From NCBI GenBank assembly GCA_004762155.1, contig SIHP01000010.1:1-64000 (forward strand): DNA of 64,000 nucleotides, written 5' to 3'. Source of the DNA: Flavobacteriaceae bacterium (GTDB taxonomy: Bacteria; Bacteroidota; Bacteroidia; Flavobacteriales; Flavobacteriaceae). The translations under genes and the position numbers were made by a program. The notes under the pieces are model-generated. The model saw only the letters and a program-made list of their open reading frames with translations, ran no database searches and was not told the DNA's origin. Below are positions 1 to 64,000 of this stretch, piece by piece; the first letter of the stretch is position 1, and the number at the start of each line of letters is the position of its first letter.

Positions 1-499
1 ACACCAAATCTTGTGCTGGAACTTTTAACGCTAAACTATCCATACTCGCATTGGCTTTTACTGGTGCCGAATCGATAACTTGCGTATGACCACTTACCAT
101 TCCTTTTTCAACACATAACTTAAAAACATGAGTAAAAACTTCTTCAAAAACTGTTTCTGGAAATAACTGACGTGTACGACTTATAATAGAATGCCAAGGC
201 AAAGGCTCATCAATATCATAGTCTAAAAAATATAAAAGATCTAAGCGCATACTACAATGAGCAATTAACTTTCGATCACTAATGATATTTTCTAAATAAC
301 CAACCAAACACAATTTAAAAAACACAACAGGATCAACACTTTTTTGTCCGCTTGTACCATAATATTTTACTGTTTGAGCGTAAAGAAAATCTAATGCTAA
401 CACTGATTTTAATTGTCTGTAAAAGTTCTCCTTAGGTACTCGATCGCTTAATTGGAAATTGCTAAATAATTTTTCTTGATAAATCTTAAGGCCTTGCAT
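1..499 (-). CDS. IS1182-family transposase, N-terminal part (runs off left edge)
   Basis: Reading the minus strand from an ATG at 499 gives 166 codons with no stop before the window edge. The protein begins MQGLKIYQEKLF and contains the order typical of IS1182/DUF772 transposases: a DUF772-like stretch with LDYDIDEPLPWHSIISR, then VIDSAPVKANAS, where the Asp is the expected first DDE catalytic residue. The rest of the DDE domain lies outside the window, so activity cannot be judged. Its 5' non-coding region is interrupted by the IS1595 copy at 519-1480. Family assignment comes from motif recognition only. Confidence 0.8.
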   Translation of the reverse strand, partial: MQGLKIYQEKLFSNFQLSDRVPKENFYRQLKSVLALDFLYAQTVKYYGTSGQKSVDPVVFFKLCLVGYLENIISDRKLIAHCSMRLDLLYFLDYDIDEPLPWHSIISRTRQLFPETVFEEVFTHVFKLCVEKGMVSGHTQVIDSAPVKANASMDSLALKVPAQDLV

Positions 500-510
500 A
501 CAACAAGATA

Positions 511-518
511 AAAAATCT
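511..518. repeat. Left target-site duplication of the IS1595 copy
   Basis: The 8-bp sequence aaaaatct lies directly outside the inverted repeat ttgagtta at 519. The identical 8 bp recurs at 1481-1488 outside the other end. Eight base pairs is the duplication length known for the IS1595 family. Confidence 0.75.
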
Positions 519-1480
519 TTGAGTTATACACTTAGTATCTGTTTTATGTTCTTTTGATAAATAGGTTTATTGCTAACCATCTTTTCTATTGTTTTATGAA
601 AAATACTTTGTTTGAACTGAGACCTATTAATTCTAAAACAAAACTCATCAAAATAGACTTGGATATGCCATTTACTAACATAAGTTGGTATAGCTCTCAA
701 CCAAGATTTTAATTGCATAATCACAATATGTAATTCCTTAAAATTTTTCCCTTGGTTACTTAATTTTTGTTCAATATTATATTTCTTTTTCAGTGGTTGG
801 TATCCTCTCCATTTATCCGTAATAATTTGTACTGATTTACTTATATGCTCCTCAAAAATTGGAGTTAAGGATTTTGCCGAATAATCATCAATAGATTTTA
901 CATAGACTCTTTTTACTTGATGTTTCTTGCTTAATTCTACAGCAATAACAGCCTTTTTATTTTTTGAATCATAACTTCTTTCTACCTTGCTTAGTTTCTT
1001 CTTTTCCGCATACTGTAAATTCATCTACATGGACTAATTCGGATAAGGGATACTTCTGACTGCTTTGCATTGCTTTTCTGACTTTTTGCATAAAATACCA
1101 TGCAGTGCCTTGTCGGATACTAAAGCGTTTGCCTATTTGAATACTCGAAACACTTTTACTACTAGTTGACATTTCAAAAACAACACAAAATGCTTTGTGC
1201 AAACCAAACTTAACCTTGTGAAATAAAGTATTAGTCGTGGCACTTTCTACATGATGGCAACTATAACAATGGTAATTGTATCCTAATTTTTCACACCCTT
1301 TTGTATGACCACATTTCATACATGTAAAGTCATCTTGCCATTTTACTCTTGCCAGATAAGCCTTACAGGCTTCATCATTTGACAATCCTTTTATAAAGTT
1401 TAGTATACTTTGACCTTCAAATACTTCCATAATACCTAATTTTAAAAGAATAATTTACGGAATTTATATGACTAACTCAA
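519..1480 (-). mobile_element. IS1595-family insertion sequence, about 962 bp
   Basis: The ends are ttgagtta (519-526) and its inverted copy taactcaa (1473-1480), flanked on both sides by the 8-bp duplication aaaaatct. The element carries one transposase gene in two frames (524-1430). Length, short ends, 8-bp duplication and transposase type all agree with IS1595 (ISPna2-like). It sits in the upstream region of an IS1182-type transposase gene, so it is a later, nested insertion. Beyond the first 8 bp the two ends match only weakly, so the full terminal repeat length is uncertain. Confidence 0.75.
524..1430 (-). pseudogene. IS1595-family transposase, frameshifted
   Basis: The N-terminal half (969-1430) has a zinc-ribbon with CMKCGHTKGCEKLG and CYSCHH, then a helix-turn-helix-like region and VDEFTVCGKEE, with the first catalytic Asp. 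The C-terminal half (524-1024, frame shifted) continues with SYDSKNKKAVIAVEL, TDKWRGY and the family ending YFDEFCFRINRS. The break maps to about 975-985, inside an A-rich stretch. Removing one A from the coding strand there restores a continuous protein reading KQGRRSYDSK across the joint. IS1595 elements normally have a single frame, so this is probably an inactivated gene. A sequencing error or a programmed slip cannot be excluded. Confidence 0.75.
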
Positions 1481-1488
1481 AAAAATCT
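1481..1488. repeat. Right target-site duplication of the IS1595 copy
   Basis: Same 8 bp (aaaaatct) as 511-518, directly outside the right inverted end taactcaa. Confidence 0.75.
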
Positions 1489-1967
1489 AATACCAATAAT
1501 CTCTAAATTAGTATTAGCTTTTTGTTAACTTGTGCAACAGACACAAAAGCTATAATTAATACGGGGTTTTGTGCTTAAAATAAAATGTAGTGCTTTTTAA
1601 TAAAGTCCGCCAAATCTTTTGATTTGGCTTTAGAACAAAAAAAGATAAAACAAAATAAAAAATTTTGGCTAAGTGCTAGTTCGGAAACTACCGCTTTTAG
1701 AATATGCTTTTTAAATTTTTCTTAGTCAATAACTCGTTGTCTTTCTTGAGTATAAATAACAGGTACTATCAGCTAAGGTGGGATCGCTTATTTATTTCAT
1801 TATAAAAATGATATTTTGTTACTCTTAAAAAACTTCTTGCAATGGTCTTGCATATTTTTAGACGAAATACATATTTCTAAATTTTAAAAAATTTGTTTTT
1901 ACTATAAAAAACAATATTTAAAATCATTTTTAGTTATATTACGAACAACCAAATTAAAAATTAATTT
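1489..1967. other. Non-coding stretch right of the insertion elements
   Basis: No credible gene is visible. The first 50 bp (to about 1537) probably belong to the IS1182 element, because with the IS1595 copy removed they continue its upstream region and end near ttgtgcaacagacac. A perfect 8-bp hairpin follows at 1609-1628 (gccaaatc, loop tttt, gatttggc). The remainder is AT-rich and ends just upstream of the DUF1800 gene, so it probably holds that gene's promoter. I cannot place a clear TAnnTTTG element there. Confidence 0.5.
1609..1628. terminator. Hairpin, possible terminator
   Basis: An 8-bp perfect inverted repeat (gccaaatc/gatttggc) with a 4-base loop, followed by ctttag on the plus strand. 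The T tract is short, so terminator function is a guess. No gene ends immediately upstream. Confidence 0.3.
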
Positions 1968-3608
1968 ATGGCATCACTTAATCCCCTCGGTGGTAATTTA
2001 GATTTAAGAAAAGCTAAACATCTGCTAAGACGTGCTACTTTTAATTACACTAAACAACAATTAGATGTATTTACAGGCATGACTGCAATACAAGCTGTTG
2101 ATAGTCTAACTAATGATATTCCAAACGCACTTTTTGAACCATACGATCCACTTCCAGAAGGAAGTTCTGATGGTTTTTGGACCTCTGCTGTAACACTACC
2201 TGGAGATTTCGAAGGACAAAATAGAAAACGTGCTATAGTTACTGGATGGTGGTGGTATAATGCCATGAACCAAACAAATATAAAACATAAGCTATCCTTT
2301 TTTTTACATACATGTTTTACTGTTGCTAAGGATGCTGGTGCTGGTGCTGCTACATACTATTATGACTATTTAAAATTATTAGATTTTTATGCTCTAGGAA
2401 ATATAAAAACTTTAGCAAAAAAAATAACTTTAGATAATTCTATGTTATTGTATTTAGATAATACAAGAAATAACAAGAATAATCCTAATGAAAACTATGC
2501 AAGAGAATATTTAGAACTTTTTACTATTTTAAAAGGTGAACAAATTGGATCGGAAAACTATACAAACTATACGGAAGAAGACATACAAGAAGCCGCAAAA
2601 GTATTTTCCGGATTTAAATATGAAGAAAATAGAAGTATTATAGATCCAGACACAGGTTTGCCTATGGGTTTTGTAAACTTTGAACAACATAACACTGATA
2701 ATAAAACCTTTAGCACAGCCTTTAATAATCAAACCATTGTTGGTAGAGAACTTCCAACCACAATATTGGACGAACTGGATGATTTTGTTGAAATGATTTT
2801 CACTCAACAAGAAACAGCTAAAGCTTATTGTAGAAAATTATACCGTTATTTTGTAAAAAGTAAATGGGATGATGAAGTTGAAACAGATATTATAACACCA
2901 TTAGCAGATTTATTAATTGCCAATGATTTTGAAATTATACCTGTAGTAAGAACACTACTTTCTAGTCAACATTTTTATGATGCTGATGACACTGATGCTA
3001 CAAATGAAACAATAGGAAGTATTATTAAAAGTCCTCTGCAATTATTATCTGAGATATGTTCAGTATTTAATGTAACAATACCAGATCCAACAATAGATCC
3101 TTTAGACTATTACAATAATTTTTTCGTTAAGTTTATTCATAATGATTATTTCGTTACCTCTGGTATGGATTTTTTCAATCCTATTGATGTTGCAGGTTAT
3201 CATGCCTATTTTCAAGAACCAGATTTTGATAGATATTGGTTTTCATCAAATACTATTATTGGACGATATAGAATTATTGAAAGCTTAATTCAAGCTGTAA
3301 ATACAATCGGTTCTGGTGAAATTTACGCAACAATTGATACTGTTTTATTTGTAAGAAATAACATTATAAATGCAGAAGATCCTAATTTACTTATTTCTGA
3401 AATGGCCGATTTATTATATCCAGAATCCATTGATACTGATAGGATAAACTATTTTAAAAAATTTTTAGTAGATGAAGGTTTTCCTGATTATTATTGGAAT
3501 GGTGTATGGCTTCAATATTTAAATGATAATGATAATTTCACTGTAAAAACACGTATAGATGCCTTAGTAATTGCCATGATTAATGCAGCAGAATTTCAAT
3601 TAATGTAA
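1968..3608 (+). CDS. DUF1800 domain-containing protein
   Basis: A 546-residue protein matching the DUF1800 family along its whole length. The N-terminus shows the family pattern of an alpha-helical start with KAKHLLRRATFN, and the middle has the conserved NENYAREYLELFT stretch. No clear signal peptide is visible. The family has no proven biochemical function. It nearly always sits next to a DUF1501 gene, as here, where the next gene starts 2 bp downstream on the same strand. The pair is thought to act at the cell envelope, which is inference from the partner's export signals. ATG start chosen as the first in frame, matching the family N-terminus. Confidence 0.85.
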   Translation: MASLNPLGGNLDLRKAKHLLRRATFNYTKQQLDVFTGMTAIQAVDSLTNDIPNALFEPYDPLPEGSSDGFWTSAVTLPGDFEGQNRKRAIVTGWWWYNAMNQTNIKHKLSFFLHTCFTVAKDAGAGAATYYYDYLKLLDFYALGNIKTLAKKITLDNSMLLYLDNTRNNKNNPNENYAREYLELFTILKGEQIGSENYTNYTEEDIQEAAKVFSGFKYEENRSIIDPDTGLPMGFVNFEQHNTDNKTFSTAFNNQTIVGRELPTTILDELDDFVEMIFTQQETAKAYCRKLYRYFVKSKWDDEVETDIITPLADLLIANDFEIIPVVRTLLSSQHFYDADDTDATNETIGSIIKSPLQLLSEICSVFNVTIPDPTIDPLDYYNNFFVKFIHNDYFVTSGMDFFNPIDVAGYHAYFQEPDFDRYWFSSNTIIGRYRIIESLIQAVNTIGSGEIYATIDTVLFVRNNIINAEDPNLLISEMADLLYPESIDTDRINYFKKFLVDEGFPDYYWNGVWLQYLNDNDNFTVKTRIDALVIAMINAAEFQLM

Positions 3609-3610
3609 TT

Positions 3611-5242
3611 ATGAATAGAAGAAACTTTATAAAACTTTCGGCAACGGCTTCAGCAATTAGTTTAACACCTTTTCAACTGCAAGCAGCATTAAAAACGTTT
3701 GTACCATATATGGAGTGCCCAGACATTTCTAACAGAAAATTGGTACTCATAAATTTATCAGGAGGAAATGATGGCTTGAACACTATTGTACCATTAAATC
3801 AATATGATATTTATAGTAATTTAAGGCCTAAAATAAAAGTTCCAGTTTCTGGAACGAATCAGTATATTACTTTAGATAGAACACTAGCAAATAATCAGCA
3901 AATAGGTTTAAACCCAGCACTTACAGGTATTAAAAAGTTATACGATAAAGGTTGGGTACGTATTATACAGTCAGTAGGTTATCCTTCACAAAATAAAAGT
4001 CATTTTAGATCAAATGATTTATATTTAACAGGAAACGATGGAAATAGTGTTTTAAACGGATCTAACACAGGTTGGATGGGACGTTTTATGGAACTTTATT
4101 ATCCAAATTTAATAACAGAGGATTTCCCAATAGCCATAGAAATTGGAGCAGTTAATACATCACTAGGTTTTCATTCTGAAGAGGCGCATAATTTATCTAT
4201 AAACCTTACAAGACAAGATCCTGATAATTTTTATTCTATAGTAAATGGATTATCTGGTGAAGCACCTTTAAATTACCCAGATTCAGACTATGGAGATCAA
4301 TTACGATTTTTAACAGGTACAGATTTATTGACAAATACGTATTCGGAGGCAATTTCTACAGCCTTTGATAAAGGTACAAACGGTACAACTTATCCGGATA
4401 ATGATTTATCAAATCAATTAAAAACGGTAGCACGATTAATTAGTGGTGATTTAGAGACTAAAATATACATGGTACATATTCATGGTTTTGACACACATGA
4501 TTCACAAGTACAAGGAGGTGGTGAAGTTATTGGATCACATTACAATTTACTTTCGCAATTATCTGATTCCATGGAAGCTTTTATGAAGGATTTAGAAAGT
4601 CAAAATTTAGCAGATGATGTGGTAGGGCTTACTTTTTCTGAGTTTGGTAGAAAAGCTGCAGAAAACGGGAATTTAGGTACAGATCATGGTGAAACAGCTC
4701 CTATGTTTGTTTTTGGTAAACCTGTAAAAGGTGGAGTATCTGGTAATAACCCAGATTTAACAGAAGCCACAAGTTCTAATAACTTTCAAATTAAAACGGT
4801 TCAATACGATTACAGACAAACATTTGCTACGATACTTCAAAACTTTCTTGGTGCTAATGATACTATTATTAATGACACCTTTTTTAATCATACTTTAAAT
4901 GATAGTTTCGTAAACCTAAAGGTGGCAGAAATGTTAAAATCTGAATTTGATATCTCTCAAGGTTGTATTCCTAATCAAAATGACAACTTTCAAGAAAATA
5001 AAAGATGGTTATTATATCCAAACTCATTTATAGATACGATTAACTTATCTAGTATTGAATATTTAGAATCAGTTTCATTTAAAATATATAATGCTTCTGG
5101 AGTTTTATTAGTAGAAAGAACAGATCTTTTAGTAAATGGTAAGGCAACCATTGATTTATTTAGTTTTAGTAGTGGTGTTTACTATTTTAAAATTTTGCTA
5201 TCTAATGGCGATAATGAAGTTCACAAAGTCATTAAATTATAA
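3611..5242 (+). CDS. DUF1501 protein with Tat-like signal and T9SS sorting domain
   Basis: A 543-residue protein. Residues 1-26 (MNRRNFIKLSATASAISLTP) carry a twin-arginine-like motif RRNFIK followed by a hydrophobic stretch. The body is a DUF1501 domain with sulfatase/alkaline-phosphatase-like features: LVLINLSGGNDGLNT near the start, HIHGFDTHD in the middle, and FSEFGRKAAENG plus DHGETAPMFVFG later. The last 75 or so residues form a type A secretion sorting domain (IYNASGVLLVE, SGVYYFKI), so the protein should be exported by the type IX system. Partner of the DUF1800 gene 2 bp upstream. Its enzymatic role is unknown. Confidence 0.85.
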   Translation: MNRRNFIKLSATASAISLTPFQLQAALKTFVPYMECPDISNRKLVLINLSGGNDGLNTIVPLNQYDIYSNLRPKIKVPVSGTNQYITLDRTLANNQQIGLNPALTGIKKLYDKGWVRIIQSVGYPSQNKSHFRSNDLYLTGNDGNSVLNGSNTGWMGRFMELYYPNLITEDFPIAIEIGAVNTSLGFHSEEAHNLSINLTRQDPDNFYSIVNGLSGEAPLNYPDSDYGDQLRFLTGTDLLTNTYSEAISTAFDKGTNGTTYPDNDLSNQLKTVARLISGDLETKIYMVHIHGFDTHDSQVQGGGEVIGSHYNLLSQLSDSMEAFMKDLESQNLADDVVGLTFSEFGRKAAENGNLGTDHGETAPMFVFGKPVKGGVSGNNPDLTEATSSNNFQIKTVQYDYRQTFATILQNFLGANDTIINDTFFNHTLNDSFVNLKVAEMLKSEFDISQGCIPNQNDNFQENKRWLLYPNSFIDTINLSSIEYLESVSFKIYNASGVLLVERTDLLVNGKATIDLFSFSSGVYYFKILLSNGDNEVHKVIKL

Positions 5243-5255
5243 TTTATAAAAGATT

Positions 5256-6029
5256 ATGAGAGTATTAAAAATAATATTAAAATCACTTATTTTCTTAATT
5301 TTAGTCTCTTCTTGTAAAGATTACTTTATTGAAATAGCAGATGTTGACACCGTAGCACTAGATACCATTGATAAAAAATTATGGGTACTAAAACATAGAA
5401 AGTATCAAGATCAAGGAATATATCTTTATAACGAAACAAGTGGAATCTTAGAGGTAGAACTAGATTTACCTAAAGACTTAGAGTCTCCTCATGCTATGGC
5501 ATATGACGGTGAGTCCTTATGGGTTGGAGGTATTGGTGAAGATGAATCTATACATCAACTAGATCCACAAACAGGTGAAACACTTTCTGAAATTCCAAAT
5601 ATAAAAACAGAAGGTATAGCTGTTGATGAAAACTATTTATATTATTCAGTTTATGAAACTAATATTATTAATAAGATTGAAAAAAACGGGACTTTTGTAG
5701 AGGAAATTGTAACAAAAAATGCTTCTCTTAGTATTCCAGCTATTGCTATTGATGGTAATAATTTATACTACTTGCGTTATACTGTAACTGAACCTGTTGT
5801 TAAACTAAATTTAGCTAATAGAGATGAAAGTTTTATTACTCTTGCTGGAAGTATAGATACGTATAGTCTTACTATTTTTAATAATGAAATTGTTGGTGTA
5901 ACCCTACTTAATGGTATAAGTAGATTTGAGCAAAACTCTGGCGATTTTATTTCTTCTAATTTAACGGGTATAGAAGGGTGGATAACAGCTATTACAGCTC
6001 ATTATGAGATAATAGAATCTGAAGAATAG
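5256..6029 (+). CDS. Putative lipoprotein, beta-propeller-like
   Basis: A 257-residue protein starting 13 bp after the DUF1501 gene, probably in the same transcript. The N-terminus is a lipoprotein signal ending in LVSSC, with the lipidated Cys at about residue 20. The rest consists of repeating short strands of the type DGESLWVGG, DENYLYYSVYE, DGNNLYYLRY, as in NHL or PQQ-like beta-propellers of four or five blades. No catalytic motif is visible. Likely anchored in the outer or inner membrane facing the periplasm or surface. A specific family could not be assigned. Confidence 0.6.
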   Translation: MRVLKIILKSLIFLILVSSCKDYFIEIADVDTVALDTIDKKLWVLKHRKYQDQGIYLYNETSGILEVELDLPKDLESPHAMAYDGESLWVGGIGEDESIHQLDPQTGETLSEIPNIKTEGIAVDENYLYYSVYETNIINKIEKNGTFVEEIVTKNASLSIPAIAIDGNNLYYLRYTVTEPVVKLNLANRDESFITLAGSIDTYSLTIFNNEIVGVTLLNGISRFEQNSGDFISSNLTGIEGWITAITAHYEIIESEE

Positions 6030-6053
6030 CATTAAGTCATCTTTTGTACGTGT

Positions 6054-6491
6054 ATGAAAAATTTTATTCTTGAGAGTTTTGAGAATGGAAATATCAAAAT
6101 TAAAATAACAAAAAAAATGACTCATTCTTTATTAAAGAACTCTCAGGAATATGTTGAGGAAACTTACGAGAAAGTTAAAACCAGATATTTATTATTCGGT
6201 AAAGACATTTATGAAATGTTAAAAGAAAATGAAGATAAAATTTTTGACAATTTAAAGTTTTATAAAGCTACTAAGTTAATTGAAAAAACAAATTGGGAAA
6301 AAGCAGAGATTGAAAATAGTTATGCAATATTTGATGAAGGAAACAACTCTTTTGCAATACAACTTGTACCTCTGACTTCTGTAATATGTCTACATAATGA
6401 ACTAACTCAGGTAGAAATAGGAGATTGGAACGGAACAGATTATTACACAGAATCAATAAAATTCATAAAAAAGGAATTACTAAAGTTTTAA
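6054..6491 (+). CDS. Hypothetical protein, 145 residues
   Basis: An unrecognised soluble protein with no signal peptide or membrane segment. It is rich in Lys, Glu and Asn, with a predicted mostly helical N-terminal half and a mixed C-terminal half (NSYAIFDEGNNSFAIQLVPL). It begins 24 bp after the preceding lipoprotein gene and may be the last gene of that operon. The ATG at 6054 follows tgtacgtgt, with no visible Shine-Dalgarno sequence, as is usual in this phylum. The open frame is AT-rich and codon-like, so I regard it as a gene, but no function can be given. Confidence 0.6.
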   Translation: MKNFILESFENGNIKIKITKKMTHSLLKNSQEYVEETYEKVKTRYLLFGKDIYEMLKENEDKIFDNLKFYKATKLIEKTNWEKAEIENSYAIFDEGNNSFAIQLVPLTSVICLHNELTQVEIGDWNGTDYYTESIKFIKKELLKF

Positions 6492-6687
6492 AAAAAGTCC
6501 ACTAACAACAATGAATATAGTTAATATGAATTTCAATAGGGTTTGTTTTTTATCGAAAACAAAAGTTACCCAAATTTATGAATAAGAGTGTGATAATTAA
6601 TTCAGTACTTACAATGCGAAACTTTTGATTAAAATATAACTCAAAAAGAAAATTGTAATAACTTTTTTTTCTTACCTGTTTTTCAAA

Positions 6688-7482
6688 TTATTTTGTTGCA
6701 TGTGCTTTTATTTCATCATTATTAAGAGCTCTTGAAAAGATTTGTAGCTCGTCAATTGCTCCTTCAAAAGGTAATTCTTGATGCCATTTAGCACCATGTA
6801 ATGTAGAACCAATAACACATGCATTTTTCATCTTCATAGTATTTGGTTGCCAATAATTACTATATGTTCCAGCTAACTGAATTCCATCAACAAAAATTTT
6901 AATATTATACTTAGAAAGTTTATCACCTTTAGTTCCTGTCCAAACAGCAATAACACTATGCCACCCATCTGCTTTAACAGTTTCTTTTAATGAAGTAAAG
7001 CTATTTCCTTGTGTATCTGCAAACTTAAACTTGTTTGTTTTGGTTACCCAAAGAACAAACTTATCATTACAGGCCAAAATATGTTGATGTTTATTGAGTG
7101 TAGTAATATTCAACCAAACTGCTACTGAAATTGGGCCTTCTAAATTAAAGCTTTCATTATCTGGAAGAACAACTATATCAGCAAGTGTAGAAAACTTTCG
7201 TGCTTGCCCTATAAGTCCCAACGTATCAAGGTTTCTTAAAGTTTTACCATGATGTTTAAAAGAACTAAAATCTTTTAACATTCCTGTACCTGTATAAGTT
7301 TCGAAATCATAAGACACCACCAAACCTTCGCTTGATATTCCTTTTGAACCTGTTTGGTTTTGCTCCGTTACTCCAGTATATCTAGTCTGACTTACAACAA
7401 TAGTAGAAAAAAGAAAAAAATTACTTATAATAATAAATAGTAATATGTTTACTCTTTTTACTTCAATGATTTTTAGAATCAT
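6688..7482 (-). CDS. Secreted LamG-like (concanavalin A fold) protein
   Basis: A 264-residue protein. Residues 10-32 form a hydrophobic export signal ending near VVSQ. The remaining 210 residues are a Laminin_G_3 type jelly-roll domain: LVVSYDFET at its start, VAVWLNITTLNKHQHIL in the middle, ADGWHSVIAVW, then IKIFVDGIQLAGTYS, and the family ending FEGAIDELQIFSRALNNDEI. Such domains bind carbohydrates or proteins in Bacteroidota surface systems. No enzyme domain is attached and no sorting domain is visible. It is a single gene converging on the 6054 gene. The ligand is unknown. Confidence 0.75.
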   Translation of the reverse strand: MILKIIEVKRVNILLFIIISNFFLFSTIVVSQTRYTGVTEQNQTGSKGISSEGLVVSYDFETYTGTGMLKDFSSFKHHGKTLRNLDTLGLIGQARKFSTLADIVVLPDNESFNLEGPISVAVWLNITTLNKHQHILACNDKFVLWVTKTNKFKFADTQGNSFTSLKETVKADGWHSVIAVWTGTKGDKLSKYNIKIFVDGIQLAGTYSNYWQPNTMKMKNACVIGSTLHGAKWHQELPFEGAIDELQIFSRALNNDEIKAHATK

Positions 7483-7926
7483 AGGTTTAAATTTAGTTTA
7501 AAAACTTATCAATATTTTTTACATGAGAAGATTATAATTATGTAGATATAGTTAAAATATTACCCATTATAATAATTATTATTAAAAGTATAGAAAAACA
7601 ACGAAATCATTTGTGAAAGAAAGAACTTTAACTTTAAAAACAGTAAAATTAACAATTAAAACAACTCTGTATATGCAAACAATATTACCATTGAACAAAG
7701 TGTAGCGATGGAAATTGCAATTATATCATCTATAGTAAATAGTTTTTAAAAAGAACTACCATATAAAACATAACTAACATTTTTTTAAGAGTTCTTATGT
7801 ATTTACAAAGTATGCTGAAATTTAATTCTCTTTAATAAAGAAAATATATGAAGAGTAATATCCTTTGTGAAAATTTTATGGAGAAATTATTATTTACTTT
7901 TGAACTACAAAAAGAGCATCTAATTC
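7483..7926. other. 444-bp divergent intergenic region
   Basis: Lies between the LamG gene (minus) and the LytTR gene (plus), so it must hold both promoters. I find no conserved RNA, no repeat and no convincing small gene. The sequence is uniformly AT-rich. Confidence 0.5.
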
Positions 7927-8763
7927 ATGAACACTACACAACCAACTAAAAATACAATAAAAATTATATCCGATACATTTATCAGTAGTTCTAGATGGCG
8001 TTGGTTTAAGAAAGGAGTTGTATTAATAGTTTTCTCTTTAATAATAAATCATTTAGCTTCTCGTGATAGTTTTCCTGGTAGTGAATCATATAGATTTCCT
8101 ATAGAAGGATTTCTGTCGTCAATAGCTTTATGTATTCTCATTGGAATTGTAGCAGATCTTAATTTTAAATTTTATAAGAAAAAATATTTCTATAAAAAGG
8201 TAGAAATTGTTACTGTTATATGGTTTATGACTTCTAACCTACTATATATTACAATCATTTACATTCCTGTAAATATCATTTTAAATATAATTGCAGGCGG
8301 ACAAACAGAGTTCTATTATTTATTAATTGGTTTGCTTATTACCTTATTATTGTGTTTTATACTTATTGGTTTATTGTATGTACAAGACATCTACAATTTA
8401 TATAAGTTATCCATAAAAGAAGCTGAAATTACTATTGAAAGTGGCGCAAAAATGACGAAGCTTACCTATGAAGATATTGCGTGCTTTTATAGCGAAAATA
8501 AAATTGTATATACTATTCGAAAAGATGGTACAGCGATTACTACAGATTTTACGTTAAATGAACTCGAAGAAAAAATAAACGACCAATTGTTCTTTAGAGC
8601 AAATCGGCAAATTATAATTCACAAAGATACTGTGGATCAAATTGAAAAAATTGAAAATGGCAAGTTGTGTATTCAGTTAAAAGATTTTATCAAAAATGAT
8701 ACAATTACAAAAATAAATATCAGTCGTTACAAACGAAAAGATTTTCTAAATTGGTTTCAATAA
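7927..8763 (+). CDS. Membrane-bound LytTR-domain transcriptional regulator
   Basis: A 278-residue protein. The N-terminal half has four hydrophobic segments (roughly residues 27-45, 60-78, 97-120 and 128-150). The C-terminal 110 residues form a LytTR DNA-binding domain: KLTYEDIACFYSENKIVYTI, then ELEEKINDQLFFRANRQIII and NGKLCIQLKD. There is no receiver domain, so it is not a classical response regulator; the membrane part may be the sensor. It lies 124 bp upstream of the CPBP protease gene on the same strand. Targets are not evident from the sequence. Confidence 0.8.
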   Translation: MNTTQPTKNTIKIISDTFISSSRWRWFKKGVVLIVFSLIINHLASRDSFPGSESYRFPIEGFLSSIALCILIGIVADLNFKFYKKKYFYKKVEIVTVIWFMTSNLLYITIIYIPVNIILNIIAGGQTEFYYLLIGLLITLLLCFILIGLLYVQDIYNLYKLSIKEAEITIESGAKMTKLTYEDIACFYSENKIVYTIRKDGTAITTDFTLNELEEKINDQLFFRANRQIIIHKDTVDQIEKIENGKLCIQLKDFIKNDTITKINISRYKRKDFLNWFQ

Positions 8764-8887
8764 AAACATTAGAGAACTACCGACTATTCAGTTGTAAATT
8801 TATGACCATTCAGTAAAAACACACCTATTAAAAAGGGTTCTCAGATATTTTGTTCTTTATTTCGCTTAGAATTTAAAATCAAAATAA

Positions 8888-9550
8888 ATGAAGAAGTTTA
8901 CCTTAAAACAAACATTAATTCCTATAGTTACCATTACAATAATATGTTTTTTATGGTTTGGCCCTATAAACCTAAATTACATAGTAAATATAGTTGCATC
9001 TATATTAATCTTTATAGCTAATTATATAGAATACAAAGAAAAACCATTTTTAGCACTAGGTTTTCAACGTGAAAAATTTACATTAAAAAATATCTTCGTG
9101 CTTGCTCCTTTAGTTGCACTAATACTCTTTGTTTGTTACGTCTTTATATTGGTTCCTGGAATTACAAAACTCACAGGAGCTCCTATAGATTATTCTAATT
9201 TTGATCAATTGAAAGGAAACCTTCCTGGCTGTTTAATTGCTTTATTATTAGTGTGGCTTTCTGCTGGCTTTGGAGAAGAAATTATCTTTAGGGGTTATTT
9301 TATGAGACAATTTGTTAAGTTCTTTGGAGAAAGTAAAATAAGTATTGTACTTAATATTATTTTACTTGCTTGTTTTTTTGGATTTATGCATAGTTATCAA
9401 GGTATTACAGGCCAACTTGTTACTGGTTTTGTTGGTGCGCTCTTAGCGTTAATATTCTACTTACGTAAATACGATTTATGGTTTATTATTGCTGTGCATG
9501 GTTTTTTTGATACTCTTGCTCTAATTTGTATTTACTTTGGTTTGGCATAA
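8888..9550 (+). CDS. CPBP family intramembrane glutamic endopeptidase
   Basis: A 220-residue protein with about six hydrophobic segments. The CPBP (Abi) motifs are complete: EE with Arg at E130/E131 and R135 (GEEIIFRGYF), His at H168 (FGFMHSYQG) and HGFFD at 204-208. These residues match the active-site layout of Rce1-like intramembrane proteases. Physiological substrates of bacterial members are mostly unknown. The gene is close to the LytTR regulator and may be its target, which is inference. The start is the only ATG before the first membrane segment. Confidence 0.85.
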   Translation: MKKFTLKQTLIPIVTITIICFLWFGPINLNYIVNIVASILIFIANYIEYKEKPFLALGFQREKFTLKNIFVLAPLVALILFVCYVFILVPGITKLTGAPIDYSNFDQLKGNLPGCLIALLLVWLSAGFGEEIIFRGYFMRQFVKFFGESKISIVLNIILLACFFGFMHSYQGITGQLVTGFVGALLALIFYLRKYDLWFIIAVHGFFDTLALICIYFGLA

Positions 9551-9830
9551 TAGCTCCAAATTTAATATTTAGTTCTAATCAATAAAACACGCTTTTTGCA
9601 CTATCTTTTTCATAATTCAAACAAAATTTCTATACTTAACCTAACTAGAAAAAAAGAATCTAAAATAAGTGTAATTAGTGTGTTTTATAGTTTAGGTAAA
9701 AAACTATTTGCTTTTCAATTACCTACTAAATTTTAACGAAAACATTAGCTATCATTTTACATTTAATATATTATTTTTAATGCGGAAAATTTGCTGCATA
9801 GTATATACAAATACATTAATAATAAATAAA
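9551..9830. other. 280-bp intergenic region
   Basis: An open frame extends upstream of the lipoprotein start to 9708, but its extra residues have no coding character and lie before a perfect lipoprotein signal. I therefore treat this stretch as non-coding. It holds the promoter of the 9831 gene; no specific element can be called with confidence. Confidence 0.4.
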
Positions 9831-10646
9831 ATGAAAAAAGCACCACTAATTTTACTGATAGTATTAATATTAATTTCTTGTAAAAAAGAAAAAGTAACAG
9901 AAATAATTGTTTTGGGTACACTACATAAACCAGAACCTAACTTTAATTCTGAAATTCTGTTTGATATATTAGAGGATTTAAAGCCTGATTTAATTTTAAT
10001 GGAAGGTGATTCTTCATTTTTTACTTCTGATTTTAGACTAAAAAAAGCCTTAAATAGTAATGAAGTTATTGCATCTCAAAAATATGCTGATAAATATCCA
10101 ATGACCAAATTAAGACCTTATGGATTTGAAGGTAGAATTCAACACAGAATAAATATTGGTTCACGACCTACTGATGGATTAACAACAAAACTTCTCGACA
10201 GTTTAAATAAATCCGATTTATTGTCTGTTTCCGAGGCTAAAATTGTTAATAAATGGAATGCTCTTCTAGAGCCTTTAAAAGCAAAAGCTTCTAAAGCTCC
10301 AGAAAATTTTAATAATACTACCACTGATAGTATTTGCCAAGAAAGACAATATTATCAATACAAAATGTTGACAAAAATAACAAATACTAGAAATGAATTT
10401 GCAAATCATTTTCATACTAAACCCAACGGTCAAAAAATAAGTTATCGTGAAGGTTATCAATTGGCCAGTGATTTTTGGGACTTAAGAAATCAAACTATGG
10501 CAAAAAACATCATGAAAATGGCTGAACTAAACAAAGGAAAAAGAATTGTCGTTACCAATGGGTTTATGCACCGCTATTATATTTTAAAGGAATTAAAAAG
10601 ATTGATAAAAGGAAAAAATATAATTTTAAAGGAATTTTACGATTAA
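9831..10646 (+). CDS. TraB/ChaN-like lipoprotein
   Basis: A 271-residue protein. The start at 9831 is preferred over an earlier in-frame codon at 9708 because it begins a lipoprotein signal, MKKAPLILLIVLILISC, with the Cys at residue 17. After the signal, the IIVLGTLHKPEPNFNSE and LKPDLILMEGD stretches resemble the GTxH and PDxxxxE motifs of the TraB/PrgY/GumN and ChaN superfamily of putative metal-dependent hydrolases or haem/peptide binders. The C-terminus has KRIVVTNGFMHRYYI, another His-containing strand of that fold. Function in Bacteroidota is not established. Single gene on this strand. Confidence 0.6.
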   Translation: MKKAPLILLIVLILISCKKEKVTEIIVLGTLHKPEPNFNSEILFDILEDLKPDLILMEGDSSFFTSDFRLKKALNSNEVIASQKYADKYPMTKLRPYGFEGRIQHRINIGSRPTDGLTTKLLDSLNKSDLLSVSEAKIVNKWNALLEPLKAKASKAPENFNNTTTDSICQERQYYQYKMLTKITNTRNEFANHFHTKPNGQKISYREGYQLASDFWDLRNQTMAKNIMKMAELNKGKRIVVTNGFMHRYYILKELKRLIKGKNIILKEFYD

Positions 10647-10714
10647 TCTAAATTATAGAAAACCTGTAACAATCTTAAAACAATCATGTCTTTTGAATAT
10701 AAAATACAAAATAC

Positions 10715-12112
10715 ATGAACAAACTTACTATTCTCTTCCTGTCCTTATTATTTTTAAGCTCTATAAACGCACAGAAAAAAGAAACAAAACCTTTTTCAGA
10801 ATACAATAAAACTATTGATTCGCTTATGCAAATTAGTTCTGATAGAGGAATTTTTAACGGTAATATATTAGTTACTAGAAATGATTCTCTTGTATATCAA
10901 AAATCATTTGGATATACAGACGCATCAGGACAAACCAAGTTAACAAAAAACTCTATTTTTAATATAGGTTCAATTGGAAAAGAATTAAATGCTGTTTCTA
11001 TTGTAATGTTAATAGAAAAAGGAAAATTACAATTTAACGATAAGCTGTCTCAGTTTAATTTAGGATTGCCTGCTTGGTCTGAAAAAGTCACCATAAAACA
11101 CCTTTTAAACTATGTTAGTGGAATTCCACAAATTGATTATGACAACGTGAAAAATGAGAAAGATATTTTAGAAGATTTACAACATCTACCTAATTTACAA
11201 TTTGAACCAGGGACAAATTATAATTACAATAACAATAGTATTTTTCTTCAAAAAAGGATTATTGAAAGTGTTACGAAAAAAACATATCAGGAATTTGTTA
11301 TAGAAAACATTATTGCTCCATTAAAAATGAAAAATGTTGTATTTGACCCAGGTTACGATTACCCAAATAAAACTAGCTGCTTTGATGTTGATAAAATAAA
11401 TTGCGATGAAATTTTTTCTAGTAAAGATCGTTTTTGGGTATCAATAGATGATTTAAATAAATGGATTACTGCGCTACACAACAATAAATTAATTTCCAGA
11501 ACATCACTAGAATTACTATTACAGAATCAATATTTTAAAAATAAAGAATGTAGTTTAGGTGCATCTCATAATTCCTTTGCATTACATCTTCATGGTGGTC
11601 AATCTAGGCAATTTGAAGCTGCCTTTATGAGTGAATTCAAGGATGATCTAAATATTATTTTAATGTCTAATAACAAGAGTAAAGGCTTTGAAATAATTCA
11701 ATCTCTACATAATATTATGAAAGGGAAATCTTTTAGTTTGCCAAAAAAATCTATCTACAGGCAAATTCGTAATAAATGCTTTAAGAATATTGATTTGGGA
11801 ATTGAGTATTATTATGAATTGAAAAAAAACAACTTAAATACCTATAGTTTTAAAAACCCAAAAGAATTAAATGGACTTGGTTCTGATTTATTATCATCAA
11901 AAAAAATAAATGAAAGTATAAAAATATTCAAGTTAGCTGTTTCTGAATTTCCAAACAATGCTAATCTATATGGAAGTTTAGGAAAAGCGTACTATTCAAA
12001 TGAAGAGTATGATTTAGCTCTCGAGAGCTATAAAACAGCAATTAAACTTGGAGGTACTGGTGCTAACGCAAAAAAAATGATTGATAAAATTAACAGCTTT
12101 ATAAAAAAGTAA
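10715..12112 (+). CDS. Serine hydrolase (beta-lactamase fold) with C-terminal TPRs
   Basis: A 465-residue exported protein. The signal peptide is MNKLTILFLSLLFLSSINA, with cleavage likely before Gln20. Residues 35-340 are a class C beta-lactamase/penicillin-binding-like hydrolase. The nucleophile motif SxxK is S86-I-G-K89, the YxN motif is Y171-N-N173, and the third box is HGG at about 294. The last 80 residues hold tetratricopeptide repeats (NANLYGSLGKAYYSNEEYDLALESYKTAIKLG). This architecture is common in Bacteroidota and usually annotated as a peptidase or esterase of unknown substrate. It is unlikely to give antibiotic resistance. Stands alone between AT-rich gaps. Confidence 0.85.
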   Translation: MNKLTILFLSLLFLSSINAQKKETKPFSEYNKTIDSLMQISSDRGIFNGNILVTRNDSLVYQKSFGYTDASGQTKLTKNSIFNIGSIGKELNAVSIVMLIEKGKLQFNDKLSQFNLGLPAWSEKVTIKHLLNYVSGIPQIDYDNVKNEKDILEDLQHLPNLQFEPGTNYNYNNNSIFLQKRIIESVTKKTYQEFVIENIIAPLKMKNVVFDPGYDYPNKTSCFDVDKINCDEIFSSKDRFWVSIDDLNKWITALHNNKLISRTSLELLLQNQYFKNKECSLGASHNSFALHLHGGQSRQFEAAFMSEFKDDLNIILMSNNKSKGFEIIQSLHNIMKGKSFSLPKKSIYRQIRNKCFKNIDLGIEYYYELKKNNLNTYSFKNPKELNGLGSDLLSSKKINESIKIFKLAVSEFPNNANLYGSLGKAYYSNEEYDLALESYKTAIKLGGTGANAKKMIDKINSFIKK

Positions 12113-12298
12113 CTGACTAAAACAACACATACAATTAATAAAAAGTTTAATGTATTTTTATAAAGTCTTTCAAATATTTTTGATCTCCGTTAAGTATAAA
12201 ATAAATGTAGTATTAAACACATAAAAGTTTTCGTTATAAAATCATAATTATTATTTAAGATATTAATAACCTTAGTTTTAATAAAACTTTAAAAATCA

Positions 12299-13270
12299 AT
12301 GAGAAAAAACAAAAAATATAGTATTTCTATTGCAATTACTGCATTAATTATTATTTGTTATTTAGTAACAAACAACATTCTTTTTAATGGAATAAATCCA
12401 AAAAAAATCAACGAAAATGGTTTTCAAGCAAATCTATTTGTAAAAGAAAATATTAAAAATAAAACAGCAGTCATTTTCATTGGTGGTGGTCAGTGGGGAG
12501 ATTATTGGGCTAAAGAAATTGCAGAAAAACAGTTCGTTGGATTATCATTACCATATGTCGGAAGAGAAAACTTACCAAATTTACCAGAAGAAATTGATTT
12601 AGAATATTTTGAAAAAGCAATCAAGTGGTTAGGAAAACAAAAATCTGTTAATCCTAAAAAAATTATTGTAGTGGGAGTTTCAAGAAATGCGGAATTGGCA
12701 TTATTAATTGCGTCAATATTTCCTGATATCATAAGCGGAGTTGTTGCTTACTCTCCAAGTTCTGTTTCTTGGTCTAATACCGTTTTACCATATAATTCAA
12801 ATGAATTGAAAGCGAGTTGGAGATATAGTGGAGTTGATATTCCTTATGTAGCTATGGAGAAAATTTCTGGAAATAATTCAGACAAAATTAGAATGTTGGA
12901 ATATTGGGAAAATGGTTTGTCAGAAATAGATTCAATCAATAATGCATTTATTAAAGTAGAATTAATTAAAGGACCTGTTTTACTTTTTTCAGGAATGGAT
13001 GATAAAGTTTGGCCATCCGCTAAAATGGCTGACATGATAGTAAAGAGATTAAAAAACAGTAATTTTAATTATAACTACAAAAATATCAAATATGAAAATG
13101 CTGGACATTTAATATCTAATAATCCAGAACAATCGTCAGATATAAGAATCGGAAAAATAAATATTAATGGAAAGAGTTATGAGTATGAATTTGGTGGAAC
13201 TAAAGATGGTGATTTTAAGGCAAAAAAAGATGCCAAAATAAAGTTAATGGAGTTTATCGGTAATATTTAA
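12299..13270 (+). CDS. BAAT C-terminal-type acyl-CoA thioester hydrolase/dienelactone-like protein
   Basis: A 323-residue alpha/beta hydrolase with an N-terminal membrane anchor or uncleaved signal (residues 7-26). The BAAT_C domain is recognisable from VIFIGGGQWG, the nucleophile elbow VVGVSRNAELALLIAS with Ser128, the acid strand LLFSGMDDKVWPS with Asp234/235, and the His strand YENAGHLIS with His270. The catalytic triad is therefore complete. The usual nucleophile context is GxSKGxE; here Lys is replaced by Arg and Gly by Asn. The N-terminal thioesterase-type domain of full-length BAAT proteins is missing. Substrate unknown. Confidence 0.75.
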   Translation: MRKNKKYSISIAITALIIICYLVTNNILFNGINPKKINENGFQANLFVKENIKNKTAVIFIGGGQWGDYWAKEIAEKQFVGLSLPYVGRENLPNLPEEIDLEYFEKAIKWLGKQKSVNPKKIIVVGVSRNAELALLIASIFPDIISGVVAYSPSSVSWSNTVLPYNSNELKASWRYSGVDIPYVAMEKISGNNSDKIRMLEYWENGLSEIDSINNAFIKVELIKGPVLLFSGMDDKVWPSAKMADMIVKRLKNSNFNYNYKNIKYENAGHLISNNPEQSSDIRIGKININGKSYEYEFGGTKDGDFKAKKDAKIKLMEFIGNI

Positions 13271-13504
13271 ATTCATCAAAAAAAGATTCCAAACAACGAT
13301 TAAAAAAATAGTAAGAATCATTGTTAAAAGATAAAGTCTGATTGTTTTTGAAAAATGTATGAATTTAAAAATTTAACAGATTATTAAAACAAAATAATAA
13401 ATAAAAACATAAAAGTTAGACTTTTGTATAATCCGAAAAGTTAGTGTTTTTAAGACCTTACGTACTGTTCACAAGAACCTTGCTTTTTTGTTCAAAAAAA
13501 CAAT

Positions 13505-13621
13505 ATGTTGATTCTTATAATTGGAAGTATTTTAATTAGTCTTACTACTTCAATAGTATTCTGGTATTCTGGTATTCTGAGACAAAATCAAATGAAAGAA
13601 ACTTACTCTTATTACCAATGA
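13505..13621 (+). CDS. Possible small membrane peptide or gene remnant
   Basis: An ATG-to-stop frame of 38 codons encodes a single hydrophobic segment (MLILIIGSILISLTTSIVFW) followed by a short polar tail. It stands in a 725-bp gap with no other gene. A short direct repeat (ggtattct twice) lies inside it. It could be a real small protein, the remnant of a larger one, or chance. No ribosome binding signal is visible, so support is weak. Confidence 0.2.
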   Translation: MLILIIGSILISLTTSIVFWYSGILRQNQMKETYSYYQ

Positions 13622-13921
13622 ATAAACAAAGTCGTTTATTGTTTTATAAAATAACAGATTAAAACATAAATAACCTTTTATCTTTAAAAAAGGATTACAA
13701 TACAATAAAAAATATTAGTTATTTCTCAATCAAAAAAGTCATTTTAAAACTTTTATTTTATTTTCTATTGATATTTCACTCAAAACACAAGTATAATTCC
13801 ATTATTTATGCTTAAATTATACATATAAACAACTGATTATCAAATAAATTAATTATTAGCATTTCAAATCATTAATTATTTAACCAGTAATATGTCTCAA
13901 CTTTAAAAATTGAGTCTTATC

Positions 13922-13967
13922 ACAAAGTTATTAGACCTTTATATTAATTCCTAACCAATAACTTTGT
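13922..13967 (+). promoter_or_regulatory. Inverted repeat with TAnnTTTG element upstream of 13996
   Basis: The arms acaaagttatt (13922-13932) and aataactttgt (13957-13967) are perfect inverted copies 24 bp apart. The right arm contains taactttg (13959-13966), which fits the Bacteroidota -7 consensus TAnnTTTG and lies 29 bp before the start codon. No clear TTTG -33 box is present at the standard distance. It may be a promoter embedded in a protein-binding palindrome or a leader hairpin. Confidence 0.35.
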
Positions 13968-13995
13968 TTGTGTAACCTTTAAAAACTTATAAATT

Positions 13996-15267
13996 ATGGA
14001 GTCATTTGTTAATTTAAATAGAAACAAAATTCTTGTATGTATTATTATACTATTCTTTTCAATACATGAAAATGTTAGTGCTTATACAAATTCTTTAAAT
14101 GTAGATTTTGAAAAATTTAAGGGTAAAGTTTTTGATGCAGAAACTAAAGACCCTTTAAGTTCTGTTCATATTTATATTGAAAACACAAATATAAATACGG
14201 TTACCAATAAAGATGGTGAGTTTTTATTAAAAGTTCCTCTTGAATTTTTAACTAAAAATATAATAGTTTCTTATTTAGGTTACACAAATAGTATACTACC
14301 AATTGCTGAGCTAAAAAAGACTAAAAATAAAATTTACTTAAATGTAAATACTATTAGGTTATCAGAAGTGGATATTAACACATTAAAAGACTCTAAAAGT
14401 TTAGTTAGAGCTGTTTTTAGAAAAAAAGGAGATAATTATTTAGATACTCATTCTGTGATGACTGCCTTTTACAGAGAGACTATTAAAAAAAGAAATAAAA
14501 ACCTTTCGTTATCTGAAGCCATAGTAAACATTTATAAAACTCCTTATTCGTCAGAAAAAAGAGATATTCTAGAGTTCTATAAAACAAGAAAAAACACCAA
14601 TTATTCTAAAAAAGACACACTCGCGTTTAAATTACGTGGTGGCCCTTTTAACACCTTGTTTATGGATGTTGTTAAATATCCTGAATATGTTTTTTCAGAA
14701 CAAAATATAGACGATTATACATTTAGTTTTAAAGGTTCTACAAAAATTAACAACAAATTAATTTACATCATTCAGTTTAAATCAAAAGTTGAATCGTTAC
14801 TTTATCAAGGTGAATTATTTATAGATTATAAGAATAAAATTTTAACAAGTGCTTCTTATGAGCTAAACCTTGCTAATGAAAGTATTGCTAGAAATTGGTT
14901 TTCTATTCAAAAACCTTCTCAATCTAAAGTTACACCTATATATGCTAAATATGATTTAAAATACTTTGAAAAAAATGATAAATGGTATCATGGATACAGT
15001 AAAATGTCTTTAAATTTTAAAGTAAATTGGAAAAAGAGACTATTCAATTCTAAATACAATATGATTTCTGAAATGGTAATTACCGATTGGAAAGAAAATG
15101 AAGAAATTGCGTTTCCTAAATACAAAGAAAGAATAAGGTCTTCTGTTGTGATGACAGATTATTCTGTTGGTTTTTCTGATGATAATTTCTGGGGAAAACA
15201 TAATATTATAGAGCCAGATAAATCGATACAACGTGCCATAAAAAAAATTCAAAAGAATTTAAATTAA
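13996..15267 (+). CDS. Carboxypeptidase-regulatory-like domain protein (CarboxypepD_reg-like)
   Basis: A 423-residue exported protein. Residues 10-29 form a signal peptide. Residues 38-115 are a CarboxypepD_reg-like beta-sandwich: FKGKVFDAETKDPLSSVHIY, NTVTNKDGEFLLKVP, ISYLGY-type strand VSYLGYTNSI. The remaining 300 residues match the family of periplasmic or outer-membrane proteins that follow this domain in Flavobacteria (HSVMTAFYRETIKKRNK, YVFSEQNIDDYTFSFKG). It is not a TonB receptor, since no plug or barrel follows. The role is not known; related genes are often near transport or secretion loci. An AraC-type regulator gene follows. Confidence 0.75.
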   Translation: MESFVNLNRNKILVCIIILFFSIHENVSAYTNSLNVDFEKFKGKVFDAETKDPLSSVHIYIENTNINTVTNKDGEFLLKVPLEFLTKNIIVSYLGYTNSILPIAELKKTKNKIYLNVNTIRLSEVDINTLKDSKSLVRAVFRKKGDNYLDTHSVMTAFYRETIKKRNKNLSLSEAIVNIYKTPYSSEKRDILEFYKTRKNTNYSKKDTLAFKLRGGPFNTLFMDVVKYPEYVFSEQNIDDYTFSFKGSTKINNKLIYIIQFKSKVESLLYQGELFIDYKNKILTSASYELNLANESIARNWFSIQKPSQSKVTPIYAKYDLKYFEKNDKWYHGYSKMSLNFKVNWKKRLFNSKYNMISEMVITDWKENEEIAFPKYKERIRSSVVMTDYSVGFSDDNFWGKHNIIEPDKSIQRAIKKIQKNLN

Positions 15268-15286
15268 TTATTAAACTCATCTAATT

Positions 15287-15332
15287 ATAAGCTGTAATTG
15301 CGCTAAAGAACATTAGTGAAATTGCAGCTTAT
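15287..15332. terminator. Strong hairpin, likely terminator of the 13996 gene
   Basis: Two 20-nt arms (15287-15306 and 15313-15332) pair at 17 of 20 positions around a 6-nt loop, 20 bp after the stop codon of the 13996 gene. The downstream T run is weak (ttataata). The position between two genes on the same strand supports transcript ending or processing. Confidence 0.55.
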
Positions 15333-15429
15333 TTATAATAACATCTTAAATTAGAGTCTTAAAAAACATATAATAGTTTTAAAAAAAACTATATTTAACA
15401 TTTTACTTTATAAATATAGTTACTCTTTT

Positions 15430-16590
15430 ATGGACGTAATAAATCTAATTAGACTTTCTTTTGTTGCTGCTACAATTATTATTGCTCTTTTATTAATTAT
15501 TGCAACTCTTGTAATAAAAAAAGGAATTAAAAAAGCCAATATTGCTATTATAACTATTATTCTAATTTACACTTTTAGTAGTTTAAGTAGCTTTCTTATG
15601 TTTAGCGGATTGTATCAAGAAATTCCTACGTTGGTTTTAATTGGTTATCCGTTTGTATTTATAATTGGTCCTATTTATTATTTTTATATACAAGTATTAC
15701 TTCATAAAAACTTTAAATTTAAAGTATACCACCTGTTAAATTTAATACCACTACTCTATGGTTTTTATATAATAAAATGGTTTTTACTTGTTTCTTTTGA
15801 TAGAAAAATTAGTGCGTTAACCAATGCCTGGTTTGGAGGTCATAAGATTGGTTTATCAGAATTCATTAAATATTCTATACCAAATTTAATTACTCTTATT
15901 TATCTAATAATCAGTTTAATTATAATTTCTAAAACTGCTCAAAAACTTAAAAAGGACTCTTCAAATACCGATATAGAATATCTTTCGTGGTTAAAAAATT
16001 TCACAATCTTATATATTATACTGGTAGTTATTGATGTGATACGTTTAGGTTTAACTGTTGTTTATAAATGGAATGCTGGAGAAGGCGAAATAATAACCAA
16101 TGTATTAATTTCAATTCTTATATTGTATTATATTTTTCAGACTATAAAAAGTCCTGAATTGGTTTTTCATAAACTATCTACAATTGATGAAACTAAAAAA
16201 GATGAAGCTTTAAAAGAAAATGAGGTAAAAAGTATCGTTAAAATTGATACTGATTTTTTAACGAAACTTGTCTCTTTTATGGAAAAAGAAAAACCTTATT
16301 TAAATCCTGAATTAAAATCTCATGAACTTGCAGTAATGCTTAATGTAACACCACATTATTTATCAAAAGTTATTAATCATGAGTTTCATGTAAACTTTTA
16401 TAGTTTTGTAAATACGTATCGCGTAGAAGAATTTAAAAGCAAGGTATTAATCAAAGAAAACAAAAACCTTACATTATCTGCCGTTGCAAAAACTGTTGGT
16501 TTTAATAGTAAATCTTCTTTCAATAGAATATTTAAAGCAATTACAAATAGTACTCCAAGAGAGTACCTAAAACAAAACACGAATCTTTAA
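15430..16590 (+). CDS. Membrane-bound AraC-family transcriptional regulator
   Basis: A 386-residue protein. Residues 1-245 contain about seven hydrophobic segments (for example ATIIIALLLIIATLVI and LVLIGYPFVFIIGPIYYFYI), the sensor type seen in many Flavobacterial AraC regulators. Residues 280-386 are an AraC/XylS DNA-binding domain with two helix-turn-helix units: HELAVMLNVTPHYLSKVIN and LSAVAKTVGFNSKSSFNRIFK, ending TPREYLK. It lies 162 bp downstream of the 13996 gene and converges on the alpha-glucan enzyme operon. Whether it controls either is unknown; the starch locus has its own LacI-type regulator. Confidence 0.85.
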   Translation: MDVINLIRLSFVAATIIIALLLIIATLVIKKGIKKANIAIITIILIYTFSSLSSFLMFSGLYQEIPTLVLIGYPFVFIIGPIYYFYIQVLLHKNFKFKVYHLLNLIPLLYGFYIIKWFLLVSFDRKISALTNAWFGGHKIGLSEFIKYSIPNLITLIYLIISLIIISKTAQKLKKDSSNTDIEYLSWLKNFTILYIILVVIDVIRLGLTVVYKWNAGEGEIITNVLISILILYYIFQTIKSPELVFHKLSTIDETKKDEALKENEVKSIVKIDTDFLTKLVSFMEKEKPYLNPELKSHELAVMLNVTPHYLSKVINHEFHVNFYSFVNTYRVEEFKSKVLIKENKNLTLSAVAKTVGFNSKSSFNRIFKAITNSTPREYLKQNTNL

Positions 16591-16634
16591 GTCTGTTTAT
16601 ACTAAAAACCCGTGTTTATTTGTTGATTTTTCAA

Positions 16635-18281
16635 TTAATCTCTTTCTAATAAAATGATATTAGAATCGGAATTTATCTTTAGGACATCGTTCTCTACAAC
16701 AAAATTCTGATTAGAATATACTTCCTTTAATTGATCTCCTTTTTTAAAGATTGAAGCAATATTTATTTCTTTAATTCCTTTTTCTAAGTTGATACCAACA
16801 ATTACTTTATCATCTTTTCTTACTCTTGAAAAAACTACTCCATTTTTTTTAGAAATCAGTTGATGTTTTCCTGCTCCTATTGCTGGATGATTAGCTCTAA
16901 ACTGACCAATTTTTTGCCAGTGTTTTAAAATCGCTTTAGTACGTTCATCTGTAGCTAATTTTCCCCAATTCATGAAAGATCTAAGATTTGCATCACCAGT
17001 TGCTCCATCTACTGATAATTCTCTTGCAATTTCATCTCCATAATAAACTTGTGAAGTTCCTGGAGTTAACAATAACATTTCTGCAGTTTTAAAAGACTTT
17101 TTTCGTTCTTTATCAAACGGCATTCCATCATCATGAGAAGACATATAATTAAAAATTCCATAATTTTTTAAATCGGTATGTAAAAGCGAATCATATCTTG
17201 CAAAAACTTCTTCTGGTTGCTGTTGTTTGGCATTCCATTTAATTTCAAAATTGATTAAACTATTAAATGCTTTGTCAAAATAATTAACTTTTTTATCACC
17301 AAAATCAAAAGCAGTACCAGACGAAATCCCGTAATTATATACTTCTCCTACCAAATAAAATTCATTGGTATCTAATACTTTTTCAGGATTATTTTCTTTG
17401 TATTTCGCAAAATAATAGTCGCATTCTTTTCTAAATTCTTGCCAAACATTTTCTTCAGTATGTTTTACTGTATCTACTCTGTAACCATCAATTCCAAATT
17501 CTGTAATATAATCCGTTAACCATTTTATAATATAAAAACGTGGAGCTCTTGGATATTTTGTTCTTGCAAAAAAATCATCTAATTCTTGTACTTCTTGCTC
17601 ATAACGTCCTTCTTTTTTCCATTTTGCAATTAATTGTGGTGGTAATGCTACATTTTCATTGCTTTCTGTTTTAATATCTGGTAAATTGCTTACCAAAGTA
17701 CACGAAATAGTATTTTTATAATTAGAATACTCGCAATTTGGTGTTGTTCTCACCCAATCTGCAGGCCAAACAGGATCTTCATCTGTAACCGGACCAGTAT
17801 GATTTATCACTGCATCTAATAAAATTCTAATTCCGTTTTTATGTGCCGTTTCCACCAATTCTTTTACATCTTCTTTGGTTCCAAAATTAGGATCTATTGC
17901 GGTCCAATCTTTTGTCCAATATCCATGAAAACCATAACTTTTTCCTGTTCCTTCATCCGTACCTGCATGAATTTGTTCTACAATTGGTGTCATCCAAATT
18001 GCGTTAATTCCTAAATCAGTAAAGTAGCCTTCTTCTATTTTTTTTGTAATTCCTTTAATATCTCCACCTTTAAAACCTCTTAATTTTGCAGCATCATCTT
18101 TTCTTTTAAAATTAATATCATTAGAAACATCTCCGTTATTAAAACGATCTGTTAATAAAAAATATACGTTGGCACCTTCCCAAACAAATTCCTTTTGTTT
18201 TTCTTCAACCTTTGTGGTGGTTATTTTTTTTTGACATCCAATTATTGAAATCAATCCTAAAATAAAAACAATTTTCCTCAT
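16635..18281 (-). CDS. Alpha-amylase family glycoside hydrolase (GH13), lipoprotein
   Basis: A 548-residue enzyme with lipobox IIGC (Cys16). The GH13 barrel has all conserved regions: LLDAVINHTGP, GIDGYRVDTVKH with nucleophile D270, LVGEVYN with acid/base E313, and MSSHDD with transition-state stabiliser D384. The C-terminal beta domain ends in NIILLERD. Likely cleaves alpha-1,4-glucan oligosaccharides in the periplasm. It is the last gene of the minus-strand operon, starting 2 bp after the second GH13. In the fourth region Ser replaces the usual Asn before HD, which is seen in some subfamilies. Confidence 0.9.
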   Translation of the reverse strand: MRKIVFILGLISIIGCQKKITTTKVEEKQKEFVWEGANVYFLLTDRFNNGDVSNDINFKRKDDAAKLRGFKGGDIKGITKKIEEGYFTDLGINAIWMTPIVEQIHAGTDEGTGKSYGFHGYWTKDWTAIDPNFGTKEDVKELVETAHKNGIRILLDAVINHTGPVTDEDPVWPADWVRTTPNCEYSNYKNTISCTLVSNLPDIKTESNENVALPPQLIAKWKKEGRYEQEVQELDDFFARTKYPRAPRFYIIKWLTDYITEFGIDGYRVDTVKHTEENVWQEFRKECDYYFAKYKENNPEKVLDTNEFYLVGEVYNYGISSGTAFDFGDKKVNYFDKAFNSLINFEIKWNAKQQQPEEVFARYDSLLHTDLKNYGIFNYMSSHDDGMPFDKERKKSFKTAEMLLLTPGTSQVYYGDEIARELSVDGATGDANLRSFMNWGKLATDERTKAILKHWQKIGQFRANHPAIGAGKHQLISKKNGVVFSRVRKDDKVIVGINLEKGIKEINIASIFKKGDQLKEVYSNQNFVVENDVLKINSDSNIILLERD

Positions 18282-18283
18282 GC

Positions 18284-19693
18284 TTATTGTATTAAAATTT
18301 TATAATCGAAAGCAGCTAATTCTAGCGGAATTTCTGTTATTTCAACTTTTGTATTCTTCATTACATCTTTAAAAACACCTTTTTTTAAAACATCTATTTT
18401 TACTAATTCATTGGAAAAGTTAGCGATGTATAAAAGTGTTTCATTTCCTTTACTTCTTTTTAGTACAAAAGTATTTTCTTTACTCTTTAAAACTTCAAAA
18501 GCAGCTTTATCTTTTCCTCCATGTAAAGCAAGATTGTTATTTTTTATGTCTCCTAATTTTTCTAAAAATGTAAAAGATTTTCCTTTTATTTTGGGAATAG
18601 AATCTTTTTCGAAAAACTTTAATCGGTGCTTTAAATCATATTCTTGACCTGAATAAATTAAAGGCATTCCTGGAAGTACATAACTTAATGCTGTTAACAT
18701 TTCTGCTTTTTCTCCCATTCTTTCTGTAATTGTTCCATTCCAGGAATTCTCATCATGATTGGTAACAAAGTTCATTAAAATATCATCTTTTTCATAACGT
18801 TCGGTATATGTTTTTTTGATGTATGCTTCTAAATCTTCTACTTTTTTTTCTCCTGTTGCCAAATCATTAAATAAATGATGACCGTCCCAAGCATATCCCA
18901 TATCAAAAAGATTTTCTTTAAATAATTCTGGTTCCCAAGCTTCTGCTAACATAAAAATATCTTTTTCTGCTCTTAAATTAGGAATTGCTTCTTGCCAAAA
19001 CTTAGTTGGAACAGAACCTGCAACATCACATCTAAATCCGTCTATATTTTCATTGATAATCCAATGTTTCATATCTGAAATCATTTGTTTTCTCATATTT
19101 GGATTCTCATAATTTAAATCCGCAGTATCTGTCCAATCTGTATCTTTTGGATGAATTACGTCTCCATTTTCATTTTGAGTGTAAAAATCTTTGTGAGTTG
19201 TTAACCAAGTATGATCCCAACCTGTATGATTTGGAACCCAATCTAAAATCACATAAATTCCGTTATCATGCGCCTTTTTTACTAAAGCTCTAAAATCTTC
19301 AATAGTACCAAATTCTGGGTTAATTTTTGTAAAATCAGAAACCGCATAATAACTACCTAAATACTTACTTTGTTCTTCTTTTGGAAGTTCAGATACAAAT
19401 TTACTATCATCTCCTCCTGTTGCTTTTCTTTTGGTTTCAGAAATAGGAAAAACAGGCATTAACCAAATAATTTTTACACCTAATTTTTTAAGTTCTGGTA
19501 TATCTTTGGTGAACTCTTCAAATGTTCCTTCTGATGAATATTGACGAATATTTGCTTCATAGATTACTGCCGTTTCTAAATCTGATTTAGAAATTGAAAC
19601 TTGTTTTTTTGGACTTTCTATTACTTGCTTCTTCTCTACTTTACAAGCAAAAAAGCATATTCCTATTAAAAATAATACTATTAAGTTTTTCAT
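18284..19693 (-). CDS. Alpha-amylase family glycoside hydrolase (GH13), lipoprotein
   Basis: A 469-residue enzyme, short for the family, with lipobox FFAC (Cys17). Conserved regions are ILDWVPNHTGWDH, IDGFRCDVAG with nucleophile D223, FMLAEAWE with acid/base E251, and FVTNHDENSWNG with D314. The C-terminal domain is small. Resembles the periplasmic amylases often annotated as alpha-glucosidase or cyclomaltodextrinase-like in Flavobacterial starch loci. Separated by only 8 bp from the GH31 gene upstream and 2 bp from the next GH13, so clearly co-transcribed. Confidence 0.9.
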   Translation of the reverse strand: MKNLIVLFLIGICFFACKVEKKQVIESPKKQVSISKSDLETAVIYEANIRQYSSEGTFEEFTKDIPELKKLGVKIIWLMPVFPISETKRKATGGDDSKFVSELPKEEQSKYLGSYYAVSDFTKINPEFGTIEDFRALVKKAHDNGIYVILDWVPNHTGWDHTWLTTHKDFYTQNENGDVIHPKDTDWTDTADLNYENPNMRKQMISDMKHWIINENIDGFRCDVAGSVPTKFWQEAIPNLRAEKDIFMLAEAWEPELFKENLFDMGYAWDGHHLFNDLATGEKKVEDLEAYIKKTYTERYEKDDILMNFVTNHDENSWNGTITERMGEKAEMLTALSYVLPGMPLIYSGQEYDLKHRLKFFEKDSIPKIKGKSFTFLEKLGDIKNNNLALHGGKDKAAFEVLKSKENTFVLKRSKGNETLLYIANFSNELVKIDVLKKGVFKDVMKNTKVEITEIPLELAAFDYKILIQ

Positions 19694-19701
19694 TTTATAT
19701 T

Positions 19702-22083
19702 TTAATTACGTGTTATTTTAACTTCTAATCCTCTTTTGGTATTCCATTGTAAAGGAATTATAAGTTTCGTTTTGTTTGGTGAAATTTTAAGTTGCTTTCC
19801 TCCTACTTTTATGCTTTTAGGTTTCCAATTTATATGATGAATCACTAACTTAATTTGTTTGTTTGTTGGATTCCAGTTTTTACCAAGTTCTGCTTTAAAA
19901 TTAATTTTTAAATACTTATTTGTCCATTGAGATTTAAAGTTTAAAAGCTCATACTTTCCTTTTATAAAAGCATTGGAAAGTTTTCCATCATCATTATACA
20001 ACTGTCTTGTACTATTTTTTACAGAGGAATGATGGTAATAATGTAACTCTATAAAATTAGCATTATACTCATCTGTAGTTTGCATGGAATTTGCCATTGG
20101 TATAAATGCACCTGCTTTTACAAAAGTTGGAATTGATTCTTCTTCCACTTTTATCATTTTCTTTTTTCCACCTGAAATAATTTCATCAGAATAAAAATCA
20201 AACCATATTGCTGTTTTTGGAAAATAAACTTCTTGTATTGTAATATTTGGGTTTAAAATTGGAGAAATTAAAAAATCAGTTCCCCATAAATACGTTGTTG
20301 CATTTGTAGCTAATTCTTCATTGTTTTCCTCAAAAAATAATGGACGCATAAAAGGAGTTCCTTTTTGACTGTTTTGAAAAGCTAATGTGTAATTATAAGG
20401 TAATAATTTATATCGTAATTCTATTGCTTTTTTGGCTAACATTTTTGTTTTTTCAGCTCTAAAAACGGGCTCACTAGCAACTTCTTCTTGTGCATGAGGT
20501 CTAAAGACAGGTTGAAAAACCCCATATTGTAACCATCTTGTATACAACTCATCATTTAAATTTGCACCTGCGAACCCGCCTAAATCGGAATGCATATACC
20601 CCAAACCTTGCATTCCTATTTGTAAAGCTATTTCTGGTTGAGACTGTAATCCGCCCCAAGTTCTATTTACATCTCCAGACCAAGGAATCATTCCAAATCG
20701 TTGTGAACCTGCTGCGCCTGCTCTCATTAAAATAAAAGGTCTTTCATCTGGATAATTTTGCTGAAAACCTTCATAAATTAATCGTGCCCAATCGTGTCCA
20801 TAAATATTATGAACTTCATCAGCACTTCCTGTTTTATGTTGTACCCAACTTGGATGTACTTCTGGTTCGCCTAAATCTCCCCAAAAACCTTTTACTCCCA
20901 TATTTTTTAATCCTTTATAAATATTCCAAAACCATTCTTTTCCTTTTGGATTATAAATATCTATAATTCCAGTATTTCCAAAATAGAAATCATATTTCGC
21001 TGGTTTATTTATAGAATCTTTGGCTAAAACATCATTTGCTACAGCTTCATTCCATTTTTTAGAATTGGATAAAATAAAAGGCTCTGTAATTAGTATTGTT
21101 TTAACTCCTTTTTTCTTGAAGTTTGCAATCATTCCTTCCATATCTGGAAAAGAATCTTTATAAACTTCTAAATTCCCCATAGTTCCTTTAATATCTTTTC
21201 CAAACCAATACAAATCCAATATTACAGCATCTACAGGTATTTTTTCGTCTTTAAATTTTTTAATGGTTTGTTCTGTTTCTTTTTGAGAATGATAACCAAA
21301 TCGGCTAGAAAAATTACCAAAAGTCCATCTTGGTGGCAAAGGTTGTTTACCTGTTAAATTGGTATACTGATCTATTAAATCTATCCAAGAATCACCAACA
21401 ACTACTTGATATGTTTTTCGTCCAGAAATGGTTTCATAACTTATAGTATTGTCTTTTTTACTATCTAAATCTAAATAACCAATTGGAGCATTATCAAAAT
21501 GTAAAAGATACTTTTTAGAGGAAATTACAATAGGCAATGTAAAGTTCATTAACTCGGAGCGTGTTTCATAACCGTAATGCGCTTTATTGTATAATTGCAA
21601 ACGGTTTCCTCTTCTATTCATTCCTAAAGCTCTTGCGCCTCCTCCGTATAAAACTTCATCTTTCGTAAGATTTAATTGTATTTTTTGATGAATAGCATCT
21701 TTAGAATATCCTTTTTTTTCTGATGTAATTAATGCGTCTTTATAAAAATATTGAATTTGAAATGGCTGTTTTTGAATTTTGACTTTAATTCCTTTTGATG
21801 AATATTCTAAAGTTTTGTCATTCTCTTTTAATTTTATATTATTGGATTTTGATTTTAATACAATAGCATGTGAACTTGATGTAAAGACTTCTCCAGTGGG
21901 AATAAAAGTAGTTTCTACTATTTTTTTAGTGTAAAATTTAATTTTATAAAGTCCGTCATTTACTTTTACTTGTAAAATATCATCGTTTTTTAAAGACGCT
22001 TCTTTAAAGATTCTGCTAGTATTTTGTGCAAACACAAAAACTGATAAAAGAAATAATAAAAAAGATAATTTAGCTGTTTTCAT
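19702..22083 (-). CDS. GH31 alpha-glucosidase
   Basis: A 793-residue exported enzyme with signal peptide MKTAKLSFLLFLLSVFVFA. The N-terminal beta-sandwich (about 30-230) is followed by the GH31 barrel. The nucleophile is D403 in GFWGDLGEPEVHPS and the acid/base is D471 in IPWSGDVNRTW. A C-terminal DUF5110-like domain (YYHHSSVKNSTRQLYNDDG) follows. Homologues release glucose from the non-reducing end of alpha-glucans, and SusB-type activity is expected in the periplasm. A 98-bp gap separates it from the upstream GH13 gene, the longest gap between the enzyme genes of this operon. Confidence 0.9.
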   Translation of the reverse strand: MKTAKLSFLLFLLSVFVFAQNTSRIFKEASLKNDDILQVKVNDGLYKIKFYTKKIVETTFIPTGEVFTSSSHAIVLKSKSNNIKLKENDKTLEYSSKGIKVKIQKQPFQIQYFYKDALITSEKKGYSKDAIHQKIQLNLTKDEVLYGGGARALGMNRRGNRLQLYNKAHYGYETRSELMNFTLPIVISSKKYLLHFDNAPIGYLDLDSKKDNTISYETISGRKTYQVVVGDSWIDLIDQYTNLTGKQPLPPRWTFGNFSSRFGYHSQKETEQTIKKFKDEKIPVDAVILDLYWFGKDIKGTMGNLEVYKDSFPDMEGMIANFKKKGVKTILITEPFILSNSKKWNEAVANDVLAKDSINKPAKYDFYFGNTGIIDIYNPKGKEWFWNIYKGLKNMGVKGFWGDLGEPEVHPSWVQHKTGSADEVHNIYGHDWARLIYEGFQQNYPDERPFILMRAGAAGSQRFGMIPWSGDVNRTWGGLQSQPEIALQIGMQGLGYMHSDLGGFAGANLNDELYTRWLQYGVFQPVFRPHAQEEVASEPVFRAEKTKMLAKKAIELRYKLLPYNYTLAFQNSQKGTPFMRPLFFEENNEELATNATTYLWGTDFLISPILNPNITIQEVYFPKTAIWFDFYSDEIISGGKKKMIKVEEESIPTFVKAGAFIPMANSMQTTDEYNANFIELHYYHHSSVKNSTRQLYNDDGKLSNAFIKGKYELLNFKSQWTNKYLKINFKAELGKNWNPTNKQIKLVIHHINWKPKSIKVGGKQLKISPNKTKLIIPLQWNTKRGLEVKITRN

Positions 22084-22181
22084 AAGTACTATATATGTTT
22101 CTGGAATAACATTTTTGACGTTATTTTTTGAATAAAAAAGTGAATGGAATGTGTTTTTTTTACTCAGATTTTTCTAAGTTT

Positions 22182-24140
22182 TTAATTGGTTTTCGTGGTT
22201 AAAGTAATACTGCCTCTTTTTGTTAGTTTGATTTTGTTTTGCCAAACAAAATCTTCTCCTGAAATTATATTTCTTAATATTTTACCTTCTAATCCAATTT
22301 CTGAATATCTCTTTAAATCTATTGTAATTGGTTTATCATTTTTATTAATAATATGTGCAACAACCTCATCATTTAAAATTCTAAACAAAAAATAAGTTCC
22401 CAAAAATGGTGCAAAATGAACCGTTTTTCCGTTATGAATTGCTTTAGAATTTTTACGAAAGTTTAAAAACTTCTTTAAAAACATTTGCATGTTTTTTTGT
22501 TGTGTATTTAAACCTTTACCTGTAAAAGCATTTACTGTATCATTTTTAAATCCTCCAGGAAAATCTGTACGGATTAATCCATGATCTCCAGGTTGTTTAA
22601 AATCATTCATTAAAATTTCTGTTCCGTAATAAATTTGCGGCGTTCTTGGCAAGGTTAAATATATTGACAGTGCTATTTTTGTATTTATAAAATCTCCTTT
22701 TAATTGTGTATAAATTCTACTCATATCATGATTATCTGGAAAAATCAGTATGTCTTTTGGAGAAGCATAATGAAAATCATTAGCCAAACCTTCGTAAATT
22801 TTTACCAAACCATTGTTCCAAGATTCTTCTTCATTTAACGCTTCTACTACTTTTCTTTGCATTGCAAAATCCATGGTAGCTGTTAAATTAGATTCGTATC
22901 CGTCTCTATTATTTGCATCTTTTTGCCAATATCCAATCAATAACGGATTGTAACTCCATTCTTCTCCAACAATAGAAAAATTAGGATATTCATTCATTAT
23001 TGCTCCAGCCCAATCACTCATAAACTGCTTGTTTGGATAAGGATATGTGTCTTGTCTAATTCCGTTTAATCCAATAGTTTCTATCCACCAAATACTATTT
23101 TGAATAATATATTTGGCCATAAATGGATTTTTCTGATTTAAATCTGGCATTGTTTTTACAAACCAGCCTTCGGAATTTTGTTTTTTATCAATTTCGGATG
23201 CATACACATCTTGGTTTGTAGTTCTTCTATGATTTGAAGTGATTAAATCGCCTTTATTTTCAAAGTTTTCTTGATAATTTATCCAATCTTTTAACGGTAA
23301 ATCTTTCATCCACCAATGTTCACTTCCACAATGATTGGCAACTTGATCCATAATTAATTTAATGTCTTTCTTATGAGATTCATCTGCTAATGTTTTATAA
23401 TCTTCTAAGGTTCCAAATCGTGGATCTATTTCATACAAATTTGTAATTGCGTAACCATGATAAGATTGTTTTGGCATATCATTAGTAAGCAATGGACAAG
23501 ACCAAATTGCCGTGAATCCCATTTCATTTATATACTCTAAATTATTGGTTATTCCTTTGATATCTCCTCCATGACGCGCATAATTATCTGTTCTATTAAC
23601 TGTGTTTTCTTTTAGAAGTTTTATTGCTGCTGCATTCTCATTTGTACTTAAAACATTAGCGCCAATATCGTTTGATTCGTCTCCATTTGAAAAACGATCT
23701 GGAGTTATTAAATACAAAACATCAGAGCTATTAAAACCAACATATTTCTCTGCAGTTTTTTTTCTTGATTTTAACTCGTAAGTATGTACTTTTTTATTTC
23801 CTTCTTTAGAAGTAAAAACAATATCAAACTTCCCTGGTTTTGTAATAGTATCTATCTTTAAATCGATAAATAAATAATTTTCACTTTTTGCTTTATGGAC
23901 TTTATCAATAAGAACTCCTGGATAAGAAATTGAAGGTTTATAATTGCCTATATTTTTTTCTTTTACTAATAATTGTAATGAAATGTCTTTAAAACCAATA
24001 TACCAATTAGGGGGATCAACTCTCTCTAAAGAATTGTTGGCTATTGGCCTTAAAGACTCTAAAACTCCTTTTTTTTCTTTATCACACGAAACAAATACTT
24101 TAAAAACTGATAAAAATAAAAGGGTTTTAAAAAGTTTCAT
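22182..24140 (-). CDS. GH13 neopullulanase/cyclomaltodextrinase-like lipoprotein (SusA type)
   Basis: A 652-residue enzyme with lipobox FVSC (Cys19). Residues 35-125 are a Cyc-maltodextrinase N-terminal beta domain. The barrel follows with DRFSNGD, LIMDQVANHCG, LNGIRQDTYPY with nucleophile D364, SIVGEEWSYNP with acid/base E393, and FPDNHDMSRIY with D472. The C-terminal beta domain ends with RGSITLTTKTN. Members cut maltodextrins, cyclodextrins or pullulan in the periplasm. The gene is 9 bp downstream of the GH65 gene. The function fits SusA of the Bacteroides starch system, but exact specificity is not visible. Confidence 0.9.
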   Translation of the reverse strand: MKLFKTLLFLSVFKVFVSCDKEKKGVLESLRPIANNSLERVDPPNWYIGFKDISLQLLVKEKNIGNYKPSISYPGVLIDKVHKAKSENYLFIDLKIDTITKPGKFDIVFTSKEGNKKVHTYELKSRKKTAEKYVGFNSSDVLYLITPDRFSNGDESNDIGANVLSTNENAAAIKLLKENTVNRTDNYARHGGDIKGITNNLEYINEMGFTAIWSCPLLTNDMPKQSYHGYAITNLYEIDPRFGTLEDYKTLADESHKKDIKLIMDQVANHCGSEHWWMKDLPLKDWINYQENFENKGDLITSNHRRTTNQDVYASEIDKKQNSEGWFVKTMPDLNQKNPFMAKYIIQNSIWWIETIGLNGIRQDTYPYPNKQFMSDWAGAIMNEYPNFSIVGEEWSYNPLLIGYWQKDANNRDGYESNLTATMDFAMQRKVVEALNEEESWNNGLVKIYEGLANDFHYASPKDILIFPDNHDMSRIYTQLKGDFINTKIALSIYLTLPRTPQIYYGTEILMNDFKQPGDHGLIRTDFPGGFKNDTVNAFTGKGLNTQQKNMQMFLKKFLNFRKNSKAIHNGKTVHFAPFLGTYFLFRILNDEVVAHIINKNDKPITIDLKRYSEIGLEGKILRNIISGEDFVWQNKIKLTKRGSITLTTKTN

Positions 24141-24149
24141 AATAGTTAC

Positions 24150-26456
24150 TTAAACTGTTACTAAATTATTTGGTGAAATTGTTACTAAACTTCCGTTTAC
24201 AGCTATCTTTAAATTTGCATTTCCTTCTAATTCAAACGTAGTTTCTGTTTGATTTACGTTAACTTTTAAAACATGATTTCTAAAGTTTACTTTAAAAGAA
24301 TACGATTTCCATTCTTTAGGTATTTTAGGTGAAAAATTTAAAATATCATTTTGTATTCTCATTCCTCCAAAACCTTCAACAATACTCATCCAAGTTCCTG
24401 CCATAGAAGTAATATGTAAACCTTCTTCTACTTCATGATTATAATCATCTAAATCTAAACGAGAAGTTCTTAAATAAAACTCATACGCCTGTTCCATTCT
24501 ATTTAATTTGGCAGCTTGAATACTATGTACACAAGGAGACAAAGAACTTTCATGGACTGTAAATGGTTCGTAAAAATCAAAATGACGCTGTAATTCTTCT
24601 TTGGAAAAATGTTCTTCAAACATGTAAAAACCTTGCAATATATCTGCTTGTTTTATATATGGAGAACGTAAAATTCTGTCCCAACTCCATTTTTGATTTA
24701 TTGGTCGTTGACTTTTATCTAAATCTGAAACTGTAATTAATTCTTTATCTAAAAAACCATCTTGTTGTAAGAAAACATTGTGCTTTTCTGAATAAGGGAA
24801 ATACATATTCTCCGTAACTTTTTTCCATAACGATAGTTCATCATCAGTAAAAGTTAACTTGTCTTTAATTCTCTTATAATCTGCAGTATATTTCGTTTTA
24901 ACAATATCAATATTTTCTAAAGCATACTCAATACACCATTTTGCTATATAATTTGTATACCAATTATTGTTGATGTTATTTTCGTATTCATTTGGACCAG
25001 TTACACCTAGAATCATGTATTTTCCTTTGTCTGAAGAAAACGTAGTTCTTTGTTGCCAAAAACGAGCAATACCTATTAAAACCTCTAATCCTTTTTCTGG
25101 TATGTAAGAGTAATCATTTGTATATCGATGATAATTATAAATTGCAAATGAAATTGCTCCATTTCTATGAATTTCTTCAAAAGTAATTTCCCATTCGTTA
25201 TGGCATTCTTCACCATTCATGGTTACCATTGGATACAATGCCGCTCCGTTTGAAAAACCTAATTTTTCAGCATTTTCAATTGCTTTATCAAGATGTTCAT
25301 ATCTATATTCCAATAAGGTTCTTGCAACTTTTTGATCTTTAGTTGCCATGTAAAATGGAATACAATACGCTTCAGTGTCCCAATAAGTACTTCCGCCATA
25401 TTTCTCTCCAGTAAAACCTTTTGGTCCAATATTTAACAATGGATCTTTACCTAAATAGGTTTGATTTAAATGAAAAATATTAAAACGAATTCCTTGTTGT
25501 GCTTTTACATCTCCATCAATAGTAATATCTGAAGTACTCCAAATTTTAGCCCAAGCTTCTTTTTGTTTTTCTAATAAAGTATCAAAACCTAAATCTGTTG
25601 CTAATTTTAAAGCTTGCTTTGCTGAAGAAATCAATTCGTTTTTATCATGATTTCTATCAACAGTATATCCACCAAATTTGTGAATTGTAAACGTGTCTCC
25701 TTTTGTTACATTAGTTTCAAACTTATAAGATGCATACGTTGGTGTTTTAAAAGTTGTAGATACTATATTTACTGGAGCATTGTTTAAAAACAATTTAGAT
25801 TCCATAAAAGTACACGTATGAAAATCAGTTTTCATTGTTTTGGCTTCTAAAAAAACTTGATTTTGTTGTTGATTTACAGCCAAAACATTCCAAAACTGAT
25901 CATCCCAATTGGTATCTTCATTTGTAATAGCAGCATCAATATAAGGTGAAAAACAAATTTTTGCAGCTGTATTAACTGGAGTTATATTATATTTTATTGC
26001 GCCAAGTTCATCAATATCTAAGCTTAAAAAACGTTTAATATCAACTTGAATTTCAACATCATTTTGAAGTGTTGCAGAAAAAGATCTTGACAACCAACCT
26101 TCTTTCATGTTTAATTCTCGTTTAAAGTTTTTTACTTCTTTACAGGTAAACAAATCTAATTGCTCATCATTTACGAAAACATCAATTCCAATCCAATTTG
26201 GAGCGTTTAATACTTTTGCAAAATACTCTGGATATCCGTTTTTCCACCATCCAACTCGTGTTTTATCTGGATAATAAACTCCAGCAATATAACTTCCTTG
26301 AAAAGTATTTCCTGAATATTTTTCTTCAAAATTTGCACGTTGCCCCATGGCTCCATTACCAATACTGAAAAGACTTTCAGACGACTTTATTCTTTCTGGG
26401 TTGAAACCCTCTTCTATAATTGACCAATCATTTGGTATGATATAATCTTGATTCAT
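24150..26456 (-). CDS. GH65 maltose phosphorylase-like enzyme
   Basis: A 768-residue cytoplasmic protein of usual GH65 length with no signal peptide. The N-terminal beta-sandwich starts with YIIPNDWSIIEEGFNPE and ESLFSIGNGAMGQRANFEE. The (alpha/alpha)6 barrel holds the family active-site stretch ECHNEWEITFEEIHR, which contains the catalytic acid Glu, and GVTGPNEYENNINNNWYTN. The phosphate-binding region includes HESSLSPCVHSIQAA. Phosphorolysis of maltose gives beta-glucose-1-phosphate, the substrate of the neighbouring mutase gene, which supports maltose over trehalose or kojibiose. Specificity remains inference. Gap to pgmB is 34 bp. Confidence 0.88.
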   Translation of the reverse strand: MNQDYIIPNDWSIIEEGFNPERIKSSESLFSIGNGAMGQRANFEEKYSGNTFQGSYIAGVYYPDKTRVGWWKNGYPEYFAKVLNAPNWIGIDVFVNDEQLDLFTCKEVKNFKRELNMKEGWLSRSFSATLQNDVEIQVDIKRFLSLDIDELGAIKYNITPVNTAAKICFSPYIDAAITNEDTNWDDQFWNVLAVNQQQNQVFLEAKTMKTDFHTCTFMESKLFLNNAPVNIVSTTFKTPTYASYKFETNVTKGDTFTIHKFGGYTVDRNHDKNELISSAKQALKLATDLGFDTLLEKQKEAWAKIWSTSDITIDGDVKAQQGIRFNIFHLNQTYLGKDPLLNIGPKGFTGEKYGGSTYWDTEAYCIPFYMATKDQKVARTLLEYRYEHLDKAIENAEKLGFSNGAALYPMVTMNGEECHNEWEITFEEIHRNGAISFAIYNYHRYTNDYSYIPEKGLEVLIGIARFWQQRTTFSSDKGKYMILGVTGPNEYENNINNNWYTNYIAKWCIEYALENIDIVKTKYTADYKRIKDKLTFTDDELSLWKKVTENMYFPYSEKHNVFLQQDGFLDKELITVSDLDKSQRPINQKWSWDRILRSPYIKQADILQGFYMFEEHFSKEELQRHFDFYEPFTVHESSLSPCVHSIQAAKLNRMEQAYEFYLRTSRLDLDDYNHEVEEGLHITSMAGTWMSIVEGFGGMRIQNDILNFSPKIPKEWKSYSFKVNFRNHVLKVNVNQTETTFELEGNANLKIAVNGSLVTISPNNLVTV

Positions 26457-26490
26457 TTCTTTTAATAGTTTAAATAAACTTTCGTTTATT

Positions 26491-27147
26491 TTATTTTTTC
26501 TTTAACTCTTTTAAAAAGTTCTCAGAAATTTCTGTAAAATCTCTAAAAACATAATCTGCTTCATGCAATGTTGCTGTATCTCCAATACCAATTGAAATCA
26601 TGTTTGCCTCATTTGCAGCTTGAATTCCTGCTACAGAATCTTCAAACACAATACATTCTTCTGGTGTAATTTTTAATTCTTTAGCAGCAATTAAAAACAC
26701 TTCTGGATCTGGCTTTGCTTTACTAACATTTGTTCCATCTACAATAGCATGAAACTTATTCATAAGGTTTACCTTATTTAAAATTAATCGTGCGTTTTTG
26801 CTTGCAGAACCTAATGCTATTGATTGGTTTGTTGATGAAAGAAAATCTAGTGTTTTAGTTACATCTGGAAGAATTTCATTTTCATCCATTTTATTTACGT
26901 GTACCAAATAATCATCGTTTTTTGATGTCATTAAATCCGTAAATTCTTTTTCAGAAATTGTTTTATTTCCCCACGATAATATTTTTTCTAAAGATTTTAC
27001 TCTACTTACTCCTTTTAATTGTTCGTTTTGTTCTTCTGAAAAATCTACACCAATGGAATTAGCTAATTTTTTCCACGCTAAAAAGTGATATTTAGCGGTG
27101 TCCACAATAACACCGTCTAAATCAAATATAAATCCTCTTGTTTTCAT
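26491..27147 (-). CDS. pgmB: Beta-phosphoglucomutase
   Basis: A 218-residue HAD-superfamily enzyme. The catalytic DxD lies at the N-terminus (GFIFDLDGVIVDTAKYHFLAW), with the cap domain LKGVSRVKSLEKIL, the Ser/Lys motifs (ALGSASKNARLIL, VSKAKPDPEVF) and the Mg-binding VFEDSVAGIQAA. It converts beta-glucose-1-phosphate to glucose-6-phosphate. Its position directly after the transporter gene (no gap) and before the GH65 phosphorylase makes the assignment to beta-phosphoglucomutase firm rather than another HAD phosphatase. Confidence 0.92.
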   Translation of the reverse strand: MKTRGFIFDLDGVIVDTAKYHFLAWKKLANSIGVDFSEEQNEQLKGVSRVKSLEKILSWGNKTISEKEFTDLMTSKNDDYLVHVNKMDENEILPDVTKTLDFLSSTNQSIALGSASKNARLILNKVNLMNKFHAIVDGTNVSKAKPDPEVFLIAAKELKITPEECIVFEDSVAGIQAANEANMISIGIGDTATLHEADYVFRDFTEISENFLKELKKK

Positions 27148-28524
27148 TTATCCGTTATTCTCTTGATATGTAATTGCATTTTTTTCTGTAATTAAAAAAT
27201 TACACAAACCGGCAATTATTAAACTTGAACCTGCTACTATCATGGCATTTATTGTTTGTTTTCCAAAAAGATTAGAAACAAAAATTATACCTCCAAGTGC
27301 AGCTATTATTTGAGGTATTACTATAAACATGTTGAAAATGCCCATAAAAACACCCATTTTTTTTGGGTTTACTGCGCTTGATAACATAGCATATGGCATG
27401 GATAAAATACTTCCCCAAGAGAATCCTATTAAAGTAAAAGACACTGCTAAATATTCTGGTGAAGGAATTATGTACATAGAAATAAAACCTAAACCTCCTA
27501 AGATTAAAGATCCCATATGAACATATTTTCTATTAATTCGTCTTGATCTTGTATACAAAACAAGAACTAAAGCAAAGACCATTGAAGACAATCCGTAAAT
27601 TCCCATATAAGAACCAACTTCATTAGAAGATTTTTGAAATGCTGTGTTTTTTGCATCAAAGGCTTCTTTTTGAATTAAATCTGTCATTATATATGACGAC
27701 TCTATTGGTGCAGGAGTTTTAAAAACATGCTCTGTTAAAGCAGGATTTGCCATACTCCACATAGTAAAAAAAGCAAACCAACTAAAAAACTGAACAACGC
27801 CTAGTTTTTTCATTATTGTTGGCATATTTCCTATATTTTCAACAATATCTGCTACAAATCTGTTTTTTTTAGCCTTTTCCTTTTCAAAAGCTTCCATATC
27901 TTCTGGAGGATATTCTTTGGTAGTAAAAACAGTATAAAGAATACTTAACAGAAAAATAATAGCACCAATTAAAAAAGCTACTTTAACAGTCATTGGTACA
28001 ATACCAGAAGGAGCAGAATCACTAACACCAAACTTAGAAACCATCCAAGGTAAACTACTTGCTACCCAAGTACCAATACCTATAATAAGTGTTTGAATAA
28101 CAAAACCATAAGATCTTTGTGAGTTTGGAAGTTTATCAGCAACTAAAGCTCTAAAAGGCTCCATTGAAATATTAATAGACGCGTCTAAAATCCATAGAAA
28201 ACCAGCTGCAATCCATAAAGTTGGTGAATGAGGCATTATAATTAATGCAAAAGAACTCAAGATGGCTCCAATTAAAAAATAAGGTCTTCTTCTACCCCAT
28301 TTCGGACTCCAGGTTCTATCACTCATATAGCCAATAATTGGCTGTACAATAAGACCTGTTAAAGGAGCTGCTACCCAAAGAATTGGAATATTATCTATTT
28401 CAGCTCCTAGAGTTTGAAAAATTCTTGACATGAAACCACCTGTTAAGGCCATTCCAAATTGGATTCCTAAAAACCCGAAACTCATGTTCCAAATTTGTAA
28501 GAAACTTAATTTCTGTTTGTTCAT
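27148..28524 (-). CDS. MFS sugar transporter, SLC45/maltose-type
   Basis: A 458-residue inner-membrane protein with about twelve hydrophobic segments. The N-terminal half carries the SLC45/GPH-like signature: GFLGIQFGMALTGGFMSRIF, then PIIGYMSDRTW with the conserved DR, and KWGRRRPYFLIGA. It is the first gene of the minus-strand operon, directly abutting pgmB and the phosphorylase. This suggests proton-coupled import of maltose or maltodextrin into the cytoplasm. The known MalT-type transporters of Flavobacteriia occupy the same place in such loci. Confidence 0.88.
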   Translation of the reverse strand: MNKQKLSFLQIWNMSFGFLGIQFGMALTGGFMSRIFQTLGAEIDNIPILWVAAPLTGLIVQPIIGYMSDRTWSPKWGRRRPYFLIGAILSSFALIIMPHSPTLWIAAGFLWILDASINISMEPFRALVADKLPNSQRSYGFVIQTLIIGIGTWVASSLPWMVSKFGVSDSAPSGIVPMTVKVAFLIGAIIFLLSILYTVFTTKEYPPEDMEAFEKEKAKKNRFVADIVENIGNMPTIMKKLGVVQFFSWFAFFTMWSMANPALTEHVFKTPAPIESSYIMTDLIQKEAFDAKNTAFQKSSNEVGSYMGIYGLSSMVFALVLVLYTRSRRINRKYVHMGSLILGGLGFISMYIIPSPEYLAVSFTLIGFSWGSILSMPYAMLSSAVNPKKMGVFMGIFNMFIVIPQIIAALGGIIFVSNLFGKQTINAMIVAGSSLIIAGLCNFLITEKNAITYQENNG

Positions 28525-28553
28525 ATTATCGTTACATATTAAATTAATATCAC

Positions 28554-28574
28554 GATAAGTATTTTAGACTTATC
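28554..28574. promoter_or_regulatory. Inverted repeat upstream of the transporter operon
   Basis: gataagt (28554-28560) and acttatc (28568-28574) form a perfect 7-bp inverted repeat with a 7-bp spacer, 30 bp upstream of the transporter start codon on the minus strand. It could be an operator, a leader hairpin or chance. It does not resemble the palindrome near the susC gene. Confidence 0.3.
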
Positions 28575-28671
28575 AACTATGTTATCTGTGGGATGTAAAT
28601 TATTGATAAATCGTAATAATGCAACAAAAATAGGTTTAAATTACCATATTCATAAAAAATACTTTAAAAAT

Positions 28672-29694
28672 CTACGACGACGGTTTCGTTGATTCTCTTA
28701 ATTTTAAATCACTTGAAATTACTATAGTTTTGGCTTCGTATTTTTCTGATTCATTTTCAATTCTATTAATTAAAGCCTCAACTGCCTGTTTTCCCATTGT
28801 TAAACCATGTTGGGCAATTGTTGTTATTGAAGGTGTAGCATATTCAGAAATTAATCCATCTGTAAAACCAACTACAGATAATTCTTCTGGAATTCTAATA
28901 CTTTTCTCCTTTGCTATTCTAATAGATTTTGCTGCATAAATTTCATTTACAGCAAAAATTGCATCAATACCATTATCAAAAACTGGTCTTATTTGTTCTT
29001 TTATATTCTGTTTTTCATCAATTTCTACTATTAATTTTTTATCCACAGTTATTTTTCTTTCTAAAAGTGCTTTTTCATAACCTTGTCTTCTATGAGTACC
29101 AACATTTACATACTCTGGAGTTGTTATTATAGCTATTCTTTTACAGCCTGTATTTAAAAGGTGTTTTGTAGCTTTATAACCCGCTCCAAAATCATCTACA
29201 ACTACTTTATCACAAGTTATTTCATCTAAAACCCTATCTAATAACACTAAAGGTATTTCTTCTGAAACTAAATCTTGAAAGTGTTTTATACTTTTACTTT
29301 CTAGTGTTTCATTTGCAATAGAAACAATTAAACCATCTACACTTCCATTAGACAATACTTTTAAATTCTCTACTTCTTTAGTATGTGATTCATCAGAAAA
29401 ACAAACCATTATTCTGTACCCTTTCTCACTAGCTCCTTCTTCTATCCCTTTTATAATAGTAGAAAAAAAGTGATGTACAATTTTTGGTACGATAACACCT
29501 ATTAATTTTGTTTTTTGATTACGTAACTGTAATGCTAAATTATTAGGCTTGTAATTATAGTGATTTGCATAAGCTTGAATTTTTTCTTTAGTCTCTTTAC
29601 TTATCTCATGACTATCTTTTAATGCTTTAGATACAGTAGAAGTAGAAACTCCTAATTCTTTAGCTATTGTTTTTATGGTAACTTTTTGCTTCAT
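28672..29694 (-). CDS. LacI family transcriptional regulator
   Basis: A 340-residue regulator. Residues 1-50 form the LacI helix-turn-helix plus hinge helix (TIKTIAKELGVSTSTVSKAL, YKPNNLALQLRNQKTKLIG). The remainder is a periplasmic-binding-protein-like sensor domain (LIGVIVPKIVHHFFSTIIKGIE, GLISEYATPSITTIAQHG). It lies between the two arms of the alpha-glucan locus, divergent from susC and 147 bp upstream of the minus-strand operon. It therefore most likely senses maltose or maltodextrin and controls both arms. A palindrome with a central CG at 29767-29780 is its candidate operator. Confidence 0.9.
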   Translation of the reverse strand: MKQKVTIKTIAKELGVSTSTVSKALKDSHEISKETKEKIQAYANHYNYKPNNLALQLRNQKTKLIGVIVPKIVHHFFSTIIKGIEEGASEKGYRIMVCFSDESHTKEVENLKVLSNGSVDGLIVSIANETLESKSIKHFQDLVSEEIPLVLLDRVLDEITCDKVVVDDFGAGYKATKHLLNTGCKRIAIITTPEYVNVGTHRRQGYEKALLERKITVDKKLIVEIDEKQNIKEQIRPVFDNGIDAIFAVNEIYAAKSIRIAKEKSIRIPEELSVVGFTDGLISEYATPSITTIAQHGLTMGKQAVEALINRIENESEKYEAKTIVISSDLKLRESTKPSS

Positions 29695-29766
29695 ATTTTA
29701 CAAAAATGCAAATAAAAAGACATGTTTTTTATCAAATTAAAGGTGTTTTCAAAAAAGTTGTTAACA

Positions 29767-29780
29767 CGAAACCGTTTTCG
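29767..29780. promoter_or_regulatory. Candidate LacI-type operator in the lacI-susC intergenic region
   Basis: cgaaaccgttttcg is an imperfect palindrome (arms cgaaa and tttcg) with a central CG, the usual form of LacI-family sites. It lies between the divergent regulator and susC genes. It overlaps the possible -33 element of the susC promoter, so binding could block transcription. No footprint data are available from sequence alone. Confidence 0.5.
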
Positions 29781-29805
29781 TTAAATTTCTAATATTGTAT
29801 ATTTC
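29775..29805 (+). promoter_or_regulatory. Candidate susC promoter (Bacteroidota type)
   Basis: A tttt element at 29775-29778, a 19-bp spacer and tatatttc at 29798-29805 approximate the TTTG-N19-TAnnTTTG consensus with one mismatch per box. It lies 87 bp before the susC start. Confidence 0.35.
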
Positions 29806-29891
29806 AAGCATACATATATATTTACCTCGTGGAATGTAAATTTATTGTTAATAACAGATTAAAATTATAGTTATTATTTAACAAAAAATAC

Positions 29892-32801
29892 ATGGGAAAA
29901 TTTAAATTATTGTTAATTGGTCTTCTTTTAAGTACTTCTTTTACAATGTTTGCTCAGCAAACGGTTAAGGGTGTTATAAGAGAAAAAAAAACAGGTACTA
30001 CTTTACCTGGAATTAGTGTTATTGTAAAGGGGACTGTAAAAGGTACAGAAACTAATTTCGATGGGGAATTTGAAATTACAGGTGTAAAATCTGGTGATGT
30101 ATTAATTTTTATGTCATTAGGTTATGTTACAAAAACAATTTTAATTAAAACTAAATTCAATTTAGTTATTGATTTAGAAGAGTCTAGTGAAAGTCTGGAT
30201 GAAGTAGTTGTTATTGGTTATGGAACAACAACCGTTAAAGATGCAACTGGTGCCATAGAAAAAGTAACTGCAAAAGAATTTAACGCTGGTGCAATTGTTT
30301 CTCCAGAACTGTTAATTTCTGGTAAAACTGCGGGTGTTAATGTTATACCTCCAAGTGGTCAACCTGGCCAAGGTGGTACTATTAAAATTAGAGGTGGTAA
30401 TTCTTCACTATCTGCAAACAATAGTCCTTTATTAGTTATTGATGGTGTTCCTGTAGATCAAAATGGACCAGCTTTAAACTCTATTAATCCAAATGATATT
30501 GAAAGTTTTGTTGTTTTAAAAGATGCTTCTGCAACTGCTATTTATGGTTCACGAGCTTCTGCTGGTATAATTTTAATAACAACAAAATCTGGAAAAATGA
30601 ATTCGGAATTTAAAGTTGGAATTACAAGTACTGTTTCCATAGGTGAAACAGCAAGAAGAAACGAAGTATTAAGCGCTGATCAATATAGAGCTGCTACAAT
30701 TGCAACTGGAAATGCTACAGCAATTGCATTACTTGGTGATAGTAATACAGATTGGCAAGACCAAATATATAGAGAAGCTATTGGAAATGATAATAGTGTT
30801 ACATTTTCTCAAGGGTTTAAAAACTCATCTTATCGTGTTTCATTAGGATATTTAAAACAAGAAGGTGTTGTAAAAACTACTGAATTTAACAGAAAAACTG
30901 CAGCAATTACTTTTAGACAAAATATGTTTGATAAAAGTTTGAAAATGGATTTTAATATTAGAGGATCATTTTCGAAAGATAACTTTGCAAATGGAGGAGC
31001 TATAGGTTCAGCTTCTACATTTGATCCAACGCAATCGGTTTACAGTGGTGTTGCGGAATATGGTGGTTATTGGGAATGGTTACAAGCAAATGGAACTCCT
31101 TCTGGATTAGCTCCTCGTAATCCTCTTGGATTATTAAATCAATCTTCTAACGAATCAGATACGAGAAGAGTTATAGGAAATGCTAAGTTTGATTACGCTA
31201 TTCCTTTTCTTGATGGATTAAAAGCTAATTTAAATGTTGGTTTTGATTATTCTGATGTAAAAGGTGCTACAGAAACACTTGCTAGTTCTGCTCAGGGATT
31301 TACAACTCAAGGTACAACTGGTACTTATACAAGTTTAAGAAGAAGTACATTAGCCGATTTTTATTTAAATTATGTTAAAGATATAGAAAGCATCAACAGT
31401 AAAGTTGATCTAATGATTGGACATTCTTTTCAAAAGTTTTATAGAGAAAATGACTCTTATAATATTAATGGGAATGCAACACTTCCTGCTATTACAGAAA
31501 ATGCTTCTCACAATTCTTTAGTATCTTACTTTACACGTTTAAATTATTCTTACGACAGTAGGTATTTATTAACGTTTACCTACAGAAGAGATGGTTCTTC
31601 TAGATTTTCGCCTGAAAATAGATGGGGTAATTTCCTTTCTGGTGCTTTAGCTTGGAATATTTTTGAAGAAGACTTTTTAAATGATTCTAAAACCATATCT
31701 AAATTAAAACTAAGAGTTGGTGTTGGACAAACCGGACAACAAGAAATAGGTAATGACTTTGGATATTTACCAGTTTACACTACAAGTCAAAATGATTATA
31801 GTTATAACCTTGGTGGTGTTCCTTATAATACTATTAGACCAGAAGGTTATGATGCTAATATTAAATGGGAAGAATCTACAACCTATAATTTAGGTTTAGA
31901 TTACGGTTTTTTTAATGATAGAATTACAGGATCTTTAGAATACTTTTTTAGAGAGACAGACGATGTTTTAAGTACTGTTAAACCATCTGCAGGATCTAAT
32001 TTAACAAATAGCTTATTTACTAATATTGGGGCTCTTGAAAATAGTGGTATAGAATTCTCTATTAATTCAGATATCATTCAAAAAAATAACTTTAATTGGA
32101 ATTTAGCTTTAAATGTATCTTATCTAGAAAATAAGATTGTAAGATTAAATGCAATTGAAGATCCTACATCTCCTGGATTAGCTACAGGTAATATTTCTGG
32201 TGGTGTTGGTAATACTATACAAACCCAAAAAGTTGGTTTACCACAAAATTCTTTCTTAGTGTATAAACAAGTTTATGATGCTAATGGAAATCCACTTGAA
32301 GGTGTTTATGAAGATTTAAATGGTGATGGTATATTCTCTAGTTCCGACAAATATGTGTATAACAATCCTAATGCTGATTATATTATTGGAGCTTCTTCTT
32401 ATATGAATTATAAAAATTGGGATTTCAGCTTCACTTTAAGAGCTAGTATAGGAAATTATGCATATAACAATGTTGCTTCTTCTAGCGGAACAGAGTTTGG
32501 CTTATTCTCTTTAGGTGCTAACAGAAACGTAAGTACATCGTACTTAAACACTAATTTTGAAAATGTACAATTATGGTCTGATTACTACATACAAGATGCT
32601 TCTTTCTTAAAAATGGATAATATTTCTTTAGGATATAATTTAGAACATGATAAAATAAAAGCAAGAGTATACACAACAGTTCAAAATGTATTTACAATTA
32701 CAAATTATGATGGAATAGATCCTGAAATCAGCGGAGGTATAGATAATAATCTATTTCCAAGACCAAGAACATTCTTATTAGGACTTAATGTTAACTTTTA
32801 A
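29892..32801 (+). CDS. susC: SusC/RagA family TonB-linked outer membrane transporter
   Basis: A 969-residue protein. The signal peptide ends at FAQ near residue 22. It is followed by a carboxypeptidase-regulatory-like domain (VKGVIREKKTGTTLPGISV), the SusC box and plug domain (DEVVVIGYGTTTVKDATGA, KDASATAIYGSRASAGII), and a beta-barrel ending in a terminal aromatic strand (FLLGLNVNF). Imports alpha-glucan oligosaccharides through the outer membrane with energy from TonB. It is paired with the SusD gene 10 bp downstream. The glucan substrate is inferred from the surrounding GH13, GH31 and GH65 genes. Confidence 0.92.
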   Translation: MGKFKLLLIGLLLSTSFTMFAQQTVKGVIREKKTGTTLPGISVIVKGTVKGTETNFDGEFEITGVKSGDVLIFMSLGYVTKTILIKTKFNLVIDLEESSESLDEVVVIGYGTTTVKDATGAIEKVTAKEFNAGAIVSPELLISGKTAGVNVIPPSGQPGQGGTIKIRGGNSSLSANNSPLLVIDGVPVDQNGPALNSINPNDIESFVVLKDASATAIYGSRASAGIILITTKSGKMNSEFKVGITSTVSIGETARRNEVLSADQYRAATIATGNATAIALLGDSNTDWQDQIYREAIGNDNSVTFSQGFKNSSYRVSLGYLKQEGVVKTTEFNRKTAAITFRQNMFDKSLKMDFNIRGSFSKDNFANGGAIGSASTFDPTQSVYSGVAEYGGYWEWLQANGTPSGLAPRNPLGLLNQSSNESDTRRVIGNAKFDYAIPFLDGLKANLNVGFDYSDVKGATETLASSAQGFTTQGTTGTYTSLRRSTLADFYLNYVKDIESINSKVDLMIGHSFQKFYRENDSYNINGNATLPAITENASHNSLVSYFTRLNYSYDSRYLLTFTYRRDGSSRFSPENRWGNFLSGALAWNIFEEDFLNDSKTISKLKLRVGVGQTGQQEIGNDFGYLPVYTTSQNDYSYNLGGVPYNTIRPEGYDANIKWEESTTYNLGLDYGFFNDRITGSLEYFFRETDDVLSTVKPSAGSNLTNSLFTNIGALENSGIEFSINSDIIQKNNFNWNLALNVSYLENKIVRLNAIEDPTSPGLATGNISGGVGNTIQTQKVGLPQNSFLVYKQVYDANGNPLEGVYEDLNGDGIFSSSDKYVYNNPNADYIIGASSYMNYKNWDFSFTLRASIGNYAYNNVASSSGTEFGLFSLGANRNVSTSYLNTNFENVQLWSDYYIQDASFLKMDNISLGYNLEHDKIKARVYTTVQNVFTITNYDGIDPEISGGIDNNLFPRPRTFLLGLNVNF

Positions 32802-32811
32802 TAAAAAAAAT

Positions 32812-34422
32812 ATGAAATCATTAAAAAATAAATTAAAACTTAGCTTAGGTTTAATGACGTTAATATTCATGTCATTACTTTCATCTTGCGAAAGTGAATT
32901 AGATTTAAAACCAATAATAGCACAAACAGAAGACAAAGTATTTGAAGATCCTGCTGCATATAAACAGTTTTTAGCTAAAATATATGGCGGTTTAGCTGTA
33001 AACGGACAAGCGTCTGATCAAGTTGACATATCTGGAATAGATGGTAATTTCTCCAACTACTTACGTTTGTTATTTACTGTTCAACAATTACCAACAGAAG
33101 AAACTATAATTGCTTGGAATGATGGTACTATTCATAATATACACAATCATGTTTGGACACCTGTTAATGAATTTTTAGCGGGTTGGTATTATAGAATCTA
33201 TTTTCAAATCGGACAATCAAATCAGTTTTTAAAAGAAACTACTGAAGCTAAATTAAATAGCAGAGGTGTTGATGATACTTTAAAATCAGAAATTGCCCTT
33301 TTTAGAGAAGAGGCACGTTTTATGAGAGCCTTAAGTTACTGGCATGGTTTAGATTCTTTTGGAAATATTCCTTTTGTTGATGAAAATGATCCTATTGGAA
33401 ACTTCTTTCCTGAACAATTATCTAGTAATGAAATTTTCACATACATAGAATCTGAATTATTAGAAATTGAAAATACGTTAATGGATCCAAGAACTAATGA
33501 AGAAGGTAGAGTTGATAAAGCTGGTGCTTGGATGCTTTTAGCTAAATTATATCTTAATGCAGAAACTTACACAGGAACTGATAGATATAGCGATGCTTTA
33601 GTTTATGTAAATAAAGTTATTGCAGGTGGTTTTTCTTTAACACCTAATTACCAATATCAATTCTTAGCAGACAACAATACTAATGGCGCACAAAATGAAG
33701 CTATTTTTTCTATCATTTTTGATGGTGTTAGTAATGTTTCTGAAGGAGGAACAACCTATATTTCTCACGCTTCATCTCATAATGAATGGCCTGATATCTT
33801 AGCAAATATTGGTGTTGATGACGGTTGGGCTGGATTAAGAACAACGAGTGGTTTTGTAAACAAGTTTAGTGATATTTCTGGAAATACAGATTCAAGAGCC
33901 ATTTTTGAACTTACTGGACAAGTACTAGAAATAGAAGATCCATTTAACTTTAGAGAAGGTTATGGAGTGCCTAAATATAAAAATCTTGACATTAATGGAA
34001 ATATTGGTTCAGATCCTTCAGGACAATTTTCTGATATTGATTTTCCTTTATTTCGTTTAGCAGATGCTTATTTAATGTACGCAGAAATATTCCTTCGCGG
34101 AGGTGGCGGAGATGCTGGTACTGCTCTAGGTTATATTAACGATTTAAGAGAAAGAGCTTATGGAGATACTAGCGGAAATATCTCTTCAGGTGAATTAGAT
34201 TTACAGTTTATTTTAGATGAAAGATCTAGAGAATTATACTGGGAATGCCATAGAAGAACAGACTTAATTAGGTTTGGTCAATTTTCTGATCAAGGAATTT
34301 GGCCTTGGAAAGGAGGAGTTGCAGCTGGAAGAACAACAGAAAGCTTTAGAGATCTTTATCCAATTCCTAATGAAGATAAATTGGCAAATCCGAATATAAC
34401 TCAAAACTTAGGTTACAACTAA
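32812..34422 (+). CDS. susD: SusD/RagB family glycan-binding lipoprotein
   Basis: A 536-residue lipoprotein. The start at 32812 is chosen over an in-frame ATG at 32788, which overlaps susC, because it begins a clean lipoprotein signal (MKSLKNKLKLSLGLMTLIFM) with lipobox LSSC. The SusD fold is visible from FLAKIYGGLAVNG, the TPR-like helices AEARFMRALSYWHGLDSFG-type segment, LFRLADAYLMYAEIFLR, and the C-terminal FILDERSRELYWECHRRTDLIRF. It forms the lid of the SusC channel at the cell surface and captures glucan chains. Confidence 0.92.
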   Translation: MKSLKNKLKLSLGLMTLIFMSLLSSCESELDLKPIIAQTEDKVFEDPAAYKQFLAKIYGGLAVNGQASDQVDISGIDGNFSNYLRLLFTVQQLPTEETIIAWNDGTIHNIHNHVWTPVNEFLAGWYYRIYFQIGQSNQFLKETTEAKLNSRGVDDTLKSEIALFREEARFMRALSYWHGLDSFGNIPFVDENDPIGNFFPEQLSSNEIFTYIESELLEIENTLMDPRTNEEGRVDKAGAWMLLAKLYLNAETYTGTDRYSDALVYVNKVIAGGFSLTPNYQYQFLADNNTNGAQNEAIFSIIFDGVSNVSEGGTTYISHASSHNEWPDILANIGVDDGWAGLRTTSGFVNKFSDISGNTDSRAIFELTGQVLEIEDPFNFREGYGVPKYKNLDINGNIGSDPSGQFSDIDFPLFRLADAYLMYAEIFLRGGGGDAGTALGYINDLRERAYGDTSGNISSGELDLQFILDERSRELYWECHRRTDLIRFGQFSDQGIWPWKGGVAAGRTTESFRDLYPIPNEDKLANPNITQNLGYN

Positions 34423-34433
34423 AAAATAAAAAC

Positions 34434-35747
34434 ATGAAAATTTTAAAAAATATAATATTAATTTTCACATTATCGCTTTTTATTTGGTCTTGTGAAGATA
34501 ACGACAATTTAACAATATTAAATACTGATGCTTCTGTAGAAGTATCTTTATCAACAAACGTTGTAATTTTATTGCAAGATAATGAAGATCAAGATGTATT
34601 AAATGTATCTTGGAATGAACCAAATTTTGGATTTGATGCTTCTGCTAGTTATGAAGTTTTATTGGATTTATCAAGTGGTGATTTTACTGAAGCTCAAACG
34701 CTAACTGTAGACGCTGGAAGTCTTTCTAAAATATTTCAGAATAAAGAATTAAACTCTCATTTATTAAACTTAGGAGTAGAACCTGATACTGAAACTGAAA
34801 TTAAACTAATTGTTAAAGCCATTTTAGGCCCAAATACTAATGTTATTTCTTTGCCACAAACGTTAACTGTTACTGCTTTTTCTGGTGTTTTAGACTTATC
34901 ATCTGAATGGGGAGTTGTTGGTAGTGCAACTACTAATGGCTGGGATGGACCAGATTTACCTTTCTATAAAACACAAAACGAAAATGAATTTGTAGCTTAT
35001 GTAAACTTAGTTGATGGAGAAATAAAAATTAGAGCTAACAATGCTTGGGATGTTAATTATGGTGACGCACAACTTGATGGTATTTTAGATACCGATAACG
35101 ATAATAATATTTCTGTTACTGCGGGTTCTTATAAAATTTTATTTAACTCGGTTACGTTAGCATATTCAATTGAAAATTTTTCTTGGGGACTTGTTGGTAG
35201 TGCTACAACTAATGGTTGGGACGGACCTGATTTAAATTTAGAATATGATCCGTATTCTGATCAATGGAGAGCATTAGTAACATTAGCTGATGGAGAATTA
35301 AAAATTAGAGCAAATAATTCTTGGGATACAAATTATGGAGACGCACAAACTGATGGTATTTTAGATACAGATAATGATAATAACATTTTAGTTACAGCAG
35401 GAAACTATTTAGTTACTGTTAATTTTAATGATTTAAGTTATTCTATTGTAGAAACTGATATTTGGGGTTTAGTTGGTAGCGCAACACCTAATGGTTGGGA
35501 CGGACCAGATACTAAGTTCTCTTTAGATTTTAGCAAAGAAAATTTTTGGGTTTTAAATGGTATAAATTTAATAGATGGAGAAATAAAAGTTAGAGCTAAC
35601 GATAGTTGGGATGTAAATTATGGCGATTTTGAACTAGATGGTATTCTTGATCAAGAAAACGACAATAATATTGCAGTCACTGCAGGAACTTATGATCTTA
35701 CATTAGATTTTACAGATCCAAATAATCCAATATACACTATAAATTAA
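34434..35747 (+). CDS. SusE/SusF-like starch-binding lipoprotein with three repeated modules
   Basis: A 437-residue lipoprotein with lipobox IWSC (Cys20), starting 11 bp after susD. Residues 30-145 form a SusE-type N-terminal domain (VSWNEPNFGFDASASYEVLL). Three similar modules follow, starting at residues 159, 251 and 344. Each opens with WGxVGSATxNGWDGPD and contains DGEIKIRAN and NYGD plus GILDxxNDNNI. Their spacing is about 92 residues. These are the carbohydrate-binding modules of the SusE/F class, which hold starch at the cell surface. The high similarity among modules suggests recent duplication. No enzyme motif is present. Confidence 0.85.
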   Translation: MKILKNIILIFTLSLFIWSCEDNDNLTILNTDASVEVSLSTNVVILLQDNEDQDVLNVSWNEPNFGFDASASYEVLLDLSSGDFTEAQTLTVDAGSLSKIFQNKELNSHLLNLGVEPDTETEIKLIVKAILGPNTNVISLPQTLTVTAFSGVLDLSSEWGVVGSATTNGWDGPDLPFYKTQNENEFVAYVNLVDGEIKIRANNAWDVNYGDAQLDGILDTDNDNNISVTAGSYKILFNSVTLAYSIENFSWGLVGSATTNGWDGPDLNLEYDPYSDQWRALVTLADGELKIRANNSWDTNYGDAQTDGILDTDNDNNILVTAGNYLVTVNFNDLSYSIVETDIWGLVGSATPNGWDGPDTKFSLDFSKENFWVLNGINLIDGEIKVRANDSWDVNYGDFELDGILDQENDNNIAVTAGTYDLTLDFTDPNNPIYTIN

Positions 35748-35760
35748 GTCAATAATTTTA

Positions 35761-35799
35761 CAAAGGCTACCTTTTAAATAAGATAGCCTTTGTTTTTTA
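35761..35799 (+). terminator. Rho-independent terminator after the SusE-like gene
   Basis: A 9-bp perfect stem (caaaggcta at 35761, tagcctttg ending at 35792) is followed by ttttttat, 13 bp after the SusE-like stop codon. It may only partly stop transcription, since the exported amylase gene follows directly. Confidence 0.8.
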
Positions 35800-35810
35800 T
35801 ATTTTATTTT

Positions 35811-38582
35811 ATGAAAAAAATTACACTACTTCTTTTCTTCTTTTCTTTTATTGCTTTTGGTCAACAACAAAATGTAACATTTTCTGTTTCTCCAGAAACA
35901 TTTGATGAAAATGATGAAATTACAATTACTGTTTCTGATATTAATGTAACTACTTGGGGTGTTTCTGATATTTATCTTTGGACTTGGTCTTTTGATAGTG
36001 ATGATTTAAACGCAATGGATTCTCCAACCAACGGAAGCTGGACAAGCTCAAATGATATTCAAAAATTCACAAATAATGGAAATGGAACCTATTCTTTTAC
36101 CTTTACTCCTACCGCATTATATAACAGAACTAATATTGGTAGCATTGGTTTACTTATAAAAGCAAAAGATGGTACTGGAGATAAAAAATCCCAAGACAAC
36201 ACATATCAAGTTGGTACTTTTCAACTTACAGTAAGTGCACCTACAAATACTTCAACAATTATAAATTCTGGGGAAACATTTCCAATTACTGCAACAACTT
36301 CTTTGGCTGCTGATTATAATTTAAAAGCAAATGGTGTATCTATAAATACACAAACAAACCAAACTTCATATAATTTTTCTCCAATAGTTACAGAAAACAC
36401 AACCTACATATTAGAAGCTACAAATAATGATAATCTTCTATCAAAAACATTTAGTGTTATCGTAAAACCAACGGTTACTGAAGCTTCTGTTCCTGTAAAT
36501 ATGAAAGACGGAATAAATATAAATGCTTCTGACGCTACAAAAGTTACTTTGGTTTTATATGCACCTAACAAAGAATTCGTGCATCTTATTGGAGATTTTA
36601 ATAATTGGGAGGTTAATAATACATATTTACTAAATAAAGATAGCGCTACAAATCGTTTTTGGATAGAACTATCTGGTTTAACACCGCAACAAAATCACAC
36701 TTTTCAATATTTAATAGATGGTGAATTAAGAATTGCTGATCCTTATGCGACAATTGTTTTAACAGAATCAAATGATCAATATATAAACACTATAACGTAT
36801 CCTGATTTACCAGAATATCCAACCGGAAAAACAAATCATACAGTTACACTTTTAAAAACAGGAGAAGCTGCATACAATTGGCAAACAACAAATTTTGTGA
36901 AACCTGAAAAAACAGATTTAGTTATTTACGAATTATTAATAAGAGATTTTGATGAGTTACATAGTTTTGACGCAGTAAAAGCCCGATTGGATTATTTAGA
37001 AACTTTAGGTATTAATGCCATAGAATTTATGCCAATAATGGAATTTGACGGAAATGAATCTTGGGGTTATAATCCTTCTTTTCATATGGCTTTGGATAAA
37101 TATTACGGAACAAAAAATGCATTTAAACAATTGGTTGATGAATGTCATGCTCGTGGAATTGCTATTATTATAGATGTTGCTTTTAATCACGCAAGCGGAC
37201 AACATCCGTATTATAGAATGTGGAATACAGATAATGGAGGTTACGGCGGACAAGCTTCTGCTGACAATCCTTTTTTTAATCAAACAGCAACACACTCCTA
37301 TAGTGTTTTTAATGATTTTGATCACAGTAAACAAGATGTAAGAGATTATGTAAATAGCGTAACTCAATATTGGATAGAAGAATATAAAATTGATGGTTTT
37401 AGGTGGGATTTAACAAAAGGTTTTACACAAAACTGTACTGCAAGTGATGAAAGTTGTACTAACGCTTATCAGCAAGATAGAGTTGATGTTTTAAAAGCTT
37501 ATGCAGATACTCAATGGAATATAGATCCTGGTTTTTATGTGATTTTTGAACATTTAGGAACGAATACCGAAGAAACACAATGGGTTAATTATAGACTTGA
37601 TGAAGGAAAAGGAATTATGGTTTGGGGAAATCATAATGAAAATTATAATGAAGCTACATTAGGCTTTCATTCTGGAGGGAAATCTGATTTCTCATGGGTT
37701 TCATATAAAAATAGAGGTTGGTCTGTACCTGCAAATATAAGTTATATGGAAAGTCATGATGAAGAACGTTTGATGTATAAAAATCTTCAATTCGGAAATT
37801 CTAATGACACTTATGATGTTACAAATTTAGCAACTGCTTTAGATAGAATTGAAATGGCTAGTGCATTTTATTTTACTATTCCAGGACCTAAAATGATTTG
37901 GCAATTTGGTGAATTAGGCTATGATATTAGTATAGATGAAAATGGAAGAACTGGTAACAAACCAATTCTGTGGAATTATTACGATGTTAACGACAGAAAA
38001 GAAGTTTACAATACATATTCTAAGTTAATTCAGTTAAAACTAAAATATGATATTTTTGAAACATCTGATTTTACGCTAGATGTAGGTAATTCAAACGGTT
38101 TAAAATCAATTCAATTAACAAAAACTGATGCTTCTGATATAAAACATATAACTATAATTGGAAACTTTGGTGTAACAACACAAAATATAAACCCTAATTT
38201 TCAAGAAACGGGAACTTGGTATGATTTATTAAACAACAATTCAGAAATAACTGTTTCTAATGTTAACAATACCATCTCTTTAGCACCTGGAGAATTTAAA
38301 GTTTATGGAAACAATGCAGCAACCTTATCTAATGACGAAAATTTGATTAGTGATCAAAAAATTGTTGCATATCCTAATCCTTCTAAAGGTTCTTTTAAAA
38401 TCAATACAGCAATAGAGCATGTATTAATTTTTGATATTAATGGAAAAAAAGTAAAAGAATTTAAAGGGGGATTTGAATCAAATACAACTTTTCCTATTGA
38501 TAATTTACAAAACGGTATATACTTTCTAAAAATTAATAAAAAGAACTCTTCGTTTTCAACTATTTTAACAAAGAGTAACTAA
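35811..38582 (+). CDS. Exported GH13 alpha-amylase with CBM48 and T9SS sorting domain
   Basis: A 923-residue enzyme. The start at 35811 is preferred to an ATG at 35790, which lies inside the terminator stem. Signal peptide MKKITLLLFFFSFIAFG, then a beta-sandwich domain (about 20-140), a CBM48 module (VHLIGDFNNWEVNN), and a GH13 barrel with IIIDVAFNHASGQHPYY, IDGFRWDLTKG (nucleophile Asp), VIFEHLG (acid/base Glu) and YMESHDEERLMY. The last 75 residues form a type A sorting domain (YPNPSKGSFKI, LQNGIYFLKI). It should be displayed or secreted by the type IX system, giving the surface endo-amylase role of SusG. Confidence 0.9.
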   Translation: MKKITLLLFFFSFIAFGQQQNVTFSVSPETFDENDEITITVSDINVTTWGVSDIYLWTWSFDSDDLNAMDSPTNGSWTSSNDIQKFTNNGNGTYSFTFTPTALYNRTNIGSIGLLIKAKDGTGDKKSQDNTYQVGTFQLTVSAPTNTSTIINSGETFPITATTSLAADYNLKANGVSINTQTNQTSYNFSPIVTENTTYILEATNNDNLLSKTFSVIVKPTVTEASVPVNMKDGININASDATKVTLVLYAPNKEFVHLIGDFNNWEVNNTYLLNKDSATNRFWIELSGLTPQQNHTFQYLIDGELRIADPYATIVLTESNDQYINTITYPDLPEYPTGKTNHTVTLLKTGEAAYNWQTTNFVKPEKTDLVIYELLIRDFDELHSFDAVKARLDYLETLGINAIEFMPIMEFDGNESWGYNPSFHMALDKYYGTKNAFKQLVDECHARGIAIIIDVAFNHASGQHPYYRMWNTDNGGYGGQASADNPFFNQTATHSYSVFNDFDHSKQDVRDYVNSVTQYWIEEYKIDGFRWDLTKGFTQNCTASDESCTNAYQQDRVDVLKAYADTQWNIDPGFYVIFEHLGTNTEETQWVNYRLDEGKGIMVWGNHNENYNEATLGFHSGGKSDFSWVSYKNRGWSVPANISYMESHDEERLMYKNLQFGNSNDTYDVTNLATALDRIEMASAFYFTIPGPKMIWQFGELGYDISIDENGRTGNKPILWNYYDVNDRKEVYNTYSKLIQLKLKYDIFETSDFTLDVGNSNGLKSIQLTKTDASDIKHITIIGNFGVTTQNINPNFQETGTWYDLLNNNSEITVSNVNNTISLAPGEFKVYGNNAATLSNDENLISDQKIVAYPNPSKGSFKINTAIEHVLIFDINGKKVKEFKGGFESNTTFPIDNLQNGIYFLKINKKNSSFSTILTKSN

Positions 38583-38628
38583 AAACATATTCATGTTTGT
38601 TTATCTTTAAATGTAGTTACTTAAAGAA

Positions 38629-38665
38629 AAAGGCCTTTAGAAATAAAGGTCTTTTATATTTTTAA
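38629..38665 (+). terminator. Terminator after the exported amylase gene
   Basis: aaaggccttt (38629-38638) pairs with aaaggtcttt (38645-38654) over 10 bp with one G-T pair, followed by tatattttt. It closes the alpha-glucan locus on the plus strand. Confidence 0.75.
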
Positions 38666-38744
38666 TAATAAGAGATTATAGATTTTTTTAATAATTACCA
38701 ATGTTAAAGATTAAGTTTATATTTTTACATATCAATTTTTTATC

Positions 38745-39977
38745 ATGGAAGATTTAATAGTAAAAGCAGAAAGGTTTGTAATTAGTTTGTTAAACGAAAA
38801 ACTTAATAATAAGTTTTTATATCACAATGTATCACATACACAACGTGTTGTAGAAAAAACAAAAGAATTAGCTGAGTTAAAAAAATTAACTCCAGAAGAT
38901 ACTGAAAAACTATTAGTAGCTTCTTGGTTTCATGATACTGGTTTTACAGTTAAGCCAGAAAACCACGAAGAAGAAAGTGTAAAAATACTTACCAATTTCT
39001 TACAAGATAATAAAGCTGATAAAAAATACATATCTGAAGTAGCGGACTTAATTTTAGCTACTAAATTAGATAACAAACCTACCTCTTATTTAGAAAAAAT
39101 AATAAAAGATGCTGATTGTTCTCATGTAGGAAGTAAAAATTATGATGAATTTTCATTATTACTTCATAAAGAACTAGAGTTAACGACTAAAGAGAAGGTC
39201 AGTGAAATAGACTGGTTAGCTAAAAATATTGATTTCTTAACAAATAAACATTCTTTTTTAACTCCTGAAGCTGCAAAAAAATGGGAAAAACAAAAAGGGA
39301 AAAATGTAGCACAACTTTTAAAACAAGAAAAGAAATTAAAACAAGAAGAAGAAAAACTAAATCAAAAGAAAGAAGAATTAGCTTTTAAAAAAAACAAAGT
39401 AGAATTACCAGAACGAGGAATAGAAACCATGTTTAGAGTAGCGTTAAGAAATCATATTACTTTAAGTGATATAGCAGATACAAAAGCTAATATTTTACTT
39501 TCTGTAAATGCTATTATTATTTCAATGGCACTTTCTACATTACTCCCTAAATTAGATAATCCATCAAATAGTTATTTAATTGCTCCTTCTGTAATTTTTG
39601 TTTTGTTTACAGTAATTTCTATGATTTTATCTGTTTTAGCAACAAGACCTAATGTTACTCAAGGTGAGTTTACAAAAGAAGATGTTAAAAACAAAAAAGT
39701 AAACTTACTTTTCTTTGGTAACTTTCATAAAATGAAACTTGATGAATTTGAATGGGCTATGGACGAAATGATGAAAGATCGTGATTACCTTTATGGTTCA
39801 CTTACTAAAGATTTATACTTTTTGGGTTTAGTTTTAAATAGAAAGTACAACCTACTTCGTTCTACTTACACCGTTTTTATGATAGGTATTATTCTAAGTG
39901 TAATTGCCTTTACTTGTGCTTTTTGTTTACGCAGTAAAGATCCTGTAATAGCTGAAACAATTGGTGCTTTACTTTAA
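38745..39977 (+). CDS. HD-domain phosphohydrolase fused to a Pycsar-effector-like (PycTM) membrane module
   Basis: A 410-residue protein. Residues 20-135 form an HD domain with H27/H31, the doublet H63-D64 (WFHDTGF), H74 and a later Asp in KDADCSH. Residues 195-225 form a Lys/Glu-rich coiled coil. The rest has three hydrophobic segments (about 255-275, 285-310 and 375-400) and matches the DUF5706/PycTM type found as the effector of pyrimidine-cyclase antiphage systems. Fusions of this kind are common in Flavobacteria outside defence loci. No cyclase gene is adjacent. It might hydrolyse or sense a nucleotide signal at the membrane; this is inference. It converges on the GAF gene with a 6-bp gap. 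Confidence 0.8.
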   Translation: MEDLIVKAERFVISLLNEKLNNKFLYHNVSHTQRVVEKTKELAELKKLTPEDTEKLLVASWFHDTGFTVKPENHEEESVKILTNFLQDNKADKKYISEVADLILATKLDNKPTSYLEKIIKDADCSHVGSKNYDEFSLLLHKELELTTKEKVSEIDWLAKNIDFLTNKHSFLTPEAAKKWEKQKGKNVAQLLKQEKKLKQEEEKLNQKKEELAFKKNKVELPERGIETMFRVALRNHITLSDIADTKANILLSVNAIIISMALSTLLPKLDNPSNSYLIAPSVIFVLFTVISMILSVLATRPNVTQGEFTKEDVKNKKVNLLFFGNFHKMKLDEFEWAMDEMMKDRDYLYGSLTKDLYFLGLVLNRKYNLLRSTYTVFMIGIILSVIAFTCAFCLRSKDPVIAETIGALL

Positions 39978-39983
39978 TAAGTA

Positions 39984-42371
39984 TTAATTAAACTCTTTCA
40001 CCAATTCTTCTATTGTTATTGTTGATTTATCGCAAAAATTTTGATCATAAATCACCTCAACACGCATTGCTTTTAAACCAGAAACGCCTTGTAAATCTTC
40101 TAGTTCTAACATTTCTAAAGCACCTAGTTTATTTTTAGACTGTAAGTACTTTATATACTTTTTATACTCTAAAGCCTCTTTTTCTTGTGAGTATACAATT
40201 GCTATTTTATTAGGAACAGTTAAACGTTCATTTGTTCCTTTTATATGTGCTTTATCTATTCGTTTTTTTATAATTTCATAACGAATATTATAAGCCCCAT
40301 CTACATCAAACTGTTTTTCATCCATTCTAAATTTAATAGCTAACGGATTACTATGTATTAAAATTAAAGACGCTACACGTAATTCGTGTTCCATTTCTTC
40401 AGTAGCTTTCATTGCTACATTTTCCATTTCACACATTAGTTGCAATTGCCACAAATATAAATTGTGTAAATACACATCATTATAAGTTCTATCTTTTACC
40501 AAAGATTGTCCTATATACATATTGTACTCTACTCCATCTGTTTTATAACGTTCAAAATAATGCGGAAATATTTTTTGTGCTTCCTCTTGTTTTTTATCTA
40601 TAAAACGCGAAAGTTTATCATTTAAAATAGTTACACTATTTTCATAATCTTTTCGTTTTTCATAAACTACTTGTAAATTGCTATCTAAACGATTTATATA
40701 TGCTTCCACCAATACTTTTAATGTTGTATTTAGTGCTTTTATATGTTTAAAAACAGGATAAATCTCACGCTTTAAAAAACTTAATATTAACGTTTCATCG
40801 CCTGATTTGAGTCCTACTTGCACATTATTTAAATATTCCTGTACACGAAACATTAACTCTTCATAAATAGGCATTTTTTCAGATTCACATGCTTTTTGTA
40901 AAACTGATATTGCTAATGTTAATTGAGTTATTAAATCTTCCTTAATAGCTTCGTTTCTTGCCAATGAAGATCCTTTAATATCTGACTGTCCGTATAAAGG
41001 AAATACATCATTAAAAACAATTTCATCTATTTTTACATTCTCTTTTTTCTCAAAAATTTCTTGTTGATATTTTTCAGCAGCATCATTAAAACGCCATTTT
41101 ACTGTAGGATGAATTGAGGTATACTTTTCTTGTATTATCGCTTCTATTAAATTTTTTTGTTCTGTATTAGAACGTTCAATAGCTGTTTTAAAAACCGGAA
41201 GTATGTCCACTAACTTACTTTGGTTAACAGTATTTAATTCATAAGCTCTTGGCGATATTATTTCAACCAATACCAAATCATCTTGATTTTCTGGTCTAAA
41301 AGGAATAACAATAATACTACCAACATTATGCTTTTTTAATTGTTGATAAAATCCATTTTCATCAGCTTGTTTTCCGTAAACCTCTACATTAGAAATGGTT
41401 ACTATTTCATTTTTATTAAAAATCTTATCTACAATATGATCACAGAAAAAACCTTCACAAGTCAAATCATAATCGCAATTTAAAATAAAACTTTGGTGTT
41501 TTTTTGCAGATGTGTTATTGCATATACTTTTGGTTGATATATCAAAAACAGAAAACCCAACACGTAAATCTTTAATTCTAAAAAAATCACGGAGCTTCAC
41601 CGCTATTCTATCTCCAATATCATCACTTTGTATTAAAAGCTCGGAACTGATATCTGCAATTGTTTGGTCTGTAGTTACATCAAACAAATTCATAATACCA
41701 AAACCTTTAAAAATATAGCTATTAGGCGGAAATTTCTCTTTCCATAAAGCTATATCATCATAATTATCTAGCAATTCTTTATAGTCATCTTCAGTAATCT
41801 CAGGCGCATTTTCCGTTGCTTCAAATTCAGAAAAATCAGCATTCAATGCAACTCTATAATGATGTATTATACCTGTGGTTGCATTAGGAATATCAAAATA
41901 AAACGGACGAGAAGAATCTATATTTTTACCATAATACATTTGTAAAATAAAAGTACATATTTGACGATACATAAAATCTGGTTCAAAATTTCTTATTTGA
42001 AGTTCAAAATCTTCACCTGCATTATCTATTATATTTTGAAAACGTTTAGAAAACCTAAAACTTAAAAAATTAAACGGAACCATAGCTGCCTTAATTTCGT
42101 TTAGTTTTAAAATTTCAGGAAAAACAGGTTCTAATATTAGATCAATAATATCTTTATGTTTTTCTAATAAAGAAAAATCAGAAAAGCCATCAATTAAAAA
42201 AGGAAACTTTTCAATTTCTTCTTTAACTTTTTTAGCTGCTGAATAATAGGGATGATTTTTATTTTCTTCTAGAGAATATGTTACTATAAAATCATAAATC
42301 TTACGAAAACTTATTTGTAATTGTACTGGTAATTCTTCTGATATATTATTGCTGATATTGATACTTGTCAT
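39984..42371 (-). CDS. GAF domain-containing protein, 795 residues
   Basis: A large soluble protein without signal or membrane segments. The central region (about 270-400) has a GAF-type sensor fold (RDFFRIKDLRVGFSVFD, ITISNVEVYGK-type strand and KHNVGSIIVIPFRPE). The N-terminal 250 residues and the helical C-terminal 350 residues are conserved in Flavobacterial homologues that I recognise only as a GAF-containing family. No histidine kinase, cyclase or GGDEF domain is attached, so the output is unknown. Convergent with the HD-PycTM gene. The start at 42371 is the first in-frame ATG after a divergent AT-rich region. Confidence 0.75.
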   Translation of the reverse strand: MTSINISNNISEELPVQLQISFRKIYDFIVTYSLEENKNHPYYSAAKKVKEEIEKFPFLIDGFSDFSLLEKHKDIIDLILEPVFPEILKLNEIKAAMVPFNFLSFRFSKRFQNIIDNAGEDFELQIRNFEPDFMYRQICTFILQMYYGKNIDSSRPFYFDIPNATTGIIHHYRVALNADFSEFEATENAPEITEDDYKELLDNYDDIALWKEKFPPNSYIFKGFGIMNLFDVTTDQTIADISSELLIQSDDIGDRIAVKLRDFFRIKDLRVGFSVFDISTKSICNNTSAKKHQSFILNCDYDLTCEGFFCDHIVDKIFNKNEIVTISNVEVYGKQADENGFYQQLKKHNVGSIIVIPFRPENQDDLVLVEIISPRAYELNTVNQSKLVDILPVFKTAIERSNTEQKNLIEAIIQEKYTSIHPTVKWRFNDAAEKYQQEIFEKKENVKIDEIVFNDVFPLYGQSDIKGSSLARNEAIKEDLITQLTLAISVLQKACESEKMPIYEELMFRVQEYLNNVQVGLKSGDETLILSFLKREIYPVFKHIKALNTTLKVLVEAYINRLDSNLQVVYEKRKDYENSVTILNDKLSRFIDKKQEEAQKIFPHYFERYKTDGVEYNMYIGQSLVKDRTYNDVYLHNLYLWQLQLMCEMENVAMKATEEMEHELRVASLILIHSNPLAIKFRMDEKQFDVDGAYNIRYEIIKKRIDKAHIKGTNERLTVPNKIAIVYSQEKEALEYKKYIKYLQSKNKLGALEMLELEDLQGVSGLKAMRVEVIYDQNFCDKSTITIEELVKEFN

Positions 42372-42494
42372 AACTCTATAATTAAGAAATAGTCGGTATT
42401 AAAGTTGTAAAATTACGCTTTTTTCAATAAAAAACAGATAAGATAGCTTGTCTTAACTTAAGTATTGTTTTAATATAAAACGTATTACTTTACA

Positions 42495-43382
42495 TTAATA
42501 CTTATCAATCAAACTTAACACATTAACAAGTATTGGATTTCTATTGGTTTTGTTCCAAACTACAGACAATTCGGTTCGTTGAGAAATTTTATCCAACTCA
42601 ATAAATTGTACACCTTTAATTGTAATTGATGTTAACGATTTTGGTACTATTGAAATTCCGAAATTATTTTCAACTAATTTATAAATAGAACTCGCATGTA
42701 TTGTTAAATGCGATACCTGCGGCGTAAATCCTGCATCACTAAAAATCTGTACAACTTTATCGTGATACGACTTACTATATTCCGGATCAAATAGAATAAA
42801 TGATTCTTCTTTAAATTGAGAAAGGTTTTTAAAATTTCCCGAATCAATAGGATGTTCTTTTGGTAATACCAAACAAAACGTATCTTGTAAAACAACTTTG
42901 CTTTCAAGTGTTTGAGGTATTTTTTCTAATCTCACAAAACCAATATCAATAGTATAATCTAACAAACTATCAATTTGCTTTTGGTTATCCATTTCTTTTA
43001 AATTAAATATAATATCTGGATGCTCATTTCTAAAATTCAATAATAATTCAGGAATTATTTGCTGCATTGCAGAGCCTACATAACCAAATTTCAACTGCCC
43101 TCTTTTTCCTTCATTAATCAGTTGTGCATGATCAATAATATCATCTAGCTGCTTTAAATTTCTGGTCAATTCTTTTTTAAGGTATTCACCTGCTTTGGTT
43201 AAAGCTACTTTTCTATTATGACGTTCAAATAATAAAATTCCCAAATCATCTTCCATTTGTTTAATCTGCCTGCTTAAACCTGGTTGAGAAATATACAAGC
43301 GTTCTGCTGCTTTTCTAAAATGTAATTCTTCTGCAACTGCTAAGAAATATTTTAAATGACGAATCTCTAATTGATTACTCAT
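42495..43382 (-). CDS. LysR family transcriptional regulator
   Basis: A 295-residue regulator. Residues 5-65 are the LysR helix-turn-helix (LEIRHLKYFLAVAEELHFRK, AAERLYISQPGLSRQIKQME). The rest is a LysR substrate-binding domain (LKFGYVGSAMQQIIPELLLN, ILFDPEYSKSYHDKV). It is divergent from hutH with 83 bp between start codons, the classical arrangement of a LysR regulator and its target. I infer control of histidine degradation, with urocanate or histidine as possible ligand. The alternative is a general OxyR/CynR-like role unrelated to hut. Confidence 0.88.
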   Translation of the reverse strand: MSNQLEIRHLKYFLAVAEELHFRKAAERLYISQPGLSRQIKQMEDDLGILLFERHNRKVALTKAGEYLKKELTRNLKQLDDIIDHAQLINEGKRGQLKFGYVGSAMQQIIPELLLNFRNEHPDIIFNLKEMDNQKQIDSLLDYTIDIGFVRLEKIPQTLESKVVLQDTFCLVLPKEHPIDSGNFKNLSQFKEESFILFDPEYSKSYHDKVVQIFSDAGFTPQVSHLTIHASSIYKLVENNFGISIVPKSLTSITIKGVQFIELDKISQRTELSVVWNKTNRNPILVNVLSLIDKY

Positions 43383-43408
43383 AGTTATTAATAGTTAACC
43401 TAAATGAT

Positions 43409-43440
43409 CTTTTTAAACATTAAAAATAGAAATAACTTTG
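43409..43440 (+). promoter_or_regulatory. Candidate hutH promoter
   Basis: taactttg at 43433-43440 fits the Bacteroidota -7 consensus TAnnTTTG exactly, and a T-rich stretch lies about 20 bp upstream where TTTG is expected. It is 25 bp before the hutH start and inside the gap shared with the divergent LysR gene. Confidence 0.45.
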
Positions 43441-43465
43441 TAATAATCACCTAAATTTATAAATA

Positions 43466-44959
43466 ATGCCCTTTAAATACGGAATTGACTCTTTAACTAT
43501 TGATAAAGTAATTGCTATTGCTCATGGAAACTTAGCGGGAGTGTTAACTTCTGAAGCTAAAGACAAAGTAATTTCTTGTAGAAAAAAAGTAGAAACAATT
43601 ACTAAATCAAATAAAGCAGTTTATGGAATTAATACTGGATTTGGTCCGTTATGCGATGTACAAATAACAGCAGATGAAACCAGTAAATTACAAGAGAACT
43701 TATTAATAACACATGCTGTTGGTGTTGGTAAACCGATAGATAAAGAGCTATCAAAAATTATGATGATTTGTAAAGTGCATGCGTTATGCCAAGGATATTC
43801 TGGAATTCGATTAAAAGTTATAGAGCGTATTATCTTTTTTATTGAAAATGATCTTTTACCTGTTGTTCCAGAGCAAGGTTCTGTTGGTGCTTCTGGTGAT
43901 TTAGCGCCTCTTTCTCATTTATTTTTACCATTATTGGGTGAAGGGGAATTTTGGTTAAATGATGAAATTATAAATGCAAAACAAATATTAGAAACTTATG
44001 ATTTAGAAACGATTCAGTTACAAGCCAAAGAAGGTTTGGCTTTAATAAACGGAACACAATTTATTTTAGCACATACGATTATTGGGTTAAAAAAAATGGA
44101 ATATTTACTTGACTTGGCTGATGTTGCTGGCGCAATGAGTATAGAAGGTTATAAAGGAAGTGCTTCCCCTTTTAAAGCCGAGTTACACGCTATAAGACCT
44201 TTTAAAGGCTGTATAAAAGTTGCGGAACGTATGCGTTTACTTTTTAAAGATTCTGAAAATATTATGTCGCATGAAAATTGCGAGCGTGTACAAGATCCGT
44301 ATTCTATGCGTTGTATTCCGCAAGTTCATGGAGCTTCTAGAAATGCGTATCAACATTTAAAAGAATTAGCAACCATTGAAATGAATGCAGTAACCGATAA
44401 TCCTATTATTCTAAGTGATACGGAAGCAATTTCTGGTGGTAATTTCCACGGACAACCTTTAGCAATGGCATTAGATTACACATCAATAGCAGCATCTGAA
44501 TTGGGTAATATTTCTGATAGAAGATGTTATTTATTAATTGAAGGAAAATATGGTTTACCAAGATTACTAACAAAATCTGGCGGCTTAAATTCTGGTTTTA
44601 TGATTCCACAATATACCACAGCGGCTTTGGTAACAGAAAATAAATCGTTATGTTTTCCGCCTTCAGCAGATAGTATTCCTACTTCATTAGGACAAGAAGA
44701 TCATGTTTCTATGGGAAGTATTTCTAGTAGAAAATTCAATCAGATTTTAGAAAATCTAGAAAAAATAGTAGCCATAGAATTAATGTACGGAGCACAAGCT
44801 TTAGAGTTTAGAAGACCTCATACATTTTCAAAAATTATAGAAACTAATTATAAACTCATCAGAACAAAAGTTCCTAAATTAGAAGAAGACCGTATTTTAA
44901 AGGATGATATTAACCAAATGATTGCCTTTGTGAAAACAAAAGCGTTTGTAGTTGGTTAA
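43466..44959 (+). CDS. hutH: Histidine ammonia-lyase
   Basis: A 497-residue enzyme of normal length. The MIO-forming triad Ala142-Ser143-Gly144 is intact within GSVGASGDLAPLSH. Other family marks are YGINTGFGPL near the start, QDPYSMRCIPQVHGASR and AVTDNPIILSD. It deaminates histidine to urocanate in the cytoplasm, the first step of the hut pathway. The other four hut genes follow on the same strand, but separated from it by about 600 bp of repeats. This suggests hutH has its own transcript or a long processed leader follows. Confidence 0.97.
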   Translation: MPFKYGIDSLTIDKVIAIAHGNLAGVLTSEAKDKVISCRKKVETITKSNKAVYGINTGFGPLCDVQITADETSKLQENLLITHAVGVGKPIDKELSKIMMICKVHALCQGYSGIRLKVIERIIFFIENDLLPVVPEQGSVGASGDLAPLSHLFLPLLGEGEFWLNDEIINAKQILETYDLETIQLQAKEGLALINGTQFILAHTIIGLKKMEYLLDLADVAGAMSIEGYKGSASPFKAELHAIRPFKGCIKVAERMRLLFKDSENIMSHENCERVQDPYSMRCIPQVHGASRNAYQHLKELATIEMNAVTDNPIILSDTEAISGGNFHGQPLAMALDYTSIAASELGNISDRRCYLLIEGKYGLPRLLTKSGGLNSGFMIPQYTTAALVTENKSLCFPPSADSIPTSLGQEDHVSMGSISSRKFNQILENLEKIVAIELMYGAQALEFRRPHTFSKIIETNYKLIRTKVPKLEEDRILKDDINQMIAFVKTKAFVVG

Positions 44960-45005
44960 TCAACTATATTAATTATTTGATGTTTGTCAGTTCGAGTGAT
45001 TTTAT

Positions 45006-45062
45006 GAAGAGATAACGGAATAAAATTGTACTTCGACTTCGCTAAGTAACTTTATCGAGAAC
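45006..45062. repeat. 57-bp dispersed repeat, copy 1
   Basis: Matches 50178-50234 with two mismatches over 57 bp, starting gaagagataacgg and ending ttatcgagaac. The two copies flank hutU, hutI and hutG. Confidence 0.85.
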
Positions 45063-45069
45063 AAATTAA

Positions 45070-45454
45070 CAGATTACTTCATTACACTGCGTTGCATTCG
45101 TAATGACGTTTAAGAAAAGAGAACAAATATTTAATAACAGTATCGGACACTGAGCGGAGTCGAAGTGTTTTGAGCAATAGAAAAAAGTAAAAATAATTCT
45201 CTAATCCAGAAACAGATTACTTCATTACACTGCGTTGCATTCGTAATGACATTTAAGAAAAGAGAACAAATATTTAATAACAATATAGGACACTGAGCGG
45301 AGTCGAAGTGTTTTGAGCAATGGAAAAAAGTAAAATAATTCTCTAATCCAGAAACAGATTACTTCATTACACTGCGTTGCATTCGTAATGACGTTTAAGA
45401 AAAGAGAACAAATATTTAATAACAGTATCGGACACTGAGCGGAGTCGAAGTGTT
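45070..45454. repeat. Tandem 142-143-bp intergenic repeat, 2.7 copies
   Basis: Copies begin with cagattacttcattacactg at 45070, 45213 and 45355; the third stops after the hairpin-type motif ending near 45454. They differ at a few bases only. Each contains cactgagcggagtcgaagtg. The unit is not a multiple of 3 and has no coding character. Confidence 0.88.
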
Positions 45455-45562
45455 AAAACAACGAACATGTTCTCGATACGTTTTTACGTCGATTTCGACT
45501 CCGCTCAATCACCGTATAAACAATAGCACTATAAAAAGTAATTGGATAAAAAAGCCATAAAC

Positions 45563-47560
45563 ATGACATTTCAAGAACAAATAGCACAAGGAATTCCTGA
45601 TAAACTGCCACAAAAAAGAAGTTTAGCTAAGGACATAAATAGAGCTCCTAAACGAAAAGACGTACTTTCTATAGAAGAAAAACGATTGGCTATTAACAAT
45701 GCCTTGCGATATTTCCCTAAAGAATGGCATCAAGAATTGGCTATTGAATTTGCTTACGAATTAAAAGAATACGGCCGTATTTATATGTATCGATTCAAAC
45801 CTGATTACACAATTTATGCAAGACCTATACATGAATATCCTGCAAAATCATTACAAGCTGCAGCTATTATGTTAATGATTCAAAATAATTTAGATCCGTC
45901 TGTAGCACAACATCCAGAAGAATTAATTACCTATGGTGGTAACGGAGCTGTTTTTCAAAATTGGGCGCAATATGTTATTACAATGCAATATTTAGCTACA
46001 ATGACAAATGAACAAACCTTACACATGTATTCTGGTCATCCAATGGGATTATTTCCTTCTTCAAAAGAAGCTCCAAGAGTTGTAGTTACTAACGGAATGA
46101 TGATTCCTAATTACTCAAAACCTGACGATTGGGAAAAATTTAATGCGTTGGGAGTAACACAATACGGACAAATGACTGCGGGTTCTTACATGTATATTGG
46201 GCCACAAGGAATTGTTCACGGAACTACCATAACAGTAATGAATGCTTTCAGAAAAATATTACAAAAAGATGAAACTCCAGCTGGAAAAATATTTTTAACT
46301 TCTGGTTTAGGTGGCATGAGTGGCGCGCAACCAAAAGCAGGAAATATTGTAGGTTGTATTACTATTTGTGCAGAAGTAAATGCAAAAGCAGCTAGAAAAA
46401 GACACGAACAAGGTTGGGTTGATGTTTTAATTGATGATATTGATGACTTAACCAAACGTGTAAAAAAAGCACAACAATATAATGAAGTAGTTTCCATTGC
46501 TTTCATTGGAAATGTGGTAGAAGTTTGGGAACATTTTGATAAAGAAAATATTTTTATTCACGTAGGATCTGATCAAACTTCATTACATATTCCATGGACT
46601 GGAGGTTATTATCCTGTAAATACTAGTTTTGAAGAATCCAATGAATTAATTAAAGAAAATCCTGTTGAATTTAAAGAAAAAGTACAAAACTCTTTAAAAC
46701 GACAAGTAATAGCAATTAATAATCATGCAAAAAAAGGAACCTATTTCTTTGATTATGGAAATGCCTTTTTATTAGAAAGTTCAAGAGCTGGTGCCAATGT
46801 TATGGCAAAAAATAATATCGATTTTAAATATCCTTCGTATGTACAAGATATTTTAGGACCGATGTGTTTTGATTATGGTTTTGGTCCTTTTCGTTGGGTT
46901 TGTGCTTCAGGAAAAGCTGAAGATTTAGATAAAACGGATCAAATTGCTATGGAAGTGCTACAAGAAATCATGAAAGATTCTCCAGCCGAAATTCAATTGC
47001 AAATGCAAGACAATATAACGTGGATTAAAAATGCAAAAAAGAACAAAATGGTCGTTGGTTCTCAAGCTCGTATTTTATATGCTGATGCAGAAGGACGTGT
47101 AAAAATAGCCCAAGCTTTTAATGATGCTATTGCCAAAGGAGAAATTGATGCTGTTATTTTAGGAAGAGATCATCATGATGTTAGCGGAACAGATTCTCCC
47201 TACAGAGAAACTTCTAATATTTATGATGGAAGTAAATTTACCGCAGATATGGCTATTCATAATGTTATTGGCGATAGTTTTCGTGGTGCAACTTGGGTTT
47301 CTATTCATAATGGTGGCGGTGTTGGCTGGGGAGAAGTTATGAATGGTGGTTTTGGAATGCTTTTAGACGGAACAAGAGAATCTGAAAATCGTTTGCAAAA
47401 GATGTTATTTTATGATGTGAACAATGGTGTTTCTAGAAGAAGTTGGGCAAGAAATAGCGAAGCTATTTTTGCTATTAAACGAGAAATGAAACGAACACCT
47501 AATTTAAAAGTAACACTTCCTAATTTGGTAGATGATACCATTTTAAATAACTTATTCTAA
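45563..47560 (+). CDS. hutU: Urocanate hydratase
   Basis: A 665-residue enzyme if started at the ATG at 45563 (MTFQEQIAQGIP), which fits the usual Bacteroidota N-terminus. A TTG 21 bp upstream in frame is less likely. Conserved features include GGNGAVFQNWAQY, MYSGHPMGLFP, VTQYGQMTAGSYMYIGPQG and the NAD-binding LGGMSGAQPKAG. It converts urocanate to 4-imidazolone-5-propionate. Stop and start codons overlap with hutI by one base at 47560, showing translational coupling. It is of the longer Bacteroidota form (about 665 against 555 residues in proteobacteria). Confidence 0.95.
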   Translation: MTFQEQIAQGIPDKLPQKRSLAKDINRAPKRKDVLSIEEKRLAINNALRYFPKEWHQELAIEFAYELKEYGRIYMYRFKPDYTIYARPIHEYPAKSLQAAAIMLMIQNNLDPSVAQHPEELITYGGNGAVFQNWAQYVITMQYLATMTNEQTLHMYSGHPMGLFPSSKEAPRVVVTNGMMIPNYSKPDDWEKFNALGVTQYGQMTAGSYMYIGPQGIVHGTTITVMNAFRKILQKDETPAGKIFLTSGLGGMSGAQPKAGNIVGCITICAEVNAKAARKRHEQGWVDVLIDDIDDLTKRVKKAQQYNEVVSIAFIGNVVEVWEHFDKENIFIHVGSDQTSLHIPWTGGYYPVNTSFEESNELIKENPVEFKEKVQNSLKRQVIAINNHAKKGTYFFDYGNAFLLESSRAGANVMAKNNIDFKYPSYVQDILGPMCFDYGFGPFRWVCASGKAEDLDKTDQIAMEVLQEIMKDSPAEIQLQMQDNITWIKNAKKNKMVVGSQARILYADAEGRVKIAQAFNDAIAKGEIDAVILGRDHHDVSGTDSPYRETSNIYDGSKFTADMAIHNVIGDSFRGATWVSIHNGGGVGWGEVMNGGFGMLLDGTRESENRLQKMLFYDVNNGVSRRSWARNSEAIFAIKREMKRTPNLKVTLPNLVDDTILNNLF

Positions 47561-48795
47561 TGATACAACTATTTAAAAACATAAAAGAACTTATACAAGT
47601 TAGAGAACAACAAATCGATTTTGTTGCGGGTGCTGATATGAATGTATTACCTACTATCAAAAATGCATATTTAGTGGTTAAAAACGGACGTATTACTGAT
47701 TTTGGTAACATGGACAACTGTCCGAATTTACCAGCTGCTATTGAAATTGATGTAACCGACAAAATGATTTTACCAACTTGGTGTGATTCGCATACACATA
47801 TTGTATATGCTGGAAACAGAGAAGGCGAATTTGTAGATCGTATAAATGGTTTATCCTATGAAGAAATTGCTAATAATGGTGGTGGGATTTTAAATTCTGC
47901 AAAAAAACTGCAGCAAACATCTGAAGAAGATCTATACAATCAAAGTAAACTTCGTTTGGAAGAAATTATACAATTAGGAACTGGAGCTGTGGAAATAAAA
48001 TCAGGTTATGGATTAACTGAAGAAGCTGAGTTAAAAATGCTTCGTGTAATTAAACGTTTAAAAGAAAATTATTCCATTCCTATAAAAGCAACTTTTTTAG
48101 GTGCACATGCCTTACCAAATGAATTTAAAAAGAATAAAGATGGTTATCTAAAACTACTATTAGAAACTATTTTACCAAAAATAACTGAAGAAAAACTAGC
48201 TGATTATATTGATGTTTTTTGTGAAACAGGTTATTTTTCAGTAGCAGATACAGCATTAATTTTAAAAGCAGGACTTGCACATGGTTTATTACCTAAAATT
48301 CATGTGAATCAATTTACAGCAATTGGTGGTATTCAAACAGGAGTTAAATACAACGCTTTATCTGTAGATCATTTGGAAGAAATGCGAGATAAAGATATTG
48401 AAGCGTTGAAAAACACCAAAACAATGCCTGTTGCTTTACCTAGCTGTTCATATTTTTTAAGCATTCCGTATACGCCTGCACGAAAGATGATTGATGAAGG
48501 TTTGCCTTTGGCTTTGGCTACCGATTTTAATCCAGGTTCTACTCCATCTGGAAATATGAATTTTGTAGTTGCTACAGCATGTATAAAAATGAAAATGACT
48601 CCAGAAGAAGCTATTAATGCAGCCACAATAAATGGTGCCTATGCAATGGGATTAGAAAAAGAAGTTGGTTCGATTACTATAGGAAAAAAAGCAAATTTTA
48701 TAATTACAAAACCAATTAGTTCTTATGCTTTTATTCCGTATTCTTTTGGCATGCATCAAATAGAAGATGTGTATATTAATGGTGAGAAAATATAG
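47560..48795 (+). CDS. hutI: Imidazolonepropionase
   Basis: A 411-residue metal-dependent amidohydrolase. The metal-binding HTH is in PTWCDSHTHIVYAGNRE, and the substrate region EEIANNGGGILNSAKKL is typical for HutI. Further marks are FLGAHALPNEFKK, HVNQFTAIGG and LATDFNPGSTPSGNM with the conserved Asp. It hydrolyses imidazolonepropionate to formiminoglutamate. The start codon overlaps the last base of the hutU stop codon, so the two genes form one operon. Confidence 0.96.
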   Translation: MIQLFKNIKELIQVREQQIDFVAGADMNVLPTIKNAYLVVKNGRITDFGNMDNCPNLPAAIEIDVTDKMILPTWCDSHTHIVYAGNREGEFVDRINGLSYEEIANNGGGILNSAKKLQQTSEEDLYNQSKLRLEEIIQLGTGAVEIKSGYGLTEEAELKMLRVIKRLKENYSIPIKATFLGAHALPNEFKKNKDGYLKLLLETILPKITEEKLADYIDVFCETGYFSVADTALILKAGLAHGLLPKIHVNQFTAIGGIQTGVKYNALSVDHLEEMRDKDIEALKNTKTMPVALPSCSYFLSIPYTPARKMIDEGLPLALATDFNPGSTPSGNMNFVVATACIKMKMTPEEAINAATINGAYAMGLEKEVGSITIGKKANFIITKPISSYAFIPYSFGMHQIEDVYINGEKI

Positions 48796-49064
48796 TAGTA
48801 TCAGGTATGTTTTAGCCTTATGTCCTACTTAAGTCGAATTATAAAATCCACCGCAAGAAACGCAAAAAATTAAAAGCTGTTTGAGTCTTTCGACTACGCT
48901 CAAGATAAACTAATAGCGAGTTCTTTTAATTTAGTTTCGAGGATGAGATTTTATAAATGAAGAATTAATAAGACTAGATTTTTTTGGTTCTTTTTTCAGC
49001 AATGGAAAAAAGAAAATAAATATTCTATTTTAGAATAATACACTAATGATATCACAAAAGAAAT
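48796..49064. other. Gap between hutI and hutG
   Basis: 269 bp without a gene. One inverted copy of the dispersed motif (ctttcgactacgctcaag) lies at 48886-48904. No terminator is obvious. Confidence 0.5.
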
Positions 49065-49877
49065 ATGAAAAAATTATATACAATTTACCCAGCTAAAGGA
49101 AAAGTTACACCCATCATTCTAAGTGTTCCACATGCGGGTACAAAATTTCCGAAGGAGATAAAAAAACATTTCAATAAACGTATGCAACAACATCTTGATG
49201 ATACGGATTGGTATGTTGACGTATTGTACAAATTTGCTCAAAACATGGGAATTACTATTATTAAAGCGAATTATAGTCGTTGGGTTATCGATTTAAATAG
49301 AGATCCGGAAAGTGTTCCGCTTTATAAAGACGGGAGAATAATTACTGGTTTAACAACAGCTACAGATTTTTTAGGCAATACTATATATAGAAAAAAGAAA
49401 TTTATTCCAGACGAAACGGAAGTTAATAGACGACTTCACTCCTATTATTGGCCTTATTATCAAAAAATAGAAGCATTGTTAGCTGAACGAAAAACTGAAT
49501 TTGGTAATGCTTTGTTATGGGATGCACATTCAATACGATCTTATGTTCCTTCCATCAGAAAAGAAAAATTCCCTGACCTTATTTTAGGGAATAATGATCA
49601 TAAAACCGCGCATCCTGAACTTACAAAATCAGCTATTGAAGGTTTAAATTCTGGAGAATATCAAGTTAATATTAATACTCCTTTTAAAGGCGGACATATT
49701 ACGCGTTATTTTGGAAAACCTGAAAACAATATTCATGCTTTACAATTAGAAATGAATAAAATTTTATACATGGATGACCGTGAGCTTACTTTTAATGAAG
49801 AACGTGCCAACAAAATGTGTACTGTTTTAAGAACCACTTTTGAGGGTTTAATTGAAAAGATACATCAATTAAGTTAA
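49065..49877 (+). CDS. hutG: N-formylglutamate amidohydrolase (deformylase)
   Basis: A 270-residue enzyme of the FGase family: IILSVPHAGTKFPKEIKKHF, DDTDWYVDVLYKF, ANYSRWVIDLNRDPES and LLWDAHSIRSYVP carry the expected metal-binding His and Asp residues. Together with the formimidoylglutamate deiminase gene downstream it completes the five-step route: formylglutamate is cut to glutamate and formate. It is not the arginase-like formimidoylglutamase that some bacteria use. The last codons (caattaagttaa) are part of a 48-bp sequence repeated at 50313-50360. Confidence 0.9.
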   Translation: MKKLYTIYPAKGKVTPIILSVPHAGTKFPKEIKKHFNKRMQQHLDDTDWYVDVLYKFAQNMGITIIKANYSRWVIDLNRDPESVPLYKDGRIITGLTTATDFLGNTIYRKKKFIPDETEVNRRLHSYYWPYYQKIEALLAERKTEFGNALLWDAHSIRSYVPSIRKEKFPDLILGNNDHKTAHPELTKSAIEGLNSGEYQVNINTPFKGGHITRYFGKPENNIHALQLEMNKILYMDDRELTFNEERANKMCTVLRTTFEGLIEKIHQLS

Positions 49878-49914
49878 ATTATCGCTTCGGACACTGAGCG
49901 AAGTCGAAGTGTTT
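49867..49914. repeat. 48-bp direct repeat overlapping the hutG stop codon, copy 1
   Basis: Identical over 48 bp to 50313-50360. It includes the final hutG codons and the motif cactgagcgaagtcgaagtg. The two copies bracket a 398-bp segment of other repeats. Confidence 0.85.
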
Positions 49915-50177
49915 TATTTAGTTACATACAAAACCTAAAATAAGTTATAATGCATTTGTCTATTAAATATCTCGTGCATATCAGTTCGAGAAGTGTGATT
50001 TTTTTTCAAGCGTTGTTGATGACATAAAATTGAAAGCGTCATCACGAATGTAACACAGAGAAATGGCCTGTACTGAGCGAAGTCGAAGTAAAGTAATCTG
50101 CTATTCGATTAACAGATTGCTTCTTTCGTACCTCAATCGCAATGACGAATAAAAGTTGTCAATGGTAGTAATTTTAA

Positions 50178-50234
50178 GAAGAGATAACGGAATAAAATTG
50201 TACTTCGACTTCGCTCAGTAACCTTATCGAGAAC
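50178..50234. repeat. 57-bp dispersed repeat, copy 2
   Basis: Second copy of the element at 45006-45062, same orientation, two mismatches. Confidence 0.85.
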
Positions 50235-50312
50235 CATTCAATAACTTCTCGATACTAAATTATTCTTCATTGTATTACGAATAATTTCACTCGAAGTGAC
50301 AGTATATTAACA

Positions 50313-50360
50313 AATTAAGTTAAATTATCGCTTCGGACACTGAGCGAAGTCGAAGTGTTT
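50313..50360. repeat. 48-bp direct repeat, copy 2
   Basis: Exact copy of 49867-49914, here wholly intergenic; it still includes the sequence that forms the end of hutG in copy 1. Confidence 0.85.
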
Positions 50361-50410
50361 ATTTAAACAAACACAAAATTTGAACAAAACACAATTACAC
50401 ACAACAACCT

Positions 50411-51787
50411 ATGAAGTCATATGTATTTAAAGCTTTATTAACCAACGATGGCTGGAAAAGCAATGTTGAAGTTAACCTAGATAACGAAGGTTTAATTACT
50501 GCAATTACACATAATTCCTCTTCAGCAAATGCTGAGTTTGTAAACGGATATGCTTTGCCTGGTTTTCAGAATGCACATTCGCACGCTTTTCAATATGCCA
50601 TGGCGGGATTGGCAGAACGACATGAAGGAACAGGAACTCCTGATGATTTTTGGTCTTGGCGAAATGCTATGTATCAATTAGCACTTACTATAAATCCTGA
50701 TGAATTAGAAGTAATAGCAACTCAATTATATACAGAAATGATTCGCCACGGATATACCAATGTTGCTGAGTTTCATTATGTACATCACAATAAAAACGGC
50801 AAACAATATGATAATCTTGCCGAAATGGGAAGTCGGTTAATTTCCGCAGCCAAAAAAACAGGAATAAAAATAACGTTAATTCCTATTTTTTATCAAAAAG
50901 GAGGATTTGACAAAGCTCCAACAGAAAAACAACGTCGCTTTATTTCTCCTACTTTAGAAGCTTATAAAAAATTATACGAAGCCAGTGAAGACGCTACAAA
51001 ATATTATAAAGATGCAACTATTGCTATTGGAATACATTCTATGCGTGGTGTTGAACCTGAAATTATTAAAAAAGTCGCTACCGATTTCCCTAAAGATGTT
51101 CCTTTTCACATTCATATTTCAGAACAATTAAAAGAAGTAGAAGATGCTGTAACTTATTTAAATAAACGTCCTGTGGAATGGATGTTGGATAATATAAACA
51201 TGAACGATCGTTTTCATTTGGTACATGCAACTCATCTGACGAAGGAAGAAACTATTGGCATTGCAAAATGTGGCGCAAATGTAGTTTTATGTCCGTCTAC
51301 AGAAGGTAATTTAGGTGATGGTCTTTTTCCGTTAGGCTTATTTCAGCAATCTGGTGGACAATGGAGTATTGGTACAGATTCTCATGTGGGTTTAAATCCC
51401 TTAGAAGAATTGCGAATATTAGATTACGGACAACGTTTAACAACACACAAACGAAACTCTTTTTATTCACCTCAACAAACAGACAGTGGTTTGTTTGGTA
51501 TTCATATGGTGTTAAAAACAGGTAGAAAAGCAATGCATAATTTTAACGAACAGTATTTTAAAATCGGACAACCTTTTGATGCTGTAGTATATGATGCAAA
51601 TACTCCTTTATTGGCATGTACTTCTTTAGAAAACTTATCTTCTACACTTGTTTATAGTACAGATTCTCAAATGCAATTGGGTACTATTATCAACGGAAAT
51701 TGGGTAGTAAAAAACAATATTCATCTATCTAATATTGGTATTAAAGAGAACTTTATTAAAACCATTAAAGCTTTAAAAACGAGATGA
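50411..51787 (+). CDS. hutF: Formimidoylglutamate deiminase
   Basis: A 458-residue amidohydrolase. Metal ligands are seen in GFQNAHSHAFQYAMAG, HIHISEQLKEVEDA, HLVHATHLTKEE and SIGTDSHVGLNPLEEL. The WSWRNAMYQLA segment is characteristic for HutF. It deiminates formiminoglutamate to N-formylglutamate and ammonia. With HutG this makes the pathway release formate, not formamide. It ends with a strong terminator 20 bp downstream. The repeat-rich 533-bp gap before it suggests a separate promoter. Confidence 0.94.
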   Translation: MKSYVFKALLTNDGWKSNVEVNLDNEGLITAITHNSSSANAEFVNGYALPGFQNAHSHAFQYAMAGLAERHEGTGTPDDFWSWRNAMYQLALTINPDELEVIATQLYTEMIRHGYTNVAEFHYVHHNKNGKQYDNLAEMGSRLISAAKKTGIKITLIPIFYQKGGFDKAPTEKQRRFISPTLEAYKKLYEASEDATKYYKDATIAIGIHSMRGVEPEIIKKVATDFPKDVPFHIHISEQLKEVEDAVTYLNKRPVEWMLDNINMNDRFHLVHATHLTKEETIGIAKCGANVVLCPSTEGNLGDGLFPLGLFQQSGGQWSIGTDSHVGLNPLEELRILDYGQRLTTHKRNSFYSPQQTDSGLFGIHMVLKTGRKAMHNFNEQYFKIGQPFDAVVYDANTPLLACTSLENLSSTLVYSTDSQMQLGTIINGNWVVKNNIHLSNIGIKENFIKTIKALKTR

Positions 51788-51805
51788 TTTTTGACTTTTG
51801 GATAA

Positions 51806-51835
51806 AAAAACCTTGTGGAAAGCCACAAGGTTTTT
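51806..51835. terminator. Bidirectional terminator between hutF and the DUF1963 gene
   Basis: Perfect 12-bp stem (aaaaaccttgtgg and its complement) around a short loop (aaag), with A tract before and T tract after, so it works for both converging genes. Confidence 0.88.
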
Positions 51836-51857
51836 AAAATATTAATTGGTAATGGTT

Positions 51858-52763
51858 TTATGTATTTTGAACAACATTAATAATTTTAGAAAAATCTTTA
51901 TTTTTCAAATCTTCTTTATGCATACACAAATAAAGGTGAGCTCCGTTTCTACTAAACCCATATCCGTCTTCTCCTTTCATTTCAAAAGAAATAAGATTTA
52001 CATAATTAGTACTTTCATCATTTTCATATGCTTCTTCTTCTCCAAAATATTGTTCGTTCCATACTTCCGCAATGGTATGTTGAACAGAAAAAGGAACTCC
52101 TAATAGTAAATTGTGACTAAAGAACTTATAACTATCATCTACAGGAGACGCTACTCTACCAATACTTCTAGACATTTTCATTTGCATTCTTGCTGTATAA
52201 GACTCATCAAACATTGCATTAGCAACATCGTCAATTCCGTCAGCATCTTCGTCTGATAAAAGACCTCTTAATTTATAATTAAAAGGATAACGCGGAAGTT
52301 GATAACTACTACTATAACTAATAATTCGTGGAACTAATTGTTGTTCCGCTGGAATACTTGTTGGTATTTCAGTAAATACTAAATCATTAGAATCTTCAAA
52401 AAAATAGGTTTTAAAAGCATCTTTTACATCATATTCCCACATTACATCACCAGTAACTGAAGCAAAACATAACAAAATTCCCTTATCTGGAAATACATTA
52501 TCTACATCAAAAGGTTTTATTTGCTCGAAATTTAATTGGAAGAAAAAAGCAAGTGGCGAATTTTCTGTTAAACTTTGTACTGGCCAAACAAAATCACTAG
52601 GTGCCGCTGGTTTGCCTCCAAATCTTGAGTCTAATAAATTAGGATTGGATTTTTGTTCGTCTACAGAAAAAATAATATTTGGTATGATGGTTTTTATAAC
52701 TTTTTCTACATTATCCCAGTTATAATTATTAATTTCCTTTATAATCTTGTCTTTTGCTTTCAT
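51858..52763 (-). CDS. DUF1963 (YwqG-like) protein
   Basis: A 301-residue soluble protein matching the DUF1963 family: SRFGGKPAAPSDFVWPV near residue 50, then PLAFFFQLNFEQIKPFDV, FPDKGILLCFA, and the C-terminal LYLCMHKEDL. Family members are widespread, with no established biochemical role. No partner gene is near; it is flanked by the hutF terminator and by the 60-bp repeat array, whose left edge is about 110 bp upstream of its start. Its promoter must lie between 52764 and the array. Confidence 0.8.
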   Translation of the reverse strand: MKAKDKIIKEINNYNWDNVEKVIKTIIPNIIFSVDEQKSNPNLLDSRFGGKPAAPSDFVWPVQSLTENSPLAFFFQLNFEQIKPFDVDNVFPDKGILLCFASVTGDVMWEYDVKDAFKTYFFEDSNDLVFTEIPTSIPAEQQLVPRIISYSSSYQLPRYPFNYKLRGLLSDEDADGIDDVANAMFDESYTARMQMKMSRSIGRVASPVDDSYKFFSHNLLLGVPFSVQHTIAEVWNEQYFGEEEAYENDESTNYVNLISFEMKGEDGYGFSRNGAHLYLCMHKEDLKNKDFSKIINVVQNT

Positions 52764-52880
52764 ATGATACTACATTTATATATGGCTAAATAAAAAGAAA
52801 ATATTGTTTTATACTACCCAGTATCCAGTGATATTTATTTCTTGTAGCAAACATTATTTTATATTCAATTATAAAAAAAG

Positions 52881-54827
52881 AAGCTCGGTAACTGAGCAGA
52901 GTCGAAGCTATCATTTCGACTCCGCTCAATCACCAAAAAGAACCACTATTACTGAGCGAAGTCGAAGCTATCATTTCGACTCCGCTCAATCACCAAAAAG
53001 AACCACGGTTACTAAGCGAAGTTGAAACTATGATTTCGACTCCGCTCAATCACCAAAAAGAACCACGGTTACTCAGCGAAGTCGAAGCTATCATTTCGAC
53101 TCCGCTCAATCACCAAAAAGAACCACGGTTACTAAGCGAAGTCGAAGCTATCATTTCGACTCCGCTCAATCACCAAAAAGAACCACGGTTACTCAGCGAA
53201 ATCGAAGCTATGATTTCGACTCCGCTCAATCACCAAAAAGAACCACGGTTACTGTGCGAAGTCGAAGCTATCATTTCGACTCCGCTCAATCACCAAAAAG
53301 AACCACGGTTACTGAGCGAAGTCGAAGCTATCATTTCGACTCCGCTCAATCACCAAAAAGAATCACGGTTACTGAGCGAAGTCGAAGCTATCATTTCGAC
53401 TCCGCTCAATCACCAAAAAGAACCACGGTTACTGTGCGAAGTTGAAGCTATCATTTCGACTCCGCTCAATCACCAAAAAGAACCACGGTTACTGTGCGAA
53501 GTTGAAGCTATCATTTCGACTCCGCTCAATCACCAAAAAGAACCACGGTTACTCAGCGAAGTTGAAGCTATCATTTCGACTCCGCTCAATCACCAAAAAG
53601 AACCACGGTTACTCAGCGAAGTCAAAGCTATCATTTCGACTCCGCTCAATCACCAAAAAGAACCACGGTTACTGAGCGAAGTCGAAGCTATCATTTCGAC
53701 TCCACTCAATCACCAAAAAGAACCACGGTTACTCAGCGAAGTCGAAGCTATCATTTCGACTCCGCTCAATCACCAAAAAGAACCACGGTTACTGTGCAGA
53801 ATCGAAGCTATCATTTCGACTCCGCTCAATCACCAAAAAGAACCACGGTTACTGTGCGAAGTTGAAGCTATCATTTCGACTTCGCTCAATCACCAAAAAG
53901 AACCACGGTTACTGTGCGAAGTTGAAACTATGATTTCGACTCCGCTCAATCACCAAAAAGAAGCTCGGTAACTGTGCAGAATCGAAGCTATGATTTCGAC
54001 TCCGCTCAATCACCAAAAAGAATCACGGTTACTGAGCGAAGTCGAAGCTATCATTTCGACTCCGCTCAATCACCAAAAAGAATCACGGTTACTGTGCGAA
54101 GTTGAAGCTATGATTTCGACTCCGCTCAATCACCAAAAAGAACCACGGTTACTGTGCGAAGTTGAAGCTATCATTTCGACTCCGCTCAATCATCAAAAAG
54201 AACCACGGTTACTGAGCAGAGTCGAAGCTATCATTTCGACTCCGCTCAATCACCAAAAAGAACCACGGTTACTAAGCGAAGTCGAAGCTATCATTTCGAC
54301 TCCGCTCAATCACCAAAAAGAACCACGGTTACTAAGCGAAGTCGAAGCTATCATTTCGACTCCGCTCAATCACCAAAAAGAACCACGGTTACTCAGCGAA
54401 GTCGAAGCTATCATTTCGACTCCGCTCAATCACCAAAAAGAACCACGGTTACTGAGCGAAGTCGAAGCTATCATTTCGACTCCGCTCAATCACCAAAAAG
54501 AACCACGGTTACTGTGCGAAGTCGAAGCTATCATTTCGACTCCGCTCAATCACCAAAAAGAACCACGGTTACTCAGCGAAGTCGAAGCTATCATTTCGAC
54601 TCCGCTCAATCACCAAAAAGAACCACGGTTACTGTGCGAAGTCGAAGCTATCATTTCGACTCCGCTCAATCACCAAAAAGAACCACGGTTACTGTGCGAA
54701 GTTGAAGCTATGATTTCGACTCCGCTCAATCACCAAAAAGAACCACGGTTACTGAGCAGAGTCGAAGCTATCATTTCGACTCCGCTCAATCACCAAAAAG
54801 AACCACGGTTACTGTGCGAAGTCGAAG
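52881..54827. repeat. Tandem array of a 60-bp hairpin-containing repeat, about 32.5 copies
   Basis: The unit is exactly 60 bp from 52881 to 54827 with no insertion or deletion. Each unit holds an inverted pair: left arm gagcgaagtcgaa and right arm ttcgactccgctc, separated by gctatcat, pairing at 12 of 13 positions. A linker of about 25 bp (atcaccaaaaagaaccacgg) joins the hairpins. Differences are single-base and cluster in the left arm, above all at the two bases after act, which occur as ga, gt, ca or aa. The right arm and linker are almost invariant. The variant aagctcggta replaces the linker at the left edge and again at 53961. The arms are the same motif found singly in the hut gaps. Confidence 0.95.
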
Positions 54828-54859
54828 TACTATTTTATTCCGTTTTACTACATAAAAAA

Positions 54860-54921
54860 CACTCGAACTGACAATTAAGAATTATAAAAACAATTTTTAT
54901 AAACTATTGTCAATTCGAGTG
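54860..54921. terminator. Long hairpin at the right end of the array
   Basis: cactcgaactgacaat (54860-54875) pairs with attgtcaattcgagtg (54906-54921) at 15 of 16 positions, and an inner ttataaaaa/tttttataa pair extends the stem. It lies 33 bp after the stop of the minus-strand gene at 54954, so it may end that transcript. Related single arms occur at about 44986 and 50288. Confidence 0.6.
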
Positions 54922-54953
54922 AATATATTTCCTTAAAATATTCTATTTCTTTA

Positions 54954-55655
54954 TTAAATGGCTAACTTTTTAACTTGACTATATTCGTTAGAATCAATAC
55001 CAAATTGTGCTTTAATAAAGTTTTTTATACTTTGTGTTTGTTGTCTAAGGGTATCGAACAATGTTTGACGCTCATTAATAATTGGTTTGTACACACTTAA
55101 ACAAACATCAACAGCAGTGGTGCTTTCTTGTGCTGTAGTTGCTAATGCATTTAACGCTTCTAAACTAATAGACTCATTTGGTGGCGCATATCCTTCTCCT
55201 AAACTACTAAGTATATCAATAATATTTTTAAAATTAGCTAACCTACTCGCATACGTACGCTCTATTTGACTAATACTATCCGTTTCGCTTTCTGTTGCTG
55301 TTTTGGTAACACTACCTCTTATTTTATTTACCAAACTTGTTATTTGTGTTAGCTCTGTGCTGTCTTTACCTTTTAATGCCTCTATAAAAGTTCTAATTGG
55401 CGATAAAAGTTTATCTAAAGAATTGTTGTTTTCAGAAAAAATTATTTTCCGTTCTTTAGTCTTTGTAGTATAATCGGATTTTACAATATTGTACTGCTGT
55501 TGCAGTGTATCAATTGCAGTAATCGTTTCGGTTAGTGTAGCTAAAGATGCTGTTGGTACAGGTGCTACATAATTAGTAAAACTTCCTACAATTATTTGTA
55601 GGTTTTTTGCTTTGCCAAGTCTGCTGGCAAAGGATCCATGTGATTTTGAACTCAT
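54954..55655 (-). CDS. Hypothetical protein, helical, 233 residues
   Basis: Unrecognised protein. It begins MSSKSHGSFASRLGKAKNLQ and has regions of Thr, Ser and Gln in long predicted helices (ITAIDTLQQQYNIVKSDYTT, LSPIRTFIEALKG), with no signal peptide or membrane segment. Ends in FGIDSNEYSQVKKLAI. The composition suggests a helical bundle or coiled coil. It stands alone between the 60-bp array hairpin and the 21-bp repeat. I have a weak impression that related proteins occur in other Bacteroidota next to repeats, but cannot support a function. The start is the first ATG, followed by a good coding pattern. Confidence 0.65.
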   Translation of the reverse strand: MSSKSHGSFASRLGKAKNLQIIVGSFTNYVAPVPTASLATLTETITAIDTLQQQYNIVKSDYTTKTKERKIIFSENNNSLDKLLSPIRTFIEALKGKDSTELTQITSLVNKIRGSVTKTATESETDSISQIERTYASRLANFKNIIDILSSLGEGYAPPNESISLEALNALATTAQESTTAVDVCLSVYKPIINERQTLFDTLRQQTQSIKNFIKAQFGIDSNEYSQVKKLAI

Positions 55656-56341
55656 AACAATAATTTTTTTCTATTTCAAGTTAAACTTAACACTTTTAGT
55701 TTATTATCCCAAAATTTTAACTCTTTTTTAATGTTTTTAAGCCAAATATATTAAGGTGTATTGCAGTATTGTTAAAACTTTTATTATTACGTAGCTACTA
55801 CTTTATAGTATAGCCAATGAGGAAGCCATTGCAAACGTGGAGGAAGCCATTGTAAGCTTTGAGGAAAGGATTGTAACCAACGAGGAAGCGATTGCAAGTA
55901 TTGAGGAATGGATTGTAACGAATGGGGAAGCGATTGCAAGCGTTGAGGAATGGATTGCAACCAATGGGGAAGCGATTGCAAGGGTTGAGGAGTGGATTGC
56001 AACCAATGAGGAAGCGATTGTACACATTAATGTGTGCTTTGTGTGCTTTTATAGTTATGTGCTGTAGATAAAAAATAAAAAAACGTGCTTTTACGGATAA
56101 CCGTACTCATAAACCTTCGGTTAACTTTATCTTGCCTGTTTTATTAGATAAATGTACTTTAGTTTTCTAAAAAAAGAACCCCGAAAAAAGAAAAACATCA
56201 TGGTTTTATTTAAGTATAACCAAATATGGATATTATATTCCTAAGGATAAAAAACATTAAAAAAAAATGCTAACGATATAGTACTATTTTTAAGTTTCTA
56301 AAAAAAGCTAGCACTCAATACTAAAAAAGCAATACACCTAC
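55656..56341. other. 686-bp region with a 21-bp tandem repeat, upstream of hsdM
   Basis: Contains the 21-bp array (55819-56028), a palindrome (acacattaatgtgt, 56022-56035) at its right end and about 300 bp of AT-rich sequence before hsdM, which should hold the restriction operon promoter. No gene is certain here. Confidence 0.6.
55819..56028. repeat. Ten tandem copies of a 21-bp repeat
   Basis: Ten units of exactly 21 bp follow the pattern gaggaagcgattgcaannnn t/g. Odd and even units differ in a regular way, giving a 42-bp higher-order period (gaagcgattgcaag against gaatggattgcaac). Read on the plus strand the units encode seven-residue repeats such as EEAIASV and EEWIATN, a heptad-like pattern. 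The plus frame has no ATG; only an internal GTG at 55837 could start it, and all three minus frames are open too. Translation is therefore doubtful. Confidence 0.85.
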
Positions 56342-57799
56342 ATGAGTTTCGAACAAACTTTTAAAAATATAGACGACCTTCTTTACAAAGATTCAGGGGC
56401 CGATAGTGAATTAGATTATATAGGACAAACCTCTTGGGTAATGTTCTTACGTTATTTAGATGAATTAGAGCAAGACAAAGCAGATGAAGCCGCACTAGAA
56501 GGCAAAGACTATACATTTATTTTAAAAGAAGCGTATCGTTGGGGGATTTGGGCAATGCCTAAAGATGCCGAAGGCAAACTAGACCATCATGTAGCTATGA
56601 CGGGTACAGATTTGGTACAGTTTGTAGATGGCAACTTATTCCCATACTTGGCAGAGTTTAAAAATACAGCTGAAAATCCGCAGACGATTGAATATAAAAT
56701 TGGAGAAATATTTTCTGAACTAAAAAACAAAATACAATCGGGATATAACCTACGTGAAATTTTAGAGTATGCCGACGACTTACCATTTAGAACCTCTAAA
56801 GACAAACACGAACTAAGCCACCTGTACGAAACCAAAATTAAAAACATGGGGAATGCAGGGCGTAATGGCGGACAATATTACACCCCTCGCCCATTAATTA
56901 GAGCAATGATTAATGTGTTAAACCCACAAATTGGCGAAACGGTGTACGATGGTGCTGCTGGTTCTTGTGGTTTCTTATGCGAAGCCTATGATTACATGTT
57001 TGAACGCATGGAAAAAAATACCGATAACCTAAAAACCTTACAAGAAGCTACTTTTTACGGTAAAGAAAAAAAGAACCTTGCTTATGTAATTGGTATTATG
57101 AATATGATATTGCACGGTATAGAAGCCCCAAATATTATACATACCAATACGTTGGGCGAAAACATACGCGACATACAAGAAAAAGACCGTTATAATATCA
57201 TCTTAGCAAACCCACCTTTTGGCGGAAAAGAACGTAAAGAGGTACAACAGAATTTTGATATTAAAACAGGAGAAACTGCTTTCTTGTTTATGCAACATTT
57301 TATTAAAAGTTTAAAAGCTGGCGGACGTGCAGCCATTGTTATAAAAAACACGGTGTTAAGTAATACCGACAATGCCTCGGTAAGTTTGCGTAAGTTATTA
57401 TTAGAAAGCTGTAACCTGCATACTATTTTAGATATGCCAGGTGGTACGTTTTTAGGCGCAGGTGTAAAAACCGTTACCTTATTTTTTACCAAAGGAGAAC
57501 CTACCAAAAACATTTGGTATTACCAGTTGAACCCTGGGCGAAATATGGGAAAAACAAACCCGTTAAATGATAAAGATTTAGCAGAGTTTGTTACCCAACA
57601 AGAAAACAAACCAGAAACCGAAAATTCTTGGAATGTTAAAACCGCTACTATTGATGCTGAAACGTTTGACTTAAGTGTTAAAAACCCAAATACGCCCGAA
57701 GAAGCACCTTTGCGTGAACCTGCAATTATTTTAGCGGAAATGAAAGCTTTGGATGCAGAAACTAACTCGATTCTTGAATCTATAAAAGAATTGATATGA
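56342..57799 (+). CDS. hsdM: Type I restriction-modification system methyltransferase subunit
   Basis: A 485-residue N6-adenine methylase. The N-terminal HsdM helical domain (about 5-150) is followed by the N6_Mtase domain. SAM motif I is VYDGAAGSCGF (202-211) and the catalytic motif IV NPPF is at 290-293. It forms the M2S core with HsdS. Its end overlaps hsdS in an ATGA, the first of three such junctions in this operon. By eye its base composition is richer in G and C than its neighbours, as expected for a mobile defence operon. Confidence 0.95.
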   Translation: MSFEQTFKNIDDLLYKDSGADSELDYIGQTSWVMFLRYLDELEQDKADEAALEGKDYTFILKEAYRWGIWAMPKDAEGKLDHHVAMTGTDLVQFVDGNLFPYLAEFKNTAENPQTIEYKIGEIFSELKNKIQSGYNLREILEYADDLPFRTSKDKHELSHLYETKIKNMGNAGRNGGQYYTPRPLIRAMINVLNPQIGETVYDGAAGSCGFLCEAYDYMFERMEKNTDNLKTLQEATFYGKEKKNLAYVIGIMNMILHGIEAPNIIHTNTLGENIRDIQEKDRYNIILANPPFGGKERKEVQQNFDIKTGETAFLFMQHFIKSLKAGGRAAIVIKNTVLSNTDNASVSLRKLLLESCNLHTILDMPGGTFLGAGVKTVTLFFTKGEPTKNIWYYQLNPGRNMGKTNPLNDKDLAEFVTQQENKPETENSWNVKTATIDAETFDLSVKNPNTPEEAPLREPAIILAEMKALDAETNSILESIKELI

Positions 57800-58875
57800 G
57801 AGAGGGTTGGGAAATAAAAGAATGGTCAGAAGTACTTGATATTAAAAGCGGTAAAAATCAAAAAGAAGTTCTAAATCCAAATGGAAAATACCCAATTCTA
57901 GGAAGCGCGGGTAAAGTTATGGGCTATGCTGATGATTACATCTGTGAGGCTGGAACAACTATTATTGGAAGAAAAGGCACAATCAACAATCCTTTATTTA
58001 TTAAAGAAAAATTTTGGAATGTTGATACAGCTTTTGGACTACACACATCTGAACAATTAGATAAAAACTATTTCCATTATTTTTGCTTAAGCTTTGATTT
58101 CACTGAAATGGATAAAGGTTCTGGTCGACCTAGTTTAGTGAAAAAAGATTTGCTTAAAATATCAATCCCAATCCCACCACTAGCAGAACAACAACAAATC
58201 GTTGCAATACTAGACAAAGCTTTTACAGCAATAGATACCGCTAAAGCCAATATTAAAAAAAACATTGAAAATGCTAAGGAGTTATATCAGTCTAAACTCA
58301 ACCAAATTTTTAGCCAAACAGGTGATGGTTGGGAGGAGAAGACTTTGGGGGAAGTTTTTAAGTTAAAAAGTGGAGATGGATTAACAGCAAAGAAAATGAT
58401 TGAAGGCCCTTATCCAGTTTATGGTGGTAATGGAATAGCTGGGTATCATAATGTCAATAATTTTGAACCTCCTCAAGTTATTATTGGTCGTGTGGGTGCT
58501 TTATGTGGTAATGTTAGACATATTAAAGATAAATTTTGGTTAACTGATAATGCTTTTAGAATTTCAGTTGGATTAGATAATTTTGATAATGACTTTGTTA
58601 CTTATTTACTGAATTATAAAAATTTAAGAAATTTTGCTAGACAGGCTGCGCAACCAGTTGTTTCAAATTCGTCTTTAAAAAATGTTCCGTTATCTTTTCC
58701 TTCTTCAGTTGATGAACAAGTAAAAATTAGAAAAAAACTTAGAAACATAGAAAGTGAATTAAATAAATTAAACGCTTCTTATAAATCAAAACTTACAAAC
58801 CTAGAAGAACTCAAAAAATCAATCCTACAAAAAGCCTTTGCAGGTGAATTAACCAATAAAGAAGTACAAATATGA
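57796..58875 (+). CDS. hsdS: Type I restriction-modification system specificity subunit
   Basis: A 359-residue protein with two target-recognition domains: residues 1-135 (WEIKEWSEVLDIKSGKNQ, ending ISIPIPPLAEQQQIVAILD) and about 178-320 (WEEKTLGEVFKLKSGDG, ending VPLSFPSSVDEQVKIRKKL). Each is followed by a coiled coil. It sets the bipartite DNA target of the complex. The short length and similar starts of the two halves agree with internal duplication. The TRDs are more AT-rich than hsdM and hsdR by eye, consistent with domain exchange. The target cannot be predicted here. ATGA overlaps at both ends. Confidence 0.93.
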   Translation: MREGWEIKEWSEVLDIKSGKNQKEVLNPNGKYPILGSAGKVMGYADDYICEAGTTIIGRKGTINNPLFIKEKFWNVDTAFGLHTSEQLDKNYFHYFCLSFDFTEMDKGSGRPSLVKKDLLKISIPIPPLAEQQQIVAILDKAFTAIDTAKANIKKNIENAKELYQSKLNQIFSQTGDGWEEKTLGEVFKLKSGDGLTAKKMIEGPYPVYGGNGIAGYHNVNNFEPPQVIIGRVGALCGNVRHIKDKFWLTDNAFRISVGLDNFDNDFVTYLLNYKNLRNFARQAAQPVVSNSSLKNVPLSFPSSVDEQVKIRKKLRNIESELNKLNASYKSKLTNLEELKKSILQKAFAGELTNKEVQI

Positions 58876-59381
58876 CTTTTTTTCATGTAACTAATAAAGA
58901 ATATCAAATTGATGATATTGTTGATGCTACAACTTTTGAATCAACAGAGTACCATCAACGAACTATTCAGGGAGGTATGGGAGATATTGATAATATTCTT
59001 GATACGTATCGACCACAAGGCTTTCCTAATCGAAAAAACTGCATCTATGCTTTCGATAATGTCGGTATGTGTATGCACTTTGTGGGTAACCGGTATAATG
59101 GTAATGAAATATACTATGAAGTTGAATTGATTAATCCTGTTAAATGTCCAATTAAATTGGTTAAGATTCTTAATGAGAATAATTATACTGTTGATAATAA
59201 AATAATAATAAACGAATACTGGCAACCTAACTCAAGAAATAATTGGAAATACTTTGAGTATTTGGCTTCATCTATGAAGATTATTGCTATTGTAGAAGGT
59301 AATGATAAAATGGGGAAAATGATTGCAGGAATGTTTAATGATTTAGATGAAGAATTAGGAACGAAACTATTTATAGAATGA
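58872..59381 (+). CDS. Unknown protein embedded between hsdS and hsdR
   Basis: A 169-residue soluble protein that starts within the hsdS stop (ATGA) and whose stop overlaps the hsdR start (ATGA). It is thus translated as part of the restriction operon. The opening FFHVTNKEYQIDDIVDA and the middle RKNCIYAFDNVGMCMHFVG resemble DUF2441-like proteins and, more distantly, the ADP-ribosyltransferase fold (an His-x-Thr start, a Tyr/Phe core strand). This comparison is a weak impression; no catalytic Glu can be assigned. It could be an accessory toxin, a regulator of restriction or a passenger gene. Confidence 0.75.
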   Translation: MTFFHVTNKEYQIDDIVDATTFESTEYHQRTIQGGMGDIDNILDTYRPQGFPNRKNCIYAFDNVGMCMHFVGNRYNGNEIYYEVELINPVKCPIKLVKILNENNYTVDNKIIINEYWQPNSRNNWKYFEYLASSMKIIAIVEGNDKMGKMIAGMFNDLDEELGTKLFIE

Positions 59382-61759
59382 ACGAAGCACAAACCAGACT
59401 AAACTATATAGACCCCGCTTTAAAAAAAGCAGGTTGGGGCGAAGTTTCAGGCAGTAGAATACGTGTAGAGTTTCCTATTACCGATGGGCGTATTATTGGT
59501 AAAAACAAACGTGCTAGTAAATTATCGGCAGATTATGTGTTAGAATATAAAAACCGTCGTTTGGCAGTAATAGAAGCCAAAGCAAAAAACAAATATTATA
59601 CCGATGGTTTGGGGCAAGCAAAAGATTATGCCGAGCGTTTAAATATTCGGTACACCTATGCCACCAATGGTGTAAAAATATATGGTGTAGATATGCAAGA
59701 AGGTGCAGAAGGCGATGTTAACCACTACCCTACACCAGACGAGTTGTGGGAAATGACCTACCCAACACCTATAGAACCTTATAAAGTTGAAATAGCCGAT
59801 TGGAAAACACGCTTAGACAGCATACCGTTTCATCGTTTTAAAGGAAAATATTTACCGCGCTATTACCAACACAATGCGTCGTTAAATGCTTTAGACGCAA
59901 TTGCTACAGGTAAAGACCGTATTTTATTAACCATGGCAACAGGTACAGGTAAAACCGCTACGGCTTTTCATATTTGTTGGAAATTGTTTCATGCCAAATG
60001 GAACTTAAAACGAGATGCTTCGCGTGCGCCAAGAATCTTATTTTTAGCCGATAGAAATTTATTAGCCGACCAAGCTTTTAACTCTTTTGGAGATTTTGAA
60101 GAAGATGCTTTGGTGCGTATTACACCATCAGATATTAAAAAGAAAGGAAAAGTACCTACCAACGGAAATGTATTTTTTACCATTTTTCAATCGTTTCTAT
60201 CTGGTGATGAAGAAACACCGTATTTTGGTCAGTATCCAAACGATTTTTTCGATTTTATAATTATAGATGAATGTCACCGAGGTGGTGCAAAAGACGAAAG
60301 CACTTGGCGAGCGATATTAGATTATTTTAGTCCCGCAGTACAAATGGGACTTACCGCTACACCAAAACGAGATATTAACGCAGATACCTATGATTATTTT
60401 GGAAAACCCGTTTACACCTATTCTTTAAAAGACGGAATTAACGATGGTTTTTTAACGCCATTTAAAGTAAAAGAAATAAGCACTACCATAGACAATTACA
60501 CTTTTACAGAAGATGATGAAGTTATTGGTGGCGATGTAGATACTACTAGAGAATATACCGAGAAAGACTTTAATAAAATTATAGAGATAAAAGCTCGTGA
60601 AGAATATCGTGTAAAGCTCTTTATGAATATGATTAACCAAAGTCAGAAAACGTTGGTCTTTTGTGCGACACAAATACATGCGGCGGCGGTTAGAGATTTA
60701 ATTAATCAATATAAAACCAGTAAAAGCACCAAATATTGCGAACGCGTTACAGCAGATGATGGTAAAATTGGTGAACAACATTTACGCGATTTTCAAGACA
60801 ACGAAAAAAGCATTCCTACCATTTTAACAACTTCACAAAAACTAAGTACTGGTGTTGATGCTCCAGAAATTAGAAACATTGTATTAATGCGTCCTGTAAA
60901 TTCTATGATTGAGTTTAAACAAATTGTAGGACGTGGTACCCGTTTGTTTGATGGTAAAGATTATTTTACGGTGTATGATTTTGTAGAAGCGCATAATCAT
61001 TTTAAAGATCCTGAATGGGATGGAGAACCTTTAGACCCTGCGGAACCAAAACCTAAAGGCGAAGGAAAAGCTTGTTCAGATTGTAATTCTAAACCTTGTA
61101 TTTGCATAAAAGAACCTGAAGAGCCTTGTTATGTTTGTGGTAACGATCCGTGTGTCTGTGAAGAAGAGGAAAGAAAAATGATTACCATTGTTTTAGCAGA
61201 CGGTAAAAAAAGAGAATTGGATTCTATGGTCAAAACTACTTTTTGGGATCCGAACGGAACACCTATTCCCTTAGATGCCTTCGTAAAAAAATTATATGGC
61301 GATATGCCTTCTTTATTTACTAGTGAAGAAGAATTACGAAAAATATGGAGCTTGCCAAGTACTCGTAAAAAATTATTACAAGAGTTAAATGATTTAGGCT
61401 ATAGCGCCGATCAGTTAGAAGATTTAAGAAAATTAGTACACGGAGAAAACAGCGACTTGTTTGATGTGCTAAATTATATAGGGTATAGTAGCGATTTAAT
61501 ACCAAGATTAGCGAGAGCTGAAAAGGCAAAAATCCAATTATCCGACTATAATAAAGAGCAACAACAGTTTTTAAATTTTGTACTAAAACAGTACATTAAA
61601 GAAGGGGTTGATGAACTAGATGATGCTAAACTGGGTGATTTGTTGATTTTAAACTACGGCGGTATTGCTGATGCTAAAAACAAATTAGGAGATATACCAA
61701 CTATACGAAATACATTTATTGGTTTTCAAGAGTATTTGTATCAGAAAAATATTGGGTAA
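59378..61759 (+). CDS. hsdR: Type I restriction endonuclease motor subunit
   Basis: A 793-residue subunit. The N-terminal nuclease has D52 and E66-x-K68 (ADYVLEYKNRRLAVIEAKAK). The SF2 motor follows with Walker A TMATGTGKTATAFH, DECH box IIIDECHRGG, motif III GLTATPKRD and motif VI QIVGRGTRLFDGKDYF. It then has an unusual cysteine cluster: C566, C569, C574, C576 and C584, C587, C592, C594, a repeated CxxCx4CxC that could bind zinc. The C-terminus (EcoEI-type) ends with IRNTFIGFQEYLYQKNIG. Cuts unmodified DNA after translocation. Confidence 0.94.
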   Translation: MNEAQTRLNYIDPALKKAGWGEVSGSRIRVEFPITDGRIIGKNKRASKLSADYVLEYKNRRLAVIEAKAKNKYYTDGLGQAKDYAERLNIRYTYATNGVKIYGVDMQEGAEGDVNHYPTPDELWEMTYPTPIEPYKVEIADWKTRLDSIPFHRFKGKYLPRYYQHNASLNALDAIATGKDRILLTMATGTGKTATAFHICWKLFHAKWNLKRDASRAPRILFLADRNLLADQAFNSFGDFEEDALVRITPSDIKKKGKVPTNGNVFFTIFQSFLSGDEETPYFGQYPNDFFDFIIIDECHRGGAKDESTWRAILDYFSPAVQMGLTATPKRDINADTYDYFGKPVYTYSLKDGINDGFLTPFKVKEISTTIDNYTFTEDDEVIGGDVDTTREYTEKDFNKIIEIKAREEYRVKLFMNMINQSQKTLVFCATQIHAAAVRDLINQYKTSKSTKYCERVTADDGKIGEQHLRDFQDNEKSIPTILTTSQKLSTGVDAPEIRNIVLMRPVNSMIEFKQIVGRGTRLFDGKDYFTVYDFVEAHNHFKDPEWDGEPLDPAEPKPKGEGKACSDCNSKPCICIKEPEEPCYVCGNDPCVCEEEERKMITIVLADGKKRELDSMVKTTFWDPNGTPIPLDAFVKKLYGDMPSLFTSEEELRKIWSLPSTRKKLLQELNDLGYSADQLEDLRKLVHGENSDLFDVLNYIGYSSDLIPRLARAEKAKIQLSDYNKEQQQFLNFVLKQYIKEGVDELDDAKLGDLLILNYGGIADAKNKLGDIPTIRNTFIGFQEYLYQKNIG

Positions 61760-61797
61760 TAATTGAGTATGAGAAAAAGCTAAAAAGAAATAGAGTT

Positions 61798-62397
61798 ATG
61801 AAAGAAGAAAAAAGAAATTACAAGCCTTATATTTTAATAGCAATTATAGTAATTATAGCTATACTTATAATATATATAGTTACATTAGGTCAAATAGATT
61901 TAACTGCTGAAAAGAAGCATAAAGAAAAAGTTGATACCAAAAATCAACTAATTAAATTAGAGTTAAGACATGAAAAACTTAAAGCTTTAATTCAAAAAAA
62001 AGAAGATTTAAATATAAAGTTAAACAAACGATTTAAAATCATCTATTTGGGCGTTCGTCTTGGACTAGTACTATTAACTGTTACTTATAATATTCTTTTA
62101 TATTTCGTTTTTGATGTTACTGAACTTGGCAATATATTAAAATGGAATGGTTTAATAGTACTTATTGTTAGTGTATTTTCATTTCTTGCCTTTGGTACAA
62201 CTGTTAATGTAAAAGAATTTACTCAAAAATTAAAACTTTGGCTTGAAGCAAAAATTTATAGTAAATATGTAAATCTTAATGAACAAATAGAGGCACATAA
62301 AGAAGAAGAACTAAACTTAATTACTTCTATAAATATAGTGAATGAAACACTTATTGAAAGTCCTGCTAATTCGAATAATCAAAAAGGTATTGTTTAA
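61798..62397 (+). CDS. Membrane protein with coiled coil, unknown
   Basis: A 199-residue protein. One hydrophobic segment lies near the N-terminus (about residues 10-32) and two more lie at about 80-103 and 115-135. Between the first and second is a Lys/Glu/Leu-rich helix (KHKEKVDTKNQLIKLELRHE) typical of a coiled coil, and another charged helix follows the last segment. It starts 38 bp after hsdR and ends 22 bp before the ATPase gene, so it may form a unit with either. No family recognised. Defence systems often pair a membrane protein with an ATPase, which is inference. Confidence 0.75.
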   Translation: MKEEKRNYKPYILIAIIVIIAILIIYIVTLGQIDLTAEKKHKEKVDTKNQLIKLELRHEKLKALIQKKEDLNIKLNKRFKIIYLGVRLGLVLLTVTYNILLYFVFDVTELGNILKWNGLIVLIVSVFSFLAFGTTVNVKEFTQKLKLWLEAKIYSKYVNLNEQIEAHKEEELNLITSINIVNETLIESPANSNNQKGIV

Positions 62398-62419
62398 ACA
62401 ATAATAATTTTTTTATAAA

Positions 62420-64000
62420 ATGAATGAATTTAAATTATTAGGAATACAAACAAAAGACAGAATAAAAGAAACTAACGTTACCGACACTGATTATCTAAAA
62501 GTACTAAAAGAGAATACCTATTATAGTTTCTATTCAAGCTATCAGTTTAATAAGGAAACAAAAAGATTTACGTATCATCCTAAAAAAGATGTTGATTTAT
62601 ATTCTTTAAATAGAAAAGATCAAAATGGAAAAGCTAATCCTTTACATATAAACATTTCTGCAATTGTTGGAGAAAATGGAGCAGGAAAAAGTACACTTAT
62701 AGAGCTGTTGTTTTTGGCAATTCATAATATAGCAGCAACATGTAAAATACTTAAAGATCCTGATAACGCTAATACTAATTTGCCAATTGAGAGTGGAGTT
62801 AAATTAGATATTTTTTACTCCATTGATAAGAGGATTTATTGTATTAGCTTAAATGATTTGGATGTAACTTTTTCCTATCAGATTATTAGGGAAGATAATA
62901 GTTACTCAAATTTTTCAACACCCAGCATTGCAACTAAAAAGCATTTACAATATTTTTTATATTCTATTGCAATTAATTATTCTTTATACGGTTTAAATTC
63001 AAATCATATAGGCGAATGGGTTAGAGCATTATTTCATAAAAATGATGGTTATCAAACACCTTTAGTGATAAACCCTATGAGAGATAAAGGTCAAATAGAT
63101 ATTAATAGGGAAGAATATTTAGCAAAATCAAGATTAATATCAAACCTACTAATAAAAACGACATCAAATAATCATCTTAAACTAACTAATAAACAGGTTG
63201 CTACTGCCATAACTTTTACGCTAAATACCGATAAAATACAAAATATTTATGACCATAAATGGGCAAAACCACCTTATAAGTATACTTTTAAAAAATTATA
63301 TTCAGATTACAATAATGAAACTACTTTGTTTACCATATTATACAGTGAGTTAATAGGTTTGAGTAGAGAAAAAGTAGATGTGATTTTTAAGAAAGAGGTA
63401 GAAAAGTATATTGTTAAAAAACTATTTAAAATAGCACGAACGTATGATCAATATAAAGTTTTCTTAACAGATAATTCAGATGATAATGAAGTTCAGCCAT
63501 CTTTTTATGAGAAGGGGAATTATAGTTTAGAAAAGTATATAACATTATTAAAGAAGGATAGTAGCCATATTACTTTTAAGTTAAATCAAGCTGTAAATTA
63601 CATTAAAAACAATCCATTAGTTGAGGATGAAATTTATAAATGGAATAAAGAGAATAAACATTTTCATATTCCTATTAAAAAATTAGCAAAAAGAATAAAT
63701 ACATCAAAACTTTCTGAAATAATTAATTTAATACCACCTTCTCTTTTTAATATAGAAATACATCTAGAAGAAATAGAACACCCAAAGAATAAATCAGTTT
63801 TTAGTGGTTTAAGCTCAGGTGAACAGCAGTTAATTCATTCAGTTCAATCTATTTTATATCATATTATAAATGTTAATTCTGTATTTGGCAATAACATTTC
63901 AGATGATGTTAATTATTCATATATTAATTTAATGCTTGATGAAATCGAATTGTATTTTCATCCTGCTCATCAAAAAGAGTTTATTCAATATATTTTAAAT
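62420..64000 (+). CDS. SMC/ABC-like AAA family ATPase, truncated by window end
   Basis: Open from the ATG at 62420 to the window edge: 527 codons with no stop. Walker A is GENGAGKST (residues 84-92), the ABC signature is LSSGEQQL starting at residue 464, and Walker B is LMLDEIELYFHP with D507-E508. This is the order of ABC-type (SMC/RecF-like) ATPases with a long insert of about 370 residues between Walker A and signature. Many such proteins act in phage defence with a nuclease partner gene downstream, outside this window. The insert has no motif I know. Confidence 0.85.
   Translation, partial: MNEFKLLGIQTKDRIKETNVTDTDYLKVLKENTYYSFYSSYQFNKETKRFTYHPKKDVDLYSLNRKDQNGKANPLHINISAIVGENGAGKSTLIELLFLAIHNIAATCKILKDPDNANTNLPIESGVKLDIFYSIDKRIYCISLNDLDVTFSYQIIREDNSYSNFSTPSIATKKHLQYFLYSIAINYSLYGLNSNHIGEWVRALFHKNDGYQTPLVINPMRDKGQIDINREEYLAKSRLISNLLIKTTSNNHLKLTNKQVATAITFTLNTDKIQNIYDHKWAKPPYKYTFKKLYSDYNNETTLFTILYSELIGLSREKVDVIFKKEVEKYIVKKLFKIARTYDQYKVFLTDNSDDNEVQPSFYEKGNYSLEKYITLLKKDSSHITFKLNQAVNYIKNNPLVEDEIYKWNKENKHFHIPIKKLAKRINTSKLSEIINLIPPSLFNIEIHLEEIEHPKNKSVFSGLSSGEQQLIHSVQSILYHIINVNSVFGNNISDDVNYSYINLMLDEIELYFHPAHQKEFIQYILN

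Follow-up and report, generated by a model that had tools for sequence, protein, structure and literature searches.

The window analysed here is the whole stretch of 64,000 nucleotides from contig SIHP01000010.1 of a Flavobacteriaceae bacterium, and within it there is a long tandem array of 60-bp units occupying the gap between two genes on the minus strand. To the left lies a gene encoding a DUF1963 protein (51858..52763, minus strand), and to the right a gene encoding a protein of 233 aa (54954..55655, minus strand) that was matched by neither Pfam nor NCBIfam at E up to 0.001 and has a second copy on contig C11. The right-hand gene falls within a block of ~1.25 kb (54948-56192), a 95% identical copy of which is present on contig C11 (locus L154, 1492-2731), and the duplicated block ends 121 bp to the right of the array. 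No clear orthologue of the left-hand gene was found in the genus, with matches in 2 of 58 genomes including its own, and the other of these weak. The loop core of the hairpin described below was found in none of 11 flavobacterial loci carrying the left-hand gene, and a looser hairpin scan of the same loci returned one chance-like match in each of four. The array is therefore not part of the usual surroundings of the DUF1963 gene.

An inverted repeat (CACTCGAACTGACA ... TGTCAATTCGAGTG, 54860..54921) lies 32 bp to the right of the array. By eye it resembles a repeat found beside another clade of GIY-YIG genes, and it is also terminator-like on the minus strand. An unrelated 42-bp tandem repeat of 4.3 copies is located nearby (55819-56020), and the genes from 56342 to 61759 resemble, by eye, those of a type I restriction-modification locus. 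Between 45000 and 50411 lie genes for histidine degradation, of which urocanase was identified by Pfam and the rest by eye, with hairpins of the same family as those of the array in three gaps around them. A 142-bp tandem repeat of 2.7 copies (45068..45454) is accompanied by family hairpins on the plus strand at 45142-45170, 45285-45313 and 45427-45455. Interspersed copies were matched by our covariance model R1 at 45488..45516 (minus strand, E 1.0e-6), 49886..49914 (plus, E 1.6e-7), 50198..50226 (minus, E 9.4e-6) and 50332..50360 (plus, E 1.6e-7), with weak copies at 48883..48911 (minus, E 0.0037) and 50065..50093 (plus, E 0.0018).

Structure and variation of the array

Tandem Repeats Finder places the array at 52875..54827, with a period of 60 bp, 32.5 copies, 94% matches, 0% indels and a score of 3433. 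There are 32 full units and 33 bp of a 33rd. An earlier note on this DNA had described 32 indel-free units of 60 bp starting at 52881; the array is confirmed, and its true start lies 6 bp outside that position. The period itself is read directly, and it is unlikely to be an artefact of assembly. Since the longest exact repeat within the array is 126 bp, the copy number depends on the assembly (47 contigs, method not stated).

Each unit is a dimer of REP type, made of two oppositely oriented copies of a hairpin that is scattered through the source genome and others of the order. In unit 1 the left loop (GAGCAGAGTCGA) is at 52894..52905 and the right loop (TCGACTCCGCTC) at 52916..52927, both read on the plus strand. 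The left loop, at unit positions 20-31, belongs to an arm that is decayed and variable in every unit. The place equivalent to the right loop matches the family model on the minus strand in 32 of 32 units, so that at E up to 0.01 model R1 finds all of the right arms and no left arm.

The 32 full units fall into 21 kinds. A dinucleotide with four states, picked out in the earlier note, is indeed found at unit positions 20-21 as GT in 12 units, GA in nine, CA in seven and AA in four. The note had seen the substitutions concentrated in the left arm. Variants common to two or more units lie only at unit positions 9-38, where they affect six of the 13 positions of the left arm and none of the 13 of the right arm. 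Of the six singleton changes (positions 13, 14, 30, 48, 50 and 59), two are in the right arm, at 48 and 50. The clustering of shared variants to the left of position 39 might have arisen from unlike founders, from conversion limited to that part of the unit, or from constraint on the right arm.

Adjacent units are slightly more similar than in shuffled order, with 96 differences where 107.9 would be expected (P 0.046), and across the array no pair of adjacent unit kinds occurs twice. Site pairs 3-8 bp apart (21/24, 24/27 and 21/29) present all four combinations of their variants, and the pairs 24/29 and 27/29 present three. This pattern is better explained by fine-scale exchange or conversion, or by recurrent mutation, than by copying in blocks.

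The 13-bp inverted pair that had been noted in each unit is present but never perfect, with 12 Watson-Crick pairs in eight units, 11 in 12 and 10 in 12. Within the individual arms, the stem of the left arm makes two to four of five pairs, and that of the right arm four of five in 26 units and five of five in six. Calculated folding energies of the units range from -4.0 to -11.6 kcal/mol, compared with -16.9 kcal/mol for a hypothetical unit built from family arms. The 16 distinct substitutions in the array are no gentler on the fold than random changes, at a mean of 0.93 kcal/mol compared with 1.22 (P = 0.28). The suggestion that selection maintains the hairpin of the array thus finds no support, as the substitutions disrupt the fold like random changes, every unit folds more weakly than one with family arms, and singletons occur in both arms. 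Recent homogenisation or conversion, which the note had offered as the alternative, fits better.

A family of tailed hairpins

The arms of the array were sought throughout the genome, as the earlier note had proposed, and copies of the family were found outside the array. The family hairpin has a constant 12-nt loop TCGACTYCGCTC closed by a covarying stem of ~5 bp and followed by an unpaired tail, giving an element of ~24 bp. Most tails are ACC-like or GACA, and a smaller number are AAAC. The tags are mostly of GGT type, which includes the array, or of TGTC type, and a 5' tetranucleotide of the GTAG/GGAG type is lacking.

The core TCGACTCCGCTCA occurs exactly 57 times in the source genome, 30 times in the array and 27 times outside it. 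Model R1 matched at least 95 places in that genome, comprising 32 in the array, 20 at a second locus on contig C43 and 43 elsewhere, a count that is a lower bound as 150 of 372 candidates were scored. These matches bear out the view of the array repeat as a REP-type hairpin interspersed elsewhere in the genome. Across the order R1 has matches in 23 of 79 genomes and 11 of 42 genera. Within the genus, 19 of the 58 genomes (the source included) contain the core, and 1 of 58 contains a reversed control pattern.

Stem pairing was examined in 116 distinct copies outside the two arrays, collected by their 12-nt loop; most of these loci had been fetched with a 13-base pattern of the loop plus one stem base, and 14 loci fetched by similarity to the array gave 23 of the copies. 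Going outward from the loop, Watson-Crick pairs are made in 114, 113, 106, 102 and 70 of the 116 copies, where shuffled arms give 102.8, 57.2, 36.5, 32.1 and 45.6, and from the sixth position outward there is no clear excess. The 93 pattern-fetched copies taken by themselves give 92, 91, 86, 80 and 49 pairs against 82.7, 45.7, 29.0, 28.4 and 35.7. When 112 copies are aligned, pairing is seen in 90.9% of stem cells (59.2% after shuffling) and a change on both sides in 216 cells (86.6 after shuffling). Covariation scores 0.853, compared with 0.256 for shuffled stems and at most 0.220 for stems slid out of register. The number of stem pairs with any double change, five against 4.2 in shuffles, is not beyond the shuffled range (137/500). 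The stem varies widely around the constant loop provided that pairing is kept.

The copies are mainly extragenic, with 20 of 112 inside open reading frames of at least 100 aa compared with 1838 of 2240 positions drawn at random. Where an intergenic copy is flanked by two genes, these are co-directional in 65 cases, convergent in 19 and divergent in three. Where a copy is inside a gene, the TCGACT strand is the coding strand in 14 of 20 cases, and in three genes around one locus (L055, L068, L076) this strand translates as PFDSAQG. The gene concerned is a rhodanese by Pfam. Its element is intact in genomes G027, G078 and G033, G028 and G011 have an altered form, and G022 has none. The proteins of G022 and G027 share 91% identity, and the difference is an in-frame one of 24 bp, which may be a gain or a loss.

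Pairs in inverted orientation are found in the array unit and at the loci on contigs C43 and C45, and many further copies stand alone. At L028, from a different species of the genus, the dimer takes another form, with its tails inward, in three spaced copies. A literature search with 14-base loop cores found no occurrence. One of four 12- or 13-base loop forms appeared in literature on mosquito markers and on archaeosine synthase, and the peptide FDSAQ and its kin also returned matches; we judged all of these to be unrelated.

A GIY-YIG gene between hairpin arrays

The tandem locus on contig C43 has one sub-array with 6.8 copies of an 85-bp unit and another with 4.8 copies of a 91-bp unit. Their units contain two arms of the same kind as the array, GGTAGCT-GAGCGGAGTCGA-AGCTATG and, inverted, GATT-TCGACTCCGCTC-AATC, with a longer linker. 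Between the two C43 arrays, at 2377-2682 of L035 on the minus strand, there is a gene for a GIY-YIG family protein of 101 aa (PF01541, E 6e-19), the nearest solved chains to which are the UPF0213 proteins 1zg2 (E 8e-16) and 1ywl. Directly after the second REP-dimer array there is a 41-bp tandem repeat of 4.3 copies (3175-3352 of L035). A GIY-YIG gene was also sought in the 64-kb window, and none was found (best tblastn E 0.81).

We surveyed GIY-YIG genes in the 58 genomes of the genus, scanning their flanks with one hairpin definition that allowed several loop forms. Homologues were divided into 33 close ones (tblastn E 2e-18 or better) and 34 distant ones (E 5e-16 or weaker). A hairpin lies within 100 bp of 23 of the 33 close homologues and of 1 of the 34 distant ones, and hairpins are present on both sides of 13 close homologues and no distant one. 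By comparison, rhodanese genes have a hairpin within 160 bp in 4 of 30 cases and on both sides in none of 30, and random segments of the same loci contain one in 158 of 3361. All 13 of the two-sided close loci include a pair of hairpins in opposite sense, as would be expected where hairpins are many. Four loci (L219, L225, L240, L241) are nearly identical in layout, with a hairpin at -16 upstream in the opposite sense and one at +24 to +28 downstream in the same sense. The remaining 10 of the 33 close homologues have no family loop within 100 bp and have another repeat nearby, CACTCGAAGTGACA / TGTCAGTTCGAGTG and variants, a class defined after viewing the sequences (nine loci by inspection, L221 by pattern).

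The presence of the gene also tracks the abundance of the core, a close homologue being found in six of the seven genomes with at least five exact cores as against 14 of the 51 others (p 0.005). Eight of the 19 genomes with any exact core lack a close homologue. One genome (G012, 67% complete) has six exact cores and seven copies with WCC tails, and no GIY-YIG homologue was found there.

In G074 and G060 (L215 and L216) the GIY-YIG genes are situated within series of alternating hairpins, like that on C43. Hairpins with loop TCGCTATCGCTC and a TGACA tail occur 110-282 bp from distant GIY-YIG genes in three species (L271, L273, L275), and these are perhaps one more pair of enzyme and hairpin.

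Hairpin class and tail follow the nuclease tree

We assigned each gene a hairpin class from the commonest loop within 150 bp, there being ties in L218 and L246, among others. On the tree of the 33 close proteins the five classes require five changes, where the minimum is four and shuffling gives a mean of 19.6 with 0 of 200 shuffles as low; these shuffles demonstrate clustering, not independent events, and the broken, fast-evolving L220 and L244 are placed uncertainly.

The tails behave similarly. The hairpins next to L210-L212 and L214-L216 have ACC-like tails, apart from one of the nine at L215, and at L220 and L244 one of the two hairpins has such a tail. The tail at L213 is unclassed. GACA or GACG tails are found beside the other genes with TCGAC loops (one of two in L218). 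We then compared the scattered copies in six genomes with a single enzyme class, leaving out 13 of 19 that have several enzyme classes or none and setting aside 'other' and AAAC tails (12 and eight). In G000, G080, G028 and G078 there are 18 WCC tails and no GACA, compared with one WCC and 17 GACA in G020 and G026, where copies within a genome are not independent. Without the source genome the ratios are 3:0 against 1:17 (p 0.003). Genome G035, which has a broken ACC-type gene and an intact GACA-type gene, contains 19 WCC copies and one GACA copy, and in G011 the tail of the hairpin beside the enzyme is unclassed and its two scattered copies are GACA.

Outside the phylum, five plasmid records encode proteins related to the nuclease (E 1e-12 or better). 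On a plasmid of Sphingomonas parapaucimobilis the relative has hairpins with loop TCGACTTCGCTC at both ends, with an inverted pair upstream and one copy overlapping the 3' end of the nuclease gene as annotated. The relative on a Methylobacterium bullatum plasmid is bracketed on both sides by another inverted repeat. The three Bacillota plasmid records contain no family hairpin, one of them having a plain hairpin on one side. A short-pattern search of viral contigs found no relative of the nuclease.

Origin of the array

As its unit is an inverted pair of interspersed tailed hairpins, the array is a satellite of REP type (REPIN/BIME-like), and it is best seen as working like a REPIN cluster. 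We infer recognition of the hairpin by the nuclease from the neighbourhood of the genes and from co-variation; the array, the hairpin family and its structure, the association with the gene and the co-variation with the tree are themselves read from the sequences. On this basis the GIY-YIG gene on C43 most likely encodes an enzyme that recognises the hairpin, probably as single-stranded DNA. The array would probably then be a decaying satellite of putative recognition sites for this nuclease, grown from one dimer. A single interspersed REP-like dimer would have been amplified head to tail in the intergenic gap. The resident C43 endonuclease would recognise the hairpin, probably in single-stranded form, and its cutting or binding there during replication or recombination may stimulate slippage and unequal exchange, which in turn would make the tandem dimers and homogenise them. 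Because its left arm has decayed, the present array would have no selected role of its own.

The array might instead be a neutral repeat, in which chance duplication of a dimer was followed by slippage and unequal exchange without any part being played by an enzyme of the family. This is a possibility of some substance, if on balance doubtful. It agrees with the weak stems, the decayed left arm and the lack of constraint on the hairpin, with the four-combination site pairs that exchange or recurrent mutation would give, and with the further tandem repeats near the array. However, it does not account for arrays of the same dimer type flanking the GIY-YIG gene in the source genome, or for the serial hairpins that flank that gene in G074 and G060, and simple duplication of blocks would give recurrent pairs of adjacent unit kinds where none recurs.

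A selected lattice is improbable. Here the right arms would be candidate protein-binding sites in all 32 units and the left arms would be free to drift, as the matching of R1 to right arms alone and the restriction of shared variants to the left arm would suggest. Yet singleton changes affect the right arm too, 26 of 32 right stems contain a mismatch, and the first 300 bp of the array are matched in only 4 of 58 other genomes, all as short pieces.

More doubtful still is an ordinary REPIN or BIME cluster, made by a RAYT (a Y1 tyrosine transposase) and lengthened in tandem through recombination. The available text of PMC3116915 reports that REPINs form tandem clusters in which the REP dimers are repeated together with their flanking sequence, and Y1_Tnp matches are found in 31 of the 58 genomes of the genus, with four in the source genome. 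There is a weak correlation between having a Y1 match and the number of core copies (Spearman 0.33, p 0.013), a match being present in 14 of the 19 genomes with the core and 17 of the 39 without it (p 0.049). In contrast, the 100 bp on either side of the open reading frame are free of family hairpins in all 33 Y1 loci fetched, and in 31 of these no such hairpin lies within 160 bp of the Y1 match. At least 88 hairpins are present in G020, a single-contig genome in which Y1 was not matched at E up to 0.001, and L004, the 193-aa Y1 gene of the source genome, is flanked on one side by direct repeats of another kind. A RAYT partner, as the earlier note had envisaged, is thus not borne out. Since the association with a Y1 gene that defines the RAYT-REP family was looked for at these loci and not found, the array is not a member of that family.

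At L104 a RAYT-like Y1 gene with the motif YIHQNP has its own direct repeats on both sides, and a hairpin of the 11-nt-loop class, TCGACAAGCTC, lies ~102 bp from the Y1 open reading frame. A hairpin pair at L111, first seen near a Y1 gene, actually brackets a GIY-YIG gene.

A processed RNA or a repeat-protein gene is very unlikely indeed, for while one plus-strand frame is open over 313 and 293 aa, as follows from 60 being a multiple of three, a second plus frame of the consensus unit is likewise open, a stop in the variant unit at 53955 cuts the frame, the Pfam matches of the first open reading frame are mutually unrelated (HIGH_NTase1_ass just reaching its cut-off, 26.7 against 26.7 bits, with no stretch of that match significant alone), and nothing in the window matches Rfam at gathering score.

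Relation to known systems

We return to the satellite of nuclease sites as the preferred reading. Ssn proteins are reportedly site-specific nucleases of single-stranded DNA within the GIY-YIG superfamily that go with the NTS repeats of Neisseria, in a study from 2025. In that system a small GIY-YIG nuclease is reportedly paired with a recognition repeat scattered in many genomic copies. Here too there is a small stand-alone GIY-YIG nuclease and there are many genomic copies of the sequence that flanks its gene. The pairing of gene and repeat is therefore probably of a known kind, and the best reading is that the nuclease encoded on C43 would be an enzyme of the Ssn kind. Unlike Ssn and NTS, the present system has a constant 12-nt loop, covarying stems, two main types of tail that follow the nuclease tree, and tandem satellites.

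The CGTC-tagged REPs are, in the available text of Di Nocera 2013 (PMC3733652), short extragenic palindromes with an unpaired end tag, CGTC or often TGTC, frequently paired in opposite orientation and reported without a dedicated transposase; their stems are of 8-9 bp and their loops of 4-5 nt. The present hairpins are likewise short, mainly extragenic, unpaired at one end and at some loci in inverted pairs, but have a stem of ~5 bp and a constant loop of 12 nt. Where those REPs carry CGTC, TGTC or CCTC, TGTC is found here in one part of the copies and the GGT type in another, which includes the array. REPIN clusters are similar in placing inverted REP pairs head to tail with their flanks, and in the available text of Bertels and Rainey 2011 (PMC3116915) the largest comprises four REPINs and one REP, whereas here there are 32 dimers and the partner gene is a GIY-YIG and not a RAYT. 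TnpA-REP subclass 2.6 of the Bacteroidetes, with its atypical flanking structures, shares the phylum and has hairpins beside a nuclease gene; as described in the available part of PMC6006769, it belongs to the HUH/Y1 superfamily, and the Y1 genes examined here do not have the hairpins beside them.

The portion of the 2006 GIY-YIG survey available to us (PMC1564403) names no such repeats, and a literature search for GIY-YIG proteins with Ssn or dRS3 repeats found no such paper. The rules of loop, stem and tail, the co-variation with the tree and the tandem satellites were not met in the literature searched.

Taken by itself the array is a large but understandable REP satellite, and the link between nuclease and hairpin matters more. 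We suggest tentatively, as a plausible idea and not as the expected outcome, that the GIY-YIG nucleases of this clade could be the long-missing mobilisers of a large class of tagged REP-like hairpins that has no known transposase. Enzyme and hairpin, the latter in its loop class and tail, would evolve as a pair, the stems would be free to change provided that they pair, and the action of the nuclease at dimers would build satellites. This would offer a concrete candidate enzyme for the tagged REPs reported without a dedicated transposase, and it suggests a code relating tail and loop to protein clade that could be measured with oligonucleotides.
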